From assembly GCF_002975205.1 (NCBI RefSeq), contig NZ_PCOC01000001.1, forward strand, positions 1-64,000: a stretch of DNA of 64,000 bases, read 5' to 3'. The notes beneath the pieces are model-generated. The model had not been told where the DNA came from. It did no database searches and saw nothing but the letters and a program-made list of their open reading frames with translations. Positions 1-64,000 of the stretch are shown one piece after another. The stretch comes from Ochrobactrum vermis. GTDB taxonomy: Bacteria; Pseudomonadota; Alphaproteobacteria; Rhizobiales; Rhizobiaceae. The stretch's first letter is position 1; each line of letters opens with the position of its first letter. Made by a program: the position numbers and the translations under genes.

Positions 1-1584
1 ATGATGACCGGCAAATCGACGGCAACGACGGGTGATGATGCACATGCGAACCGTATCCACGGATCTTCTGCTACCGGAAACGACAAGAGCCTGGTCGAGT
101 TGAGCGGCAACGCAGGTGACGAGGTTTTCGAGCGCCTTACGGCAAAGCTGAAAGCCCGCGTCGGAACCGAGATCTATTCGAGCTGGTTCGGTCGTCTGAA
201 GCTCGACGACATCTCCAAGAGCATTGTCCGCCTGTCGGTTCCGACGGCATTTTTGCGCTCCTGGATCAACAATCACTATTCCGAACTCCTGACTGAACTT
301 TGGCAGGAAGAAAACGCCCAGATTCTCAAGGTCGAAATCGTCGTTCGTGGCGTAAGCCGCGTGGTGCGCAGCGCAGCTCCGGTGGAAGCCTGTGAAGCGG
401 CAGACAGCAAGCCCGCCGTCGCTCCGCGTGAAAAGATGGTGTTTCCTCTTGGACAGTCCTTTGCTGGACAGGCTTTCGGCGAAAAGCGCGGCTCTGCCGT
501 GGTCGCAGAATCGGCAGCGGCTTCGGGCTCGGTTCTGGGTTCGCCGCTCGACCCCCGCTATACGTTCGACAGCTTTGTCGACGGCGCATCGAATCGCGTT
601 GCACTTGCCGCAGCGCGCACCATTGCCGAAGCCGGTTCCAGCGCCGTGCGCTTCAATCCGCTTTTCATCCATGCGTCCGTTGGACTCGGCAAGACTCACC
701 TTCTGCAGGCCATTGCCGCTGCCGCGCTCCAGCGCCAGGAAAAGGCTCGCGTTGTCTATCTGACGGCTGAATATTTCATGTGGCGCTTCGCCACCGCGAT
801 CCGCGACAACAATGCGCTGTCCTTCAAGGAGCAGCTGCGCGATATCGATCTTCTCGTGATCGACGACATGCAGTTCCTGCAGGGCAAGTCGATCCAGCAT
901 GAGTTCTGCCATCTCCTGAACACGCTGCTCGACAGCGCCAAGCAGGTTGTGGTTGCTGCCGACCGCGCGCCTTCCGAACTGGAATCGCTCGATGTCCGCG
1001 TTCGTTCGCGTCTTCAGGGTGGTGTTGCGCTCGAAGTGGCGGCTCCTGATTACGATATGCGGGTTGAGATGCTGCGCCGCCGTCTGGCCGTCGCACAGGC
1101 AGAAGATTCGAGCCTCACCATTGGCGACGAGATTCTCTCTCACGTTGCCCGCACCGTCACCGGATCGGGTCGTGAACTGGAAGGCGCTTTCAACCAGCTC
1201 CTGTTCCGCCAGTCTTTCGAGCCGAATATTTCCATCGACCGCGTCGATGAATTGCTGGGTCATCTGACCCGCGTTGGCGAGCCGAAGCGTATCCGCATCG
1301 AGGAAATCCAGCGCATCGTGGCACGTCACTACAATGTTTCGAAGCAGGACCTGCTGTCGAACCGCCGCACGCGCACCATCGTCAAGCCGCGTCAGGTTGC
1401 GATGTATCTTGCCAAGATGATGACGCCGCGCTCCCTGCCGGAAATCGGCCGCCGCTTTGGCGGACGCGACCACACCACAGTTCTTCATGCTGTACGCAAG
1501 ATCGAGGATCTGGTCGGCGCCGACACCAAGCTGGCACAGGAACTTGAGCTTCTGAAGCGCCTCATCAACGATCAGGCTGCCTGA
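1..1584 (+). CDS. dnaA: Chromosomal replication initiator DnaA
   Basis: Initiator ATPase that binds DnaA boxes and opens the replication origin. Visible in the 527 residues: an N-terminal oligomerisation/helicase-loading domain (about 40-110), a low-complexity linker (about 120-180), an AAA+ domain with Walker A GLGKTH (228-233) and Walker B LLVIDD (284-289), and a C-terminal DNA-binding helix-turn-helix with the family signature GGRDHTTV (487-494). The N-terminal extension and linker make it longer than the E. coli protein (467), as is usual in Rhizobiales. The window opens on ATGATG, so the upstream promoter and any alternative start further upstream cannot be seen. dnaN follows after about 300 bp, and both probably belong to a replication cluster with recF. 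Confidence 0.97.
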
Positions 1585-1889
1585 TCGACAAGGCATTGGC
1601 CCGAAAATCGCTATCGATTTTCGAAAAGCACGATGCGCCAGTTTGCCAGCTTAGGCGCGCCGCGTGTCCGAAAGGATGCACGGCGCTCCAGGCTTCCCCG
1701 CTATCAACGGCGGTTATCAACAAAAAGCCCGGGCCCTGTCGCTTTCCGACACGGCGCGGGCTTGCTTTTCTCCTTAAAAATCTGCCACTTTAACGGACCT
1801 TCTGGCGCCCCTGGCGCCTTATCGACAGGGGCCGTCTGCCTGCCCGTCAGATGCAGTTGCCCTGTCCCAGCGAGCGAGTGCGTTTGAAC
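1585..1889. other. dnaA-dnaN intergenic region with hairpins
   Basis: No gene is supported here. A 9-bp stem (CGAAAATCG/CGATTTTCG, loop CTAT) lies at about 1601-1622 and is followed by AAAGCACGATGCG, resembling a dispersed short repeat. A GC-rich hairpin with flanking A and T runs at about 1724-1776 could terminate dnaA transcription. Two single-mismatch DnaA-box-like 9-mers occur (TTATCAACA at 1714-1722 and TTATCGACA near 1818), too few to call an origin. Confidence 0.5.
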
Positions 1890-3008
1890 ATGCGTGTTAC
1901 CCTAGAGCGATCGAACCTTCTCAAATCTCTCAACCACGTCCATCGCGTCGTGGAGCGCCGCAACACGATACCGATTCTGTCGAACGTGCTTTTGCAGGCT
2001 GAGGGTGCAAGCCTCGCACTCAAGGCAACCGACCTTGATCTCGAGGTCAATGAAGCGACGGCCGCCATGGTGGAACAGGCTGGCGCCACGACGGTTCCGG
2101 CACATCTTCTCTATGATATCGTCCGCAAGCTGCCGGATGGTGCCGAAGTCATGCTGTCGACCAATCCGGATGGCGGCTCCATGTCGGTTATTTCCGGCAA
2201 ATCGTCCTTCCGCCTGCAATGCCTGCCGCAGTCCGATTTCCCGGAATTGACAGCAGGTGCCTTCACCCATTCCTTCCGGATTGAGGCGCAGGCGCTGAAG
2301 CGTCTCATTGACCGCACGCAGTTTGCGATCTCGACGGAAGAAACCCGTTATTACCTCAACGGCATTTTCTTCCATGCCATCGAAAGCGATGGCGCCCTGA
2401 AGCTGCGCGCTGTCGCGACCGACGGTCATCGTCTGGCGCGCGCTGAACTGGAAGCGCCGTCCGGCACGGAAGGCATGCCGGGCATCATCATTCCGCGCAA
2501 GACGGTTGCCGAACTGCAAAAACTGGTCGATGTGCCGGATGTGGTCGTTTTGGTCGAACTGTCTGATGCCAAGATCCGCTTTACGGTTGGGTCGGTGGTT
2601 CTCACCTCGAAGCTGATCGACGGCACCTTCCCGGATTACCAGCGTGTGATTCCGTCCGGCAACGACAAGAAGCTCACTATCGGCCGCCAGGAATTTGCAG
2701 CCTCCGTGGATCGCGTCTCGACCATTTCGAGCGAACGTGGCCGCGCGGTCAAGCTTTCGATTGCCGATGGCCAGCTGACGCTGACGGTCAACAATCCCGA
2801 TTCGGGCAGTGCAACCGATGAGCTGGCGGCAGACTATGATTCCGATCCGCTGGATATAGGCTTCAATTCCAAGTATCTCTTGGACATTACCAGCCAGCTT
2901 TCGGGTTCGGATGCGATCTTCATGCTGGCCGATGCCGGCTCGCCGACGCTGGTGCGCGATACCGGCGACGAAGATGTGTTGTACGTCCTCATGCCGATGC
3001 GTGTTTAA
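1890..3008 (+). CDS. dnaN: DNA polymerase III beta subunit (sliding clamp)
   Basis: The ring-shaped processivity clamp that tethers polymerase III to DNA. The 372-residue protein has the three repeated clamp domains of the family: it begins MRVTLERSNLLKSL, has the conserved LLYDIVRKLPDG and LQCLPQSDFPEL segments, and ends in the typical MPMRV, which closes the ring next to the protein-binding pocket. The start was taken at ATG 1890 because the longer reading from 1851 adds 13 residues with no family counterpart. recF begins 12 bp after the stop, so the two are probably co-transcribed. Confidence 0.97.
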   Translation: MRVTLERSNLLKSLNHVHRVVERRNTIPILSNVLLQAEGASLALKATDLDLEVNEATAAMVEQAGATTVPAHLLYDIVRKLPDGAEVMLSTNPDGGSMSVISGKSSFRLQCLPQSDFPELTAGAFTHSFRIEAQALKRLIDRTQFAISTEETRYYLNGIFFHAIESDGALKLRAVATDGHRLARAELEAPSGTEGMPGIIIPRKTVAELQKLVDVPDVVVLVELSDAKIRFTVGSVVLTSKLIDGTFPDYQRVIPSGNDKKLTIGRQEFAASVDRVSTISSERGRAVKLSIADGQLTLTVNNPDSGSATDELAADYDSDPLDIGFNSKYLLDITSQLSGSDAIFMLADAGSPTLVRDTGDEDVLYVLMPMRV

Positions 3009-3020
3009 AGAAACAGAAAC

Positions 3021-4184
3021 GTGAATAGGCCTGAATCTAATCAAAGCCGCCCGGATCGCGTTTCGATCCGGCGGCTTAAGCTTGTCAATTTCCGCAATTA
3101 TACGGAACTGTCGCTGCCGCTTGGCCCCGGCCATGTGGTGCTGACGGGTGAAAATGGTTCCGGCAAGACCAATCTGATCGAAGCGATTTCCTTTCTGTCG
3201 CCGGGGCGCGGTCTGCGCCGCGCCGCTTATGATGATGTTGCGCGCACCAACGCGCTCGACGGCTTTGCCATTCATGCCGCACTCGACTGCATGATCTATG
3301 GAGAAGCCGAAATCGGGACCGGTACGGCAGGCGGCGGTGAAAGTGGCCGTAAAGTTCGTATCAACGGCATTGCGGCCTCCGGCGACGATATGCTCGATTA
3401 CGCGCGCATCCTCTGGGTGGTGCCCTCAATGGACGGGTTGTTTACCGGAGGTGCTTCCGATCGCCGGCGTTTTCTCGACCGCATGGTGCTTGCTATCGAT
3501 ACCGCCCACGGCAAGCGCGTGCTCGATTATGAAAAAGCGATGCGCAGCCGAAACCGGTTGCTGAACGACGGCAATAATGACGACCAATGGCTGGATGCGA
3601 TTGAAAGCCAGATGGCGGAACTGGGCACGGCTATTGCCGCTGCCCGCGCCGAAGCCATGCGCCTGATCGCGGCCATGATCGAACGACTGCCCGCAGAGGG
3701 GCCTTTTCCAAAGGCTGATTGTTTTCTGGAAGGGGTGCTGGAGCAGAGAATCAATGTCGAGGCAGCACTTGATCTCGAAGAAGATTTCCGCCGTACCCTG
3801 CGGGATGGCCGGACTCGAGACCGGGCAGCAGGCCGTACGCTCGACGGTCCGCATCGCACCGATCTGATTGTCCAGCATCGCCCCAAGGCCATGCCCGCCG
3901 CGCTCTGTTCCACAGGCGAGCAAAAGGCACTGCTGATCGGTCTGGTGCTTGCCCATGCGCGACTGACGGCGGAGCTTTCCGGCATGGCTCCCATACTCCT
4001 GCTCGATGAAATTGCCGCGCATCTTGATACCGGTCGCCGTGCGGCCCTGTTCGGCATCCTCGATGAACTGGGCGGACAGGCTTTCATGACCGGCACCGAT
4101 CGTGCGCTCTTTGAAGCGCTTGAAGGGGAGGCGCAATTCTTCAACGTCTCTGCCGGTCATCTCACCAGACTGTCTGACGCCTAA
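3021..4184 (+). CDS. recF: DNA replication and repair protein RecF
   Basis: An SMC-like ATPase that helps load RecA at single-strand gaps together with RecO and RecR. The start is GTG 3021, 12 bp after dnaN. Walker A GENGSGKT is at 43-50, the ABC-type signature STGEQKALL at about 297-305, and Walker B ILLLDE at 325-330, followed by the D-loop AHLD. The 387 residues fit the family (about 360-385). The gene order dnaA-dnaN-recF is the classical replication cluster. recR lies 18 kb away in this window. Confidence 0.95.
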   Translation: MNRPESNQSRPDRVSIRRLKLVNFRNYTELSLPLGPGHVVLTGENGSGKTNLIEAISFLSPGRGLRRAAYDDVARTNALDGFAIHAALDCMIYGEAEIGTGTAGGGESGRKVRINGIAASGDDMLDYARILWVVPSMDGLFTGGASDRRRFLDRMVLAIDTAHGKRVLDYEKAMRSRNRLLNDGNNDDQWLDAIESQMAELGTAIAAARAEAMRLIAAMIERLPAEGPFPKADCFLEGVLEQRINVEAALDLEEDFRRTLRDGRTRDRAAGRTLDGPHRTDLIVQHRPKAMPAALCSTGEQKALLIGLVLAHARLTAELSGMAPILLLDEIAAHLDTGRRAALFGILDELGGQAFMTGTDRALFEALEGEAQFFNVSAGHLTRLSDA

Positions 4185-4264
4185 TTCTGATCCAAAAGCC
4201 GGTTCCGTTTGGGGGATCGTACTGTGAGGCAAAATATCCGCTGACAGCGCCTTGGGAGAGGCAT

Positions 4265-5047
4265 ATGTTTGGCGGTATGAATGCACCATCCAGACCATTT
4301 TCGTCCGAAGAACTTGAACGCTATGCGCGCCATATCGTGCTGCTGGAAATCGGCGGGCCGGGCCAGCAGAAGCTGAAGGCAGCCCGTGTGCTGATCGTCG
4401 GCGCAGGGGGGCTTGGCGCGCCTGTGCTGCAATATCTGGCGGCTGCGGGGGTCGGTACGCTCGGCATCGTCGATGACGACACGGTTTCGCTGTCGAACCT
4501 GCAGCGGCAGGTCATTCACGATACGCAAAGCGTGGGCCAGCCAAAGGTGGAAAGCGCGCTGGTTACCATTGCCCGTATCAACCCGCATGTGAAGGTCGAG
4601 GGACACCAGCTTCGCCTCGATGCGGACAACGTCGAAGCATTGATCGGCAATTATGATGTCCTGGTGGATGGTTCGGACAATTTCACCACACGCTATATTC
4701 TGGCCGATGCTGCTGCCAAGTTGGAAAGGCCGCTGGTGACGGGCGCCATGGGGCGTTTCGACGGCACGGTCACCGTGTTGATGCCCTATACGACCGGACC
4801 GGATGGCGCGCAGAACCCTTCCTATCGCGATCTCTTTCCGGAAGCCCCGCCACCCGGAACGGTGCCGACCTGTGCGGAAGCCGGTGTGCTTGGCGTCTTG
4901 CCGGGTGTGATCGGCAGTCTGCAGGCGATGGAGGTCATCAAGCTCATCACCGGTATCGGAGAGCCGCTGGTCGGTCGTCTGCTGCTTTATAATGCCCTGA
5001 ATGTCCGTTTTGAGACTATTCGCTACAAGGCGCGCAAGAAGGGCTGA
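4265..5047 (+). CDS. moeB: MoeB/ThiF-family adenylyltransferase
   Basis: Most likely molybdopterin-synthase adenylyltransferase. It activates the C-terminal Gly-Gly of the small MoaD subunit by adenylation so that it can be sulfurated for molybdopterin synthesis. The Rossmann motif GAGGLG lies at 46-51, and the family's conserved Cys sits in PTCAEAGVLG at residue 203. The 260 residues correspond to MoeB alone, with no rhodanese domain fused. A strong ribosome site (GGGAGAGG) precedes ATG 4265. Related ThiF and HesA proteins share the fold, so the sulfur-carrier partner is inferred. The aconitase X gene starts 2 bp after the stop, an unexpected operon partner. Confidence 0.85.
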   Translation: MFGGMNAPSRPFSSEELERYARHIVLLEIGGPGQQKLKAARVLIVGAGGLGAPVLQYLAAAGVGTLGIVDDDTVSLSNLQRQVIHDTQSVGQPKVESALVTIARINPHVKVEGHQLRLDADNVEALIGNYDVLVDGSDNFTTRYILADAAAKLERPLVTGAMGRFDGTVTVLMPYTTGPDGAQNPSYRDLFPEAPPPGTVPTCAEAGVLGVLPGVIGSLQAMEVIKLITGIGEPLVGRLLLYNALNVRFETIRYKARKKG

Positions 5048-5049
5048 GC

Positions 5050-6309
5050 ATGGCACTGACATTAACCGATGAAGAGCGCTCGATAGCCGCGGGCGATCAG
5101 GGAGAAGGTGCTGCGATGGCGATGCGCATCGTGGCCGATACGGCGAAACTGATGGGCGCGCCGCGCCTCATCCCGATTGCGTCCGCTCATATCGATGGCG
5201 CGCTTTATCACGGCGACAGCGGAACGCTTTTTGCAGAAAAGCTGGTTGAGGGCGGTGCCAAGGTCAAAGTTCGCTCGACGCTCAATGTCGGTTCGGTCGA
5301 TCTGACTGGCTGTTCGCGTAATCTTTTGCCGGCTTATGAAGCTGACATGGCCAAGCGTATGATGCGTGCCTATATCAAGCTCGGCTGCGAGCCGACCTGG
5401 ACCTGTGCACCCTATCAGGCCGGGCACAGGCCTGTAAAAGGCACCGATGTTGCCTGGGGCGAATCCAATGCCGTTGTGTTCTGCAATTCGGTTCTCGGCG
5501 CGCGAACCAATCGCTATGGCGACTTTCTCGATATCGCCTGCGCCATTGCGTGCCGCGCGCCCGATTATGGTCTCCATCGCAGCGAAAACCGCCGTGCCAC
5601 GGTGGTGATCGATATTTCGGCACTCGATCCGGCTTTCCTGTCTTCGGAAGTGGCCTGGCCTATACTCGGCAATCTGTTCGGTCGCAGCGTGGGGACGAAT
5701 ATCGGTGTCGTTGCGGGCAGTCCTGTCCATCCCGATGAGGACGATCTCAAGGCGTTCGGTGCGGCGTCGGCATCGGTCGGCGCTGTCGGGCTGTTTCACA
5801 TTGCGGGCGTGACGCCGGAAGCCCCCGATCTCGAGACAGCTTTGCAGCATAGCAAGCCGGAAAGTGTCATCCGCGTCACGCAGGAAATGATTGAGGCGAC
5901 CCGCAAGCGGCTTTCGACGGTCGGGCAGGTAGATCATATCGATGCGGTCGCCATTGGCAGTCCGCATCTTTCTATAATGGAATTCGACCGCCTGGAGCGC
6001 GCCATAGCGGAACGCAAGCTTGCAGTGCCGCTTTATGCCTGCACTGGCCGTCATGCGCTGGTCGAGCTGGAGAAAGACGGACGCAGGCAGGCGCTGGAAA
6101 AAGCAGGCGTCGTGATTGTTGCCGATACATGCGTGGTCGTTACACCCATTTTGCCGGCTAAAAGTGATGCTGTTCTGATGACCAATTCCGGCAAGTTTGC
6201 CCATTATGCACCCGGCAATACCGGCTATGGCGTGCTTTACGGTTCGCTGGAGGAATGCGTGGAAAGTGCTGTTGCGGGCAGGCCGGTTTTCGGGAGGCAG
6301 GCGGCATGA
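5050..6309 (+). CDS. Aconitase X catalytic (large) subunit
   Basis: The large domain of the aconitase X family, which are iron-sulfur hydro-lyases. The 419-residue protein has family features such as SAHIDGALYHGDSG, GCEPTWTCAPYQ and VVFCNSVLGARTNR. The cysteines at about 113, 119 and 145 are candidates for metal-cluster or catalytic roles. Characterised members are archaeal phosphomevalonate dehydratase and bacterial cis-3-hydroxy-L-proline dehydratase; the second is more likely in a proteobacterium, but the substrate cannot be read from sequence and no proline-metabolism gene lies nearby. It starts 2 bp after moeB, and its stop overlaps the small-subunit start (ATGA). Confidence 0.85.
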   Translation: MALTLTDEERSIAAGDQGEGAAMAMRIVADTAKLMGAPRLIPIASAHIDGALYHGDSGTLFAEKLVEGGAKVKVRSTLNVGSVDLTGCSRNLLPAYEADMAKRMMRAYIKLGCEPTWTCAPYQAGHRPVKGTDVAWGESNAVVFCNSVLGARTNRYGDFLDIACAIACRAPDYGLHRSENRRATVVIDISALDPAFLSSEVAWPILGNLFGRSVGTNIGVVAGSPVHPDEDDLKAFGAASASVGAVGLFHIAGVTPEAPDLETALQHSKPESVIRVTQEMIEATRKRLSTVGQVDHIDAVAIGSPHLSIMEFDRLERAIAERKLAVPLYACTGRHALVELEKDGRRQALEKAGVVIVADTCVVVTPILPAKSDAVLMTNSGKFAHYAPGNTGYGVLYGSLEECVESAVAGRPVFGRQAA

Positions 6310-6722
6310 GCCTTGGTGAAAGTTCTGTGCTCATTGCAGGTAAGGGTGCTGATGCTGATGCGCTGGTTCTCTCTGCGCCGATCAGCTTCTGGGGCGGTGT
6401 CGATCCGAAGAGCGGGCGCATTGCCGATGTGCGCCATCCGGAACATGGGCAAAGCATCGCCGGGCGAGTGCTGTGTCTGCCCGGAACCATCGGGTCGTCA
6501 TCGGCTGCTGCCGTGCTTCTGGAGCTGGTCCATAGCGGTTATGCGCCTGCGGCCATTGTCCTGCATGAACCGGATGCGATCCTGCTGCTTGGCCTCATCG
6601 TGGCGCGTGAAATGGGGCATGACGTGCCTATCGCCGTTGAACTCGACCGCGAGGCACAAAAGCAACTCGCCGGCCATCGGGTGACGGTCGGCGAGGATGG
6701 GATGATCGGAATCGCCGCTTAG
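6306..6722 (+). CDS. Aconitase X swivel (small) subunit, DUF126
   Basis: The partner of the preceding gene, which together with it makes a two-subunit aconitase X enzyme. The 138-residue protein carries the swivel-domain features: SFWGGVDPKSGRI near the start, the loop PGTIGSSSAAAVLLEL thought to contribute a catalytic serine, and the VLHEPDAILLLG segment. The start is ATG 6306, which overlaps the large-subunit stop by four bases and implies translational coupling. A longer reading from 6255 lies wholly inside the upstream gene and has no family match. The stop is next to a dispersed palindromic repeat. Confidence 0.85.
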   Translation: MSLGESSVLIAGKGADADALVLSAPISFWGGVDPKSGRIADVRHPEHGQSIAGRVLCLPGTIGSSSAAAVLLELVHSGYAPAAIVLHEPDAILLLGLIVAREMGHDVPIAVELDREAQKQLAGHRVTVGEDGMIGIAA

Positions 6723-6818
6723 AGCGCCGATCTGATCGAATCAGATCGGCGCTCTAAATATTTGTTTTAACGCGCATCTTTTCCGAAAACCGTTTCACAC
6801 TTTTCGGGATGCGCTCTA
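6721..6818. repeat. RIME/Bru-RS-like double-palindrome element, copy 1
   Basis: Two inverted repeats separated by an AT-rich spacer. The left one (6721-6755) has 16-bp arms beginning AGAGCGCCGATC; the right one (about 6771-6817) pairs CGCATC with GATGCG and CCGAAAA with TTTTCGG around CCGTTTCACAC. The same two-palindrome layout recurs at 26115-26215 and, inverted, at 46036-46136. It resembles the Rhizobium intergenic mosaic element and the Brucella Bru-RS repeats. It lies between convergent genes and overlaps the last codon of the downstream minus-strand gene. Confidence 0.8.
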
Positions 6819-7771
6819 ATACTGCGTGTTTCGGTCGACGATGTGTTCCAGCGTCCCGTCGCGCTCAAAAGCTTCGATCTGCCGGATGATCTGCGGCACA
6901 AGCGCGGTTGCGGATGAGCTTGCCGCCGCATGGGGGGTGATCGTCACACGTGGATGATCCCAGAGAGGGCTGCCGGTCGGCAACGGTTCCTGCGTGAATA
7001 CGTCGAGCGAAGCTGCCGAAAGAAGCCCGCGATCAAGCGCGGCCAGAATATCCGCCTCGTTCTGCAGACCACCGCGTCCGGCATTGATCAATACCGGCGC
7101 ACCGAGCGGCCCGTCGCTCTTCAGTTGCGCAAACATAGACATGGAGAGGATGCCCTTGGTGTCGGGTGTCAGCGGCAGCAGGCAGACGAAAATATCGGCT
7201 GTCTTGAGGAATTTCCCGAACCCGTCCTTGCCGTGATAGGTCTGCACGCCGTCGATTTCCTGCGGGCGACGGCTCCAGCCGGTTATGTTGAAGCCGAGAA
7301 CCTTCAGCTTTTCCGCTGCATCGCGGCCCAGCACGCCGAGGCCCATGATGCCGACCGTTACCTCATGGGCGGCAGGCTGGCGGCGATCTTCATGCCAGAC
7401 ATGATTCTGCTGCTGCTTGCGATAGCGCTGCCCAAGACGGTGATGGTCCAGCACCTGCCAGACAACATATTCCGTCATGCGCATGGTGAGATCGTCGGAG
7501 ATGATGCGCACCAGTGGCACATCGGGAATCCGGTCGTCGCGGAAGACGTGATCGACGCCTGCACCCAGCGAGAAGATGACCTTCAGATTGGGCAGGTTCT
7601 CAAGCGAACCCGGCTTTTGCTTCCAGACAAGCGCATATTTGACGGAAGGATCGTTTTCCGTGCGTTCCGTCACCACCGGACGATCCGGCGCGTGATCCCG
7701 AAATGTCTTCAGCCAGATTTCCGGATCCCAATCGGTGATCGCCAGAAGGATATTGCCCTGATCGTTATTCG

Positions 7772-7775
<4 letters not shown>
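6816..7775 (-). CDS. D-2-hydroxyacid dehydrogenase, GhrA-like
   Basis: An NAD(P)H-dependent 2-hydroxyacid dehydrogenase resembling glyoxylate/hydroxypyruvate reductase A. The 319 residues contain the Rossmann motif GLGVLG (145-150) and the catalytic triad expected for the family: Arg234 in NAGRGG, Glu263 in TQEPLP and His282 in TPHAA. It is the last gene of the yej operon, and its ATG overlaps the stop of the ATP-binding protein gene by four bases. The physiological substrate is uncertain. The operon position might suggest a role in handling imported compounds, but that is inference. Confidence 0.85.
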
Positions 7776-9423
<1,648 letters not shown>

Positions 9424-9427
<4 letters not shown>

Positions 9428-10566
9428 TGAAAAGCCTTTCGCGGATCGAAGGCGTCACGTGTTGCTTCACCGATGAAGATCAGAAGCGACAGCATCAGTG
9501 AGATGACCACGAAGCCGGTAATGCCGAGCCACGGCGCCTGCAGGTTGTTCTTGCCCTGGGCAAGAAGTTCGCCAAGCGAAGCCGAGCCGGGCGGCAGGCC
9601 GAAACCGAGGAAGTCGAGCGAGGTGAGCGTGGTGATCGAGCCGTTCAGGATGAAAGGCAGGAAGGTCAATGTCGCGACCATGGCATTGGGCAGCAGATGG
9701 CGCCACATGATCGTGCCGTTCTTCACGCCAAGCGCGCGCGCGGCGTTCACATATTCGAAGTTTCGGGCGCGCAGGAATTCAGCGCGCACGACGCCGACGA
9801 ACGCCACCCATGAAAACAAAAGCATGATGCCGAGCAGCACCCAGAAGCCGGGCGGTAATATCGCCGCAATAATCAGCAGCAGATAAAGAACGGGGATAGA
9901 GGACCAGATTTCGATGACGCGCTGGAAGATGAGATCGACCCAGCCGCCGAAATAGCCCTGAACTGCGCCTGCCGTCACGCCGATGATCGCCGAGAAGAAG
10001 GTGAGGATCAGGCCGAACAGCACCGAAATGCGGAAGCCGTAAAGCGCGCGGGCAAAGACATCGCGCGCCTGATCGTCGGTGCCGAGCAGATTGAAATTGC
10101 CGAAGCGGCAATTGGGATCGCTCACACCTTGCGGATAGCGCTGGCAGCGTTCTTCCGCCGAATAGAGCCAGAATGGCTTTGATGGCGCTGCTTCCGGTAT
10201 CTCGTTGTTCACCGTGTTGTAGGAATAGCGGACCGGCGGCCAGATGGCCCAGCCATTATTGGCGATCTCTTCCTGTATGACCGGGTCGCGATAATCGGTG
10301 ACGGCATAAAAACCGCCGAATTTCTCTTCCGGGTAATCGACAAAAACCGGCATCAGCAACTCGCCCTTGTAGGAAACGAGAATGGGCCGGTCATTGGCGA
10401 TGAATTCGGCGCAGAGTGCCGCAACGAGCAGGAACAGGAAAATCCACAGCGACCAGTAACCGCGCTTGTTGGCCTTGAAGTTCTGCCAGCGGCGCTTGTT
10501 GAGCGGTGAAAGCCACGGCCGTTTTACGGGCGTTGCGGCGGGGGCGAGGGTGGTGTCTGTCATCAC
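9424..10566 (-). CDS. yejE: Yej peptide importer permease YejE
   Basis: One of two inner-membrane channel subunits of the peptide importer (380 residues). An N-terminal membrane segment (about 38-55) is followed by a periplasmic loop of about 120 residues, longer than in ordinary DppC-type permeases and typical of YejE. Then come five further hydrophobic segments, with the coupling-helix motif [20 protein letters not shown] that docks on the ATPase. The gene overlaps yejB upstream and yejF downstream by four bases. Confidence 0.92.
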
Positions 10567-11660
10567 ACGTCCCTCCGGTCAAAGTCGATGCGCGGATCGA
10601 TCCAGGTATAGGTGAGATCGGACAGAAGACCGACCAGAAGCCCGATCAGCGAGAAGATGAAAAGATTGGCGAACACCACCGGATAATCGCGGTTGATGAC
10701 CGACTGGTAGCCAAGAAGGCCGAGCCCGTCGAGCGAGAAGATGGTTTCGATCAAAAGTGAGCCGGTGAAGAAGGCCGAGATGAAGGCGCCGGGAAAACCG
10801 GCGATCACGATCAGCATCGCATTGCGGAAGACGTGACGATAGAGAACCTGATTCTCGGTCAGCCCCTTGGCGCGGGCCGTGGTCACATATTGCTTGCGGA
10901 TTTCTTCCAGAAACGAATTCTTGGTCAGCAGCGTCGTGGTGGCGAAGGCTGAAAGAACGAGTGCTGTGACCGGCAGCACCATGTGCCACAGATAGTCGCC
11001 GATCTTGCCCCAGAACGACATCTGCGCGAAATCGGGCGAGGTGAGGCCGCGCAGCGGGAACCAGTCGAAAAACGATCCGCCTGCGAACAGCACGATCAGC
11101 AGGATCGCGAACAGGAAGCTCGGAATGGCGTAACCGACGATGATAATGGCGCTGGTCCATGTATCGAAACGGGTGCCTTCCTTGACCGCCTTGCGAATGC
11201 CGAGCGGGATCGAGATCAGATAGGACAGGAAAGTCAGCCACAGGCCAAGCGAGATCGATACCGGCATCTTTTCCTTGATGAGATCGATCACGCTGATGTC
11301 GCGGAAATAGCTGCGTCCGAAATCGAAGCGCATATAGTTCCACAGCATCTGGCCGAATCGTTCCAGCGGCGGCTTGTCGAAGCCGAATTGCTTTTCCAGA
11401 TCGGCGATGAATTGCGGGTCGAGCCCTTGCGCACCGCGATATTTGGAATTGACCGAGCCGCTGTCGACAGCGCTTTGCCCGAAATCGCCGCCACCGCCTG
11501 AAAGGCGGTCGAGAGCGTCGCCGCCCTGGCCGGAGAGCTGCGCGATCACGCGCTCGACCGGGCCGCCGGGAGCGAACTGAACCACAGCGAAAGAAATAGC
11601 CATGATGCCGAGAATCGTCGGGATCATCAGAAGCAGACGGCGGAGAATATATGCGCCCAT
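10563..11660 (-). CDS. yejB: Yej peptide importer permease YejB
   Basis: The second channel subunit (365 residues), of the DppB class. It has an N-terminal membrane helix ([20 protein letters not shown], about 12-31), a periplasmic region enriched in Gly and Asp (about 40-80), then five hydrophobic segments and the coupling motif [19 protein letters not shown]. It lies 33 bp downstream of the second binding-protein gene and overlaps yejE by ATGA. The N-terminal [10 protein letters not shown] segment is characteristic of this permease group. Confidence 0.92.
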
Positions 11661-11693
11661 CAGCCCGGCTTTCTCCGCAGGTTCAGGTTTGTC

Positions 11694-13568
11694 TTATGGC
11701 TTGCCAACAACTTCTGCCTTTTCTTTATCTATCCACCACAGCGTCTCGACAGGGAAGCCGTAATCGGGCTTCGGCTCCTTGAAACCGAACCGGTCCCAAT
11801 AGGCCGCGAGATGATTCGCTGTCGTCCAATTTGGAATCCAGTCGCGCCGGATACGCAAGTACCGATCAAGCACCCGCATCGTGGCGACGAGTTCTTCACG
11901 GGTCGAAACCTTGCCGATATCCGCAATCAGCGCATCGATCAACGGATCTTCCGTGCCGGGCAGATTGTAGCTGCCGGGGATCTTGGCCGATTCGGAGCCG
12001 AACATGCCGGCAAGCGATTCCTGCGTCGGTGTCGGGCTGAACTGCAGTGCCATTCCCACCATGTCGAACTGGAAATCCTGCATCCGCGCCTGATACTGGC
12101 TTGCATCGACAAACCGCAGACTGGCATCGATGCCGATGGCGCGCAGCTTCTGCACATAGGGATTGTAGACCCGCGCGAAGGCTTCGGAATTGGAGAGAAT
12201 TTCCAGCGCGAACTTTGATCCGTCCTTGTCGTAGAACTGGCCCTTCCTGCGCTCGAAACCTGCAGCCTCCAGCAGTTTGATGGCCTGCGCGAACTGCGCG
12301 CGGTCGCGACCCGTCCCGTCCGATACCGGCATGAGCACAGCCTCGCTGAAAACTGTGTCCGGCAGTTTTCCGCGATAGCGTTCAAGCACTTTCAGCTCAT
12401 CGGGCGTCGGCAGTCCGCTTGCCTGAAAATCCGAGCCGTTGAAGCAGGACTGTGAACGGGCATAGACATTGTAGAACAGATTTTCATTGGTCCATTCGAA
12501 GTCGAAGCAGAGCGCGATTGCTTCGCGCACGCGCGGATCGCGAAACCGTTCGCGGCGCTGGTTCAGCGCCCAGGCCTGCATCAGCGGGCGCTTTTCTCTC
12601 GGAAAGGTGCGCTTGATGACCTTCTTCTGCTGGATGGCCGGGAAATCGTAGGCTGTCGCCCAGTTCTTGGAGACGCTCTCCTCGCGGTAATCGATGCTGC
12701 CTTTCTTGAAGGCTTCGAATTGCGGCTGGCGGTCGCGGAAAAACTCGATGCGAATGCGGTCGAAATGGTTGAAACCTTTCTGCACCGGCAGGTCTTTCGC
12801 CCAATAATCCTCGACGCGGTCATATTCAATGAACTGACCGGCGGCGAAGTTACCGACCTTGTAGGCGCCGGAACCCAGCACAGGCTCCATGGTCGTGGCT
12901 TCGAAATCGCGATCCTTGAACCAGCTTTCCGACAGGATCGGCACCGTCACGGCGTCGAGAATGGCGTTCGGTCCACGCCCTTCGACGAAACGCATCCGTA
13001 CCTCGCGCTTGCCGGTAACTTCCACCTTTTCTAACCCAGCCAGAGACTGGCGCAGGGTCGGATGGCCTTTCTGCTTGATGGTCGTGTATGTGAACAACAC
13101 GTCGTTCGCCTCGATCGGCGAGCCGTCGTGAAAACGTGCTTCCTTGCGAAGCTTGAAGGTGCAGCTACGCCTGTCTTTGGAAAGCGTCGCACTTTCCGCG
13201 ATCAGGCCGTAGACGGAATCCGGCTCGTCCAGTGCCGAAGCCATCAGCGTATCGAAGGTCAGTTCCATACGCGGCGGCGCATCGCCCTTGAAGGTGAAGG
13301 TGTTGAGCGTGTTGAACGTGTCGGTATTCTGGTTCCAGACCCAGCTCGACGGGGCGAAGTTGAACGTGCCGCCTTTCGGCGCTTCGGGGCTGGCATAGTC
13401 GAAATGCGGAAAATCGGGACCATATTTCAGGTCACCGAAAGCCGAAATCCCGTGCAGCGCCTTGCCCGTCGGGATATCGGCAAAGGCCTTGTGCGGCAGG
13501 AAAGCCGCGACGGCGGCACTTCCCGAAAGCCCCAGAAAATGGCGGCGGTTCATGCGAAGGATCGTCAT
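11694..13568 (-). CDS. yejA: Yej peptide-binding protein 2, Tat-like signal
   Basis: A periplasmic extracellular solute-binding protein of the DppA/OppA class (624 residues). It has the family segments FDYASPEAPKGG, KEARFHDGSPIEANDVLFTY and a C-terminal NLPGTEDPLIDALI. The start region MNRRHFLGLSGSAAVAAF carries a twin-arginine motif followed by a hydrophobic stretch and AFA, so export by Tat is plausible. ATG 13568 is used, but an internal ATG at 13553 (MNRRHF) is equally possible. It sits 13 bp after the paralogous first binding-protein gene and upstream of the permeases, so the importer has two alternative or cooperating ligand receptors. Confidence 0.9.
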   Translation of the reverse strand: MTILRMNRRHFLGLSGSAAVAAFLPHKAFADIPTGKALHGISAFGDLKYGPDFPHFDYASPEAPKGGTFNFAPSSWVWNQNTDTFNTLNTFTFKGDAPPRMELTFDTLMASALDEPDSVYGLIAESATLSKDRRSCTFKLRKEARFHDGSPIEANDVLFTYTTIKQKGHPTLRQSLAGLEKVEVTGKREVRMRFVEGRGPNAILDAVTVPILSESWFKDRDFEATTMEPVLGSGAYKVGNFAAGQFIEYDRVEDYWAKDLPVQKGFNHFDRIRIEFFRDRQPQFEAFKKGSIDYREESVSKNWATAYDFPAIQQKKVIKRTFPREKRPLMQAWALNQRRERFRDPRVREAIALCFDFEWTNENLFYNVYARSQSCFNGSDFQASGLPTPDELKVLERYRGKLPDTVFSEAVLMPVSDGTGRDRAQFAQAIKLLEAAGFERRKGQFYDKDGSKFALEILSNSEAFARVYNPYVQKLRAIGIDASLRFVDASQYQARMQDFQFDMVGMALQFSPTPTQESLAGMFGSESAKIPGSYNLPGTEDPLIDALIADIGKVSTREELVATMRVLDRYLRIRRDWIPNWTTANHLAAYWDRFGFKEPKPDYGFPVETLWWIDKEKAEVVGKP

Positions 13569-13581
13569 TCTCGCTCAGCCC

Positions 13582-15450
13582 TCATTCACTGCCGGTCTTG
13601 AGCTTGGCTTCCTTCGCAGGGTCTATCCACCAGGAGAACGGGTCAATCCCAAGATAGTCGGGCTGCTTTTCAGGCATTCCGAATTTATTCCAGTAAGCCA
13701 CGTTGATGTGGTCGGAATACCATTGCGGAATGACGTAATAGTTCCACAACAGAGCCCGGTCGAGCGCATGGGTCGAGGCGACCAGCTCGTCGCGGTCCTT
13801 GGCATAGATGACACGGTCTACCAGCTTGTCGATGGCCGGATTCTTGATACCGGCATAGTTGCGGCTGCCTTTGAAGTCGGCGGCCTTGGAGCCCCACATG
13901 TCCCGCTGTTCATTGCCGGGCGAATTGCTCTGCGCGATGATGGAGGTGACCACATCATAGTCGAAATCGTTGACGCGAGCCTGATATTGCGCGGTATCGA
14001 CGATACGCACAGTCGCGTTGATGCCGATCTTGCGCAGGCTCGCGGCAAACGGATTGTAAATGCGCTCGTCGGTCGGATCCTTGCCGAGAAATTCGATGGT
14101 GAACGGATTGCCCTTGGCGTCAACCAGCTTGTTGCCCTGCAATGTCCAGCCTGCTTCCGAGAACAGCTTCAGCGCGGTACGCAGGTTTTCGCGGGTGGCC
14201 TGCGGCGTGTCATAGACCGGCAGAGCGAATTCCTTGGTCAGCGCGTCCGCCGGAAGCGAATCCTGGACTGTTTCCAGTATGACTCGCTCCTCGGGCGTTG
14301 GCGGGCCGCTCAGTTCCAGTTCATTACCTGCGAAATAGCTGTTGATACGCTTGTACTGGTTGAAGAACAGCAGGCGATTCATCGATTCGAAATCGAAGGC
14401 GTAGGTCAGCGCCTGACGCACTTTCGGATCCTTGAACTTGTCGCGGCGCGTATTCAGGAAATAGCCCTGCATGCGTCCGGCGGCATGGAAGGGAAACGAA
14501 GCCTTCACGACATCGCCGCGCTGCACGGCCGGGAAATTATACTGTTCGGCCCAGCGCTGGGCGCGATTCTCGTTGCGATAATCGTATTGTCCGCCCTTCT
14601 TGAAGGCTTCCCAGGTCGCGTCCTCGTTGAAATAATATTCGTAAGCGATGCGGTCGAAATTGTTACGCCCGACATTCACGGCTACGTTCTTGCCCCAATA
14701 GTCGTCGACGCGCGCCCAGATGATGGAGCGTCCAGGTGCCATGCTGTCGATCTTGTAGGCGGAAGAGCCGAGCGGGATTTCAAGCGTCGGGCGGGTGATG
14801 TCACGCTGTTTGCCCTGCGCATCCTTGCCCTCCCACCAGTGCTTGGGCAAAACGGCAAGCTGGCCCAGAATCTGCGGCAGTTCGCGGTTGCCCTTTTGGC
14901 TGAAGGTGAATTTCACCTCATGTTCGCCGGTCTTTTCCGCCTTCTCCACGTCACCATAATATTTGTTGTACATCGGCGACTGCTTCTTCAGCACATCGAA
15001 CGACCAGATCACGTCATCGACGGTGATCGGCTGGCCGTCATGCCATTTCGCATCGGGATTGAGCTTGAATTTAACCCAGGAGAAATCCTCGGGATATTGC
15101 AAAGCTTCGGCAATCAGCGGGTATTGCGTCGATCCCTGATCGAGCGAATCCGTCATCAGCGTATCGTAGAGAAGGCCACCGCCGAAATCGGAAAGGCCAG
15201 CGGCGGGAACGCCTTGCACCACGAACGGATTGAGACTGTCGAAGGTGCCGACGGCGACCATGTTCAGCGTGCCGCCTTTCGGCGCATCGGGGTTCACATA
15301 GTCATAATGTTTGAAATCAGCTGGATATTTGGGCTCGCCAAGCAGGCTGGAGGAGTATCGCCATTGGGGTTCCGTGTCATTCGCCCGCCCCATTGAAACC
15401 GTGCTCGCAAGCATGGCCACCGCGAACGCACCCGCCCAAAAAGCTCTCAT
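13582..15450 (-). CDS. yejA: Yej peptide-binding protein 1, Sec signal
   Basis: First gene of the yej operon, a periplasmic oligopeptide-binding protein of 622 residues. It opens with an ordinary Sec signal peptide (cleavage probably after GRA at about 22). The family segments YDYVNPDAPKGG, PDAKWHDGQPITVDDVIWSF and RNYAGIKNPAIDKLVD are visible. It is clearly paralogous to the next gene, with the same length and order of motifs, but not closely similar. The operon promoter should lie in 15451-15549, upstream of this start. Confidence 0.9.
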   Translation of the reverse strand: MRAFWAGAFAVAMLASTVSMGRANDTEPQWRYSSSLLGEPKYPADFKHYDYVNPDAPKGGTLNMVAVGTFDSLNPFVVQGVPAAGLSDFGGGLLYDTLMTDSLDQGSTQYPLIAEALQYPEDFSWVKFKLNPDAKWHDGQPITVDDVIWSFDVLKKQSPMYNKYYGDVEKAEKTGEHEVKFTFSQKGNRELPQILGQLAVLPKHWWEGKDAQGKQRDITRPTLEIPLGSSAYKIDSMAPGRSIIWARVDDYWGKNVAVNVGRNNFDRIAYEYYFNEDATWEAFKKGGQYDYRNENRAQRWAEQYNFPAVQRGDVVKASFPFHAAGRMQGYFLNTRRDKFKDPKVRQALTYAFDFESMNRLLFFNQYKRINSYFAGNELELSGPPTPEERVILETVQDSLPADALTKEFALPVYDTPQATRENLRTALKLFSEAGWTLQGNKLVDAKGNPFTIEFLGKDPTDERIYNPFAASLRKIGINATVRIVDTAQYQARVNDFDYDVVTSIIAQSNSPGNEQRDMWGSKAADFKGSRNYAGIKNPAIDKLVDRVIYAKDRDELVASTHALDRALLWNYYVIPQWYSDHINVAYWNKFGMPEKQPDYLGIDPFSWWIDPAKEAKLKTGSE

Positions 15451-15549
15451 CCAGCCGCTCCGTTTCTGTTTCGGATATATCCGGATGAAGTCTTATGGGT
15501 TTTTGCGGAGGAAGAAAGGCATGCAGGCAAGAAATTTGACGCGGGCAAG

Positions 15550-15577
15550 AAAAAAGCCCGGCGAACCGGGCTTTTTT
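15550..15577 (-). terminator. Terminator downstream of cycM
   Basis: A 7-bp GC-rich stem (AGCCCGG/CCGGGCT, loop CGAA) is flanked by an A run on one side and a T run on the other. It starts about 20 bp after the cycM stop on the minus strand. It lies between cycM and the yej operon start. Confidence 0.85.
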
Positions 15578-15597
15578 CCTACCTGTATCTTGTCCGC

Positions 15598-16275
15598 TTA
15601 ATTGGCAGGCGCCGGTTCGGCAGGCTTCTGTTCGCCGCCTGCCGGTGCACCTTCCGCCGGCTTTTCACCTGCCGGTGCGTTGCCTTCGGCTGGCTTTGCA
15701 TCGCCGCCTGCTGCAGGTGCCGCATCAGCGGTCGGCAGCGGAGCCGGATTGTCGGACAGCGTGCGCAGATAAGCGATCAGATCAGCGCGCTCATTGTCCT
15801 TCTTGTCACCGGCAAAGCCCATGGCGGTGCCCTTGATGAAGCCCTTCGGCGAGGTCAGGAACTTGTTGAGATGTTCAAAATCCCACTTGTTGCCGCCAGC
15901 GCCGAATTCCTTCATGGCAGCCGAATAGCCGAAACCTTCAACGGAGGCAGCCGGACGGTTCACGACATCCCACAGATGCGGACCAACCTTGTTGGCGCCA
16001 CCCTTTTCACCGGTATGGCATGCAGCGCAACGCTTGAAGACGGTTTCACCGCGTGCCGGATCGGCAGTCTGCAGCAACGTCGCAATGGAAACTTCTTCCT
16101 TGGCCGGTGCAGCTCCCCCTTCACCGGTCGAGGCTTCTGCAGCTTCGATGGCGAAGCCCGGCTTTTCAGGCGCAGGCGAGTGAAACAGCGAATCGGACAG
16201 GATGCCTGTCGTCATGACAACGAAAACCGTTGCCAGAAAAGCCATGATAAACTTGTTAGTCCGGGTTGAATTCAT
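15598..16275 (-). CDS. cycM: Membrane-anchored cytochrome c, CycM type
   Basis: A class I c-type cytochrome held to the periplasmic face of the inner membrane, which in rhizobia carries electrons from the bc1 complex to a terminal oxidase. An uncleaved N-terminal anchor (about 9-27) is followed by a linker, the heme-binding motif CAACH (83-87), and the methionine axial ligand in KGTAMGFAG. The last 45 residues are low complexity, with repeats of Ala, Pro, Glu and Gly, and look like a flexible tail. The 225 residues are longer than the usual CycM (about 180-190) because of this tail. A terminator follows. Confidence 0.9.
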
Positions 16276-16518
16276 CGCCGGTCAGCGCTCCCTCTACCAA
16301 AACGCTCTCCCCGAGAACGCTCTCCTAGCCGGCATGCAAACCTTTAATAAAGGTCACAATTCTCTCCCCGGCATCGGGCGGAAACTAGGTCTTTTACCAA
16401 AGCGATGCAACACCTATAAGGGTGACTAGACCCGTGACTTTTTGACACTTTTGATGCATTTCCAGTGCTGTGAAAGCGGTTTAAAAGACCTTCGCGACCT
16501 TATCGATCTCAAGAGGCA

Positions 16519-17271
16519 ATGATGCTTCAGACATTAAAGACACTTACTCTTATCCCGGCGCGCATGGCGTCCACGCGGCTGCCGAACAAGCCGCTCGCCG
16601 ATATTTGCGGCAAGCCGATGATCGTCCATGTGGCTGATCGTGCAGCGGCTGCAAAGCTGGGCCGGACCGTGGTCGCAACCGACAGCGAAGAGATTTTTTC
16701 AGTTGTTACCGCGCATGGCCACGAAGCCATCATGACGCGAGAAGATCATGAATCCGGTTCCGACCGCATCTATGAAGCGCTGATGAAAGTCGATCCGGCG
16801 GGCGAATTCGATGCCGTGGTGAATGTTCAGGGCGACCTGCCGACTATCGATCCCGATATCATCCGCCGCGCGCTTCTGCCGCTCGAAGACGGGCCTGCCG
16901 ACATCGCGACGCTCGGCGTCGAAATCGAGGAAGAATCGGAAAAGACCAATCCCAGCGTGGTGAAGATCGTCGGTTCGCCGCTTGCCGGTAACAGCCGCCT
17001 GCGCGCGCTTTATTTCACCCGTGCAACCGCGCCCTATGGCGACGGTCCGCTTTATCACCATATCGGCCTTTACGCCTATCGCCGCTCGGCACTGGAACGC
17101 TTTGTGAAGCTTGGGCCATCGCCTTTGGAAAAGCGTGAAAAACTCGAACAATTGCGGGCCCTCGAAGCCGGAATGCGCATCGATGTGGAGCTTGTAAAGA
17201 CAGTGCCGCTCGGTGTCGACACGCGGGTCGATCTTGACCGGGCGCGCATTCTTGTAGCACAGGGTATCTGA
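16519..17271 (+). CDS. kdsB: CMP-KDO synthetase
   Basis: 3-deoxy-manno-octulosonate cytidylyltransferase activates KDO with CTP for lipopolysaccharide inner-core synthesis. The 250 residues include the nucleotide-binding start [19 protein letters not shown], the segment [11 protein letters not shown], and [12 protein letters not shown], all typical of KdsB. Two ATGs are adjacent (16519 and 16522). Cytoplasmic enzyme. pheA follows within 40 bp, so they may be co-transcribed. Confidence 0.95.
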
Positions 17272-17310
17272 CAGATCGCTTGTGAGCGGTATTTGAGAAA
17301 GCATGGTACG

Positions 17311-18174
17311 ATGAAAACCAATAGGATTTCCTTTCAGGGTGAAGCGGGCGCAAATTCCGATACGGCGTGCCGCAACATGTTTCCCGATATGGAGCCTTTG
17401 CCGTGCCCGACTTTCGAGGATGCCTTCAACGCAGTTGAAACCGGCGCTGCCGACCTCGCCATGATCCCGATCGAGAACACGCTGGCCGGTCGCGTTGCCG
17501 ATATTCATTATCTGCTGCCGCTGGCCGACATGCATATCATCGGCGAATATTTCCTGCCGATCCACTTTCAGCTGATGGTGCTTCCGGGCGTCAAGCGTGA
17601 GGAAATCAAGACCGTTCACAGCCATGTCCATGCGCTCGGCCAGTGCCGCAACGTCATTCGCCAGAACGGCTGGAAGGGCGTCATCGCAGGCGATACGGCG
17701 GGAGCCGCGCGTCTCGTCGCCGATATGAAGGACCGCTCGATGGCGGCGCTGGCGCCAAGCCTCGCTGCCGATCTCTACGGTCTCGATATTCTGGAAGAAA
17801 ACGTCGAGGATTCGGAAGACAATGTGACCCGCTTCGTGGTTCTGTCCAAGAACAAGCAGTGGGCGCCCCGTCCCGAAAATGGCGAACGCATCGTGACGAC
17901 TTTTGTCTTCCGTGTCCGCAACGTTCCGGCTGCGCTCTACAAGGCGCTGGGCGGTTTTGCCACCAATGGCGTCAACATGACGAAGCTGGAAAGCTATCAG
18001 ATCGGCGGGCGTTTCATCGCGACGCAGTTCTACGCCGATGTCGAGGGGCATCCGGAAGACGCCAATCTGCAGCTTGCGCTGGAAGAATTGCGCTTCTTCA
18101 CCAAGGAAGTGCGTGTCCTCGGCGTCTATCACGGCAGCGATATTCGCGGCACGCAGTTACTCGCTGCGGAGTAA
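17311..18174 (+). CDS. pheA: Prephenate dehydratase
   Basis: Converts prephenate to phenylpyruvate in phenylalanine synthesis. It is the monofunctional form without a chorismate-mutase domain (287 residues). It has the dehydratase domain with SFQGEAGANSDTA near the start, IPIENTLAGRV, and the catalytic segment DNVTRFVVL. A C-terminal ACT regulatory domain (about 200-280) contains the phenylalanine-sensing segment KLESYQIGG, so feedback inhibition is expected. ATG 17311 was chosen over an upstream in-frame TTG at 17293, which only adds MRKHGT. Confidence 0.93.
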   Translation: MKTNRISFQGEAGANSDTACRNMFPDMEPLPCPTFEDAFNAVETGAADLAMIPIENTLAGRVADIHYLLPLADMHIIGEYFLPIHFQLMVLPGVKREEIKTVHSHVHALGQCRNVIRQNGWKGVIAGDTAGAARLVADMKDRSMAALAPSLAADLYGLDILEENVEDSEDNVTRFVVLSKNKQWAPRPENGERIVTTFVFRVRNVPAALYKALGGFATNGVNMTKLESYQIGGRFIATQFYADVEGHPEDANLQLALEELRFFTKEVRVLGVYHGSDIRGTQLLAAE

Positions 18175-18195
18175 TCTAGAAGCTATCGGGCGGAA

Positions 18196-19137
18196 TCAGT
18201 TTTCCGCCCAGGTCTTTATGAGATGGTTTGCGATGGCGCCGGATGGCGGCACCCGCAACCCGTTTTCATGTGTGCCGTCCAGCATTGTGCGCACTTCGGC
18301 TTTCGAGAACCAGCGCCCGTCTTCGAGTTCCGAGCGGTCGATGGTGAAGTCGTCGCTGAGCACCTCGGCATGACAGCCGATCATCAGCGAATAGGGAAAA
18401 GGCCAGGGCTGGCTCGCATGATAGGCAACGCGGCCGATTGCCAGCCCCATTTCCTCGACACTTTCGCGGCGCACAGCGGCCTCGATTGTTTCGCCGTGCT
18501 CAATGAAGCCTGCAAGGCAGGAATAGGAACCCGGCGCGAAATGCGGGCTGCGGGCCAGAATGCATTTTTCGCCACGCACCGGCAGCATGATTGCCACCGG
18601 ATCGGTGCGCGGGAAATGCTCGGCACTACAGTTCGGGCATTGCCGCTTGGCACCACCGGCACGCATTTCGGTTTTCGTGCCGCAGCGTCCACAGAAACGG
18701 TGATTTGTATGCCATGCGGTCAGCGCTGCGGCCTGTGCCAGCGCGCCGAGCAGATCGGCGGATACCAGCCCTTCCGTATAGAGGCTGCGATAATCCTGCA
18801 GGCGGAAAGGCGCCTCCATCGTTTCGGGGTCAAGCGGTGTCGTCAACGCGACAAGCGGCACGCCGTCCTGAAGTCCCAGCAGAATGGGTTCACTGAGATC
18901 GGGCGCGAACGCCTTCGCCTCGCCAAGGCGGAACAATGCACGCGGGGCCTTCTCATCGGCATAGTCGAGAAGAAGCCTGTTGCCGCCCAAAAGCATGATT
19001 CGCGTTTCGGGAAGTTCCAGTGCCGTGAAGGCAGAATCATCCTGCCGCTTTTCGGATTGGCGGTCGATTCGATTGCCGGCAAATCCGACAAGTCGGCTCG
19101 GTTCGATTTCCGGCAGATCGTAGAGGCGGAAAGCCAT
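18196..19137 (-). CDS. nudC: NADH pyrophosphatase NudC
   Basis: A Nudix hydrolase that cleaves NAD(H), and in some bacteria removes NAD caps from RNA. The 313 residues show an N-terminal domain, a zinc ribbon (FCGRCG followed by QCPNC), the Nudix box GFIEHGETIEAAVRREVEEMG-type motif (seen as GX5EX7REXXEEMG), and the NudC-specific SQPWPFPYS immediately after it. All zinc ligands and Nudix glutamates are present. It is followed 30 bp upstream by the HIT gene in the same orientation, so the two may share a transcript. Confidence 0.93.
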   Translation of the reverse strand: MAFRLYDLPEIEPSRLVGFAGNRIDRQSEKRQDDSAFTALELPETRIMLLGGNRLLLDYADEKAPRALFRLGEAKAFAPDLSEPILLGLQDGVPLVALTTPLDPETMEAPFRLQDYRSLYTEGLVSADLLGALAQAAALTAWHTNHRFCGRCGTKTEMRAGGAKRQCPNCSAEHFPRTDPVAIMLPVRGEKCILARSPHFAPGSYSCLAGFIEHGETIEAAVRRESVEEMGLAIGRVAYHASQPWPFPYSLMIGCHAEVLSDDFTIDRSELEDGRWFSKAEVRTMLDGTHENGLRVPPSGAIANHLIKTWAEN

Positions 19138-19167
19138 GATGCTCTCGAATTGCTGTTGCTGGGAGAA

Positions 19168-19572
19168 TTATAAAGCCGCGCGAATGTCGGCGATCAGTTG
19201 GTGGGCGACCTTGTCATCATAGGTCTCGCGGGTGCCGAAACCCCAGACAGGGCCGGGCCAGCCCGCATCACCCTCATTGCGGGCGATCACATGCAGATGG
19301 AGCTGCCGCACGATATTGCCGAGCGCGCCTGTATTGATCTTCTCGCAACCCGTCACAGTCTTGAGTGCCTGCGCCACGATGCCGGTCTCGAAGGTCAGCA
19401 TGGTCTGGTCGAGTGGCGTCATGTCGTGAATTTCGGTGAGGCCTGAACGGCGCGGCACCATGATCAGCCACGGCCAGCGCCGGTCATTCATCAGTCGCAG
19501 CTCGCAAAGGCCGAGCTTGGCGACAGAAAAAGTGTCGGCATTGAGTCGCTTATCGAGTTCAAACTGTTCCAT
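19168..19572 (-). CDS. HIT-family nucleotide-binding protein
   Basis: A small (134-residue) histidine-triad superfamily protein, expected to hydrolyse or transfer nucleotides. The triad region reads RQLHLHVIAR (89-98). The first histidine of HxHxH is a glutamine (Gln90), while the middle (92, the usual nucleophile) and last (94) histidines remain. The upstream segment WLIMVPRRSGLTEIHD matches the family. Its substrate is unknown. It precedes nudC on the same strand, and both act on nucleotides. Confidence 0.85.
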   Translation of the reverse strand: MEQFELDKRLNADTFSVAKLGLCELRLMNDRRWPWLIMVPRRSGLTEIHDMTPLDQTMLTFETGIVAQALKTVTGCEKINTGALGNIVRQLHLHVIARNEGDAGWPGPVWGFGTRETYDDKVAHQLIADIRAAL

Positions 19573-19629
19573 AGGCCGACATTTACCAGTTTTTTTCGGT
19601 CAGCGCTTGCTTTTTGCGTGGCGCCCTCC

Positions 19630-19658
19630 TTGCTTTTTGCTTCACAATTGACGATATG
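19630..19658 (+). promoter_or_regulatory. Probable SRP RNA promoter
   Basis: A TTGCTT -35-like box (19630-19635) and GATATG -10-like box (19653-19658) are 17 bp apart and would start transcription within a few bases of the RNA's 5' stem at 19663. The 12-mer CTTGCTTTTTGC occurs twice here (19606-19617 and 19629-19640). Confidence 0.45.
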
Positions 19659-19662
19659 CAGC

Positions 19663-19763
19663 GTGGGAGGTTGGTGGTGGACGAGCCACTCGCCAACCGG
19701 GTCAGGTCCGGAAGGAAGCAGCCCTAACGAGCCACGGCACGGGTCATCGTGCCAGCCTCCCAC
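19663..19763 (+). ncRNA. ffs: Signal recognition particle RNA (4.5S type)
   Basis: The RNA scaffold of the signal recognition particle, which with Ffh targets membrane proteins. The universally conserved domain IV is present at about 19698-19728 (GGTCAGGTCCGGAAGGAAGC followed by AGCCCTAA). The ends pair as GTGGGAGG (19663-19670) with CCTCCCAC (19756-19763), giving a single long hairpin of about 100 nt. It lies directly upstream of dnaX, its usual place in alphaproteobacteria. Exact ends are estimated from the closing stem. Confidence 0.93.
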
Positions 19764-19900
19764 CCTTTCTCATTCGCCCGGTTCCGTGATTTTCACGGCG
19801 ATTGTTGATGGGCTCTATCCCATGTTGACGCCACTCATGCGTCCGGTCCAAACTGGCGATTGAGAAATAAGCGGAACAGGAAGAACGGAAGGGTCGCGCT

Positions 19901-21721
19901 ATGGACACAAAATCCGCCGATGGCGCCTATCGCGTTCTCGCCCGCAAATATCGCCCCCAGAATTTCAACGACCTTATCGGCCAGGAGCCGATGGTTCGCA
20001 CGCTCAAGAACGCGTTCGAGACGGGCCGTATCGCGCAGGCCTGGATGCTCACCGGCGTTCGCGGGGTGGGCAAAACCACCACGGCGCGCATTCTGGCGCG
20101 CGCGCTCAATTACAAGACCGATACCGTCGATCAGCCGACTATCGACCTCTCCGAGCCGGGCGAAAACTGTCAGGCGATCATGGAAGGCCGTCATGTCGAC
20201 GTGATCGAGATGGATGCCGCCTCGCATACCGGCATCGACGATATCCGCGAGATCATCGAACAGGTCCGCTATCGTCCGGTTTCGGCGCGCTACAAGGTCT
20301 ACATCATTGACGAAGTGCACATGCTCTCCAATCAGGCCTTCAACGGCTTGTTGAAGACGCTGGAAGAGCCGCCGCCGCACGTCAAATTCATCTTTGCGAC
20401 CACCGAAATCCGCAAAGTGCCGATCACGGTTCTGTCGCGCTGCCAGCGCTTTGACCTGCGCCGCATCGAATCGGGCACGCTGGCACAGCATCTGCGTCGA
20501 ATCGCGGAGGCAGAACAGATCGCCGTGGACGACACGTCGCTGGCCATGATTGCACGCGCAGGCGAAGGCTCGGCACGTGATTCGCTGTCGATCTTCGATC
20601 AGGCGATTGCGCATGGTGCTGGCACCGTCACGGCGGAGGCTGTACGCTCCATGCTGGGCCTTGCCGACCGCGCCCGTATCATCGACCTGTTCGAGATGCT
20701 GATGCGCGGCGATGTGGCTGGCGCTCTCACCGAATTTCGTGCGCAGTATGATGTTGGCGCCGATCCGTCGGTCGTGCTGACCGATCTTGCCGATTTCAAC
20801 CATCTGGTGACCCGTCTGCGTTTCACGCCGGATGTGGCCGAAGACGTGTCGCTGTCGGAAGACGAACGCGTGCGCGGGCGCGAGTTCGCGCAGAAACTTT
20901 CCGTCCGCGTGCTGTCGCGCACCTGGCAGATGCTGCTCAAGGGCATCACGGAAGTCGATACCGCAACGAGGCCGGTTCAGGCTGCAGAAATGCTTTTGAT
21001 CCGGCTTGCCCATGCTGCCGATCTGCCAACGCTGGACGAGGCGATCCGCGGCCTCGACAATGGTTCGGTCTCGGCACCGCGCCAGCAGCCGGGCAATCCG
21101 CGGTCGAATGGCGGTGGCGGTGCGCCGGAAGCGCGTTTTGCCACTGATGCGGTCGGTTCGTCGTCGATGGTACCTGCCTCCGGTGGGCCGGCGACAGCCA
21201 TGCGCATCGTGGAAACGCCGCCGCAACCGGTTCAGCCGTCGGCCGCACCGCAGCAATTTGTCGAAAATACGCCGCAGCCTTCCGTGCCGGTCAACAGCCT
21301 GCACGATGTTGTCGCAATGGCCGACAAGCATCGCGACATGCAGTTCAAGATTTTGGTCAAGAGCTGTGTGCGCCTCGCATCCATTGCACCCGGACGGCTG
21401 GAAATCGGCTTGACCGACGATGCACCGAAATCGCTACCGAGCGACATTTCGCAACGCCTCCTGAACTGGACCGGCATTCGCTGGGTGGTGACCGTCGCGC
21501 GTGACGTGGCAGGGCAGACCATTTCGGAGGCGGAAACCGAACGTCGCGACAATCTGGTGACCGACGCCCGTGCCGATCCCGATGTTGCCGCTATTCTCGC
21601 GGCCTTTCCGGGCGCAAAGATCACCGACGTGCGCATTGCCGTGCCGGAACAGAATGACGACGAGGACATTGACCTCGATGCCGTGGTGGAAACACCCGGT
21701 GCCCCGTCTGAAGACGATTGA
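19901..21721 (+). CDS. dnaX: DNA polymerase III gamma/tau subunit
   Basis: The clamp-loader ATPase that opens and loads the DnaN ring (606 residues). Walker A GVRGVGKT is at 52-59, Walker B/DEVH is in YIIDEVHMLS, and the SRC motif is in LSRCQRFDLRR. A Pro/Gln-rich linker (about 385-460) precedes a C-terminal tau-type domain (about 465-560) and an acidic tail. The four-cysteine zinc module found after Walker A in E. coli is reduced to one cysteine (NCQAIMEGRH). The gene order SRP RNA-dnaX-ebfC-recR is conserved in many bacteria. Confidence 0.95.
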   Translation: MDTKSADGAYRVLARKYRPQNFNDLIGQEPMVRTLKNAFETGRIAQAWMLTGVRGVGKTTTARILARALNYKTDTVDQPTIDLSEPGENCQAIMEGRHVDVIEMDAASHTGIDDIREIIEQVRYRPVSARYKVYIIDEVHMLSNQAFNGLLKTLEEPPPHVKFIFATTEIRKVPITVLSRCQRFDLRRIESGTLAQHLRRIAEAEQIAVDDTSLAMIARAGEGSARDSLSIFDQAIAHGAGTVTAEAVRSMLGLADRARIIDLFEMLMRGDVAGALTEFRAQYDVGADPSVVLTDLADFNHLVTRLRFTPDVAEDVSLSEDERVRGREFAQKLSVRVLSRTWQMLLKGITEVDTATRPVQAAEMLLIRLAHAADLPTLDEAIRGLDNGSVSAPRQQPGNPRSNGGGGAPEARFATDAVGSSSMVPASGGPATAMRIVETPPQPVQPSAAPQQFVENTPQPSVPVNSLHDVVAMADKHRDMQFKILVKSCVRLASIAPGRLEIGLTDDAPKSLPSDISQRLLNWTGIRWVVTVARDVAGQTISEAETERRDNLVTDARADPDVAAILAAFPGAKITDVRIAVPEQNDDEDIDLDAVVETPGAPSEDD

Positions 21722-21745
21722 TCTACAGAATGATGGAGTGAACCC

Positions 21746-22069
21746 ATGCGTGACATGATGGGCATGATGAAGCAGGCGAAGGAATTGCAGGCCAAGATGA
21801 AGGCCATGCAGGATGAGATCGCCACTATGGAAGCCTCGGCCTCTTCGGGCGGCGGGCTGGTGACGATCACGCTTTCCGGCAAGGGCACCTTGTCGGCGCT
21901 GAAGATCGACCCGTCGCTGATGAAGGAAGAAGAGGTGGAAATCCTCGAAGACCTGATCATCGCGGCGCATAACGATGCCAAGGCGAAGCTCGAAGCGGCC
22001 ATGGCCGAAAAGACGCAGTCGCTGACCGCCGGTCTGCCGATCCCTCCGGGATTCAAGCTGCCATTTTAA
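21746..22069 (+). CDS. ebfC: Nucleoid-associated protein, YbaB/EbfC family
   Basis: A small dimeric DNA-binding protein (107 residues) thought to organise the nucleoid. It has the family pattern: an N-terminal Met- and Lys-rich helix ([19 protein letters not shown]), a central beta region with [11 protein letters not shown], and a C-terminal helix ending in [12 protein letters not shown]. It begins 24 bp after dnaX and precedes recR. This is its standard location. Confidence 0.95.
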
Positions 22070-22075
22070 GTGAGT

Positions 22076-22156
22076 AGGGCAGCAAGGCATTAGGGCAGTA
22101 TGTTTTATCTGCTCGAAATGTTGCTGCCTCTGCTTTCCCTATTGCCTTACTGCCCT
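22076..22156 (+). other. Imperfect 20-bp inverted repeat between ebfC and recR
   Basis: The arms 22076-22095 and 22137-22156 pair at 18 of 20 positions around a 41-nt loop. Shorter related pieces (GCAGTA, TTGCCGTATTGCC) extend the pattern to the recR start at 22178. In RNA it would form a hairpin in the leader of recR. There is no T run, so it is not a typical terminator. Confidence 0.6.
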
Positions 22157-22177
22157 GTTGCCGTATTGCCTTAAAAG

Positions 22178-22783
22178 ATGTCCAAACGAATAGCCGGTCC
22201 TGAAATCGAACGTCTTATCCAGCTTCTGGCCCGCGTGCCGGGGCTTGGACCGCGTTCGGCCCGTCGTGCAGCGCTTCATCTCATCAAGAAGAAGGAAGCG
22301 CTTCTGGTGCCGCTCGGCGGCGCGATGCAGGAGGCTGCCGAAAAGGTGCGCATCTGTTCATGCTGCGGCAATGTCGATACGTCCGATCCGTGCACGATCT
22401 GCACCGATGAGCGCCGCGATCCGACGACCCTTATCGTGGTGGAAGATGTTTCCGATCTCTGGGCGCTGGAACGGGCGGGCACGATGAATGTGCGCTATCA
22501 TGTTCTCGGCGGTCGCCTGTCGCCGCTCGATGGCATCGGCCCGGACGATCTCAACATCAAGGGACTGGTGGAACGTGTCGCGACCGGCGAGATCAGGGAA
22601 GTGATTCTCGCGGTCAACGCCACCGTCGAAGGTCAGACCACCGCGCATTACATCACCGACCAGCTAACGAGTTTCGACATTCGCGTCACCCGGCTTGCCC
22701 ATGGCGTGCCGGTCGGCGGCGAACTTGATTATCTCGATGAAGGCACGCTTGCTGCCGCCTTGCGGGCGAGAACCACCCTCTAG
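22178..22783 (+). CDS. recR: Recombination protein RecR
   Basis: Works with RecF and RecO in loading RecA at gaps. The 201 residues show an N-terminal helix-hairpin-helix ([11 protein letters not shown]), a four-cysteine zinc finger ([16 protein letters not shown], about 60-75), a Toprim domain with [12 protein letters not shown], and the C-terminal [19 protein letters not shown]alker-B-like motif. It follows ebfC, with an inverted repeat in the 108-bp gap. Confidence 0.95.
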
Positions 22784-22798
22784 TTTTTCAGGAGAAAT

Positions 22799-24061
22799 AT
22801 GATGGCAGCAAGCCATTGGAAGCATGCTTTGAAAACTGCTCTGGGTCTTGCCGTCATTCTTGCTGTTTCTCCGGCTGTCGCGGCGCCTTCGAAGGCTCAG
22901 ATTGAAAACCAGTATCGTAACTGGCTCGAGAAGGATCTCTGGCCGGAGGCGAAGGCAGCAGGTGTGTCCCGCGCCGTGTTCGATCAGGCTTTTGCCGGTG
23001 TGTCGATCAACTGGAAGCTGCCCGATCTTGTCATTCCCGGCGAAAAACCTTCGACCCCGAAAGAGCAGAAACAGGCAGAATTCGGTGCGCCCGGCAAATA
23101 TTTCAACGCCAAGACGATGGGCGCTGTCACAAGCGGCGGCAAGGCGCGCTATGGCCAATATGCCAGTCTCCTGAAGCGCATCGAGCAGAAATACGGCGTT
23201 CCGGGGCCCATTCTGCTTGCCGTATGGGGTCGTGAATCGGGCTTTGGCACCGTCAAGATCCCCTACAATGCCTATGAGGTTCTCGGCACCAAGGCTTATC
23301 TGGCGACGCGCAAGGATATGTTTCGCAAGGAGCTGATCGCCGCGCTCGAAATCGCGTCCAAGGGTTATATCGACGAGAACGCGATGAAAAGCTCGTGGGC
23401 GGGCGCGCTGGGCCAGCCGCAATTCATGCCGACTTCCTATCTGAAGCACGCCGTCGATTTCGATGGCGACGGCAAGCGCGATATCTGGAATTCGGTACCC
23501 GATACACTCGCCTCCATTGCCAATTATCTGAAGCTTCACGGCTGGCAGAAGGGGCGCGACTGGGGCTTTGAAGTGAACGTTCCGCAGAACGTGTCCTGCG
23601 CGCTGGAAGGCCCCGATCAGGGCAAGACGATTGCCGAATGGGCAAAGCTCGGCATTACGCGGGTGAATAACAAGCCATTCCCAGCCAATGAAATTAAAGG
23701 CGAGGGCTTTCTGCTCATGCCTGCTGGCCGCTACGGTCCGGCCTTCGTCGTGAGCCCGAATTTCTACGTGCTCAAAGACTATAATATGAGCGATCTTTAT
23801 GCACTGTTCATCGGTCATGTCGGCGATCGCGTCGCCTATGGCGCGGGCGATTTCAGCCGCGCATGGGGTGATGTCGGTTCCATGTATCGCTCCGATATCG
23901 GCGCGATGCAGAAACGCATGCAGGCACAGGGCTATGATGTCGGCAAGCCGGACGGTCTGCCCGGCTTCAAGACGCGCCGCTCGATTGGCCTGTGGCAGGC
24001 CAAGAACGGCTTACCGTCGACCTGCTTTCCGCAGCCCGAATTGTTGCGTCAGATACGCTGA
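22799..24061 (+). CDS. Secreted lytic murein transglycosylase, MltB-like
   Basis: A periplasmic enzyme that cleaves the glycan strands of peptidoglycan. It has a signal peptide (cleavage probably after VAA, about residue 29; no lipobox cysteine, unlike E. coli MltB), an SLT_2 domain with the probable catalytic Glu146 in WGRESGFG, the GALGQPQFMPTSY segment, and a C-terminal peptidoglycan-binding domain (about 365-420). It totals 420 residues. A clear ribosome site (CAGGAGAAAT) supports ATG 22799. Its 3' end overlaps the convergent LysR gene by 13 bp. Confidence 0.9.
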   Translation: MMAASHWKHALKTALGLAVILAVSPAVAAPSKAQIENQYRNWLEKDLWPEAKAAGVSRAVFDQAFAGVSINWKLPDLVIPGEKPSTPKEQKQAEFGAPGKYFNAKTMGAVTSGGKARYGQYASLLKRIEQKYGVPGPILLAVWGRESGFGTVKIPYNAYEVLGTKAYLATRKDMFRKELIAALEIASKGYIDENAMKSSWAGALGQPQFMPTSYLKHAVDFDGDGKRDIWNSVPDTLASIANYLKLHGWQKGRDWGFEVNVPQNVSCALEGPDQGKTIAEWAKLGITRVNNKPFPANEIKGEGFLLMPAGRYGPAFVVSPNFYVLKDYNMSDLYALFIGHVGDRVAYGAGDFSRAWGDVGSMYRSDIGAMQKRMQAQGYDVGKPDGLPGFKTRRSIGLWQAKNGLPSTCFPQPELLRQIR

Positions 24062-24942
24062 TCCTCGCCGCTTAGCAGGCTTGCGAAAGACTGGAGAGCC
24101 TTCGTTCTGTAACGGTCGTTGTGCTGCAACATCAGAAACTGGCGTTGCGGGAGTGCAAAATCGGCCTTCACCAGCGTTCCTGCGGCAAGATGCGGAGCCG
24201 CGACGAGTTCCGAGACGGCCGTAACATAATCACCGGAGCGCACTGCCGAGCAGATGGCTTCGTTCGATGGCAGTTCCAGCGCTACATGCAGTCGCGCCGG
24301 ATTATAGCCGGAAGCGCGCATGGCATCCTCGAAAACGCTGCGTGTGCCTGATCCCTGTTCGCGGAGGATCCATTTTCCTTCGAACAATCGGTCCCATGAC
24401 AGTTTTCCGCCCGTACCCCAGTCATGATCGGGGCGTGCCACCAGAATAAGCTGGTCGCTTGCAACCTTGCTGATCGATAATGATGGCGCCTGCACAGCGC
24501 CTTCCACAAGGCCGATATCGGCGACACCTTCCTGTGTCGCCTCGGTGACGCTTTCGGTATTACCAAGCGTCAGCCGCACATCGATCAGGGGAAAGGCGGC
24601 ATGAAAGCGTGCCAGAAAAGGCGGCAGCCAGTAGCTGGCGATGGTCTGGCTGGCATGAATGGCGAGGATACCACGCTTGCCACCGCCAAGCTCGGACAGC
24701 ATGCGCTCAGCGGAACGGGCGCGTGCAAGTGTGGCGCGCGCCTCATCCAGAAACATGCGCCCGTCACCGGTCAGCTCTATCCGGCGCCCGATGCGGTTGA
24801 AGAGTGTCGCTCCGTAGCGGTCTTCCATCGTGCGGATGGCCGAACTGACCGCAGACGGGGTGAGATGCAAGGCTTCGGAAGCGCGCGTCAGGTGTTCGCG
24901 CTCGGCGACTTCAATGAAAATTCGTAACTGTTCCAGCGTCAT
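24049..24942 (-). CDS. LysR-family transcriptional regulator
   Basis: A 297-residue regulator with the N-terminal LysR winged helix (MTLEQLRIFIEVAEREHLTRASEAL..., HTH about 18-37) and a C-terminal type-2 periplasmic-binding-like effector domain. It is divergent from a YeiH-family membrane protein gene, and a perfect 17-bp palindrome lies between them, so it probably controls that gene and itself. The start was set at ATG 24942 (MTLEQLR); an ATG at 24954 adds MVIA. The effector is unknown. YeiH neighbours are often LysR regulators of the CbbR/YeiE kind. Confidence 0.88.
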   Translation of the reverse strand: MTLEQLRIFIEVAEREHLTRASEALHLTPSAVSSAIRTMEDRYGATLFNRIGRRIELTGDGRMFLDEARATLARARSAERMLSELGGGKRGILAIHASQTIASYWLPPFLARFHAAFPLIDVRLTLGNTESVTEATQEGVADIGLVEGAVQAPSLSISKVASDQLILVARPDHDWGTGGKLSWDRLFEGKWILREQGSGTRSVFEDAMRASGYNPARLHVALELPSNEAICSAVRSGDYVTAVSELVAAPHLAAGTLVKADFALPQRQFLMLQHNDRYRTKALQSFASLLSGEDQRI

Positions 24943-24952
24943 AGCAATAACC

Positions 24953-24969
24953 ATTCGATTTAATCGAAT
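24953..24969. promoter_or_regulatory. Palindromic operator, probable LysR site
   Basis: ATTCGATTTAATCGAAT is a perfect palindrome with 8-bp arms around one base. It fits the LysR T-N11-A pattern and lies just before the regulator's start and about 80-95 bp before the divergent transporter gene. Confidence 0.7.
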
Positions 24970-25048
24970 AAAACATGCCATATAATGAAATGGATTGAAC
25001 AGGGAAAATCGGGCATCTGATCAGAAAATATTTCTCTTTTCATACGAA

Positions 25049-26068
25049 ATGCCGAAAATGACATACTCCAAAATCCAGAACATCCTCCCAGGACTTGGCC
25101 TAAGCGTCGCCGTTGCAATAGCAGCGATCGGACTTGAGAAGGTTGAGGAGCATTATGCGGGGCGCGCCTGGCTCGAAGCGCTGGTGATCGCCATTCTCCT
25201 CGGTACGGTCGTGCGGACGTTTCTGCGTCCGGGCAAGCAATTCAACAAGGGCATCGGCTTTTCTGCCAAGCTTCTTCTGGAAATTGCCGTGGTGATGCTC
25301 GGCGCATCGATCAGCGCCAGCGCGGTCGTGGCAGCGGGTTCCGGGCTCATCTTCGGCATTGCAGGCGTTGTGGTGGTTGCCATCACGCTCAGCTACGGGA
25401 TCGGGCGCCTGCTGAAGCTTCCCCATCGCATGGCCGTACTGGTCGCCTGCGGCAATTCCATTTGCGGCAATTCCGCCATCGCCGCCACAGCACCGGTCAT
25501 CGGCGCGGGAAGCGAGGATGTGGCAGCCTCCATCGCGTTCACCGCAATTCTCGGTGTGGTCGTCGTGCTGCTCCTGCCGCTGCTCGTTCCGCTTCTGGGG
25601 CTGTCGCACACGCAATATGGCGTACTGGCCGGATTGACGGTCTATGCGGTGCCGCAGGTTCTGGCGGCCACAGCGCCGGTCGCAACGATCAGTGTCCAGA
25701 TTGGTACGCTGGTGAAACTCGTGCGCGTGCTGATGCTGGGGCCGGTCATTCTCGCTCTGGCGCTTCTTGCCGGCAACAAGAATGCGGACGTCAAGCCAGG
25801 TTTCTTCCAGCTGGTGCCATGGTTCATCCTCGGCTTTCTTGGCATGATGGCGCTGCATTCGCTGCATCTGATCCCGGAAACGATCCTGCCCGGCATTCAA
25901 TATGCCTCGACCCTTCTCACTATCATTTCGATGGCCGCGCTCGGCCTCGGCGTGGATATCCGTTCGGTCGCATCGGCAGGCGGTCGTGTCACGCTGACCG
26001 CCGTGCTTTCGCTGGTGGCGTTGTGCGCCATCAGCCTTGGTCTGATCCACATGCTCAGCGTTGCATAA
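25049..26068 (+). CDS. YeiH-family (UPF0324) integral membrane protein
   Basis: A polytopic inner-membrane protein of 339 residues with about ten hydrophobic segments. It carries the family hallmarks LGTVVRTF near the N-terminus, FSAKLLLEIAVVMLGASIS, and the glycine/asparagine-rich ACGNSICGNSAIAATAPVI. Function is not established: an anion or sulfur-compound transport role has been suggested for the family. ATG 25049 (MPKMTYSK) is preferred over TTG 24995, and ATG 25058 is also possible. It is divergent from a LysR gene. Confidence 0.85.
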   Translation: MPKMTYSKIQNILPGLGLSVAVAIAAIGLEKVEEHYAGRAWLEALVIAILLGTVVRTFLRPGKQFNKGIGFSAKLLLEIAVVMLGASISASAVVAAGSGLIFGIAGVVVVAITLSYGIGRLLKLPHRMAVLVACGNSICGNSAIAATAPVIGAGSEDVAASIAFTAILGVVVVLLLPLLVPLLGLSHTQYGVLAGLTVYAVPQVLAATAPVATISVQIGTLVKLVRVLMLGPVILALALLAGNKNADVKPGFFQLVPWFILGFLGMMALHSLHLIPETILPGIQYASTLLTIISMAALGLGVDIRSVASAGGRVTLTAVLSLVALCAISLGLIHMLSVA

Positions 26069-26072
26069 AAAA

Positions 26073-26103
26073 GGCCGGGATGGTTCACATCCCGGCCTTT
26101 TCT
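26073..26103 (+). terminator. Terminator after the YeiH-family gene
   Basis: A perfect 10-bp stem (GGCCGGGATG/CATCCCGGCC, 5-nt loop) is preceded by an A run and followed by TTTTCTT. It lies 5 bp after the stop codon. Confidence 0.9.
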
Positions 26104-26114
26104 TCCTGCAAGCT

Positions 26115-26215
26115 AGAGCGCGTTTCGATCTGATTGAATCAGGTTGGCGCTCTAACTGTTTATTTTAACGCGCATCTTTCCGAAAGCCGTTTCACACTTT
26201 TCGGGATGCGCTCTA
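26115..26215. repeat. RIME/Bru-RS-like element, copy 2
   Basis: The same two-palindrome structure and orientation as the copy at 6721-6818. The right half (CGCATCTTTCCGAAAGCCGTTT onward) is nearly identical. In the left palindrome both arms have changed, with partial compensation, suggesting selection for pairing. It lies between two convergent genes. Confidence 0.8.
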
Positions 26216-26218
26216 TAT

Positions 26219-26962
26219 TCAGCTTTTCTTGGCAGTATCAGCAGACTTTGCGTCGGCTGGGGCAGCTGTTTTGCCCGCGTCCTTGGTGTCGTCCATCGAC
26301 ATATTGGAGCGGATTGTCACCATGCGTTCCGCCTTGATGAGGGTCAGGTTGGCATCGTAATATTTGGCATCGCCGAGCTGCTCCAGGGCCAGATCGACAT
26401 CCTTGTCGATGGCGGGCAGATTAGCCGTCGTTTCGGTTATTACCAGATCGACATCCGCGAGCTTCAGTTCTTCCTGGGCCTCTTTCTTGCGCCCGTGCTG
26501 GATATGGTCATTGGCCTTTTTGAGATGTGCCGCCTTTTCCGGCGTCAGCTTGTAATCGTCGACGACGCCGACTTCCATATCGACCGGCAATGTGCCTGAT
26601 TGAACCTCGGCGATTTCATCGGCTGAAGCGCCAGCCGCTTTCATCTTGTCGAGCAATGAAGGGGTGTCTTTCAGTGCCTTGTCCAGGTCGTCCTTGACGG
26701 TCGTCAGGATGACCTTTGCCTGGTCGGGCGTTCCCTGAAAAATGGCCAGTCTCGCCAGTGTGATGCCACGCACTGCTGCCAGGCCGTCGCCGGAAATCGC
26801 ATCCAGCTTCTTGATGGCGTCCTGCTGGGCAACTTTCATGCCCTGTGCTGCAGCGGCTTTCGGCTTTGCCGCATCGTCGGCAAAGCTCGACGCTGCAAAG
26901 GAAGCGCTGAGCAGTGCGGTTGAAAGCAGCATTGCAGTCAAGGAAGTGGTTCTGGAAATCAT
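26219..26962 (-). CDS. YfdX-family secreted protein
   Basis: A periplasmic protein of 247 residues with a signal peptide (cleavage near SSFA-DD, about residue 29). The YfdX-type body contains helix-rich segments such as AQQDAIKKLDAISGDGLAAV and LTPEKAAHLKKANDHIQHG. The C-terminal 25 residues are rich in Asp, Ala and Lys. E. coli YfdX belongs to the acid-response EvgA regulon, but the molecular role is not known. ATG 26962 was chosen over TTG 26980 because it gives a normal signal peptide. Confidence 0.82.
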   Translation of the reverse strand: MISRTTSLTAMLLSTALLSASFAASSFADDAAKPKAAAAQGMKVAQQDAIKKLDAISGDGLAAVRGITLARLAIFQGTPDQAKVILTTVKDDLDKALKDTPSLLDKMKAAGASADEIAEVQSGTLPVDMEVGVVDDYKLTPEKAAHLKKANDHIQHGRKKEAQEELKLADVDLVITETTANLPAIDKDVDLALEQLGDAKYYDANLTLIKAERMVTIRSNMSMDDTKDAGKTAAPADAKSADTAKKS

Positions 26963-27182
26963 CGTATGCAATCCCTTCAAAAATAATTCTGTATAGATAA
27001 TTTTAGGTCAATATTATTTTTGGATGCTTTGCTCCTCCAAAATTGGTTTCGTTAAAAATTGTTAGCTTTTTTACTGCTGTTTCTGAAAAGGGTGTCGAAA
27101 CTATATTTATCGAATACATAAAATTCACCCGGTTCGTGACCATTTCGTGGCAGGGGGGATATCTTAAATTTATTTAATAAAG
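26963..27182. other. AT-rich intergenic region upstream of the YfdX gene
   Basis: No gene is supported. It is much richer in A and T than its surroundings, and must contain the promoter of the YfdX-family gene on the minus strand. The motif TTAAATTTATTTAA (about 27164-27177) resembles a CtrA box but has a 6-bp spacer instead of 7. Confidence 0.5.
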
Positions 27183-27210
27183 AAAAAGCCCGCCGAAAGG
27201 CGGGCTTTTC
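27183..27210 (-). terminator. Terminator of rpsA
   Basis: An 8-bp stem (AGCCCGCC/GGCGGGCT) with a GAAA tetraloop is flanked by A and T runs. It lies about 25 bp after the rpsA stop on the minus strand. Confidence 0.9.
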
Positions 27211-27234
27211 CATGTTCAGTCGAAGAGGGAAAGA

Positions 27235-28935
27235 TTAGTTCTTTTCCGACTTCTTCATGGCTGCAGCAAGAATGTCGCCGAGCGAAGCGCCCGAGTCGGA
27301 CGAACCGTACTGAGCAACTGCTTCTTTTTCTTCAGCGATTTCAAGAGCCTTGATCGAGACCTGCAGCTTGCGGGTCTTCTTGTCGAAGGCGATGACGCGA
27401 GCGTCAACCTTCTGACCAACGGTGAAGCGTTCTGGACGCTGTTCATCGCGGTCACGCGACAGATCGGAGCGCTTGATGAAGCTGTCGAGGTCGTGATCGA
27501 CCAGACGAACTTCAAGGCCGCCGTCGGTAATTGCTGTGACTTCACAGGTTACAACGGCGTTCTTGCGCAGTTCACCCGAAGCTGCTGCTTCGCCGACCTT
27601 GTCGCCGGAAAGCTGCTTGATGCCGAGCGAGATGCGTTCCTTGTCGATGTCGACATCGAGAACGACAGCCTTGACGACTTCACCCTTGTTGTACTCTTCG
27701 ATGACCTGTTCGCCCGGACGGTTCCAGTCGAGGTCGGAGAGGTGAACCATGCCGTCAACGTCGCCGTCGAGGCCGATGAACAGGCCGAATTCGGTCTTGT
27801 TCTTGACTTCGCCTTCAACAACGGTACCGACAGGGTACTTCTGGGCAAAGGTCGTCCACGGATTGTCGAGGGTCTGCTTGAGGCCGAGCGAGATGCGGCG
27901 CTTGACCGGATCAACTTCGAGCACAACGACTTCGACTTCCTGCGTGGTGGAGAGAATCTTGCCCGGATGGACATTCTTCTTGGTCCACGACATTTCGGAA
28001 ACGTGGATGAGGCCTTCGATGCCCGGCTCGATTTCGACGAACGCACCGTAGTCGGTGATGTTCGTGACGGTGCCGGTGATCTTTTTGCCGATCGGGTACT
28101 TCGCGCCGATACCATCCCAAGGATCGCTCTCGAGCTGCTTCATGCCGAGCGAGATACGATGGGTTTCCTGGTTGATGCGGATGATCTGCACCTTGACCGT
28201 CTGGCCGATGGTGAGGATTTCCGACGGATGGTTGACGCGGCGCCATGCCATGTCGGTCACGTGCAGGAGACCGTCGATGCCGCCGAGGTCAACGAACGCA
28301 CCGTAATCGGTGATGTTCTTGACGACGCCTTCAACAACCTGACCTTCTTCAAGGTTCTGGACGATTTCCGAACGCTGTTCTGCACGGCTCTCTTCGAGAA
28401 CGGTACGACGCGAGACAACGATGTTGCCGCGGCGCTTGTCCATCTTGAGGATTTCGAACGGCTGCGGGACGTGCATGAGCGGGGTGACGTCGCGGATCGG
28501 ACGGATGTCGACCTGCGAACGCGGCAGGAAGGCAACGGCGCCGTCGAGATCGACGGTGAAACCACCCTTGACCTGATTGAAGATGACGCCATCGACGCGC
28601 TCGCCATTGGCGAACTTCTGCTCGAGCTTGACCCAGCTTTCTTCACGGCGTGCTTTTTCGCGCGACAGGACAGCTTCGCCCAGAGCGTTTTCGATACGCT
28701 CGACGTAAACTTCCACTTCGTCGCCCGGCTTCAGCGTGCCGTCTTTGCCCTTTGCGCCGAATTCCTTCAGCGGCACGCGGCCTTCGACCTTCAGACCGGC
28801 GTCGATGATCGCCATGTCCTTTTCAATGGCTACGATGCGGCCCTTGACGACATAACCTTCAGCAAGGTCGTTCGTTGCAAAGGATTCCGCCAGCAGCGAT
28901 TCGAAGTCTGCGAGGGATGGATTGAATTCTGACAT
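27235..28935 (-). CDS. rpsA: 30S ribosomal protein S1
   Basis: Binds mRNA on the small ribosomal subunit and helps initiate translation. The 566 residues contain six S1 RNA-binding repeats. The third to fifth are the best conserved (GVVKNITDYGAFVDLGG, GTVTNITDYGAFVEIEPG, GEVKNKTEFGLFIGLDG). The start is ATG 28935 (MSEFNPSLADFESLL), preceded by AGGAG; a reading from 28965 adds 10 unsupported residues. It follows aroA and cmk in the order found in many proteobacteria. Confidence 0.96.
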   Translation of the reverse strand: MSEFNPSLADFESLLAESFATNDLAEGYVVKGRIVAIEKDMAIIDAGLKVEGRVPLKEFGAKGKDGTLKPGDEVEVYVERIENALGEAVLSREKARREESWVKLEQKFANGERVDGVIFNQVKGGFTVDLDGAVAFLPRSQVDIRPIRDVTPLMHVPQPFEILKMDKRRGNIVVSRRTVLEESRAEQRSEIVQNLEEGQVVEGVVKNITDYGAFVDLGGIDGLLHVTDMAWRRVNHPSEILTIGQTVKVQIIRINQETHRISLGMKQLESDPWDGIGAKYPIGKKITGTVTNITDYGAFVEIEPGIEGLIHVSEMSWTKKNVHPGKILSTTQEVEVVVLEVDPVKRRISLGLKQTLDNPWTTFAQKYPVGTVVEGEVKNKTEFGLFIGLDGDVDGMVHLSDLDWNRPGEQVIEEYNKGEVVKAVVLDVDIDKERISLGIKQLSGDKVGEAAASGELRKNAVVTCEVTAITDGGLEVRLVDHDLDSFIKRSDLSRDRDEQRPERFTVGQKVDARVIAFDKKTRKLQVSIKALEIAEEKEAVAQYGSSDSGASLGDILAAAMKKSEKN

Positions 28936-29150
28936 GAATACTCCTGGTGCATCCGGAAAATTCATCGGATGCGGCGCCGGGGGTTAGTGTTGCGTTATGC
29001 CCGACCTCGGCCCCGTCTTTGCAGACAACCGGCGCGTGGAACGCGAAGTCAGGCTTTTCTGTATGAGTGCAGCCTATATAGGTCCGAACTCACAATAATC
29101 CAGTTCTTCGAGGCGTAATGAAGCCCGAAAAGCTTAAAAACTTGCCGGTT

Positions 29151-31487
<2,337 letters not shown>

Positions 31488-31883
31488 GTGACAAAAACTG
31501 AACTAGGTACCAAGCGTATCGACCCGGAAACGGGCAAGAAATTTTACGATCTCAATCGCGACCCGATCGTTTCGCCCTATACCGGCATTTCCTATCCGCG
31601 TTCGTACTTCGATTCCACGCTTGAAAGCCGTGTTGTCGAAGAGGAAACCGAAGAGGAAGAAGTCGATACGGCACTCGAAAAGCCGGAATTCGTCTCGCTC
31701 GAGGATGCCGACGACGAAACCAAGGGCACTGGCGACGATCTGCCGGATATGGGCGACGACGACGACGATGTTGATCTCGGCGACGACGATGAAGACACCT
31801 TCCTCGAAGAAGAGGAAGACGAGGACGACGACATGTCGGGCATTCTCGGCGGTGGTGTCGGCGGCGACGACGAAGAGGGCTGA
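31488..31883 (+). CDS. FYDLN acid domain protein (TIGR02300 type)
   Basis: A very acidic small protein of 131 residues found across alphaproteobacteria, function unknown. The N-terminal half has the conserved block KRIDPETGKKFYDLNRDP and SPYTGISYPRSYF. The C-terminal half is almost entirely Asp and Glu with runs such as DDDDDVDLGDDDED and EEEEDEDDD. GTG 31488 (VTKTELGTKR) was chosen because ACGAGG stands about 7 bp upstream; a GTG at 31458 adds 10 residues. Confidence 0.85.
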   Translation: MTKTELGTKRIDPETGKKFYDLNRDPIVSPYTGISYPRSYFDSTLESRVVEEETEEEEVDTALEKPEFVSLEDADDETKGTGDDLPDMGDDDDDVDLGDDDEDTFLEEEEDEDDDMSGILGGGVGGDDEEG

Positions 31884-32107
31884 TCCATCTGCGGATCAGG
31901 ATCTGATGTTTTTTGCGAGGCGACCTTCGGGTCGCCTCGTTTTGTTTGGAGCGCCTTCGCATGGCTGCTTCAGCGCGATCTGTGAATTATTTTTGGCAGA
32001 TGTGAAAAGAGTTGCGATTTAGCTCTTGATCTTCTGACAAACGCCATTTAATAAGCCGCCACACCGGGCAGCAAGTCCTGCCTGATGCGCCTCGAAAGAG
32101 GTCTGAT

Positions 32108-32183
32108 GGGGCCATAGCTCAGCTGGGAGAGCGCCTGCATGGCATGCAGGAGGTCAGCGGTTCGATCCCGCTTGGCTCCACCA
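32108..32183 (+). tRNA. tRNA-Ala (anticodon GGC)
   Basis: A 76-nt cloverleaf with CCA encoded. The acceptor stem is GGGGCCA/TGGCTCC (one G-T pair). The D arm contains AGCTCAGCTGGGAGAGC, the anticodon arm CCTGC-ATGGCAT-GCAGG puts GGC in the loop, and the T arm is AGCGG-TTCGATC-CCGCT. GGC reads GCC and GCT alanine codons. Confidence 0.96.
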
Positions 32184-32277
32184 AATTTTCCTTTCCAAAA
32201 GCCCGAAAGCATTCCGGCATCGGTCGGCACAATAACTGTCATTGGACAAAACTTGTTCGTGCGCTATGTCGTTTCCC

Positions 32278-32916
32278 ATGACAGAAATGATCTTGGCGAC
32301 ATTCGACTGGGTTCCCAAAATGCCACGCGGCTTTGTGCGTGATCTCCGGGTGCGTTGGGCGCTGGAAGAAGCCGGGTTCCCCTACCGTGTCGAAGGTGTT
32401 CCTTTCAAGGATCGCGGGTCCGAACATTTCATGCATCAGCCCTTCGGGCAGGTGCCATGGCTGATCGATGGCGATATATCGGTCTTCGAAAGTGGCGCTA
32501 TCCTGCTTCATATCGCCGAGAAGAGCGACGTGCTCCTGCCGAGCGATGCGAGGGCACGAAACGAGGTCATACAGTGGCTGTTTGCTGCGTTGAATTCGGT
32601 CGAAATGGCCGCCTTGCCGCTCGCCCTTTATAGATTCACCGGCGATGACGAGCAGACGCCGGGGCGCAAGCTCATGGACAGTTTTCTGGCGGGGCGGCTG
32701 GGGCATATGGAACAGGTGCTGTCCGGTCGCAAATGGCTGACGGACAGGTTTTCGGTTGCCGATATTCTGATGGCTGATGTGTTACGTCTGGTCGACCACT
32801 TCGACGGATTGGCGCAGCATCCTGTCTGCCGGGCCTATGTCGAACGCGCCACCGCGCGGCCCGCTTTCCAGAAAGCCTTTACCGACCAGATGGAGCATTT
32901 CGCTGCTGCGGACTGA
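32278..32916 (+). CDS. Glutathione S-transferase family protein
   Basis: A 212-residue cytosolic GST-like protein. The N-terminal thioredoxin-fold half includes the cis-proline segment GQVPWLIDGDISVFESGAIL (about residues 55-74), the glutathione-site signature. The C-terminal all-helical half contains the N-capping segment FSVADILMADVLR. Substrate unknown. Candidate starts are 32242, 32266 and 32278. None has a good ribosome site, and the one used leaves the first beta strand (MTEMILATFDW) near the N-terminus. Confidence 0.82.
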   Translation: MTEMILATFDWVPKMPRGFVRDLRVRWALEEAGFPYRVEGVPFKDRGSEHFMHQPFGQVPWLIDGDISVFESGAILLHIAEKSDVLLPSDARARNEVIQWLFAALNSVEMAALPLALYRFTGDDEQTPGRKLMDSFLAGRLGHMEQVLSGRKWLTDRFSVADILMADVLRLVDHFDGLAQHPVCRAYVERATARPAFQKAFTDQMEHFAAAD

Positions 32917-33029
32917 CGCGTGCATCGAAATTGTCGTATCAGGCATCTTTCACGCCTAAGTTGCGCTCGACAATTCCTTAAAATTGATAAATAGAACTTC
33001 ATCGAAGTAATTTATCAGTGTTATGTTGA

Positions 33030-34151
33030 ATGAAAAGACTTTCTGATTTCGATGGATTGCGGTTTTTGTTATGTGCCGGAATCGCGATCTTTCATTTTTC
33101 TTTCCGAATTCCGGTGAAGAATGAGCCGTTGAGCGATTTTATATTAACTTTCGCTTATTTTACCGATGTCTTTTTTATTCTTTCTGGATTGTTTCTGGCG
33201 AGACGGCGTCATTACCTCTGGAGCTGGGCCCGTTATGTGGCTTTTGTCGGAAAGCGACTGGCGCGAATCTACCCATTGCATGTGGCGGCTTTCTCGTGTT
33301 TCGCGCTTCTTTCGATTCTGACGGCAGCGGGAGTTCTCCATCCTCTGGTCGATCCCAGCACGAGCTGGCGAGACGGACTGACCCAGCTTCTGTTAGTCCA
33401 CAATTGGGGATTGGGTCACACTTTATCCTATAACTATGTGAGCTGGTCGCTCAGTGCCCTTTTTGCCATGTATCTCGGTTTTCCGCTGTTCGACATGTTG
33501 TACCATCGCTACGGGAGCTGGGTTCTTGCAGGCGTGATAGCGACTATCGTCGGCGGTGAATATCTGGCGCAGAAGCTCGGTGTGTTGTCACTCACCCGCA
33601 TTCAGTTGTCCGATATAGGTGTCTTCCGAGCCTTGCCGTCCTTTCTCTTCGGTATGTGGCTTGCAAGGCGAACACATCCTGCGGTGCCGGTTGCGGCAAT
33701 CAAGGCATTGCTCGCCGTCTGCCTGCTGGTCTTTCTGTTCTATCATCCGGGAAACGGGCCGGGCGAACCCAACACACTTGAAGGACCCTGGCGGCTGGCA
33801 TTCCTTTATGCCGGTACCTATGTGCTCTATATCGCTTCCATTCAGGGCGTTTATACGCCGCTGCAATGGAGCGTCCTGACAAAACTCTCCCGCTACAGCT
33901 TCGGTATTTTCATTCTTCATCCCGTGGTCGGGATGATGTTTTTCAGAGCGACCCCGGATCAATGGGGGGAGACGACGGCAGGCGCGGTCATGCTCATCGC
34001 CGGAGGTGTTTTTGCAAGCCTGTTGACCGCTATTGCCGCCTACCACCTGTTCGAAAATCCTGTTCACCGCTGGCTGGTGACACGGATCGATCGCTGGTTG
34101 AGCCGGCAGGAGGACAGGCCGGCGATGTTATCGCGTGCCGGCCCCGCCTGA
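33030..34151 (+). CDS. Acyltransferase 3 family membrane protein
   Basis: An integral membrane O-acyltransferase of the OafA/NodX kind (373 residues), which acylates surface glycans or other exported sugars. Ten or so hydrophobic segments are visible. The family's N-terminal FDGLRFLLCAGIAIFHFSF (with the conserved His around residue 22), the RLARIYPLH motif and the C-terminal FENPVHRW are present. The acceptor is unknown. The region 32920-33200 is clearly richer in A and T than its neighbours, and the gene has no functional link to them, so lateral transfer is possible. Confidence 0.85.
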   Translation: MKRLSDFDGLRFLLCAGIAIFHFSFRIPVKNEPLSDFILTFAYFTDVFFILSGLFLARRRHYLWSWARYVAFVGKRLARIYPLHVAAFSCFALLSILTAAGVLHPLVDPSTSWRDGLTQLLLVHNWGLGHTLSYNYVSWSLSALFAMYLGFPLFDMLYHRYGSWVLAGVIATIVGGEYLAQKLGVLSLTRIQLSDIGVFRALPSFLFGMWLARRTHPAVPVAAIKALLAVCLLVFLFYHPGNGPGEPNTLEGPWRLAFLYAGTYVLYIASIQGVYTPLQWSVLTKLSRYSFGIFILHPVVGMMFFRATPDQWGETTAGAVMLIAGGVFASLLTAIAAYHLFENPVHRWLVTRIDRWLSRQEDRPAMLSRAGPA

Positions 34152-34256
34152 TCTTTCTCAAATCAGTTCCCTTGCCGGGTGATGAGCCGATGCTGTAGAA
34201 ACCCGGGACGAAGCTCATCGGGAGAGGGTCAGCTTCATATCGTTACGGGAGGAATG

Positions 34257-36245
34257 ATGAGCACCAACGCAGTCCCCACGCAATTTTCGCACGACCATCC
34301 ACTGTGGCAGCCGGATGCCGGGCGCATTGCCGCCAGCAATCTGGAACAATTCCGCATTCGCGCAGAACAGCGCACGGGCCAGAGCCTGCCGGATTATGCC
34401 GCGCTGCATCGCTGGTCAATCGAGGATCGCGCCGGGTTCTGGCAGCTTGTGTGGGATTTCTGCGAGATTATCGGCGAGCGCGGCAATACGGCTCTCGTCG
34501 ACAAGGGACATATGCGCGAGGCAAAATTCTTTCCCGAGGCACGGCTCAATTTTGCCGAGAACCTGTTGCGTTATCACGGTGACGAGGAGGCGATCATCTT
34601 TCGCGGCGAGGACAAGGTCGAGCGCCGTCTGACCTGGGATGATCTTCACGCGCAGGTCTCGAAGCTACAGCAATTCATGCTGGCGGAAGGCGTTCAGCCT
34701 GGCGACCGCGTGGCGGGCATGATGCCCAACATGCCGGAGGCCGTAGCCCTGATGTTGGCTGCCAGCTCCATCGGTGCAGTCTGGTCGTCGTGCTCGCCGG
34801 ATTTCGGTGTGCAAGGCGTGCTCGACCGTTTCGGCCAGATCGAGCCGAAACTGTTCTTTGCCTGCGATGGCTACTGGTACAACGGCAAGCGTATCGATGT
34901 GGCCGACAAGATCGCTCAGGTCACGGCAAAGCTGCCCGGACTGAGGCGGTCGGTGATTGTTTCGTATCTGGGGGAGGCGGAAGCGGTTGCGCAGAGCGCC
35001 GAGAAGGGCATCGCGCTCGATGAAGCGCTGAGTGGCTTTGTGGCAAATCCTGTCGAATTCACGCATCTGCCTTTCGATCATCCGCTTTGTATCCTGTTTT
35101 CCTCCGGCACGACGGGCATTCCGAAATGCATCGTTCATCGCGCTGGCGGCGTGCTGTTGCAGCATTTGAAAGAACACCGCCTGCATGCGGATATTCGCGA
35201 CGGCGACCGCTTCTTCTATTTCACGACATGCGGCTGGATGATGTGGAACTGGCTTGCTTCGGGCATCGCCTCGGGGGCAACGCTTCTGCTCTATGACGGT
35301 TCGCCTTTCTATCCCGATGGCAATGTGCTGTTTGATTATGCCGCCGCCGAGGGCATGACTTATTTCGGCACATCGGCAAAGTTTATCGACGCTGTGCTGA
35401 AAGCCGGGCTGAAGCCGGGCGAAACGCATGATCTGTCGGCGCTGCGCACGGTTTCGTCCACCGGTTCGCCGCTGTCGCCGGAGGGCTTTGCCTTCGTCTA
35501 TGACGCCATCAAGCCGGACGTGCATCTGGCATCCATTTCCGGCGGTACGGATATTGTGTCCTGCTTCGTGCTGGGCGTGCCGACCGAACCGGTCTGGCTG
35601 GGTGAAATTCAGGGCGCTGGTCTTGGCATGGCCGTCGATGTCTGGAACGACGACGGCAAGCCGGTCCGCCGCGAGAAAGGCGAACTGGTCTGCACGAAGG
35701 CGTTTCCATGCATGCCGCTGCAATTCTGGAACGATCCCGAAGGCGCGAAATATCAGGCCGCCTATTTCGAGCGCTTCGACAATATCTGGTGCCATGGCGA
35801 TTTTGCCGAATGGACTGAACATGATGGCATCGTCATCCATGGCCGTTCGGATGCGACACTCAATCCCGGCGGCGTACGCATTGGTACGGCGGAGATTTAC
35901 AATCAGGTCGAACAAATGCCGGAGATCGCGGAGGCGCTCTGCATCGGGCAGGATTGGGACCAGGATGTGCGTGTTGTGCTGTTCGTGCGGCTTGCTGAAG
36001 GCGTGACGCTCGATGACGGTCTGAAAGTGCGCATCAAGACCAAGATCCGCACGGGCGCCACGCCGCGCCACGTCCCGGCGAAGATCGTGGCAGTGCAGGA
36101 TATTCCGCGCACCAAATCCGGCAAGATCGTGGAGCTTGCCGTCCGCGATATCGTGCATGGGCGCGACGTGAAGAACCGCGAGGCGCTCGCCAATCCGGAA
36201 GCGCTGGAGCTTTATCGCGACATTGCGGAGCTGCATGAGGACTGA
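34257..36245 (+). CDS. acsA: Acetoacetyl-CoA synthetase
   Basis: Activates acetoacetate with CoA and ATP. It is a 662-residue member of the adenylate-forming superfamily, with the ACAS N-terminal segment (LWQPDAGRI), the P-loop [32 protein letters not shown], and the C-terminal catalytic lysine in [14 protein letters not shown]. The ribosome site GGGAGG is just before tandem ATGs at 34254 and 34257; the second gives better spacing. The longer reading from 34179 is not supported. It heads the leucine-degradation cluster, where it would re-use the acetoacetate released by HMG-CoA lyase. Confidence 0.93.
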
Positions 36246-36271
36246 TTTGGTCAGCCTCCAACCGCTTGGAG

Positions 36272-36312
36272 TTGCCGGATAACGGGCGCAACAAAATTTC
36301 GTTATTCGGCAA
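36272..36312. other. 13-bp inverted repeat upstream of ivd
   Basis: TTGCCGGATAACG (36272-36284) pairs with CGTTATTCGGCAA (36300-36312) at 12 of 13 positions around 15 nt. There is no T run, so it is an operator or an mRNA hairpin rather than a clear terminator. Confidence 0.45.
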
Positions 36313-36430
36313 TAAATAGCCACAGAACGCCACGCAAAACGGTTGCCTATTCGAAATTCACGGGACACTCTGGCCGGACATAGCCATCTTGCAAAAGATG
36401 GACACCGGGCAGAACTTGTGGAGGACGAGT

Positions 36431-37594
36431 ATGTTTGCATCGGGCATGAATTTCGGTCTTGGCGAGGAGATCGAAGCCCTTCGTGATACGGTGCGCCGTT
36501 TCGCGGAAAGCCGCATCGCGCCGCTTGCCGCTGAAACCGACCGCAACAACGCATTTCCAATGCATCTTTGGCGTGAACTGGGTGAGCTTGGCGTACTCGG
36601 CATTACTGCGCCCGAAGAATACGGCGGCGCGGGCATGGGCTATCTTGCCCATTGCATCGCGATGGAAGAAATCAGCCGGGCTTCCGCTTCCATCGGCCTC
36701 AGCTATGGCGCGCATTCCAACCTCTGCGTCAACCAGATCAAGCGCAACGGTTCGCCTGAACAGCGCGCGAAATATCTGCCAAAGCTCATTTCCGGTGAAC
36801 ATGTCGGCGCGCTTGCCATGTCCGAGCCGGGCGCTGGATCGGACGTGGTTTCGATGAAGCTTCGCGCCGAAAAGCGCGGCGACGCCTATGTGCTGAACGG
36901 CAACAAGATGTGGATCACCAACGGCCCGGATGCCGATGTGCTGGTGGTCTATGCCAAGACCGATCCTTCGGCTGGCCCACGCGGGATGAGCGCCTTTATC
37001 GTCGAAAAAGGCTTTGCAGGTTTCTCCACAGCACAAAAGCTCGACAAGCTTGGCATGCGCGGCTCCAACACCTGCGAATTGGTGTTTGAAAATTGCGAAG
37101 TGCCTGCCGAGAACCTTCTGGGCGAGGTCGGCAAGGGCGTCAATGTGCTGATGTCCGGTCTCGATTATGAGCGTGTGGTGCTGGCGGGCGGTCCGCTTGG
37201 CATCATGGCGGCGTGTCTCGATGTCGTGGTGCCCTATGTGCATGAGCGCAAGCAGTTTGATCAGCCGATTGGCGAGTTCCAGCTGATGCAGGGCAAGCTT
37301 GCCGACATGTATGTGACCTTCAACGCCTCGCGCGCCTATACTTATGCGGTGGCGGCGGCCTGCGACCGGGGCGAGACGACACGCAAGGATGCGGCGGGCT
37401 GCATTCTCTATACGGCAGAAAATGCGACCCAGATGGCCTTGCAGGCCATCCAGTCGCTGGGCGGCAATGGCTATATCAACGACTATCCGACCGGGCGTCT
37501 GCTGCGCGATGCCAAGCTTTACGAAATCGGTGCGGGCACGTCGGAAATCCGGCGTATGCTGATCGGACGGGAATTGTTTCAGGAGACCCGTTGA
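36431..37594 (+). CDS. ivd: Isovaleryl-CoA dehydrogenase
   Basis: The FAD enzyme that oxidises isovaleryl-CoA to 3-methylcrotonyl-CoA, the third step of leucine breakdown. The 387 residues show acyl-CoA dehydrogenase segments [16 protein letters not shown] and [17 protein letters not shown]. The catalytic base is in the position specific to isovaleryl-CoA dehydrogenases: Glu247 in [13 protein letters not shown]. The start ATG 36431 follows GAGGACGAG; a TTG reading from 36389 is not needed. The stop overlaps the mccB start (TGATG). Confidence 0.94.
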
Positions 37595-39201
37595 TGCCGG
37601 TTCTGAAATCGGAAATTTCGACCCGTAGCGCCACTTTTGAAGCCAATCGCAAGGCTATGCTGGCAGCGATTGAGGTGGCGGCGGAAGCATCTCGCACTGC
37701 CATTGATGGCGGCGGCGAGAAAGCGCGTGAACGTCATGTCGCGCGCGGCAAGCTGCTCCCGCGCGAGCGCGTGGCGCAATTGCTCGATCCCGGCTCGCCT
37801 TTTCTCGAAGTGGGGCTGACGGCAGCGCATGGCATGTATGGTGGCGCGGCGCCTTCGGGCGGAATCATTACCGGCGTGGGGCGTGTGTCGGGCCGTGAAT
37901 GCATGATCGTCTGCAACGATGCGACGGTGAAGGGCGGCACCTACTATCCGGTGACGGTGAAAAAGCATCTGCGTGCGCAGGAGATCGCGGGCGAGAATCG
38001 CCTGCCCTGCATTTATCTGGTCGATTCCGGTGGCGCGAACCTGCCCAATCAGGACGAGGTTTTTCCGGATCGCGACCATTTCGGACGCATCTTCTACAAT
38101 CAGGCGCAGATGTCGGCTGCGGGTATTCCTCAGGTCGCCGTGGTCATGGGATCATGCACGGCAGGCGGCGCTTATGTGCCCGCCATGAGCGACGAGACCG
38201 TCATCGTGCGCAATCAGGGCACGATCTTTCTGGCCGGTCCGCCGCTGGTGAAGGCCGCAACCGGCGAAGTGGTAACGGCGGAAGATCTCGGCGGTGGCGA
38301 TGTGCACACACGGCTTTCCGGTGTGGCCGATCATCTGGCCAATGACGACGCCCACGCCCTCCAGGTTGCGCGCGCCATTGCCGCCAATCTCAACAGCGAA
38401 AAGCGCAGCTTCATCCCAAAAGGCGATAGCGCGGCCCCGCTTTACGACCCGGAAGAACTGCTTGGCGTGGTCTCGGCGGATACGCGTATTCCCTATGATG
38501 TGCGCGAAGTGATTGCGCGGCTGGTCGATGGCTCGGATTTCGATGAGTTCAAGGCGCGTTACGGCACCACATTGGTCTGCGGCTTTGCCAGCATCTACGG
38601 TATGCCGGTCGGGATCATCGCCAATAATGGCGTGCTGTTTTCCGAAGCGGCGACCAAGGGCGCGCATTTCATCGAGCTTTGCTGCCAGCGCAATATTCCG
38701 CTGGTGTTTTTGCAGAATATTACCGGCTTCATGGTCGGTCGCAAATATGAGGCCGAAGGTATCGCCAAGCACGGCGCCAAGCTGGTGACGGCGGTGGCGA
38801 CAGCCAATGTGCCGAAAATCACCATGCTGATCGGCGCGTCCTATGGCGCGGGTAATTACGGCATGGCGGGCCGGGCCTATTCGCCACGCTTCCTGTGGAC
38901 CTGGCCGAACAGTCGCATTGCGGTGATGGGCGGCGAACAGGCGGCGGGCGTGCTGGCAACCGTCAAGCGCGACGGCATCGAGCGAACCGGCGGAACATGG
39001 TCGGCGGAAGAGGAAGCGGAATTCAAGCGCCCGACGCTCGAAATGTTCGAGCGCCAGAGCCACCCGCTCTACGCCTCTGCGCGGCTTTGGGACGATGGTA
39101 TTGTCGATCCGCGCAAAAGCCGCGAAGTGCTGGGACTGTCGCTTTCCGCAACGCTGAACGCGCCGGTCGAGCCGACGCGTTTCGGCTTGTTCAGAATGTA
39201 G
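37594..39201 (+). CDS. mccB: Methylcrotonyl-CoA carboxylase, carboxyltransferase subunit
   Basis: Transfers the carboxyl group from biotin to 3-methylcrotonyl-CoA, giving 3-methylglutaconyl-CoA. The 535 residues contain the two crotonase-like carboxyltransferase halves: [19 protein letters not shown] and [15 protein letters not shown] in the first, [18 protein letters not shown] and [10 protein letters not shown] in the second. All match the non-biotin subunit. ATG 37594 shares a base with the ivd stop. Its partner mccA starts 63 bp downstream. Confidence 0.95.
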
Positions 39202-39205
39202 GGAG

Positions 39206-39257
39206 GGGCGCGGGATGAGGAAAAGTGTAAAGCGGTTTTCCGCCCGCATCCCGCGAG
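39206..39257. repeat. Half copy of the RIME-like repeat between mccB and mccA
   Basis: GCGGGATG and CATCCCGC pair as the ends of an inverted repeat around GGAAAAGTGTAAAGCGGTTTTCC. This is the right-hand palindrome of the element, in reverse orientation. It is transcribed within the leucine-degradation operon and would form a hairpin between two subunits of one enzyme. Confidence 0.6.
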
Positions 39258-39264
39258 GGCAAGA

Positions 39265-41250
39265 ATGATGTTCAGGAAAATACTGATTGCCAATCGCGGG
39301 GAAATTGCCTGCCGGGTCATTCGCACGGCGCGTGAATTGGGCATTGCCACCGTTGCAATTTATTCCGATGCGGATGCCAAGGCGCTGCATGTGGAAATGG
39401 CTGACGAGGCTGTGCGTGTCGGTCCGGCGCTTTCGGCACAAAGCTATCTTAATGTCGAGGCGATTATCAAAGCGGCACTTGAAACCGGAGCCGAGGCGAT
39501 CCACCCGGGCTATGGCTTTCTCTCGGAAAACGCAGGTTTTGTAGATGCCGTCGAGGCGGCGGGATTGGTCTTTATCGGTCCCTCGGCAACAGCCATTCGC
39601 GCCATGGGGCTGAAGGATGCCGCCAAGGCGTTGATGGAAAAGGCGAGTGTGCCGGTCGTACCGGGCTATCACGGTGACAATCAGGATGGCGCTTTCCTCA
39701 AAAGCGAGGCGGACCGGATCGGCTATCCGGTGCTTATCAAGGCGCGGGCTGGTGGCGGCGGCAAGGGCATGCGGCGCGTCGATCAGGCGGCGGATTTCAC
39801 CGCGGCACTTGAAAGCGCGCGTCGTGAGGCCGAAGCATCGTTCGGCGACAGCGCCGTGCTGGTGGAAAAATACATGACCAAACCGCGCCATATCGAGGTG
39901 CAGGTCTTTGGCGACAATCACGGCAATGCGGTGCATCTTTTCGAGCGCGATTGCTCGCTGCAACGCCGCCACCAGAAGGTGATCGAGGAAGCGCCAGCAC
40001 CCGGCATGACGCCGGATATGCGCGCGGCAATGGGCGAAGCAGCGGTGAAGGCCGCATTGGCAATCGGCTATTCCGGCGCAGGCACGGTGGAGTTCATCGC
40101 CGATGTGTCGGATGGGCTGCGGCCCGACCGGTTCTTCTTCATGGAAATGAACACGCGCCTGCAGGTGGAGCATCCGGTGACGGAAGCGATCACCGGTCTC
40201 GATCTGGTCGAATGGCAATTGCGTGTGGCTTCCGGCGATCCGCTGCCGAAACGGCAGGATGAACTTGCAATCGATGGCTGGGCTTTCGAGGCGCGGCTTT
40301 ATGCCGAGGACCCGGCACGCGACTTTCTGCCCGCAACGGGCAAGCTCGCTTTGTTCGCACCGCCTGAAAATGCGCGAGTCGATTCCGGCGTGCGCACCGG
40401 CGACACGATCACGCCGTTCTACGATCCGATGATCGCAAAGATCATCGCCCATGGCGCAACGCGCGATGAGGCATTGAACCAGCTTGATGCAGCACTCAAC
40501 AAAACCCGCATTGCAGGCCTCGTAACCAATCGGCAGTTCCTGTCGGCGCTCTGCAATCTCGAAGCTTTCCGCACCGGCGATGTCGATACCGGCCTGATCG
40601 GGCGCGAGACGGCAGCGCTGTTCACCAATGAGCAGCCTTCAGATATCGCCTTTGCGTTGGCCGCACTCGGTGCACTCGATCTTCTGGATGCGCCGAAAAC
40701 TGGCGCCCCCAAAAATGATGACCCATGGTCGAGCCTGCGCGGGTTTCGCCTGTGGGGAGAAGCATCGCGCTCGGTCCTGCTCGATCATCATGGCGAGCGT
40801 CATGCGGTGAGCTTCACGACCGGGAGCGACGGGCATTTCGGCTTCGCTTTCGGTACCATCGAAATCCGCTCTCACGAAAACGGGCTGGTTCGCTTCGTTG
40901 CTGATGGCCGTGTTTCGGAGGCATCAGTCCTGCGCATCGGGCATGATGTGACGGTGCAATTCGAAGGTCGCGACACCATATTTCATCATGTGCAGTCTGC
41001 CGGTGCGGAAGAGGATGCTTCGAGCGAGAGCCGCATCCTGTCGCCGATGCCGGGACTGGTGCGACTGGTTTCTGCCGTGGAGGGGGCCAGCGTTGCCAAG
41101 GGCGACCCACTGGTGACGATGGAGGCAATGAAGATGGAGCTTTCGCTGACCGCGCCGCGCGACGGCAAGGTTGCGTCCGTAACCGTTGTAGCGGGCGATC
41201 AGGTCAATGAAGGTATCCTTCTTGTAGAACTGGAGGAAGAACATGGCTGA
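39265..41250 (+). CDS. mccA: Methylcrotonyl-CoA carboxylase, biotin carboxylase/BCCP subunit
   Basis: Carboxylates its own biotin using ATP and bicarbonate (661 residues). It starts RKILIANRGEIACRVIRTAR, has the ATP-grasp loop KARAGGGGKGMRRV, MNTRLQVEHPVTE with the catalytic residues, and a C-terminal biotinyl domain with the target lysine at 623 in EAMKMELS. The middle 'BT' region (about 460-580) links the two. The stop overlaps the next gene by 8 bp. Confidence 0.95.
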   Translation: MMFRKILIANRGEIACRVIRTARELGIATVAIYSDADAKALHVEMADEAVRVGPALSAQSYLNVEAIIKAALETGAEAIHPGYGFLSENAGFVDAVEAAGLVFIGPSATAIRAMGLKDAAKALMEKASVPVVPGYHGDNQDGAFLKSEADRIGYPVLIKARAGGGGKGMRRVDQAADFTAALESARREAEASFGDSAVLVEKYMTKPRHIEVQVFGDNHGNAVHLFERDCSLQRRHQKVIEEAPAPGMTPDMRAAMGEAAVKAALAIGYSGAGTVEFIADVSDGLRPDRFFFMEMNTRLQVEHPVTEAITGLDLVEWQLRVASGDPLPKRQDELAIDGWAFEARLYAEDPARDFLPATGKLALFAPPENARVDSGVRTGDTITPFYDPMIAKIIAHGATRDEALNQLDAALNKTRIAGLVTNRQFLSALCNLEAFRTGDVDTGLIGRETAALFTNEQPSDIAFALAALGALDLLDAPKTGAPKNDDPWSSLRGFRLWGEASRSVLLDHHGERHAVSFTTGSDGHFGFAFGTIEIRSHENGLVRFVADGRVSEASVLRIGHDVTVQFEGRDTIFHHVQSAGAEEDASSESRILSPMPGLVRLVSAVEGASVAKGDPLVTMEAMKMELSLTAPRDGKVASVTVVAGDQVNEGILLVELEEEHG

Positions 41251-42106
41251 ACACGTAGAAATCGTTGAAATGGCTGCGCGTGATGGCCTGCAGAATGAAA
41301 AGCGGTTTGTGCCGACAGCGGACAAGATCGCACTGATCGACCGCCTGTCCGGCTGCGGTTATGCTCGCATCGAGGCGACGAGTTTCGTCAGTCCCAAATG
41401 GGTGCCGCAACTTTCCGATGCGGCGGAAGTGATGGCCGGGATTCGCCGCGCCGACGGTGTGCGTTATTCCGTTCTCGTGCCCAATATGAAGGGGTATGAG
41501 GCGGCGGCTGCAGCCAATGCGGACGAGATCGCGGTTTTCGTTTCCGCCTCGGAAGGTTTTTCGAAGGCCAATATCAATTGCACGATTGCAGAGAGCATCG
41601 AGCGGCTTGCGCCGGTGATTGGTGCAGCCATCAATGATGGCTTAGCCATTCGTGGCTATGTGAGTTGCGTTGTGGAATGTCCTTATGATGGACCGACCGC
41701 GCCGCAGGCGGTTGCCGATGTGACCGAACAACTCTTCTCGCTCGGCTGTCATGAGGTGAGCCTTGGCGACACGATAGGGCGTGGCGCGCCGGACAAGGTT
41801 GCGGCCATGCTCGATGCCGTGCTGGCGATTGCACCAGCGCACAGCCTTGCCGGCCATTTTCACGATACGGGCGGCCGCGCGCTCGACAATATCCGCGTCA
41901 GTCTGGAAAAGGGTCTGCGGGTGTTCGATGCTTCGGTTGGCGGGCTGGGCGGCTGTCCGTTCGCGCCGGGTGCCAAGGGCAATGTCGATACGGTTTGCGT
42001 CGTCGAAATGCTGCATGAAATGGGTTTTGAAACCGGCCTCGATCTGGACAAGCTTAGATCGGCGGCTCTGTTCGCACAGGCGCTGCGCCAGGATAAAGCT
42101 GCCTAG
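41243..42106 (+). CDS. mvaB: Hydroxymethylglutaryl-CoA lyase
   Basis: Splits HMG-CoA into acetyl-CoA and acetoacetate, the last step of leucine degradation. The 287-residue TIM-barrel protein has the signature EMAARDGLQNE, metal-ligand histidines in LAGHFHDTGG, and the catalytic Cys238 in GGLGGCPFAPGAKGN. It overlaps mccA by 8 bp. Its product acetoacetate is the substrate of the acsA enzyme at the start of the cluster. Confidence 0.95.
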   Translation: MAEHVEIVEMAARDGLQNEKRFVPTADKIALIDRLSGCGYARIEATSFVSPKWVPQLSDAAEVMAGIRRADGVRYSVLVPNMKGYEAAAAANADEIAVFVSASEGFSKANINCTIAESIERLAPVIGAAINDGLAIRGYVSCVVECPYDGPTAPQAVADVTEQLFSLGCHEVSLGDTIGRGAPDKVAAMLDAVLAIAPAHSLAGHFHDTGGRALDNIRVSLEKGLRVFDASVGGLGGCPFAPGAKGNVDTVCVVEMLHEMGFETGLDLDKLRSAALFAQALRQDKAA

Positions 42107-42114
42107 GGGGACAT

Positions 42115-42909
42115 GTGAGCGACTTCGAAACAATCCAGATTGCGATAGACCAACGCGGCGTCGCGACACTGACGCTCAATCGTCCTGACCAGCATAACGC
42201 GCTCTCCGGCCAGATGATTGACGAGCTTCTGACGGCTGTGTTGCATCTGGCGGATAATGAAGCTGCGCGTCTCGTTGTTCTGACCGGCGCAGGCGCCAGC
42301 TTTTGTGCGGGCGGCGATCTGGGATGGATGCAGGAGCAGGTAAAAGCCACGCGTGCGCAGCGCATCGAAGAGGCGCGCAAGCTCGCCCTCATGCTGAAGG
42401 CGCTGCGCGATCTGCCGAAACCATTGATCGGACGCATCAATGGGCAGGCCTATGGCGGCGGCGTGGGCCTCATCAGCGTATGCGATGCAGCAATTGGCGT
42501 TTCGGGCGCACGTTTCGGGCTGACTGAGACGAAGCTCGGTCTAATACCCGCTACCATCAGCCCCTATGTGGTGGCGCGCATCGGGCAGGCCAATGCGCTA
42601 CGCACATTCACATCGGCGCGGCTGTTCGATGCCGAGGAAGCGCGACGCATCGGTCTGTTGCACGAAGTGGTCGAGGCCGAACGTCTCGATGCGGCGGTGG
42701 AGGCGGAGATAAAACCCTATTTTGCCACCCCGCCCGCAGCCGTCGCCGCCTCCAAGCGGCTGGTCCATGCACTGGGCGCGCCGATAGACGAGGCCGTCAT
42801 CGATATGACGCTGACCCGTCTTGCCGATACATGGGAAACGCCAGAGGCCGCAGAGGGAATCGCGGCCTTTTTTGCGAAACGATCACCGACGTGGAAGGGA
42901 GGAAACTAA
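42115..42909 (+). CDS. Probable methylglutaconyl-CoA hydratase (crotonase family)
   Basis: An enoyl-CoA hydratase-family protein of 264 residues, most likely hydrating 3-methylglutaconyl-CoA to HMG-CoA, because this is the only step otherwise missing from the cluster. Oxyanion-hole segments are GASFCAGGDLGWM and NGQAYGGGVGLIS; the catalytic region reads LTETKLGLIPATISPYV. The start is GTG 42115, with AGGGGGA about 6 bp upstream. The specific substrate is inferred from context, since the fold covers many acyl-CoA reactions. Confidence 0.88.
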   Translation: MSDFETIQIAIDQRGVATLTLNRPDQHNALSGQMIDELLTAVLHLADNEAARLVVLTGAGASFCAGGDLGWMQEQVKATRAQRIEEARKLALMLKALRDLPKPLIGRINGQAYGGGVGLISVCDAAIGVSGARFGLTETKLGLIPATISPYVVARIGQANALRTFTSARLFDAEEARRIGLLHEVVEAERLDAAVEAEIKPYFATPPAAVAASKRLVHALGAPIDEAVIDMTLTRLADTWETPEAAEGIAAFFAKRSPTWKGGN

Positions 42910-43232
42910 GACTTTGGGAGGAGCCGATTTTCGTTGTAGTTGCGGGTACTTGGCGCTTGCAATCGAAAGCCGGAAATGCATTCTTATTACATCATGAAAG
43001 CTCGCTCCCGGTCTGGAGCATGATTCCGAAAGAGCGGATGCGATTTTGGATAATATTATGGCTCCGGGATGCCGCGAGGCTGGTGTGGCGAGCTTTTGGA
43101 TTGACCCTTTGAGATCATGCGATGAACAAAAGGGAGGGCCCGGCAATTCGGCAGCGCAGATGCGCTGAGATTTGACCGGCAAGGGTTGTCTCGGGGCCGT
43201 CGGAGGACGCTGCCCTACAAAGGAGAAAAAGA
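42910..43232. other. Region between the leucine cluster and the LIV-binding protein gene
   Basis: No gene is supported. A possible degraded repeat fragment lies at about 43014-43045 (GGAGCATGATTCCGAAAGAG). A 6-bp perfect hairpin CAGCGC-AGAT-GCGCTG is at 43152-43167, and a ribosome site (AAAGGAG) precedes the start at 43233. The stretch from 43140 is GC-rich and could be a structured leader. Confidence 0.45.
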
Positions 43233-44339
43233 ATGAACCTGAAACTTCTGTCCAGCGTGGCTTTTGCAGCTACACTCGGCTTTGCCAGCGCCGCCTATGC
43301 AGACATCACCATCGGCGTCGTCGCACCGCTGACGGGCCCTGTCGCCGCTTTCGGTGACCAGGTGAAGAAGGGTGCGGAAACCGCTGTTGAGGTGATCAAC
43401 AAGGCTGGCGGCATCAAGGGCGAGAAAGTCGTACTGAAGTTTGCCGACGATGCCGGTGAACCGAAGCAGGGCGTTTCCGCCGCCAACCAGATCGTCGGCG
43501 ACGGCATCAAGTTCGTCGTCGGCCCGGTCACGACCGGCGTTGCCATCCCTGTTTCCGACGTGTTCTCGGAAAACGGCGTCCTGATGGTCACCCCGACCGC
43601 CACCGGCCCGGACCTGACCGCGCGCAAACTTGAAAACGTGTTCCGCACCTGCGGTCGCGACGACCAGCAGGCCGAAGTCATGGCCGACTACGTCCTGAAG
43701 AATTTCAAGGACAAGAAGGTCGCCGTCATCCACGACAAGGGTGCCTATGGCAAGGGTCTGGCCGACGCTTTCAAGGCTGCGATCAACAAGGGCGGTGTCA
43801 CCGAAGTTCAATATGATTCGGTTACCCCGGGCGACAAGGACTTCAGCGCGCTCGTTTCCAAGCTGAAGGCTGCTGGCACCGACATCGTCTATTTCGGCGG
43901 CTACCATGCCGAAGGCGGTCTCCTGTCGCGTCAGTTGCATGACGCTGGCATGCAGGCGCTGGTACTCGGCGGTGAAGGCCTGTCCAACACCGAATATTGG
44001 GCAATCGGCGGCACCAACGCACAGGGCACGCTGTTCACCAATGCCAAGGACGCCACCAAGAATCCGGCTTCCAAGGATGCCATTGAGGCTCTGAAGGCCA
44101 AGAACATCCCGGCTGAAGCGTTCACCATGAACGCCTATGCTGCTGTGGAAGTCATCAAGGCTGGCATTGAACGCGCCGGTTCGACCGATGATTCGGCCGC
44201 CGTTGCCAAGGCTCTGCATGATGGCAAGCCGATCGAAACCGCTATCGGCACGCTGACCTATGGCGAAAACGGCGATCTCAGCTCGCCGAGCTTCGACATC
44301 TTCAAGTGGGATGACGGCAAGATCGTCGGCCTCGAATAA
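43233..44339 (+). CDS. Branched-chain amino-acid ABC transporter binding protein
   Basis: A periplasmic leucine/isoleucine/valine-binding protein of the LivJ/LivK family (368 residues). The signal peptide ends at AYA-DI (about residue 23). The mature protein starts [19 protein letters not shown] and has the typical GVKFVVGP-like segment ([15 protein letters not shown]), [19 protein letters not shown] and [20 protein letters not shown]. No permease or ATPase genes lie nearby, so it must work with a transporter encoded elsewhere. Its position next to leucine catabolism suggests leucine uptake, which is inference. Confidence 0.92.
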
Positions 44340-44364
44340 GATCGTCAATCGTTTAAGATAGAAA

Positions 44365-44391
44365 AACGCTGGGGCTTGTCCCCGGCGTTTT
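44365..44391 (+). terminator. Terminator after the LIV-binding protein gene
   Basis: AACGC-T-GGGG pairs with CCCC-G-GCGTT around a 5-nt loop (one T-G pair). It is followed by TTTT and lies 25 bp after the stop. Confidence 0.8.
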
Positions 44392-44413
44392 GCGTTTGGG
44401 AAGCGCGGCTCCG

Positions 44414-45007
44414 TCAGGAGCCGGTATAGCCCAGTTCCGCTTCGACAGCCTCGAATGTCTTTTCCATCGCATAGGTTGGGCTGAGCGGAAAACCGAAATG
44501 TCCGTAGGCGATGGACATTTGCCGTTCGGCCCGGCTTTCACCTCCCTTGGCAACCGCCGCCACATAGAGCGCTGCGGCCAGGCCGGTACGGTCGGCGCCG
44601 GATTTGCAATGGATGAGAACAGGCTTTTCCGCATTCTGCATCAGGGCGATCAACTGTCTGGTTTGTGCAGGGTCTAACTGTCGTCTTGACGACATTTCGA
44701 AATCGGCGTGCTGGATACCGAGCGTCTTTGCGGCTGTGATCTCTTCATCGTACCATTTCGAACCCGGTTCGGGACCGCGCAGGTTGATGATGGTCTTGAT
44801 GCCGTAGAGCTTCTGCAAGGAAGCGATGCGCGCCGGGTCCGGCTGGTTGGAGCGATAAGCCTGCCCGTCGACGATGGTATGAACGTTGCCCTTATATTGC
44901 AGCGTATAGAGATAGCCGCCCATGACGCTCGATCCGATAAGCAACCCAAGCCCGGCTAGCCGAGCATAGCTGAAGGACCATTCGACGTATTTCCGAAAGA
45001 ACGACAT
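44414..45007 (-). CDS. Membrane-anchored tyrosine/dual-specificity phosphatase
   Basis: A 197-residue protein with one N-terminal membrane segment (about 14-35) and a phosphatase domain outside it. The active-site loop HCKSGADRTG gives the Cys134-x5-Arg140 signature of cysteine phosphatases. The upstream segment INLRGPEPGSKWYDEE contains the probable general-acid region. It resembles the DSP/PTP-like family (DUF442-related) common in Rhizobiales. The substrate, protein or lipid phosphate, is unknown. ATG 45007 is preferred; an ATG at 45028 adds 7 residues. Confidence 0.85.
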   Translation of the reverse strand: MSFFRKYVEWSFSYARLAGLGLLIGSSVMGGYLYTLQYKGNVHTIVDGQAYRSNQPDPARIASLQKLYGIKTIINLRGPEPGSKWYDEEITAAKTLGIQHADFEMSSRRQLDPAQTRQLIALMQNAEKPVLIHCKSGADRTGLAAALYVAAVAKGGESRAERQMSIAYGHFGFPLSPTYAMEKTFEAVEAELGYTGS

Positions 45008-45310
45008 AGGGGCCTCATTTAAACGCAAGTAAATAATAAAATATAGCTGGCTGAAAATTTGTTCTTGGCTTCCGGGTGAAATATACTAAGATTTAGACTT
45101 AATCTTGTCCGAAAGAAGAAGAAATTTCATTTGTTCTGTTTGAGTTATTTGTAAAATTCCCGAAGGTGCGTGCGGGAACGTTGTTGGGGGCAGCATCTGT
45201 GTCAGTTCGTGGTGTCGGTAAATCGCGTTGGTTTTTCGTGGCTTAAGCTTCGGTTAACCATGACTGTTTAATCTATGACCATGTGTTGGGGCAGCTAGCG
45301 GAGCAGGTTT
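45008..45310. other. Divergent intergenic region
   Basis: No gene is supported. The left part (45020-45170) is AT-rich. The right part contains a CtrA-type box at 45243-45258 and probably the promoter of the small gene at 45311. Confidence 0.5.
45243..45258 (+). promoter_or_regulatory. CtrA-type binding site
   Basis: TTAAGCTTCGGTTAAC matches the full CtrA consensus TTAA-N7-TTAAC exactly. It is centred about 60 bp before the ATG of the 66-residue gene, a usual promoter position for CtrA-activated genes in alphaproteobacteria. Confidence 0.65.
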
Positions 45311-45511
45311 ATGCAGCGCTACAGATTTGACGATAAACGAATTCTGATCGAGGCGATTGTTGAGTTACTCAACCAGGGCGTAGAGCCTGACGAACTCGAT
45401 CTTGTACTAAGCCAGATCGGTCCGGTCGATCTTGATTTGATGCGGCAATGCCTGATCGAGGTGTGGAATTACAACCATCCGGATCTGGCGGAAACGCCGA
45501 TGGCGGCCTGA
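45311..45511 (+). CDS. Small conserved-looking protein of unknown function
   Basis: A 66-residue soluble protein, acidic overall, predicted mostly helical: RILIEAIVELLNQGVEPDEL and LDLMRQCLIEVWNYNHPDL look like two amphipathic helices joined by a turn. There is no signal peptide, membrane segment or cysteine pair. GGAGCAGG stands about 4 bp before the ATG. The gene has a perfect CtrA box upstream, which suggests cell-cycle control, and a 435-bp untranslated stretch ending in a strong terminator downstream. The family is not recognised. Confidence 0.7.
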   Translation: MQRYRFDDKRILIEAIVELLNQGVEPDELDLVLSQIGPVDLDLMRQCLIEVWNYNHPDLAETPMAA

Positions 45512-45945
45512 CGACGGGTCTGCAGGCCGAGTGGTGCAAAGCATCGCGGTAAGGCAGCAAGGACGAGCCAAAGCCAATGACGTTTTGGCAGGCAATGCTT
45601 CACTTGGGCGCGCGAACCGTTCGGACGGTTGCGAACTGGGTCTGTCGAAAGGTGGATCGGGGTGCCTGAAGCGGGAAATATAAATGTCCACCTGCGGAAG
45701 TGGGTTTGACGCGGATGGAATTGGGCGTGGATGATACGCCTGTCGGACGAATACGGCAGTTCAGGCAACGGTTTGTGTGTCGGAACTGTCGGGGCAGGGC
45801 CGGGTTGAACCGGTTTTGGAGCAATCTGGCCACTGCCCGCAATGTCATATTCCTGAAATGCAGACGGGTTATACCCATTTGCATATCGGGAATTCACTTG
45901 GGACCGCGACCACGGATGTACTGGCGCAACTCAGGTGAAAGCGGA

Positions 45946-45970
45946 AGGTCGGGTTCAACCCGGCCTTTTT
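45946..45970 (+). terminator. Strong terminator in the gene-free region
   Basis: GGTCGGGT pairs with ACCCGGCC (one T-G pair) around a 3-nt loop. It is followed by TTTTT. The nearest upstream stop codon on this strand is 435 bp away. Confidence 0.85.
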
Positions 45971-46035
45971 CGTTTTTGAGCGCATCCGGGAAAGCGTCAA
46001 ACCTCTCCGTTGGGAAATCAGTTCATAGGACGGAT

Positions 46036-46136
46036 TGAGAGCGTATCCCGAAAAGTGTGTGGCGGTTTTCGGAAAAGATACGCGTCAAAACAGCATTTAG
46101 AGTGCCGATCTGAGCCAATTGGATCGAAACGCGCCC
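46036..46136. repeat. RIME/Bru-RS-like element, copy 3 (inverted)
   Basis: The reverse complement of the element at 6721-6818. It starts with TGAGAGCGTATCCCGAAAAGTG, passes through GGCGGTTTTCGG and ACGCGTCAAAACAG, and ends with the second palindrome, whose arms have partly decayed (GTGCCGATCTGAGC, then GGATCGAAACGCGC). Confidence 0.7.
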
Positions 46137-46303
46137 CCCGGCGCTGATGGCGTGCGCATTTCAGGCTGGTCATGCATGGGATTGCGAACGGTTCGCGCAC
46201 GGGCTTTCGCTGCTGTTTCGCCTTGTATCAGATGACGGAAACATTTTCCCTTTCCAACAAATGCCGTATGAAAAGACATCGCCGTCGCTATCGCGGTTGT
46301 TTT

Positions 46304-46395
46304 GAGCATATCTCCCGAAAGTGGAACCGGTTTCGCGGTAAAGAGATGCGTCAAAACGAGAAGATGGAGCGGTTTCGATGCTTGACTGGAATCGC
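46304..46395. repeat. RIME-like element, copy 4 (diverged, inverted)
   Basis: GAGCATATCTCCCGAAAGTG, GGAACCGGTTTCGCGG and GATGCGTCAAAACGAG follow the same order as in the 46036 copy. The second palindrome is degenerate. It lies just before the Dabb gene, whose ribosome site must be outside it. Confidence 0.55.
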
Positions 46396-46430
46396 CCTGG
46401 AAACGTCATTTTCAATCACGGAAGCAATTC

Positions 46431-46739
46431 ATGATACGCCATATCGTTCTCATCAAATTCAGACCGGAACTAAAAGCCGCGCAGATAGAAGAGAGACTGC
46501 AAGCTGTTGTTGCCCTCAAGGAGAAGATCGGGGGTATCCTGTCCATCACGGCTGGGGAAAACAACAGTCCGGAAAATCTTGAAAAGGGATTCAGACACGG
46601 TTTCGTCGTCGATTTCACGGATGGCGCGGCGCGGGACGCCTATCTTCCGCATCCCGAGCACGCGAAGGTAGGTAAAAGCCTTGTCGAAGCAGCCGATGGC
46701 GGCATCGAGGGGATACTGGTATTTGACTACGCGATCTGA
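46431..46739 (+). CDS. Stress-responsive alpha-beta barrel (Dabb) protein
   Basis: A 102-residue dimeric ferredoxin-like fold protein of the Dabb family. It has the typical start MIRHIVLIKFRPE, the middle segment NNSPENLEKGFRHGFVVDF with the conserved histidine, and the C-terminal YLPHPEHAKVGKSL. Members include polyketide cyclases and plant stress proteins. The bacterial role is mostly unknown. It is convergent with the molybdopterin-binding gene, with 36 bp between the stops. Confidence 0.9.
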   Translation: MIRHIVLIKFRPELKAAQIEERLQAVVALKEKIGGILSITAGENNSPENLEKGFRHGFVVDFTDGAARDAYLPHPEHAKVGKSLVEAADGGIEGILVFDYAI

Positions 46740-46775
46740 GATTTGCGGAAGCCGTGCGGCGCGCGACGATGCAGG

Positions 46776-47735
46776 CTATAGCACCAGTCCGCCGACCCCC
46801 ATGCGGGACAGATCGTCGGCAGAAAGCGCAATCCCTGCCATCAGGCGATCCAGCACCCAATCGAGGCTGTTTTCGCGTGCGCTGCGGGCTGATCCGGGTG
46901 CAGCAACGATATATTTGCCGTCACGCTGGCCCAGAACCAGCAGATTGCCCGGATCGACCGGCATTCCGATGCGCAGGATTTCGCCACCTGAAATACGGAT
47001 CGATTGCGGCACGATATCCGCCTCGTCTGCAACAGCTGATGCGCTGAAAATCACGATAATGTCGCAGGCCCGGCCAACCTCCACGATAGCCGCTGCCAGC
47101 GCAGCCGGATCGTGCGCGACGCGTTTTTCACAAACAAGCGCCCCGCCATTTCGAATAGCCCGCTTTTCCATCAGCTCGCGGGTTTTCTCAAGAACCGTCT
47201 CGCGTATCGAGGGAAGACGCGACTGGATCAGCCCGATCCGTGTGCCATTGAACGGGTAGACGCGAAGCGCCGGTTGTGCATCAAGGCCGATTTCCTGGAG
47301 AAGTGACCCCGGCACGGCAAAAGGAATGATCTTGACGGTGGCTATCATCTGCCCGGCTTCCACCCGCATATGATTGCGCAATGTGGCCACGGAAATACGC
47401 GCATCATGTGCATTGACCGTATCGATACGGTCGACATCGGCAGAAAATACGCCATTGCGCCGGGCATGGAGGTTGACCCGCCCAGTCGTGGCATTGCCGA
47501 TCGCTATCTCGGCGGAAGCAAGCATGCGCCCGATGGCGAGGGCTGCTTCATCCTCGCCGATGTCCCCTTTTCCAAGACGCGCGGCCAGAACCGAACCTAT
47601 GCCTGCCTCTCGCAGCAAAGCGAGATTGAGGGCATCGAGAACCGTCCCTTTGCGTAAAGTGAGCGCGCTTGCCGTCATCGCATAGCCGAGAATTGCACCT
47701 TCGGCCTCATCGAGCGGCATTTCGGCAAATATCAT
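46776..47735 (-). CDS. Molybdopterin-binding protein (MoeA/MoaB-like domains)
   Basis: A 319-residue protein related to molybdenum-cofactor enzymes. The N-terminus MIFAEMPLDEAEGAILGYAM is the conserved opening of the family, and the C-terminal half is a MogA/MoaB-type molybdopterin-binding fold with CDIIVIFSASAVADEADIVP and GGEILRIGMPVDPGNLLVLG. In many rhizobial relatives this unit is fused to a C-terminal MobA/glycosyltransferase-like domain; here the protein stops at MGVGGLVL and the domain is absent. The start was set at ATG 47735; a reading from 47873 adds 46 residues without family support. Confidence 0.8.
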   Translation of the reverse strand: MIFAEMPLDEAEGAILGYAMTASALTLRKGTVLDALNLALLREAGIGSVLAARLGKGDIGEDEAALAIGRMLASAEIAIGNATTGRVNLHARRNGVFSADVDRIDTVNAHDARISVATLRNHMRVEAGQMIATVKIIPFAVPGSLLQEIGLDAQPALRVYPFNGTRIGLIQSRLPSIRETVLEKTRELMEKRAIRNGGALVCEKRVAHDPAALAAAIVEVGRACDIIVIFSASAVADEADIVPQSIRISGGEILRIGMPVDPGNLLVLGQRDGKYIVAAPGSARSARENSLDWVLDRLMAGIALSADDLSRMGVGGLVL

Positions 47736-48352
47736 TTCTACCCCCCAATCGCCTCGCAGTATTTTCAATAAAGCATAAACCGACCGGAGTGAAACGAGGA
47801 TCGATAAGATTGTGCTGAAACGCGCGCTGGGCATGCCAGGCTCAGACGATAAACCGTTGGTCGCACCAGTCATTCAACCGGGCTTGCGCCACCGACGAGG
47901 CAGCAGGTGCGGGGTGCGACGGCTGGCCGAAAACCGGTAAATTTCCATCACGATCTCGTTTACTCGGGGGTAAACGGCGGTTTTCATCTTGCAAGCCCCA
48001 TCCTTTGGGCCTATTCGCTCCGCCGCGTCTGGCGGTTGGCGGTATCTCCAGAAACCCGCCGGAACGTCGATCCCTTGATATGCGGATCGCTGGTTTCATT
48101 GCATTAAACATTGCCAAGACATGATCTCAAACGGGGCTTGGAACATGGCCCGCATCTGCGATCAGGCCGGATTATTTAGGCAGAATCCCCGCTTTTGGGC
48201 GCGACATTACGATCCAGCACAATTTTCGTCAGGCACGTGACAAACCGGATTATTCGTTATAACGGTACTTTTGGAAATTTCAGAATTTACCGAAAACTAG
48301 GAAATGACGCATGCGCCGGAGGTGACACTCTGCGCGCAGGATGGAAAGACAA
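47736..48352. other. Intergenic region upstream of cyoA
   Basis: No gene is supported; short frames lack ribosome sites and family features. The promoters of the molybdopterin-binding gene (left) and cyoA (right) should lie here. A short palindrome CGTTATAACG is at about 48254-48263, roughly 90 bp before cyoA, and could be an operator. Confidence 0.5.
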
Positions 48353-49360
48353 ATGAAACACGGCACCCCCCGGACGATCGTTTCGTTCGCCGTCTTGGCC
48401 CTCACGGCGTTTCTCGCCGGCTGCGAGAACCAGGTCCTGCTCTCCCCGAAAGGGGAAGTCGGCGTGGCAGAACGCGATCTCATCCTTTTTGCGACCGGCA
48501 TCATGCTGCTCGTCGTGCTTCCCGTTATCTTCATGACGCTGTATTTCGCATGGAAATACCGCGCCTCGAACGAGAAGGCGGATTACCAGCCAGACTGGCA
48601 CCACTCGACCAAGATCGAGCTTGCTGTCTGGCTCATCCCGATGGCGATCATTGTCGTTCTCGGGACGGTGACCTGGATCAGCACGCACAAGCTCGATCCC
48701 TATCGCCCGCTGGAATCCAATGCGAAGCCGATCAATGTCGAAGTCGTCGCGCTCGACTGGAAATGGCTTTTCATCTATCCGGACCAGGGCATCGCCACTG
48801 TCAATGAAATGGCAATGCCGGTCGATGTGCCGGTCAACTTCAAGCTGACCTCCAGCAACATCATGAACTCCTTCTTCATTCCGCAGCTTGGCAGTCAGGT
48901 CTATACCATGCCGAGCATGCAGACGAAGCTGCATCTGGTTGCCAACCATGCGGGCGAGTTCGACGGTATCTCCGCCAATTATAGCGGTCAGGGTTTTGCC
49001 CAGATGCGCTTCAAGGCGCATGCCTACAATCAGGCCGACTTCGATAAGTGGGTGGCCGATGTGAAGGCCAAGGCGAATGGCCAAGAGCTGAGCCGCGACC
49101 GTTACGCCTCGCTGGTGCAGCCGAGCGAGAAGGTTCCGCCGCAGTTCTTCACCTTCAGCGATCCGGCGTTGTTTCACAACATCGTGAACCGCTGCTGGGA
49201 TGGCAAGTCAGTCTGCATGGATGACGAAATGCATCGTCAACAGATGATCCGCGAAGCGCGTGCCAATCTGCGCAAGTCTTCGCCCGTCGATTTCAGCCAG
49301 TGGGCGAGCGACATCATCTGCGCAGTCCAGCCGCAGCGCCTTTCGCAGCTCGAAAACTGA
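48353..49360 (+). CDS. cyoA: Cytochrome bo ubiquinol oxidase subunit II
   Basis: A membrane-anchored lipoprotein subunit of the proton-pumping quinol oxidase (335 residues). The signal peptide ends in the lipobox FLAGC, giving lipidated Cys24. Two membrane helices follow (about 45-65 and 90-110), then the periplasmic cupredoxin-like domain with NSFFIPQLGSQVYTMPSM and GEFDGISANYSGQGFAQM. The copper-A ligands of cytochrome c oxidases are absent, which marks it as a quinol oxidase. ATG 48353 (MKHGTPRTIV) has GGAAAG just upstream; ATG 48341 is also possible. Confidence 0.95.
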   Translation: MKHGTPRTIVSFAVLALTAFLAGCENQVLLSPKGEVGVAERDLILFATGIMLLVVLPVIFMTLYFAWKYRASNEKADYQPDWHHSTKIELAVWLIPMAIIVVLGTVTWISTHKLDPYRPLESNAKPINVEVVALDWKWLFIYPDQGIATVNEMAMPVDVPVNFKLTSSNIMNSFFIPQLGSQVYTMPSMQTKLHLVANHAGEFDGISANYSGQGFAQMRFKAHAYNQADFDKWVADVKAKANGQELSRDRYASLVQPSEKVPPQFFTFSDPALFHNIVNRCWDGKSVCMDDEMHRQQMIREARANLRKSSPVDFSQWASDIICAVQPQRLSQLEN

Positions 49361-49490
49361 TGTGCCGATTGGCCCGCGACCTCGCATGAGGTCGCGGCCA
49401 TCCGCATTCAATCCCTTGTTTCACGCGGTTCCGGAAAGATGGCGCATCTTGCGCCGCCCCGGAATTGCTTCAATCGAAGCGTGATAAAAA

Positions 49491-51470
49491 ATGTTCGGAA
49501 AACTTACGCTCGAAGCGATACCCTATCACGAGCCAATCATCATGGTCACTTTGGCCGCGGTGGCTGGCGGGGCGCTCGCTATTCTGGCAGCCATTACCTA
49601 TTACCGCAAATGGACCCCGCTCTGGAACGACTGGCTTACATCCGTCGACCATAAGCGCATCGGGGTCATGTACATCATTCTGGCACTCGTGATGCTGTTC
49701 CGCGGCTTCTCGGATGCCGTCATGATGCGTGCCCAGCAGGCTCTGGCCTCCGGCGCCAACGAAGGCTTCCTGCCGCCGCATCACTATGACCAGATCTTCA
49801 CCGCCCATGGCGTGATCATGATCTTCTTCGTGGCGATGCCTTTCGTTGTCGGCTTGATGAACTTTGCCGTGCCGCTTCAGATCGGCGCGCGCGACGTGGC
49901 TTTCCCGTACCTCAACTCGCTCAGCTTCTGGCTGACCGTTGCGGGTGCGATCCTCATCAATGTCTCGCTCGGCGTCGGCGAATTCGCCAAGACCGGCTGG
50001 CTGGCCTATCCGCCGCTTTCCGGCAAGGAATTCAGCCCGGATGTCGGGGTGGATTATTATATCTGGGCCTTGCAGATTTCCGGTATGGGCACGCTGCTTT
50101 CGGGCGTGAACCTCATCACCACGATCATCAAGATGCGCGCACCCGGCATGGGCATGATGCAGGTTCCGGTCTTCACCTGGACCGCACTCTGCTCCAACGT
50201 GCTGATCGTCGCCGCCTTCCCGATCCTCACCGTCACGCTGGCGCTGCTGTCGCTCGACCGTTATCTGGATTTCCACTTCTTCACCAATGATGCCGGTGGC
50301 AATCCGATGATGTATGTGAACCTCATCTGGATCTGGGGGCACCCGGAAGTCTATATTCTGGTTCTGCCTGCCTTCGGTATCTTCTCGGAAATCGTCGCGA
50401 CCTTCTCCGGCAAGCGCCTGTTCGGCTACAAGTCGATGGTTTACGCCACGGTTGCGATCACCATCCTGTCGTTCCTGGTCTGGGTCCATCACTTCTTCAC
50501 CATGGGTGGCGGCGCCAATGTCAACGCCTTCTTCGGCGTGGCGACCATGATCATCTCGATCCCGACAGGGGCGAAGGTCTTCAACTGGCTCTTCACCATG
50601 TATAAGGGCCGCGTTCGCATGGAAACGCCGGTCATGTGGACCATCGGCTTCATGTGCACCTTCGTCGTCGGCGGCATGACGGGCGTTCTGCTCGCGGTTC
50701 CGCCAGCGGATTTCGTGCTGCACAATTCGGTGTTCCTGATCGCCCACTTCCATAATGTGATCATCTCGGGTGTTCTGTTCGGCTGCTTCGCCGGTCTTAT
50801 CTACTGGTGGCCGAAGGCTTTCGGCTTCAAGCTGAACGAACGTCTGGGCAAGAACGCATTCTGGTGCTGGCTCGTCGGCTTCATCATGGCCTTCATGCCG
50901 CTCTATGTACTCGGCCTGATGGGCATGACCCGTCGTCTGAACCATACCGAAAACCCGGCATGGCACATCTACCTCATCATTGCCGCCGTCGGCGTTGCGA
51001 TCATCCTTTGCGGTATCGTGTTCCAGATTCTGCAGATTGCGATTTCTATCCGCGACCGCGAAAAGCTGCGTGACAACAACGGCGATAGCTGGGGTACGGG
51101 CCGTACGCTCGAATGGTCGCTGGCTTCGCCGCCTGCCTTCTACAACTTTGCCGAAGTGCCGCATGTGCGCGATCATGACGGCTGGTGGGATATGAAGCAG
51201 AACGGCTATGTGCGCCGCACCGAAAAGTTCGCGCGCATCCATATGCCGAAGAACACCGGCGCCGGCTTCATCATCGGCATCCTGAACATTCCGCTCGGCT
51301 TTGCTCTGGTGTGGCACATCTGGTGGCTGGCAATCGCCTCCGCCGTGGCTGTGCTGGCCGTTGCCATCGCTCACTCCTTCAATAATGACAGGGACTATTA
51401 CGTCTCGGCCGAAGAGGTGCAGGAAGTCGAAGACCTCCGTACCCGGCAACTGACTGCTCAGGAGGCCTGA
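49491..51470 (+). CDS. cyoB: Cytochrome bo ubiquinol oxidase subunit I
   Basis: The catalytic heme-copper subunit, which reduces oxygen and pumps protons. The 659-residue protein has 15 or so membrane helices. The metal ligands fall at the same numbers as in the E. coli protein: His106 (FTAHGVIM), His284 with the cross-linked Tyr ([11 protein letters not shown]), His333/His334 (WVHHFF), and His419/His421 (IAHFHNV). The C-terminal helices typical of CyoB are present. cyoC begins 5 bp after its stop. Confidence 0.97.
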
Positions 51471-51475
51471 TTCCG

Positions 51476-52105
51476 ATGAGCGCAAGCATTTCAACCGCCG
51501 CTCCGTTCACGGGCGGAAACGAGCACCCGGCTCACGAGGACCATCATGATGCAGGGTCGACCACACTGGTCGGCTTCTGGATCTACCTGATGAGCGACTG
51601 CGTCCTGTTCTCGGGCCTGTTTGCAACCTATGCCGTTCTGGCGCATCAGTTCGCGGGCGGTCCGACCGGCCGTGAACTCTTCGACCTGAACTTCGTTCTG
51701 ATCGAAACGATGCTGCTGCTGGTGTCGTCGCTGACCTATGGTCTGGCGACACTGTCGATGTTCAAGAAGAACCGTGCTGGCCTTCTGTTCTGGCTGGGCG
51801 TGACCTTCATGCTCGGCGCGGCCTTCCTTGCGATGGAAGTCTATGAATTCCGCCATCTGATCCATGAGGGCGCAGGTCCAGGCCGCAGCGCTTTCCTCTC
51901 GGCCTTCTTTGCGCTGGTGGGAACCCATGGTCTTCACATCACGTCCGGCCTGATCTGGATTCTGGTGCTTTCCGGCCAGCTTCTGCGTGATGGTCTGACG
52001 GAAAAGAACCAGACGCGCGTGATGTGCCTCAGCCTCTTCTGGCACTTCCTTGATATTATCTGGATCGGCGTCTTTACCCTTGTCTATCTGTTGGGTGTAC
52101 TGTGA
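51476..52105 (+). CDS. cyoC: Cytochrome bo ubiquinol oxidase subunit III
   Basis: A membrane subunit of the quinol oxidase (209 residues) with five helices. The segments [40 protein letters not shown] and [19 protein letters not shown] are typical of CyoC. It may support stability and lipid or oxygen access. Its stop overlaps the cyoD start (TGATG). Confidence 0.96.
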
Positions 52106-52482
52106 TGAGCTCTGCACACGAAACACACGATCATTCCGCAACCCATAGCGCGCATGGCAGCCTGAAGTCCTATCTGATCGGCTTTGTGCTGGCGGTCGTC
52201 CTTACCGTCGTGCCGTTCATGATGGCGATGAACGGTTACTTCACGCCGGGAACCACCGCAGCCATTGTGCTGGGTATCGCCGTCGTTCAGATCCTGGTGC
52301 ATCTGGTTTATTTCCTGCACCTTGATCCGAAGTCCGAAGGCGGCTGGAACATTCTGGCGCTCATCTTCACGGTCATCATTCTGGCTATCGTGCTTGCAGG
52401 CTCCATCTGGGTCATGCATCACCTCGATACCAATATGATGCCGATGTACATGTCGCCGGAAGACGTGCGCAATCTGCCGTAA
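52105..52482 (+). CDS. cyoD: Cytochrome bo ubiquinol oxidase subunit IV
   Basis: A small membrane subunit (125 residues) with three helices after a His-rich N-terminus (SSAHETHDHSATHSAHGS), including VQILVHLVYFLHLDP as the family signature. It aids assembly of the heme-copper centre. ATG 52105 shares bases with the cyoC stop. No cyoE (heme O synthase) gene follows; an inverted repeat and a terminator end the operon. Confidence 0.95.
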   Translation: MSSAHETHDHSATHSAHGSLKSYLIGFVLAVVLTVVPFMMAMNGYFTPGTTAAIVLGIAVVQILVHLVYFLHLDPKSEGGWNILALIFTVIILAIVLAGSIWVMHHLDTNMMPMYMSPEDVRNLP

Positions 52483-52902
52483 CAAATAGCAAGAGCATTT
52501 CCGACGGTTCAGACCGCACCGGAAATGCTCTTGCTGCCTTTGCGAAACTATTGGCCTGACGGCCCGGTAATGCAGCATCGTATCGCGGCTTTATCCTCCC
52601 TCTCTCCCCCCAAAAGCCGCGTGGCGCCCCGGTTCCCTCCGGGGCGCCTTTCTTTTTGGCGGAATGCCATCCTGGGAGGGGGTATTATGTAAACTTTGAA
52701 TCAATTTAATGTAATCGTAGTTTTGTTTAATGTAAAAATAAGATGATTACCGTTAATATCGAAGTGTAGAAAACAATAATATACGTCATAAATTTACCAT
52801 TATTGAAGACGTTGTTTGTATTGTGTATGGTAATGCCATATCATAATTTTTGCTTGGTACTTTATTGCGTCTCTATTTGATCGCTAATCTGGAGAAGATG
52901 CG
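52483..52902. other. Region between cyoD and the SH3 protein gene
   Basis: No gene is supported. An inverted repeat with perfect 13-bp arms (AAGAGCATTTCCG/CGGAAATGCTCTT) lies at about 52490-52532, before the terminator. From 52680 on, the sequence is strikingly AT-rich and probably contains the SH3 gene promoter. Confidence 0.55.
52623..52656 (+). terminator. Terminator of the cyo operon
   Basis: A perfect 10-bp stem GGCGCCCCGG/CCGGGGCGCC with a 6-nt loop is followed by TTTCTTTTT. Confidence 0.9.
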
Positions 52903-53655
52903 ATGCCTTTATTTAAGAGAGTGCTTACTGGTAATCATATTCTTGGTGCAGCCGTCATTGCTGCCGCTCTGTTTACGCCTGCCATTGCTTCCGCAGCGAC
53001 TGCCTATGTCTCGGCATCGGTGAATATCCGGTCAGGCCCCGGTTCCAGTTACGGACGGCTTGCCGCGCTCCCCGCCGGCGCAACCGTCAATGCCGGTTCA
53101 TGCCGCAACGACTGGTGCCAGATTTACAACGGCAACAGGGTTGGCTTTGTATCGGCGCGCTATGTGCGCTTCGGTGCCTATAGCGGCCCCGCTTATGCGG
53201 CGCCGTCCAGCACGACTGTCATCGTCAATAATGACGGTTACGACGATGGCTGGGGTTCGGGCTTCGGTCTCGGACTTGGCCTCGGCTGGGCCACCGGCGG
53301 CTATTGGGGCCCCGGCTGGGGCGGCGGCTGGGGACCGGGCTGGCGCGGTGGGCCGAATTACGTCAATGGTTGCATCGGTCGCAACTGCCAGTCCAATCGC
53401 GGCGGCTGGAACCCGCGCTGGGGGCATGGCCCCCAGTGGAATGGTCGCGGCAACTGGAATGGTCGCGGCAACTGGGGCGGGCGCGGATGGCCCAATGGGC
53501 AGATCCGCCACAACTGGGGCCCCGGTCCGGTGATGCGTCCGACCGGTTTCGGCGGTTTCAATCGTCCCGCATTCGCCAATCGCGGTTTCGGTGGCGGTTT
53601 TGGCGGTGGCGGCTTTCACTTCGGCAATATGCGCCCGATGCACGCCGGCCGCTGA
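52903..53655 (+). CDS. Secreted SH3-domain protein with Gly/Trp/Asn-rich tail
   Basis: An exported 250-residue protein. The signal peptide ends at IASA-AT (about 31). A bacterial SH3 domain follows (about 35-90: ASVNIRSGPGSSYGRLAALPAGATV, then WCQIYNGNRVGFVSARYV). Two cysteine pairs (GSCRNDWC and GCIGRNC) are visible. The C-terminal 150 residues are low complexity, with repeats of GW, NGRG and FGGG. SH3 domains of this kind often bind cell-wall peptides. Function is otherwise unknown. A good ribosome site (GGAGAAG) precedes the ATG. Confidence 0.85.
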   Translation: MPLFKRVLTGNHILGAAVIAAALFTPAIASAATAYVSASVNIRSGPGSSYGRLAALPAGATVNAGSCRNDWCQIYNGNRVGFVSARYVRFGAYSGPAYAAPSSTTVIVNNDGYDDGWGSGFGLGLGLGWATGGYWGPGWGGGWGPGWRGGPNYVNGCIGRNCQSNRGGWNPRWGHGPQWNGRGNWNGRGNWGGRGWPNGQIRHNWGPGPVMRPTGFGGFNRPAFANRGFGGGFGGGGFHFGNMRPMHAGR

Positions 53656-53955
53656 TCGGGGCCTGTCGAAACGTCGAAACCTAGTCCATCTTGATCAGGT
53701 CGTTCCTCCCTCCTCCCAATGACCTGATGAGCGGCTCGTCGGCAGCACCCCCGCCGGCGAGCCGTTACGCATTTCAAGGCATATGGTTCTGCAATCAAGC
53801 CGTTTGGAAATTCGCGACGGCTTCAATCAAGGCGGGAAATTGCAATGGTGTGGTAACGTTAATACTCCATTGACTGAAATGGTCCATATCTAGCGTTGTT
53901 GCTTGGACTTCCGTTCTCCCTATGGTAACCCTGAATCGTCCTGGGCTTGGGGGTA
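53656..53955. other. Intergenic region upstream of tamA
   Basis: No gene is supported. The stretch around 53691-53760 has no long stem with a T run. The tamA promoter probably lies within 53830-53940, which is relatively AT-rich. Nothing else is recognised. Confidence 0.4.
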
Positions 53956-55971
53956 ATGAACGGGACGCCGCCAGGCGACCGCATAGACAGGAACCGGACA
54001 GTAGCGCGTATGACTTGGAGTAACAGGACGATACAGGGAAGGGGCATCGCCGTGCTTTTGCTGGCGGCGCATTTTTCCTCCTTCGCGGTGTCGCCTGCAC
54101 TGGCGTTCGAGCTCTTCGGTGTTCGCCTGTGGGGCGAGGACAAGAAGCAGGATCCTGACATCATCGATCCCAAGACATATTCGGTCGAGGTCACGACCAC
54201 GGGCGACCGCAAGAATGCGGACGGCACGGAAGCCGATCTGAAATCCACCATAGAAGGCGCTTCGGGCCTCGTATCGGATGCCGAGAAACCGGCTTCGGGC
54301 TCTGCCGGTCTGCTGGCCAAGGCGCGCGGCGATTATCGCCGCATTCTGGCCGCGCTCTATGGCGAGGGCCGTTATGGCGGCACGATCTCCATCAAGGTCG
54401 ATGGCCGCGAGGCGAACGACATTCCGCCCGATGCCGAAATCCCCAATGATGCGAAGGTCGCGATCGCAGTCGATCCCGGTCCGCAGTTTCTGTTCTCGCG
54501 CACGGCCATTTCGAATATCGCGCCGCCCCCGGTCGACAAGCGTGATCACGTGCCGTCGCCGGAAGAGGCAGGTTTCGCACCCGGACAGGTGGCCCGGTCC
54601 GGCACGATCATCAAGGCGGAACGTCTTGCCGTCGAGGCATGGCGCCAGCAGGGTTATGCGAAGGCGCGGGTTACCGGCGAGGATATCGTTGCCGACCATG
54701 CCGACAACCGGGTTGCTGCCGATGTTTCGCTAGATCCCGGCCAGAAGGCGCATTACGGCCCGGTCAGCGTTGTCGGTACGGCGCGCATGGACCCGCAATT
54801 CGTGGCCTGGATGACTGGGTTGAAGGAAGGTCAGGAATACGATCCCGACGACATCGAGAAAGCCAAGAAACGACTTGGCCGCATGGAAGTGTTCCGTGCC
54901 ATGAGCTTCGAGGAAGCCGAAAAGATCGAGACGGATGGCAGCCTGCCGATGACGCTCAATGTGCAGGAGCGCAAGCCGCGCCGTTTCGGCTTCGGTGCCG
55001 AATATTCGACCATCGACGGCTTCGGCCTCACTGGCTACTGGATGCACCGCAACCTGTTCGGACGCGGCGAGCGCCTGCGCTTCGATGCCAAGGTCAGCGG
55101 CATCGGCGGCACGCAGGATAATTCCTTCGACCCGCAGAATTTTACCTATCTTGTCGGCACAAGCTTCACGAAACCGGGCGTCTACACGCCGGATACGGAT
55201 TTTGTCGCCGCGCTCGATGCCAAGCGCGAAGTGCTGGACGCCTATACCGAAACCTCAGTCAATGCGAAGACCGGCTTCACGCAGATATTCAGCGATGAAC
55301 TGTCGGGCGCGCTTTATGCCAAGGCGAGCCAGGGCCATTTCGATGACGATGTATTCGGCTCGCGCAGTTTCACGACGGCCGGGCTTGAGGGCAATCTCCT
55401 CTATGACAGCCGCAACAACAAGCCGGATCCAAGCTCAGGCTTTTATCTTGAGGGCAATATCCAGCCCTTCTACGAATTCCAGTACGGCAATTTCGCCACC
55501 CGCTTCACCGCCGAAGGCCGCACCTATTACGGCTTTGGCGAAAAGGATCGTGTGATCCTCGCGGGCCGTCTCAAGGTCGGTTCGATTGTTGGCGCCTCTA
55601 TCGAGGACCTGCCGCCGAGCCAGCTCTTCCTGGCGGGCGGCGGCGGCTCGGTTCGTGGTTACGGCTATCGCAATATCGGCGTCAGCGCGGGCAATGGCGA
55701 GATCATCGGCGGGCGTTCGCTGGTCGAGGCCAATGGCGAAGTGCGCACCCGCATCACCGATTCCATCGGTGCGGTCGCCTTCGTCGATGCCGGTTATGTC
55801 GGCGAAAAATCGTTCCCCGATTTTTCGGAACAGATGCGTGTCGGCGTCGGTGGCGGTCTGCGCTATCTGACCGGTCTTGGACCGATCCGCCTTGATGTCG
55901 CTGTTCCGCTCAACCGCCGCTCGGGTGATCCGAGCTATGGCTTGTACGTTGGTATAGGACAGGCGTTTTGA
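53956..55971 (+). CDS. tamA: Autotransporter assembly factor TamA (Omp85 family)
   Basis: An outer-membrane beta-barrel that, with TamB, inserts proteins into the outer membrane. It is 671 residues long from ATG 53956, which follows TGGGGG; ATG 54010 (MTWSNRT) is an alternative. The hydrophobic signal segment ends at SPALA-FE. POTRA domains follow (about 70-330, with SIKVDGREANDIPP and ARVTGEDIVADHAD), then a C-terminal 16-strand barrel with the Omp85 motif LFLAGGGGSVRGYGYRNIG and a final GLYVGIGQAF ending in the usual aromatic residue. It overlaps tamB. Confidence 0.92.
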   Translation: MNGTPPGDRIDRNRTVARMTWSNRTIQGRGIAVLLLAAHFSSFAVSPALAFELFGVRLWGEDKKQDPDIIDPKTYSVEVTTTGDRKNADGTEADLKSTIEGASGLVSDAEKPASGSAGLLAKARGDYRRILAALYGEGRYGGTISIKVDGREANDIPPDAEIPNDAKVAIAVDPGPQFLFSRTAISNIAPPPVDKRDHVPSPEEAGFAPGQVARSGTIIKAERLAVEAWRQQGYAKARVTGEDIVADHADNRVAADVSLDPGQKAHYGPVSVVGTARMDPQFVAWMTGLKEGQEYDPDDIEKAKKRLGRMEVFRAMSFEEAEKIETDGSLPMTLNVQERKPRRFGFGAEYSTIDGFGLTGYWMHRNLFGRGERLRFDAKVSGIGGTQDNSFDPQNFTYLVGTSFTKPGVYTPDTDFVAALDAKREVLDAYTETSVNAKTGFTQIFSDELSGALYAKASQGHFDDDVFGSRSFTTAGLEGNLLYDSRNNKPDPSSGFYLEGNIQPFYEFQYGNFATRFTAEGRTYYGFGEKDRVILAGRLKVGSIVGASIEDLPPSQLFLAGGGGSVRGYGYRNIGVSAGNGEIIGGRSLVEANGEVRTRITDSIGAVAFVDAGYVGEKSFPDFSEQMRVGVGGGLRYLTGLGPIRLDVAVPLNRRSGDPSYGLYVGIGQAF

Positions 55972-58900
55972 CCAGATTTCTCGCAATCATCGCCGTTGTC
56001 GTTCTCGCCGTTACGGCAGTCATCATCGGCTGGCCGGAACAGGAAGCACCAGTCACGGCCCACGCCCAGGTAAATGCCCAGACAAACGTTCAGGCAAATG
56101 CTGTCGCACAAGAGCCGGGCAGCTCGGAAGCACCGGCCCAGCCCGAAGAAGAGAAGTCCTATTTCCTGTCTTTCGTGGAAAGCCAGCTTTCAGCGCCGAA
56201 CCGCCGCATATCCATTTCGGGCATCAGCGGCGTGCTGTCTTCGGAAGCCTCGGTCGGCCTGATCACCATCGCCGACCGCGAAGGCGTCTGGCTGCGTATC
56301 GAAAATGCCAAGCTCAACTGGAGCCGCACCGCGCTTCTCATCGGTCGTCTCAGCATCCAGTCGCTTGCCGCCGAGCGCATCGATGTCATTCGCAAGCCGC
56401 TTCCCGACAACAGCCTGCCGTCGCCGGAATCGTCCAGCTTCAGCCTGCCGGAGCTGCCGATTTCGATCAATCTCGACCAGCTCGCCATTGCACGCCTGCA
56501 TTTCGGACCTGAAATTTTCGGCCTTGAATCGGAAGTTTCGGCCAATGGTAGCCTGTCGCTCGCCGATGGCTCGCTGGATTCGAATTTCGACATCAAGCGT
56601 CTCGACGGTCCGGGCGGAAATTTTGCTCTTCGCGCGGCTTATGCCAATGCCGACCAGAAGGTCGATCTCGACCTGAAAGTCTCGGAACCGGCCAACGGCA
56701 TCGTCGCCAACCTGTTGAACATCGACGGTCGGCCTCCGGTCGATCTCACTTTGACCGGCGCCGGTCCGCTGGATGAATTGAAGGTCGATCTTGCACTCGA
56801 CACCAATGGCAGCCGCACGCTGACGGGCGAATTCGCGCTTAACCGTCAGGGCAAGGCACCCGATGGCGGGCGTGTTTTCTCTGCCCGTTTCAATGGCCCG
56901 ATCGCGGTTCTGGTGCCGCCGGTGTTCCGCGATTTCTTCGGTGCTGAAACGGTTCTTTCCGCCGATGGCTTTCTCAAGGATGCGGGCGGTTTCCGTCTCG
57001 ACGATCTGGCGCTGAACAGCGCCGCCTTGAAGCTGAAGGCCTCCGCCGAAACCGGCAATGACCGCTTCCTGAACAAGCTGCGCATCGACGCCTCCATTGC
57101 CGATGAAAGCAAGGGGCGCGTTCTCCTGCCGGTCAAGGGCGCTGAAACCTATATCGACAATGCCCGGTTCCAGGTCGCTTACGGTGATCGCCCGACCAAT
57201 GACTGGACGGGAACGCTCGCCATTGCCGGTCTCAAGAACGCAACGATTTCCGCTGACCGCATCGCGCTCGACATGGGCGGGGTCGCTGAAAATCTGAACG
57301 ATGCCGCCAATCGCCATATCACCTTCAAGGTGAATGGAGGAATGGACGGCATTTCGGCAGAGCGCGCGGAAATCGCCGAAGCGCTTGGAAGCAAGATTGC
57401 GCTCGCCATCGATGGCGCGTGGCGCGCCGGTTCGCCGGTCGAGCTTGCGCAAGCCAATATTGCCGGCAACGGTCTCAGCCTCGATCTCAAGGGCAATATC
57501 GATGACTTTGCCTTCAATGGCGATATTGCCGCGAAGATCGCAAGCCTTGCGCCGTTCGGTGCTCTGGCCGACCGTGACCTTGCAGGCAGCATCGATGTCA
57601 ATGCCAAGGGTATTGTTCGCCCGGTTAGCGGCGCATTCCAGCTCGACCTTAACGGCACGGCGCAGAACATGCGCACCGGCACGGAAGCGGTTGATCGCAT
57701 TCTCGACGGCGCCGTCAATCTCAGCGGTGCGCTTGGCCGCAGCGCGGAAGGGTTTTCGGCGCGCGATTTCCGTATCGGCAACGAGCTGAGTGAAATCACT
57801 GCCAATGGTTCCTTTGCTTCCGACAAGGCCAGCTTCGATTTTGGCGTCATGCTGTCCGATCTCAAGCTCCTTTCCGATCAGGCATCGGGCCGGATGACGG
57901 TCAAGGGCAGCGCGCGCGGCGACGACAAGCTGATCGCACTCGCATTGCGCGCCGATGCGCCGGAAGGCACTTTGGCCGGGCGCAAGCTTTCCGAAGGCGG
58001 CCTTGATTTCAATGCCATGCTCGATGGCAATGCAAAAACCGGCGCGGCCCTTTCCGGCAAGCTTGCTGGCAGCGCATTCCTCAATGGCCAGCGGGTCGAT
58101 CTTGGAACGTTGATCGACATCATCAATGATGAAAAGCGCCTGACCAATCTCGTCTTCAATGCGGGCGGCGCGCATCTTTCCGGCAATGTCACCCAGACTG
58201 CGAAAGGCCTGCTCAATGGCGCGCTGAAGCTCGATGCGCCGGATATTTCAACGGCAGCAGCCTTGGCGCTGGCAGATGCGACCGGTGCGGCCAATGCCGA
58301 TATCACGCTTGACGCCAGTGACGGTCGCCAGAATGCATCGGTCACGGCCAATGCCAAGGACATCAAGGTCAATGGCAATCATATCACCTCGGCTGACATT
58401 GCCCTGACGGCTAAGGATCTGTTCGGTGTGCCGGTGGTCGATGGCAATGCGGCGGCGCGCGACATCATGGTCGGCACTTTCGGCATCGACAGCTTTGACG
58501 CCAAAGCGAATGCAACGGGGTCGAAAACCGACTTCACCGCCAACACCAAGCTGAAGATCGGCACGGTTGCCAGCGCTGCCGGTTCGCTTGAGCCGAAGGA
58601 CGGTGGTTTCGAACTGGGGTTGGCCTCGGCCAATGTGAAGCAGGGCACACTCAGCGCCAATCTGGCTTCGCCCGCCACCATTTCCATGAAGGGCGAGGAA
58701 ATCTCCTTCGGCGATATCATCATCAATACGGGGGCGGATGCCAGCGCCGGTCAGGTCAAGGTCAACGGGGTGGTCGATGGCCGTCTCGATCTTTCGGTCG
58801 CCCTTTCCAATCTGCCGCTGGCTCTTGCCAACACATTCAAGCCGGAACTGGGTCTTGGTGGCACGGTCAACGGCACGGCCCGTATCACCGGCACGAAAGA

Positions 58901-60722
58901 AGCACCTGATGTCGCCTTCGACATGGCGGCGCGGGGAGTGACCGCAGCCGAACTGAAGAAGCAGGGCATTGCACCCCTCAATGCGGATGCCAAGGGCACT
59001 TCGGCCAATAATCGGCTCAATGTCGATGCGCATGTAACCGGCGGCGGCGGCATCGATGTTCGCGCCAATGGCGGTGTGCCGCTCGGCAAGGGAGACCTTG
59101 CCGTCGACGTCAATCTCGCCAATCTTCCGCTGACAGCACTGAACGGTGCGGTCAAGGGACAGGATCTCGCCGGTAATGTTACCGGAACGGCGCGTGTGAC
59201 CGGGCCGCTCACCAATCCTGCGGCGACGTTCAATCTGCGCGGCACCGGTCTTGCGGCCAAGCCGCTGCGCGATAACGGGCTTGCGCCTCTTACCCTGCAG
59301 GCAGCCGGCAGCTATGCGGCGATGGCCATCGATTTTTCGTCGCTGACCGTTGATGGTCCGCGCGGCCTCAATGTCACCGCCAATGGTAAGGTGCCGTTTT
59401 CGGGGCAGGGGCTCGGCGTCAATGTCAATGGCAGCATTCCGCTGGCGCTCGCCAACCGCTTCCTGGCGGATCGCGGCGCGCAGGCAAACGGCACGCTGAC
59501 GCTGACGGCCAGTGTTTCGGGCGGCTTCAACCGTCCGCAATTGCGCGGCATGTTCTCGACCAATGGCGCAACCTTTATCGATCCGGACACCAATGTCCGC
59601 CTGAACAATATCAATGTCATGGGCAGTTTGGATGGCGAGACCATCACCCTGCGCCAGGTCAATGCGGCGCTTGGCAGTGGCGGATCGGTTTCCGCAAGCG
59701 GTACGATTTCGACCAATGCCGAAGCGAACTTCCCGGCCAATATCGATATCAAGCTCAATCGCGCCCGCTATGCCGATGGCAAGCTGGTCGTGGCGACGGT
59801 CGATGGCGGGATCACGATCAGCGGACCGCTGATGCGCGATCCGCTGATTGCAGGTCGCATCGATGTGGACAGGGCTGAAATCTCGGTGCCGGAAAATCTC
59901 GGCGGCGGCGCAGCCTATGTCCCGGTCCGGCACAAGAACACGCCGAAGAATGTCCAGATCACGCTCGACCGCGCCAAGGTTGAAACGCGTCGCAGCCGGG
60001 TACCGACGCCGACAGCGCGTCCGACCGTGCCGCGCCTCGACGTTCTCATCAACGCGCCGAACCAGATCTTCGTGCGTGGTCGCGGCCTCGATACGGAGCT
60101 GGGCGGGCGGTTGCGCCTGACTGGGCCTGTAACCGATATCAAGCCGGTCGGCTCGTTTGACATGATCCGCGGTCGTATCGGCATTCTCGGCCAGCGCATT
60201 ACCTTCGACGAAGGCCATGTCACGCTGGTGGGCGATCTCAATCCGCAGCTCAACTTCGTCGCCCGTTCGGAAGGCAATGAAATCACTGCAATCGTGACGG
60301 TAACGGGTACGGTCGATAATCTCGACATCAAGTTCTCGTCGACACCGGAACTACCGCAGGATGAAGTGCTGGCCCAATTGATCTTCAAGCGCTCCATCGG
60401 CGAATTGTCGGCGTTCCAGATCGCACAGCTTGCCGCTGCGGCAGCCGAACTTGCGGGCGGTTCCAACAACTCGCTGATGAACAAGCTGCGTCAGGGAACC
60501 GGTCTCGACGACCTCGATGTCGTGACCGACGACAAGGGCCAGACGGCAGTTCGCGCCGGCCGCTACATCCGCGACAATATCTATCTCGGCGTGGAAGCGG
60601 GTTCCGGCGGCTCGACCAAGGGCACCGTCAATCTCGACATCACCCGCAATCTGAAAGCGAAGGGATCGCTCGGCGCCGAAGGCGATTCCAGCGGTGGTAT
60701 CTTCTACGAAAAAGATTACTGA
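55968..60722 (+). CDS. tamB: Translocation and assembly module protein TamB
   Basis: A giant (1584-residue) periplasm-spanning protein anchored in the inner membrane by an N-terminal helix (about 5-20). It forms a long beta-rich groove thought to carry lipids or proteins to TamA. Repeated beta segments such as NADITLDASDGRQN and VNGTARITGTKEAP run through the protein, and the C-terminal DUF490 region (about 1300-1584) contains PTVPRLDVLINAPNQIFVRG and the conserved end GSSGGIFYEKDY-like segment. It begins at TTG 55968, within the tamA stop (TTGA), so translation is coupled. Confidence 0.93.
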   Translation: MTRFLAIIAVVVLAVTAVIIGWPEQEAPVTAHAQVNAQTNVQANAVAQEPGSSEAPAQPEEEKSYFLSFVESQLSAPNRRISISGISGVLSSEASVGLITIADREGVWLRIENAKLNWSRTALLIGRLSIQSLAAERIDVIRKPLPDNSLPSPESSSFSLPELPISINLDQLAIARLHFGPEIFGLESEVSANGSLSLADGSLDSNFDIKRLDGPGGNFALRAAYANADQKVDLDLKVSEPANGIVANLLNIDGRPPVDLTLTGAGPLDELKVDLALDTNGSRTLTGEFALNRQGKAPDGGRVFSARFNGPIAVLVPPVFRDFFGAETVLSADGFLKDAGGFRLDDLALNSAALKLKASAETGNDRFLNKLRIDASIADESKGRVLLPVKGAETYIDNARFQVAYGDRPTNDWTGTLAIAGLKNATISADRIALDMGGVAENLNDAANRHITFKVNGGMDGISAERAEIAEALGSKIALAIDGAWRAGSPVELAQANIAGNGLSLDLKGNIDDFAFNGDIAAKIASLAPFGALADRDLAGSIDVNAKGIVRPVSGAFQLDLNGTAQNMRTGTEAVDRILDGAVNLSGALGRSAEGFSARDFRIGNELSEITANGSFASDKASFDFGVMLSDLKLLSDQASGRMTVKGSARGDDKLIALALRADAPEGTLAGRKLSEGGLDFNAMLDGNAKTGAALSGKLAGSAFLNGQRVDLGTLIDIINDEKRLTNLVFNAGGAHLSGNVTQTAKGLLNGALKLDAPDISTAAALALADATGAANADITLDASDGRQNASVTANAKDIKVNGNHITSADIALTAKDLFGVPVVDGNAAARDIMVGTFGIDSFDAKANATGSKTDFTANTKLKIGTVASAAGSLEPKDGGFELGLASANVKQGTLSANLASPATISMKGEEISFGDIIINTGADASAGQVKVNGVVDGRLDLSVALSNLPLALANTFKPELGLGGTVNGTARITGTKEAPDVAFDMAARGVTAAELKKQGIAPLNADAKGTSANNRLNVDAHVTGGGGIDVRANGGVPLGKGDLAVDVNLANLPLTALNGAVKGQDLAGNVTGTARVTGPLTNPAATFNLRGTGLAAKPLRDNGLAPLTLQAAGSYAAMAIDFSSLTVDGPRGLNVTANGKVPFSGQGLGVNVNGSIPLALANRFLADRGAQANGTLTLTASVSGGFNRPQLRGMFSTNGATFIDPDTNVRLNNINVMGSLDGETITLRQVNAALGSGGSVSASGTISTNAEANFPANIDIKLNRARYADGKLVVATVDGGITISGPLMRDPLIAGRIDVDRAEISVPENLGGGAAYVPVRHKNTPKNVQITLDRAKVETRRSRVPTPTARPTVPRLDVLINAPNQIFVRGRGLDTELGGRLRLTGPVTDIKPVGSFDMIRGRIGILGQRITFDEGHVTLVGDLNPQLNFVARSEGNEITAIVTVTGTVDNLDIKFSSTPELPQDEVLAQLIFKRSIGELSAFQIAQLAAAAAELAGGSNNSLMNKLRQGTGLDDLDVVTDDKGQTAVRAGRYIRDNIYLGVEAGSGGSTKGTVNLDITRNLKAKGSLGAEGDSSGGIFYEKDY

Positions 60723-61043
60723 TCGACATAGATCATCGATCGAGACAGGCCGGGTATCAGCCCCGGCCTTTTCATTTTCAGAATGCAATTCCAAATGGCG
60801 ATCTTCTTGAAAGCCACAATTTTGCCATCAAATAGCCATGGCATACATATGCTCGCCGCATTTGCCTTGATGTTTAAATCGATTGAATTTTCATAATCAC
60901 TGCAATTTATGCTTTCAGTTATGATTTTCAGACACGTTTGCGCGAAACGTTTAACCGTTCTTCAACCATAAGAACGCAAATTGCTGTTGAGTACAGCGGT
61001 CGCCTGACGACTGTGTTTCAACCCTTGAGTCCGGGTAATTTGC
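60723..61043. other. Intergenic region upstream of the L,D-transpeptidase gene
   Basis: No gene is supported. It holds the tamB terminator and an AT-rich promoter stretch. A CtrA-like site with one mismatch (TTAA-N7-TCAAC, 60951-60966) is about 80 bp before the next ATG. Confidence 0.45.
60747..60772 (+). terminator. Terminator of tamB
   Basis: AGGCCGGG pairs with CCCGGCCT around a 7-nt loop, followed by TTTT. It lies 25 bp after the stop. Confidence 0.85.
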
Positions 61044-61769
61044 ATGACCAAGTTCATTGACAATCTGAGCCGCCGCCGTTTCCTTTTCGGCACCGGCGCC
61101 ATCCTCCTCACCGGTGCTGCCGGTTGTAACCAAACGATGGATATGTCGGCCTTCCAGATGAATGTCGATCCAATGTCGACAGGCGGTATCACGCCGATGC
61201 GTCCGCAGATCAGTGTTGATCGCGATATCACGACGCCGGATGTCATGTATGCCGCCGTACAGGAAGGGCCGTATTCACTGCCCGCAATTCCTTACGAAAA
61301 GGTGCCGAAGCAATTCCGCCGTCAGATTGTGCCGGATCCAACAGGGCAGGCGCCGGGAACGATTGTCGTCAGCCTCAAGGACCATCTTCTCTACTACGTT
61401 CTGCCGGGCGGAGAAGCGCTGCGTTACGGTATCGGTATCGGCAAGGCCGGTTTTGAGTGGCAGGGCACCGCCAATGTCCAGTACAAGAAGCAATGGCCGG
61501 TCTGGACGCCGCCGCCGGAAATGATCCAGCGCAAGCCGGAACTGGCAAAATACCGCAACGGTCAGGAACCCGGTCCGCAAAATCCGCTGGGCGCGCGCGC
61601 GCTCTACATCTTCCAGAATGGGCAGGACACCGGCTATCGCATCCACGGCTCGCCGGAATGGTGGTCGATCGGCCAGTCCATGTCATCCGGCTGTATCCGC
61701 CTGATGAACCAGGACATCATCGATCTCTACAACCGCGTGCAGGGCAAGGCCCCTATTATCGTCGGATAA
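61044..61769 (+). CDS. L,D-transpeptidase (YkuD) lipoprotein
   Basis: A periplasmic enzyme that cross-links peptidoglycan or anchors proteins to it (241 residues). The N-terminus has a twin-arginine stretch SRRRFLFG and a lipobox TGAAGC, giving lipidated Cys28. The YkuD domain covers about 105-240, with the catalytic motif starting at HGSPEWWSIG and ending with the nucleophile Cys217 in SSGCIRL. In Rhizobiales such enzymes help polar growth and, in Brucella, attach outer-membrane proteins to the wall. A bidirectional terminator follows. Confidence 0.92.
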   Translation: MTKFIDNLSRRRFLFGTGAILLTGAAGCNQTMDMSAFQMNVDPMSTGGITPMRPQISVDRDITTPDVMYAAVQEGPYSLPAIPYEKVPKQFRRQIVPDPTGQAPGTIVVSLKDHLLYYVLPGGEALRYGIGIGKAGFEWQGTANVQYKKQWPVWTPPPEMIQRKPELAKYRNGQEPGPQNPLGARALYIFQNGQDTGYRIHGSPEWWSIGQSMSSGCIRLMNQDIIDLYNRVQGKAPIIVG

Positions 61770-61782
61770 GCAATTGGTTTGC

Positions 61783-61820
61783 AAAAAAAAGGCCGCGCCA
61801 GATCTGGCGCGGCCTTTTTT
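61783..61820. terminator. Bidirectional terminator
   Basis: A perfect 24-nt GC-rich palindrome (61791-61814, starting GGCCGCGCCAGA) has an eight-base A run on the left and a T run on the right. It can end both the L,D-transpeptidase transcript and the minus-strand cluster starting at 62846. Confidence 0.92.
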
Positions 61821-61838
61821 GTATAAGATTCGATACGA

Positions 61839-62054
61839 TTATTCGTAGTGTGCCGATCTGGCTCCAACTTCGCCGAGCTTGATGAAATGGCGCAGTTCGG
61901 CGCGCAGGTTTTCGGCCGAAGCCATATGGATCTGGCGCTGCGGCACAACATCGTTCTGCACGATCTGCGTGGATACGCCCGGCATGACAAACGCTCCTGC
62001 GGTCAGGACGAGGGCGGCGGCAATGCCGAGGCGTCTTTCGGTTCTGGCCTGCAT
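61839..62054 (-). CDS. Small exported protein of unknown function
   Basis: A 71-residue protein with a clear N-terminal signal or anchor: charged MQARTERR, hydrophobic LGIAAALVLTAGAFVMPGVS, then a polar part with ENLRAELRHFIKLGEVGARSAHYE. The ribosome site AAGGAG lies 6 bp before the ATG. It follows the 169-residue unknown gene on the same strand with a 100-bp gap and precedes a bidirectional terminator, so it is probably the last gene of that transcript. No family is recognised. Confidence 0.75.
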   Translation of the reverse strand: MQARTERRLGIAAALVLTAGAFVMPGVSTQIVQNDVVPQRQIHMASAENLRAELRHFIKLGEVGARSAHYE

Positions 62055-62154
62055 TTCTATCTCCTTGCGCCATGTGACGGCGACTTAAAATCTGGAATCA
62101 TCTTCATTCGCAAAACGCTGGGACTTTTCCGGTCGAGGACCGATCTGGGACCGA

Positions 62155-62664
62155 TCAGTGAAAAGTCGCGCGCTGCGTAAAATTCAAAGCGCTGTCGATG
62201 GCATGAATGGGTATTGGCAATAAAGTCTGGCCGAAATCAGCCAGCGTGTCGGCAAAATTGCGGGCTGCTCCTGCCACATCGTCGCAGCGACGATGGCAGG
62301 CAATGGCTGCAAGGCAGGTATCGAGCAGCAGCGCGTCCTGATTCTGGATGCCGGAAATCAGCCCCAGCGTCAGGCATTCCTCCCGGCAGACATGGTGCGA
62401 GTCGAAAGGGAAGGCGCGCAACTGGCAACTGGCGCAATGGCGCAGCACGCGGATGAAATGCGACAGCTCGCCCACCGCACGTTTTGCTTCCGACGGTCCG
62501 AGAACTTCCGAATAGAGGCCCCAGGTCATTTCCCACGGGATGATGGAGCCGGTCTCGAAACCCGCAGTCCAGCGGCGATAGCCTTCCAGCACCAGCTTCT
62601 CCGGCAGACGGTCGAAATAGCCTGCGGTATTGGCGCCGTTCAGTTGGGATATGCGCATATTCAT
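62155..62664 (-). CDS. Cysteine-rich protein of unknown function
   Basis: A 169-residue soluble protein, mostly helical. Cysteines are arranged as HCASCQLRAFPFDSHHVCREEC (about 84-105, seen as CxxC then HHxCxxxC) and CHRRC near 142, with several histidines nearby, which suggests a metal or iron-sulfur site. The start ATG 62664 has GGGAGG upstream and overlaps the stop of the 61-residue frame (ATGA). A longer reading from 62871 lacks support. A near-consensus Irr operator stands about 310 bp upstream. The family is not recognised. Confidence 0.75.
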   Translation of the reverse strand: MNMRISQLNGANTAGYFDRLPEKLVLEGYRRWTAGFETGSIIPWEMTWGLYSEVLGPSEAKRAVGELSHFIRVLRHCASCQLRAFPFDSHHVCREECLTLGLISGIQNQDALLLDTCLAAIACHRRCDDVAGAARNFADTLADFGQTLLPIPIHAIDSALNFTQRATFH

Positions 62665-62846
62665 GTCCGCCTCCCGAGGAAGTTGCGGAATGAGGACATG
62701 CGTGCAGATGCGGGGCCTGCGCCCTGCTTCTCCGCCGAGGGACGTTCGGTTTCCCCCCGCACATTGCAATATCCGGTCGGCAAGAGACCGAGCTGCCAAG
62801 GCAGGCCGTCGACATTTGCGGACCGGCATTCGCCGAGACCAATCAT
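62661..62846 (-). CDS. Small protein, probable leader gene of the Irr-linked cluster
   Basis: A 61-residue frame with two cysteines (GECRS and GYCNV) and a basic C-terminus (SSFRNFLGRRT). Two facts favour it being a gene: a perfect GGAGG ribosome site 4 bp before the ATG, and an ATGA overlap of its stop with the next gene's start. Its codons are GC-rich at the third position like those of the neighbours. No family is recognised. It could also be a short upstream frame whose translation controls the next gene. Confidence 0.55.
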   Translation of the reverse strand: MIGLGECRSANVDGLPWQLGLLPTGYCNVRGETERPSAEKQGAGPASARMSSFRNFLGRRT

Positions 62847-62972
62847 TGGTCCTCCAATCGAAAGGGTTCAAGGCCCAGACATCAAAGGTTGTGAATTTGC
62901 ACTAGGGATAGAAGCATGAAAAATCATCTGGAGTCAATTCCTCAACTTTAAAATCATATTAGATTTCAATCA

Positions 62973-62989
62973 TTTAGAATTATTCTAGA
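62973..62989 (-). promoter_or_regulatory. Irr-type iron control element (ICE box)
   Basis: TTTAGAATTATTCTAGA matches the Rhizobiales Irr consensus TTTAGAA-N3-TTCTAAA at 13 of 14 defined positions. It contains a perfect 13-nt palindrome. The only downstream genes in either direction that start near it are those of the minus-strand cluster (62846 leftward). Confidence 0.65.
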
Positions 62990-63024
62990 CTCTAATTGTC
63001 ATGTTTACAGCATTCAACGAAGAA

Positions 63025-63054
63025 CGCAACCGCTGTGGGGGAACAGCGGTTGCG
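63025..63054 (-). terminator. Hairpin, possible terminator of the YcnI-PCuAC gene
   Basis: Perfect 12-bp arms (CGCAACCGCTGT/ACAGCGGTTGCG) enclose a 6-nt loop. On the minus strand the hairpin is followed by TTCTTC, a weak T run. It lies about 145 bp after the stop of the gene ending at 63198. Confidence 0.5.
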
Positions 63055-63197
63055 GCAAACGGGCGCATAATGCGCGAAGGAGAGAGGACGCGGATCATTC
63101 GCCCTTTTGCTAAGGGATCGGTCTTCGCAATTGAACTTTCAGGCATTTCCCGAAACCGCACAGATAGCGCGCGGCTTGCCGGAAACGGCTGGTTCGC

Positions 63198-64000
63198 TTA
63201 GTGACCCGAGTGCTCTCCGTCCTTCTGGCCGCTTTTGGCTGTGACGGGGAAATCGATCGTGACCTTGCCGGCCTTTTCGAATTGCAGCGTTACCGGCACG
63301 GTCTCGCCTTCCTTGTAAGGTTTTTCCGGCTGGATGAACATGAGGTGATAGCCGCCCGACTTCAGCTCGACTTTTTCACCTGCCGGAATGTCCAGTCCGC
63401 CTTCGAGCTGGCGCATCTTCATCACGTCATCCTGCATCGTCATTTCGTGGATTTCGACGCGCTTGACGCCTTCGGTGGTGACGGAAACCAGCTTGTCGGC
63501 ATCCTTGCCGTCATTGGCGATGGTCAGGAAGCCGCCTGCGACCTTGGCACCGGGAACCATGGCGCGCACCGAAGGAGCCGTGATTTCCAGATCGCCAAGC
63601 TTTGTCGGCACTGCGGCCTGCATGGAGGCATGGTCCATCTGGCCCATCATCTTGTCGTGGCCCCCGTGCCCGTCGTCACCGGCTGCGGCCATCACGTGCA
63701 ACTGCGGCGCAGGGTGCTTCAGATCGTGCGGGTTCTGGCCGTCCTTTGCGATTTCCGTCCAGGCGACCGATGCGTCGCTTCCGCAAAGCTGGGTCACGGG
63801 GAAGGAAAGGGTTGTATCCTTGTCGAATTTGGCAAGCTGGCCGACAACGGTGAATTCGTCATAGAAATCGCCGGGCAGATTGCCGTCGGTGAAGCGGACT
63901 TCGCGGACGCCCGCGGTCACGTCCTTGCCGTGCACCTTGTAGCTCTGGGCATAGTCGCCCTTGACGGTTTCGATCTTCCAGCCCGCCTTGACCTGCGGCT
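63198..64000 (-). CDS. YcnI (DUF1775)-PCuAC fusion copper protein, 5' end outside the window
   Basis: A partial gene: the frame is open to the right edge, so the N-terminus and signal peptide are missing (267 codons visible). The N-terminal part is YcnI-like (KAGWKIETVKGDYAQSY, then LPGDFYDEFTVVGQL). A Met/His-rich linker (GDDGHGGHDKMMGQMDHASM) joins it to a PCuAC domain with the copper-binding pattern H(M)x10Mx21HxM: Met in KMRQLE, IHEMTM and YHLMF. Such periplasmic proteins deliver copper to cytochrome oxidase. A role in supplying CuA or CuB oxidases is inferred. Confidence 0.88.
   Translation of the reverse strand, partial: PQVKAGWKIETVKGDYAQSYKVHGKDVTAGVREVRFTDGNLPGDFYDEFTVVGQLAKFDKDTTLSFPVTQLCGSDASVAWTEIAKDGQNPHDLKHPAPQLHVMAAAGDDGHGGHDKMMGQMDHASMQAAVPTKLGDLEITAPSVRAMVPGAKVAGGFLTIANDGKDADKLVSVTTEGVKRVEIHEMTMQDDVMKMRQLEGGLDIPAGEKVELKSGGYHLMFIQPEKPYKEGETVPVTLQFEKAGKVTIDFPVTAKSGQKDGEHSGH

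What the first reader, a model, noticed from the sequence alone, without database searches (positions are those of the whole stretch)
61839..62989. Small unknown gene cluster behind a near-consensus Irr box
TTTAGAATTATTCTAGA at 62973-62989 matches the Irr operator (TTTAGAA-N3-TTCTAAA) at 13 of 14 positions. The genes transcribed away from it are a 61-residue frame with a perfect ribosome site, a translationally coupled 169-residue protein with a CxxC, HHxCxxxC and CxxxC arrangement, and a 71-residue exported protein; none is recognised. A cysteine- and histidine-rich protein under Irr control would fit an iron or heme role. The sequence shows the box, couplings and motifs; the regulation and function are inferred.
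Basis: partly seen in the sequence, partly recalled or inferred. Interest (0 to 1): 0.72.

Follow-up and report, generated by a model that had tools for sequence, protein, structure and literature searches.

The report
Iron-gene RNA hairpin behind Irr box
Between a real, conserved iron-regulator (Irr) box and its genes lies an apparently undescribed RNA hairpin that covers the ribosome-binding site; the same hairpin stands in front of iron uptake and iron storage genes in many bacteria of the order Hyphomicrobiales, which suggests a second, RNA-level layer of iron control.

Summary
The Irr-type box (62973-62989, 13 of 14) recurs at a like place in 45 of 45 related loci, and the three frames are as described. 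The 169-residue protein (F169) belongs to a helical family without a Pfam or NCBIfam model, found in iron operons.

The larger find lies between box and genes: window 62838-62891 (minus strand) holds a conserved RNA hairpin. Outer stem CCUUUGAU:AUUGGAGG hides the Shine-Dalgarno of the 61-residue frame; inner stem GGG:CCC carries loop CCUUGAA. A covariance model finds it in 116 of 397 genomes of the order and, in a class sample of 289, only in the window's genome. Of 133 site records, 123 precede F169 or iron-type genes, 108 without counting F169: fbpA-type import, imelysin, bfd-bacterioferritin, FTR1, feoB. Double-sided pair changes: 77 cells, 24.7 in shuffles. Irr-type boxes lie upstream at 53 of 106 sites, 0.3 expected. 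Rfam has no match; paper listings showed no description.

Best reading: Irr switches these mRNAs on in low iron and the hairpin gates their translation. Trigger unknown; nothing was measured.

The parts
62973..62989 (.). Irr box (ICE-type, TTTAGAA-N3-TTCTAGA)
   Evidence: a like box in 45 of 45 related loci
62932..62937 (-). -35-like TTGACT, invariant as TTGAC in 19 aligned loci
   Evidence: role inferred
62908..62913 (-). -10-like TTCTAT, 18 nt after TTGACT; start of transcription expected near 62901
   Evidence: sequence, alignment; inferred. The consensus scan did not list this pair; it listed one that overlaps the box (63007-62979, 9 of 12)
62838..62891 (-). conserved RNA leader element (covariance-model match, 70.9 bits with R2, 56.3 with R3)
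62881..62888 (-). 5' strand of outer stem P1 (CCUUUGAU)
62851..62858 (-). 3' strand of outer stem P1 (AUUGGAGG), holds the Shine-Dalgarno GGAGG
62874..62876 (-). 5' strand of inner stem P2 (GGG)
62864..62866 (-). 3' strand of inner stem P2 (CCC)
62867..62873 (-). apical loop CCUUGAA (identical in 98 of 130 unique sites)
62661..62846 (-). 61-aa leader ORF; ATG follows the hairpin's SD; stop overlaps the F169 start (ATGA)
   Evidence: an ORF starts 6-7 nt after the SD core in 45 of 45 related loci and ends in the ATGA overlap in 27 of 45; sequence match by tblastn in 30 of 45
62155..62664 (-). F169: 169-aa helical protein of an unnamed family found in iron operons
61839..62054 (-). 71-aa exported small protein, near relatives only; link to the system not shown
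63025..63054 (-). terminator-like hairpin of the upstream YcnI/PCuAC gene, which may separate it from this unit
   Evidence: consensus scan only

Best explanation
The locus is an Irr-controlled iron unit with a second, RNA-level control. In low iron Irr binds the box, about 80 bp upstream of the expected transcription start, and activates transcription (inferred). The mRNA leader folds into a two-stem hairpin whose outer stem pairs with the Shine-Dalgarno sequence and so limits translation of the first ORF and, by ATGA coupling, of F169. The hairpin is a conserved cis-regulatory RNA family of Hyphomicrobiales placed in front of Fe3+ ABC import, imelysin, FTR1, FeoB, Bfd-like/bacterioferritin and F169 genes. 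Its nearly fixed 7-nt loop, mostly CCUUGAA, is most simply read as the docking site of a trans-acting factor (protein or small RNA) that opens or locks the hairpin with iron status. Shown by computation: box, hairpin, covariation, SD placement, gene association. Inferred: activation, translational gating, iron as the signal, a trans factor.
For: A like box in 45 of 45 loci. Element found by R3 in 116 of 397 order genomes, 52 of 142 genera, up to 4 copies a genome (not all of these matches were checked for their genes). 123 of 133 site records examined have one of ten gene types downstream, 108 have one other than F169 or DUF2325; the 10 without are weak matches (R2 E of 6e-4 or worse); gene names checked on representatives. 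Covariation on a MAFFT alignment of 102 sequences: 10 of 13 pairs with double changes, 77 such cells against 24.7 shuffled (0 of 500 shuffles as high) and at most 39 in slid controls, 87.4% of cells paired against 28-57% slid. Loop-anchored test of pair -4/+10, not part of the recruiting model: 109 of 130 paired, 70.4 shuffled, six pair types. G-U wobbles on one strand argue for RNA, not DNA. GGAG lies 6-7 nt before an ATG in 65 of the 93 sites with TTGGAG (108 sites in all); its mean unpaired probability is 0.25 (n 93). Irr-type box with at most 2 mismatches at 53 of 106 sites, Markov control 0.3, downstream control 3 of 105. Own genome has Irr and a second element before Bfd-like/bacterioferritin genes, with a box of 1 mismatch. 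In Brucella melitensis Irr binds the promoter of a 2Fe-2S protein gene beside an antibiotic biosynthesis monooxygenase gene, and its expression is lower without irr (PMC10374146; part 1 of 2 of the results section and passages); the second element has the same neighbours, so I take it for the same gene.
Against: No expression, probing or binding data. Single-sequence folding is not exceptional: window z -0.38, and L048 and L131, two of seven leaders, fold otherwise alone; mean z over 127 sites -1.45. On the first 31 sites covariation was thin: one double change, reached by 56 of 500 shuffles. On 102 sites two of the five measures do not separate the structure from partners slid by +1 to +3: pairs with double change 10 against 9, pair types 32 against 29-34. 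RNAalifold alone proposes only 8 of the 13 pairs. The outer two P1 pairs are broken in 40 of 100 and 44 of 101 sequences. Half of the sites lack a good Irr box, so Irr and hairpin are not strictly coupled. Related sequences inflate shuffle tests. 281 of 397 order genomes have no match at E 1e-3, among them relatives in the own family. One site without an iron gene (G244, L248) still passes R3 at 6.3e-4. No trans factor was found; F169 was not found in 25 of 83 element-bearing genomes. An alternative promoter-like site overlaps the box, which would suit repression.
Confidence: 0.7

Rival explanations
1. Direct sensor: the hairpin itself binds iron, heme or another small molecule (a riboswitch) and needs no protein.
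For: Nearly invariant loop; SD in the outer stem; iron-type genes downstream.
Against: Only about 44 nt; the internal loop is not conserved in sequence, unlike most ligand pockets (general knowledge); no binding data.
Confidence: 0.12
2. Physical gate: a weak SD hairpin opened by temperature or by general RNA chaperones such as cold-shock proteins, as proposed (abstract and outline only, PMC2864753) for translation of the iron-binding protein SfuC in Pelagibacter.
For: P1 is rich in G-U and A-U pairs and modest in energy; that abstract reports proteome changes in iron limitation that the transcriptome does not explain.
Against: A thermometer need not keep a fixed loop or stand mainly before iron genes; no Rfam thermometer family matches.
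Confidence: 0.2
3. Coding leader: the stretch is a short peptide (frame ..ALNP[FVI]DWR.. or ATG-NNN-GGG-CCT-TGA) that controls translation by attenuation or coupling.
For: In near relatives the frame reads FDVWALNPFDWR and its stop often overlaps the next ATG.
Against: No consistent start codon in 75 loci; ATG of the mini-ORF in only 49 of 108 sites; spacing and stem changes shift the frame in distant sites; changes follow base pairing, not codons.
Confidence: 0.04
4. Irr box only: transcription control explains everything and the hairpin merely tunes basal translation without regulation.
For: Irr boxes at 53 of 106 sites; no regulation measured.
Against: The loop sequence is nearly fixed over many genera and the element stands mainly before iron genes, more than basal tuning needs.
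Confidence: 0.15

Closest known systems
Irr/ICE-box regulon of Rhizobiales and Brucellaceae
   Same: Box sequence, Irr present in the genome, iron genes downstream at sister sites; the second element has the neighbours of a published Irr target (PMC10374146)
   Different: Here the transcripts also carry a conserved SD-hiding hairpin; the other three Irr-box loci of this genome found by the strict pattern (L136, L137, L138) lack it
Iron-responsive element (IRE) of animal mRNAs (recalled)
   Same: Works like it in outline: a short hairpin with a fixed loop in the 5' leader of iron-metabolism mRNAs, able to block translation start
   Different: Other loop, other stems, holds the bacterial SD; no IRP-like partner known; not a member
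SD-sequestering riboswitches and RNA thermometers such as ROSE of rhizobia (recalled)
   Same: SD held in a stem of the leader
   Different: No Rfam match; gene set is iron, not heat shock
Csp-dependent translation of SfuC proposed in Pelagibacter (PMC2864753, abstract)
   Same: RNA-level control of a periplasmic iron-binding protein in an alphaproteobacterium
   Different: No RNA element is named in the abstract; the element was found in no genome but the window's own in my class sample

Membership tests
Irr regulon (ICE box) | near-consensus TTTAGAA-N3-TTCTAAA upstream | tested here: met
Irr regulon (ICE box) | irr gene in the same genome | tested here: met
   NCBIfam IrrA equivalog 211 bits, cut-off 150
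Irr regulon (ICE box) | expression changes with irr or iron | not testable with these tools
   only a published datum for the presumed orthologue of the second copy (PMC10374146)
cis-regulatory structured RNA | compensatory base changes on an alignment not fitted to the structure | tested here: met
   two of five measures do not separate it from slid controls
cis-regulatory structured RNA | consistent place before start codons of functionally related genes | tested here: met
known Rfam families | covariance-model match at the element | tested here: not met
   Searches (window 62600-63100, E up to 10; 20 loci, E up to 1): matches listed, none at the element
riboswitch | direct ligand binding that changes structure | not testable with these tools
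   none
animal IRE/IRP system | CAGUGN loop with bulged C (recalled) | tested here: not met
   loop is mostly CCUUGAA
leader peptide / attenuator | conserved start codon and reading frame | tested here: not met
F169 as the trans factor of the element | present in every genome with the element | tested here: not met
   not found in 25 of 83 element-bearing genomes; one search scored at most 9 candidates a genome and could miss some
known fold or Pfam/NCBIfam family for F169 | significant match | tested here: inconclusive

The most novel reading that the evidence does not exclude
The hairpin is itself an iron or heme sensor: a new riboswitch class, small and so far seen only in Hyphomicrobiales, that sets translation of iron-import and iron-storage genes beneath Irr, the bacterial counterpart of the IRE system without a protein.
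Probability: 0.12. Interest if true: 0.95.

Novelty: new variant of a known kind. Interest (0 to 1): 0.8.

Why it matters
Iron control in this order (nitrogen-fixing symbionts, plant associates, animal-associated bacteria) is, as far as I recall, described as transcriptional, through Irr and RirA. A conserved leader RNA in front of many kinds of iron gene, absent from Rfam, says that a translational layer may exist and gives a list of testable mRNAs. It also gives F169, an unnamed protein family tied to iron operons, a physiological setting.

Tried and rejected
Coding readings of the conserved stretch (peptide FDVWALNPFDWR; mini-ORF ATG-NNN-GGG-CCT-TGA): looked convincing in near relatives but not kept in distant ones.

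F169 as RNA-binding regulator of the element: co-occurrence is high (58 genomes with both) but F169 was not found in 25 of 83 element genomes. The element list used there was cut at R2 E 1e-3, with G192 left out because its match has no iron gene; the F169 list is that, which scored at most 9 candidates a genome.

Pseudoknot of loop CCUU with the SD: not kept in several variants (L112, L114, L120, L132; inspection). Loop complement in the flanks: 5-mers in 35 of 108 sites against 22 in one shuffle of each, 6-mers 9 against 3, 7-mers 0 against 1; a slight excess, not followed.

Plasmid records: no match to the 846-base unit. Rodionov et al. 2006 on alphaproteobacterial iron regulons is not held, so I could not check whether F169 or these boxes were listed there.

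Paper searches: (nine; one search looked for one catalogue of RNAs, the first two for the Irr regulon). I saw capped listings (8 to 15 rows; several searches had hundreds or thousands of hits), and none of the listed titles or abstract starts described the element. PMC2864571 was searched for five terms and the passages read.

Rows dropped: 12 of 178 sites had no standard loop, of which L026, L175, L192, L216 and L250 stand before F169 or iron-type genes and are loop variants; 36 further sites were duplicates by sequence; A4 used 102 of the 112 references (near-duplicates, partial L205 and outlier L255 left out); one search used 106 of 108 sites (two too near a contig end). One place was fetched twice (L114 and L177), so the 133 records are 132 places.

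Full report
What was checked first. The Irr box is where it was said to be, with 13 of 14 positions, and the 61-, 169- and 71-residue frames exist as described. In one genome such a box is not rare enough to prove anything: TTTAGAANNNTTCTA occurs four times in 5.4 Mb against one for the reversed control pattern. Those four are this locus, a point ahead of an efe-like operon (FTR1-type permease, EfeO-like, EfeB-like and imelysin-like genes; names recalled, imelysin by Pfam), a point ahead of an mbfA-like gene (name recalled), and one without an obvious gene. The genome encodes Irr.

Conservation of the box. A scan of genome contigs with the 169-residue protein gave 45 loci in Brucella/Ochrobactrum, Falsochrobactrum, Phyllobacterium, Mesorhizobium and relatives. 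All 45 have a box with 0-3 mismatches 257-366 nt before the start of the protein match. The near relatives align well upstream, and TTGAC between box and gene is invariant in the 19 loci aligned. The box centre lies about 80 bp before the expected transcription start, a place that suits activation rather than repression; this is inference, and an alternative promoter-like site overlaps the box.

The RNA element. The same alignment showed a stretch of about 45 nt, CCTTTGATGTCTGGGCCTTGAACCC-N-TTCGATTGGAGGACC, almost frozen just before the ATG of the 61-residue frame. I first took it for a leader peptide. A pattern search over 397 genomes of the order found it in 30, several of them without the 169-residue protein, and in front of other genes. 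RNAalifold on 31 sites gave two stems: the outer one pairs with the Shine-Dalgarno, the inner one is GGG:CCC with a 7-nt loop.

Survey. A covariance model from those 31 sites (R2) matched 121 of 397 genomes at E 0.05. I fetched 100 further stretches. Own profile HMMs, built in the box from clusters of the downstream ORFs themselves, were used to sort genes, so the classes were found from these sites and then named; representatives were named with Pfam or NCBIfam: extracellular solute-binding protein and permease of an ABC transporter (fbpA/fbpB-like, the iron specificity is by resemblance), imelysin, cupredoxin, FTR1 permease, FeoB, bacterioferritin, DUF2325. The Bfd-like protein reaches the Fer2_BFD model only weakly (E 0.12). 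Of 133 site records 123 have one of these genes or F169 downstream within the stretch held; without counting F169 and DUF2325 it is 108. The 10 without are weak matches. The commonest arrangements are F169-imelysin 19, imelysin 17, fbpA 16, F169 alone 12, fbpA-F169-fbpB 12, bfd-bfr 11, fbpA-fbpB 11, cupredoxin-FTR1 4, feoB 2. A named example, Mesorhizobium xinjiangense (L048), has a 14-of-14 box, the element, F169, and imelysin, Bfd-like and bacterioferritin frames on the same strand within about 2.5 kb.

Covariation. In 130 unique loop-bearing sites (166 of 178 sites had the loop), the pair just outside GGG:CCC, which the recruiting model did not contain, is formed in 109 of 130 against 70.4 in shuffles, with G-C, A-U, U-G, G-U, C-G and U-A all present. 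On a plain MAFFT alignment of 102 sites, 13 pairs are formed in 87.4% of cells, ten pairs have changes on both sides, 77 such cells against 24.7 in shuffles (0 of 500); slid partners give 28-57% paired and at most 39 such cells. Two other measures do not separate it: pairs with a double change are 9 when partners are slid by +1 to +3, and pair types 29-34 against 32. RNAalifold by itself proposes 8 of the 13 pairs on this alignment, 5 of them with double changes. Examples are GGGA-CCUUGAA-UCCC (L209) and GGAG-CCUUGAA-CUCC (L206). G-U pairs used on one strand mean RNA, not a DNA palindrome. Relatedness inflates shuffle tests. Single-sequence folding is only mildly better than shuffles (mean z -1.45 over 127 sites; window z -0.38), and two of seven leaders tested fold otherwise on their own.

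Distribution. The refined model R3 finds the element in 116 of 397 genomes of the order at E 1e-3, 52 of 142 genera, one to four copies each; some of these are new matches whose genes I did not look at, and one (G244) has no iron gene nearby. In a class-wide sample of 289 genomes only the window's own genome matched at E 0.01; not all rows of that sample were listed, so I cannot say how many belonged to other orders. The own genome has two convincing copies, the next match being at E 0.5: the one in the window and one at G000:C2:1223025-1223078, with a box of 1 mismatch 96 nt upstream, before a Bfd-like gene that overlaps bacterioferritin and behind an ABM-domain gene.

Link to published work. 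In Brucella melitensis, DAP-seq and EMSA show Irr at the promoter of a 2Fe-2S binding protein gene that neighbours an antibiotic biosynthesis monooxygenase gene; its transcript is lower in the irr mutant (PMC10374146; abstract, part 1 of 2 of the results section and passages seen). The second element of this genome has that neighbourhood, so I infer the same gene and that Irr activates it. [quoted passage not shown] What I saw of the paper says nothing of a leader RNA.

Irr and hairpin together. Within 40-200 nt upstream of 106 element sites, a box with at most 2 mismatches occurs 53 times against 0.3 expected, and 3 of 105 in a downstream control; among the 11 Bfd-type sites counted it is 3. 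So the pair is common but not obligatory.

Mechanism. The most economical account is a double lock: Irr for transcription, an SD-hiding hairpin for translation. The first ORF behind the hairpin is sometimes the main gene (fbpA, F169), sometimes a small ORF coupled to it, as the 61-residue frame here. A loop nearly fixed over many genera while the stems drift suggests that something reads the loop: a protein, an sRNA or the metal itself. A cold-shock-protein model has been proposed for iron-dependent translation of SfuC in Pelagibacter (PMC2864753, abstract seen).

Novelty. No Rfam 15 family matches at the element. Nine paper searches brought no description in the rows listed; most subscription papers are not in that library, the listings were capped, and one key regulon paper was not held, so 'undescribed' means within these sources.

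Noticed in passing
G000:C2:1223025-1223078 (L169): Second copy of the RNA element in the same genome, with an Irr-type box (1 mismatch), before Bfd-like and bacterioferritin genes and behind an ABM-domain gene.
   Followed up: yes
L136 (G000:C2:943300-950000): Irr-type box ahead of an efe-like iron operon that lacks the RNA element.
   Followed up: partly
L138 (G000:C1:2245500-2249500): Irr-type box just upstream of an mbfA-like gene (known kind of Irr target, recalled), without the element.
   Followed up: partly
L137 (G000:C1:940600-944600): Irr-type box with 1 mismatch at locus position 2039 without an obvious target gene.
   Followed up: no
L196, L207, L216: Three element sites stand near genes for about 400-residue proteins (DUF2325 in L216), possibly a further iron-linked family.
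   Followed up: partly
window 62864-62876: GGGCCTTGAACCC is the reverse complement of a tRNA T-arm-like sequence (GGGTTCAAGTCCC, recalled) in 12 of 13 positions; probably chance.
   Followed up: no
window 63198-63998: A YcnI-domain (DUF1775) plus PCu(A)C copper-chaperone gene lies upstream on the same strand; a relative is in 43 of 45 related loci, though a terminator-like hairpin lies between.
   Followed up: partly
L180, L181, L189, L212: A different conserved small ORF of about 50 residues sits between element and imelysin, like the 61-residue frame here: leader ORFs recur behind the hairpin.
   Followed up: no
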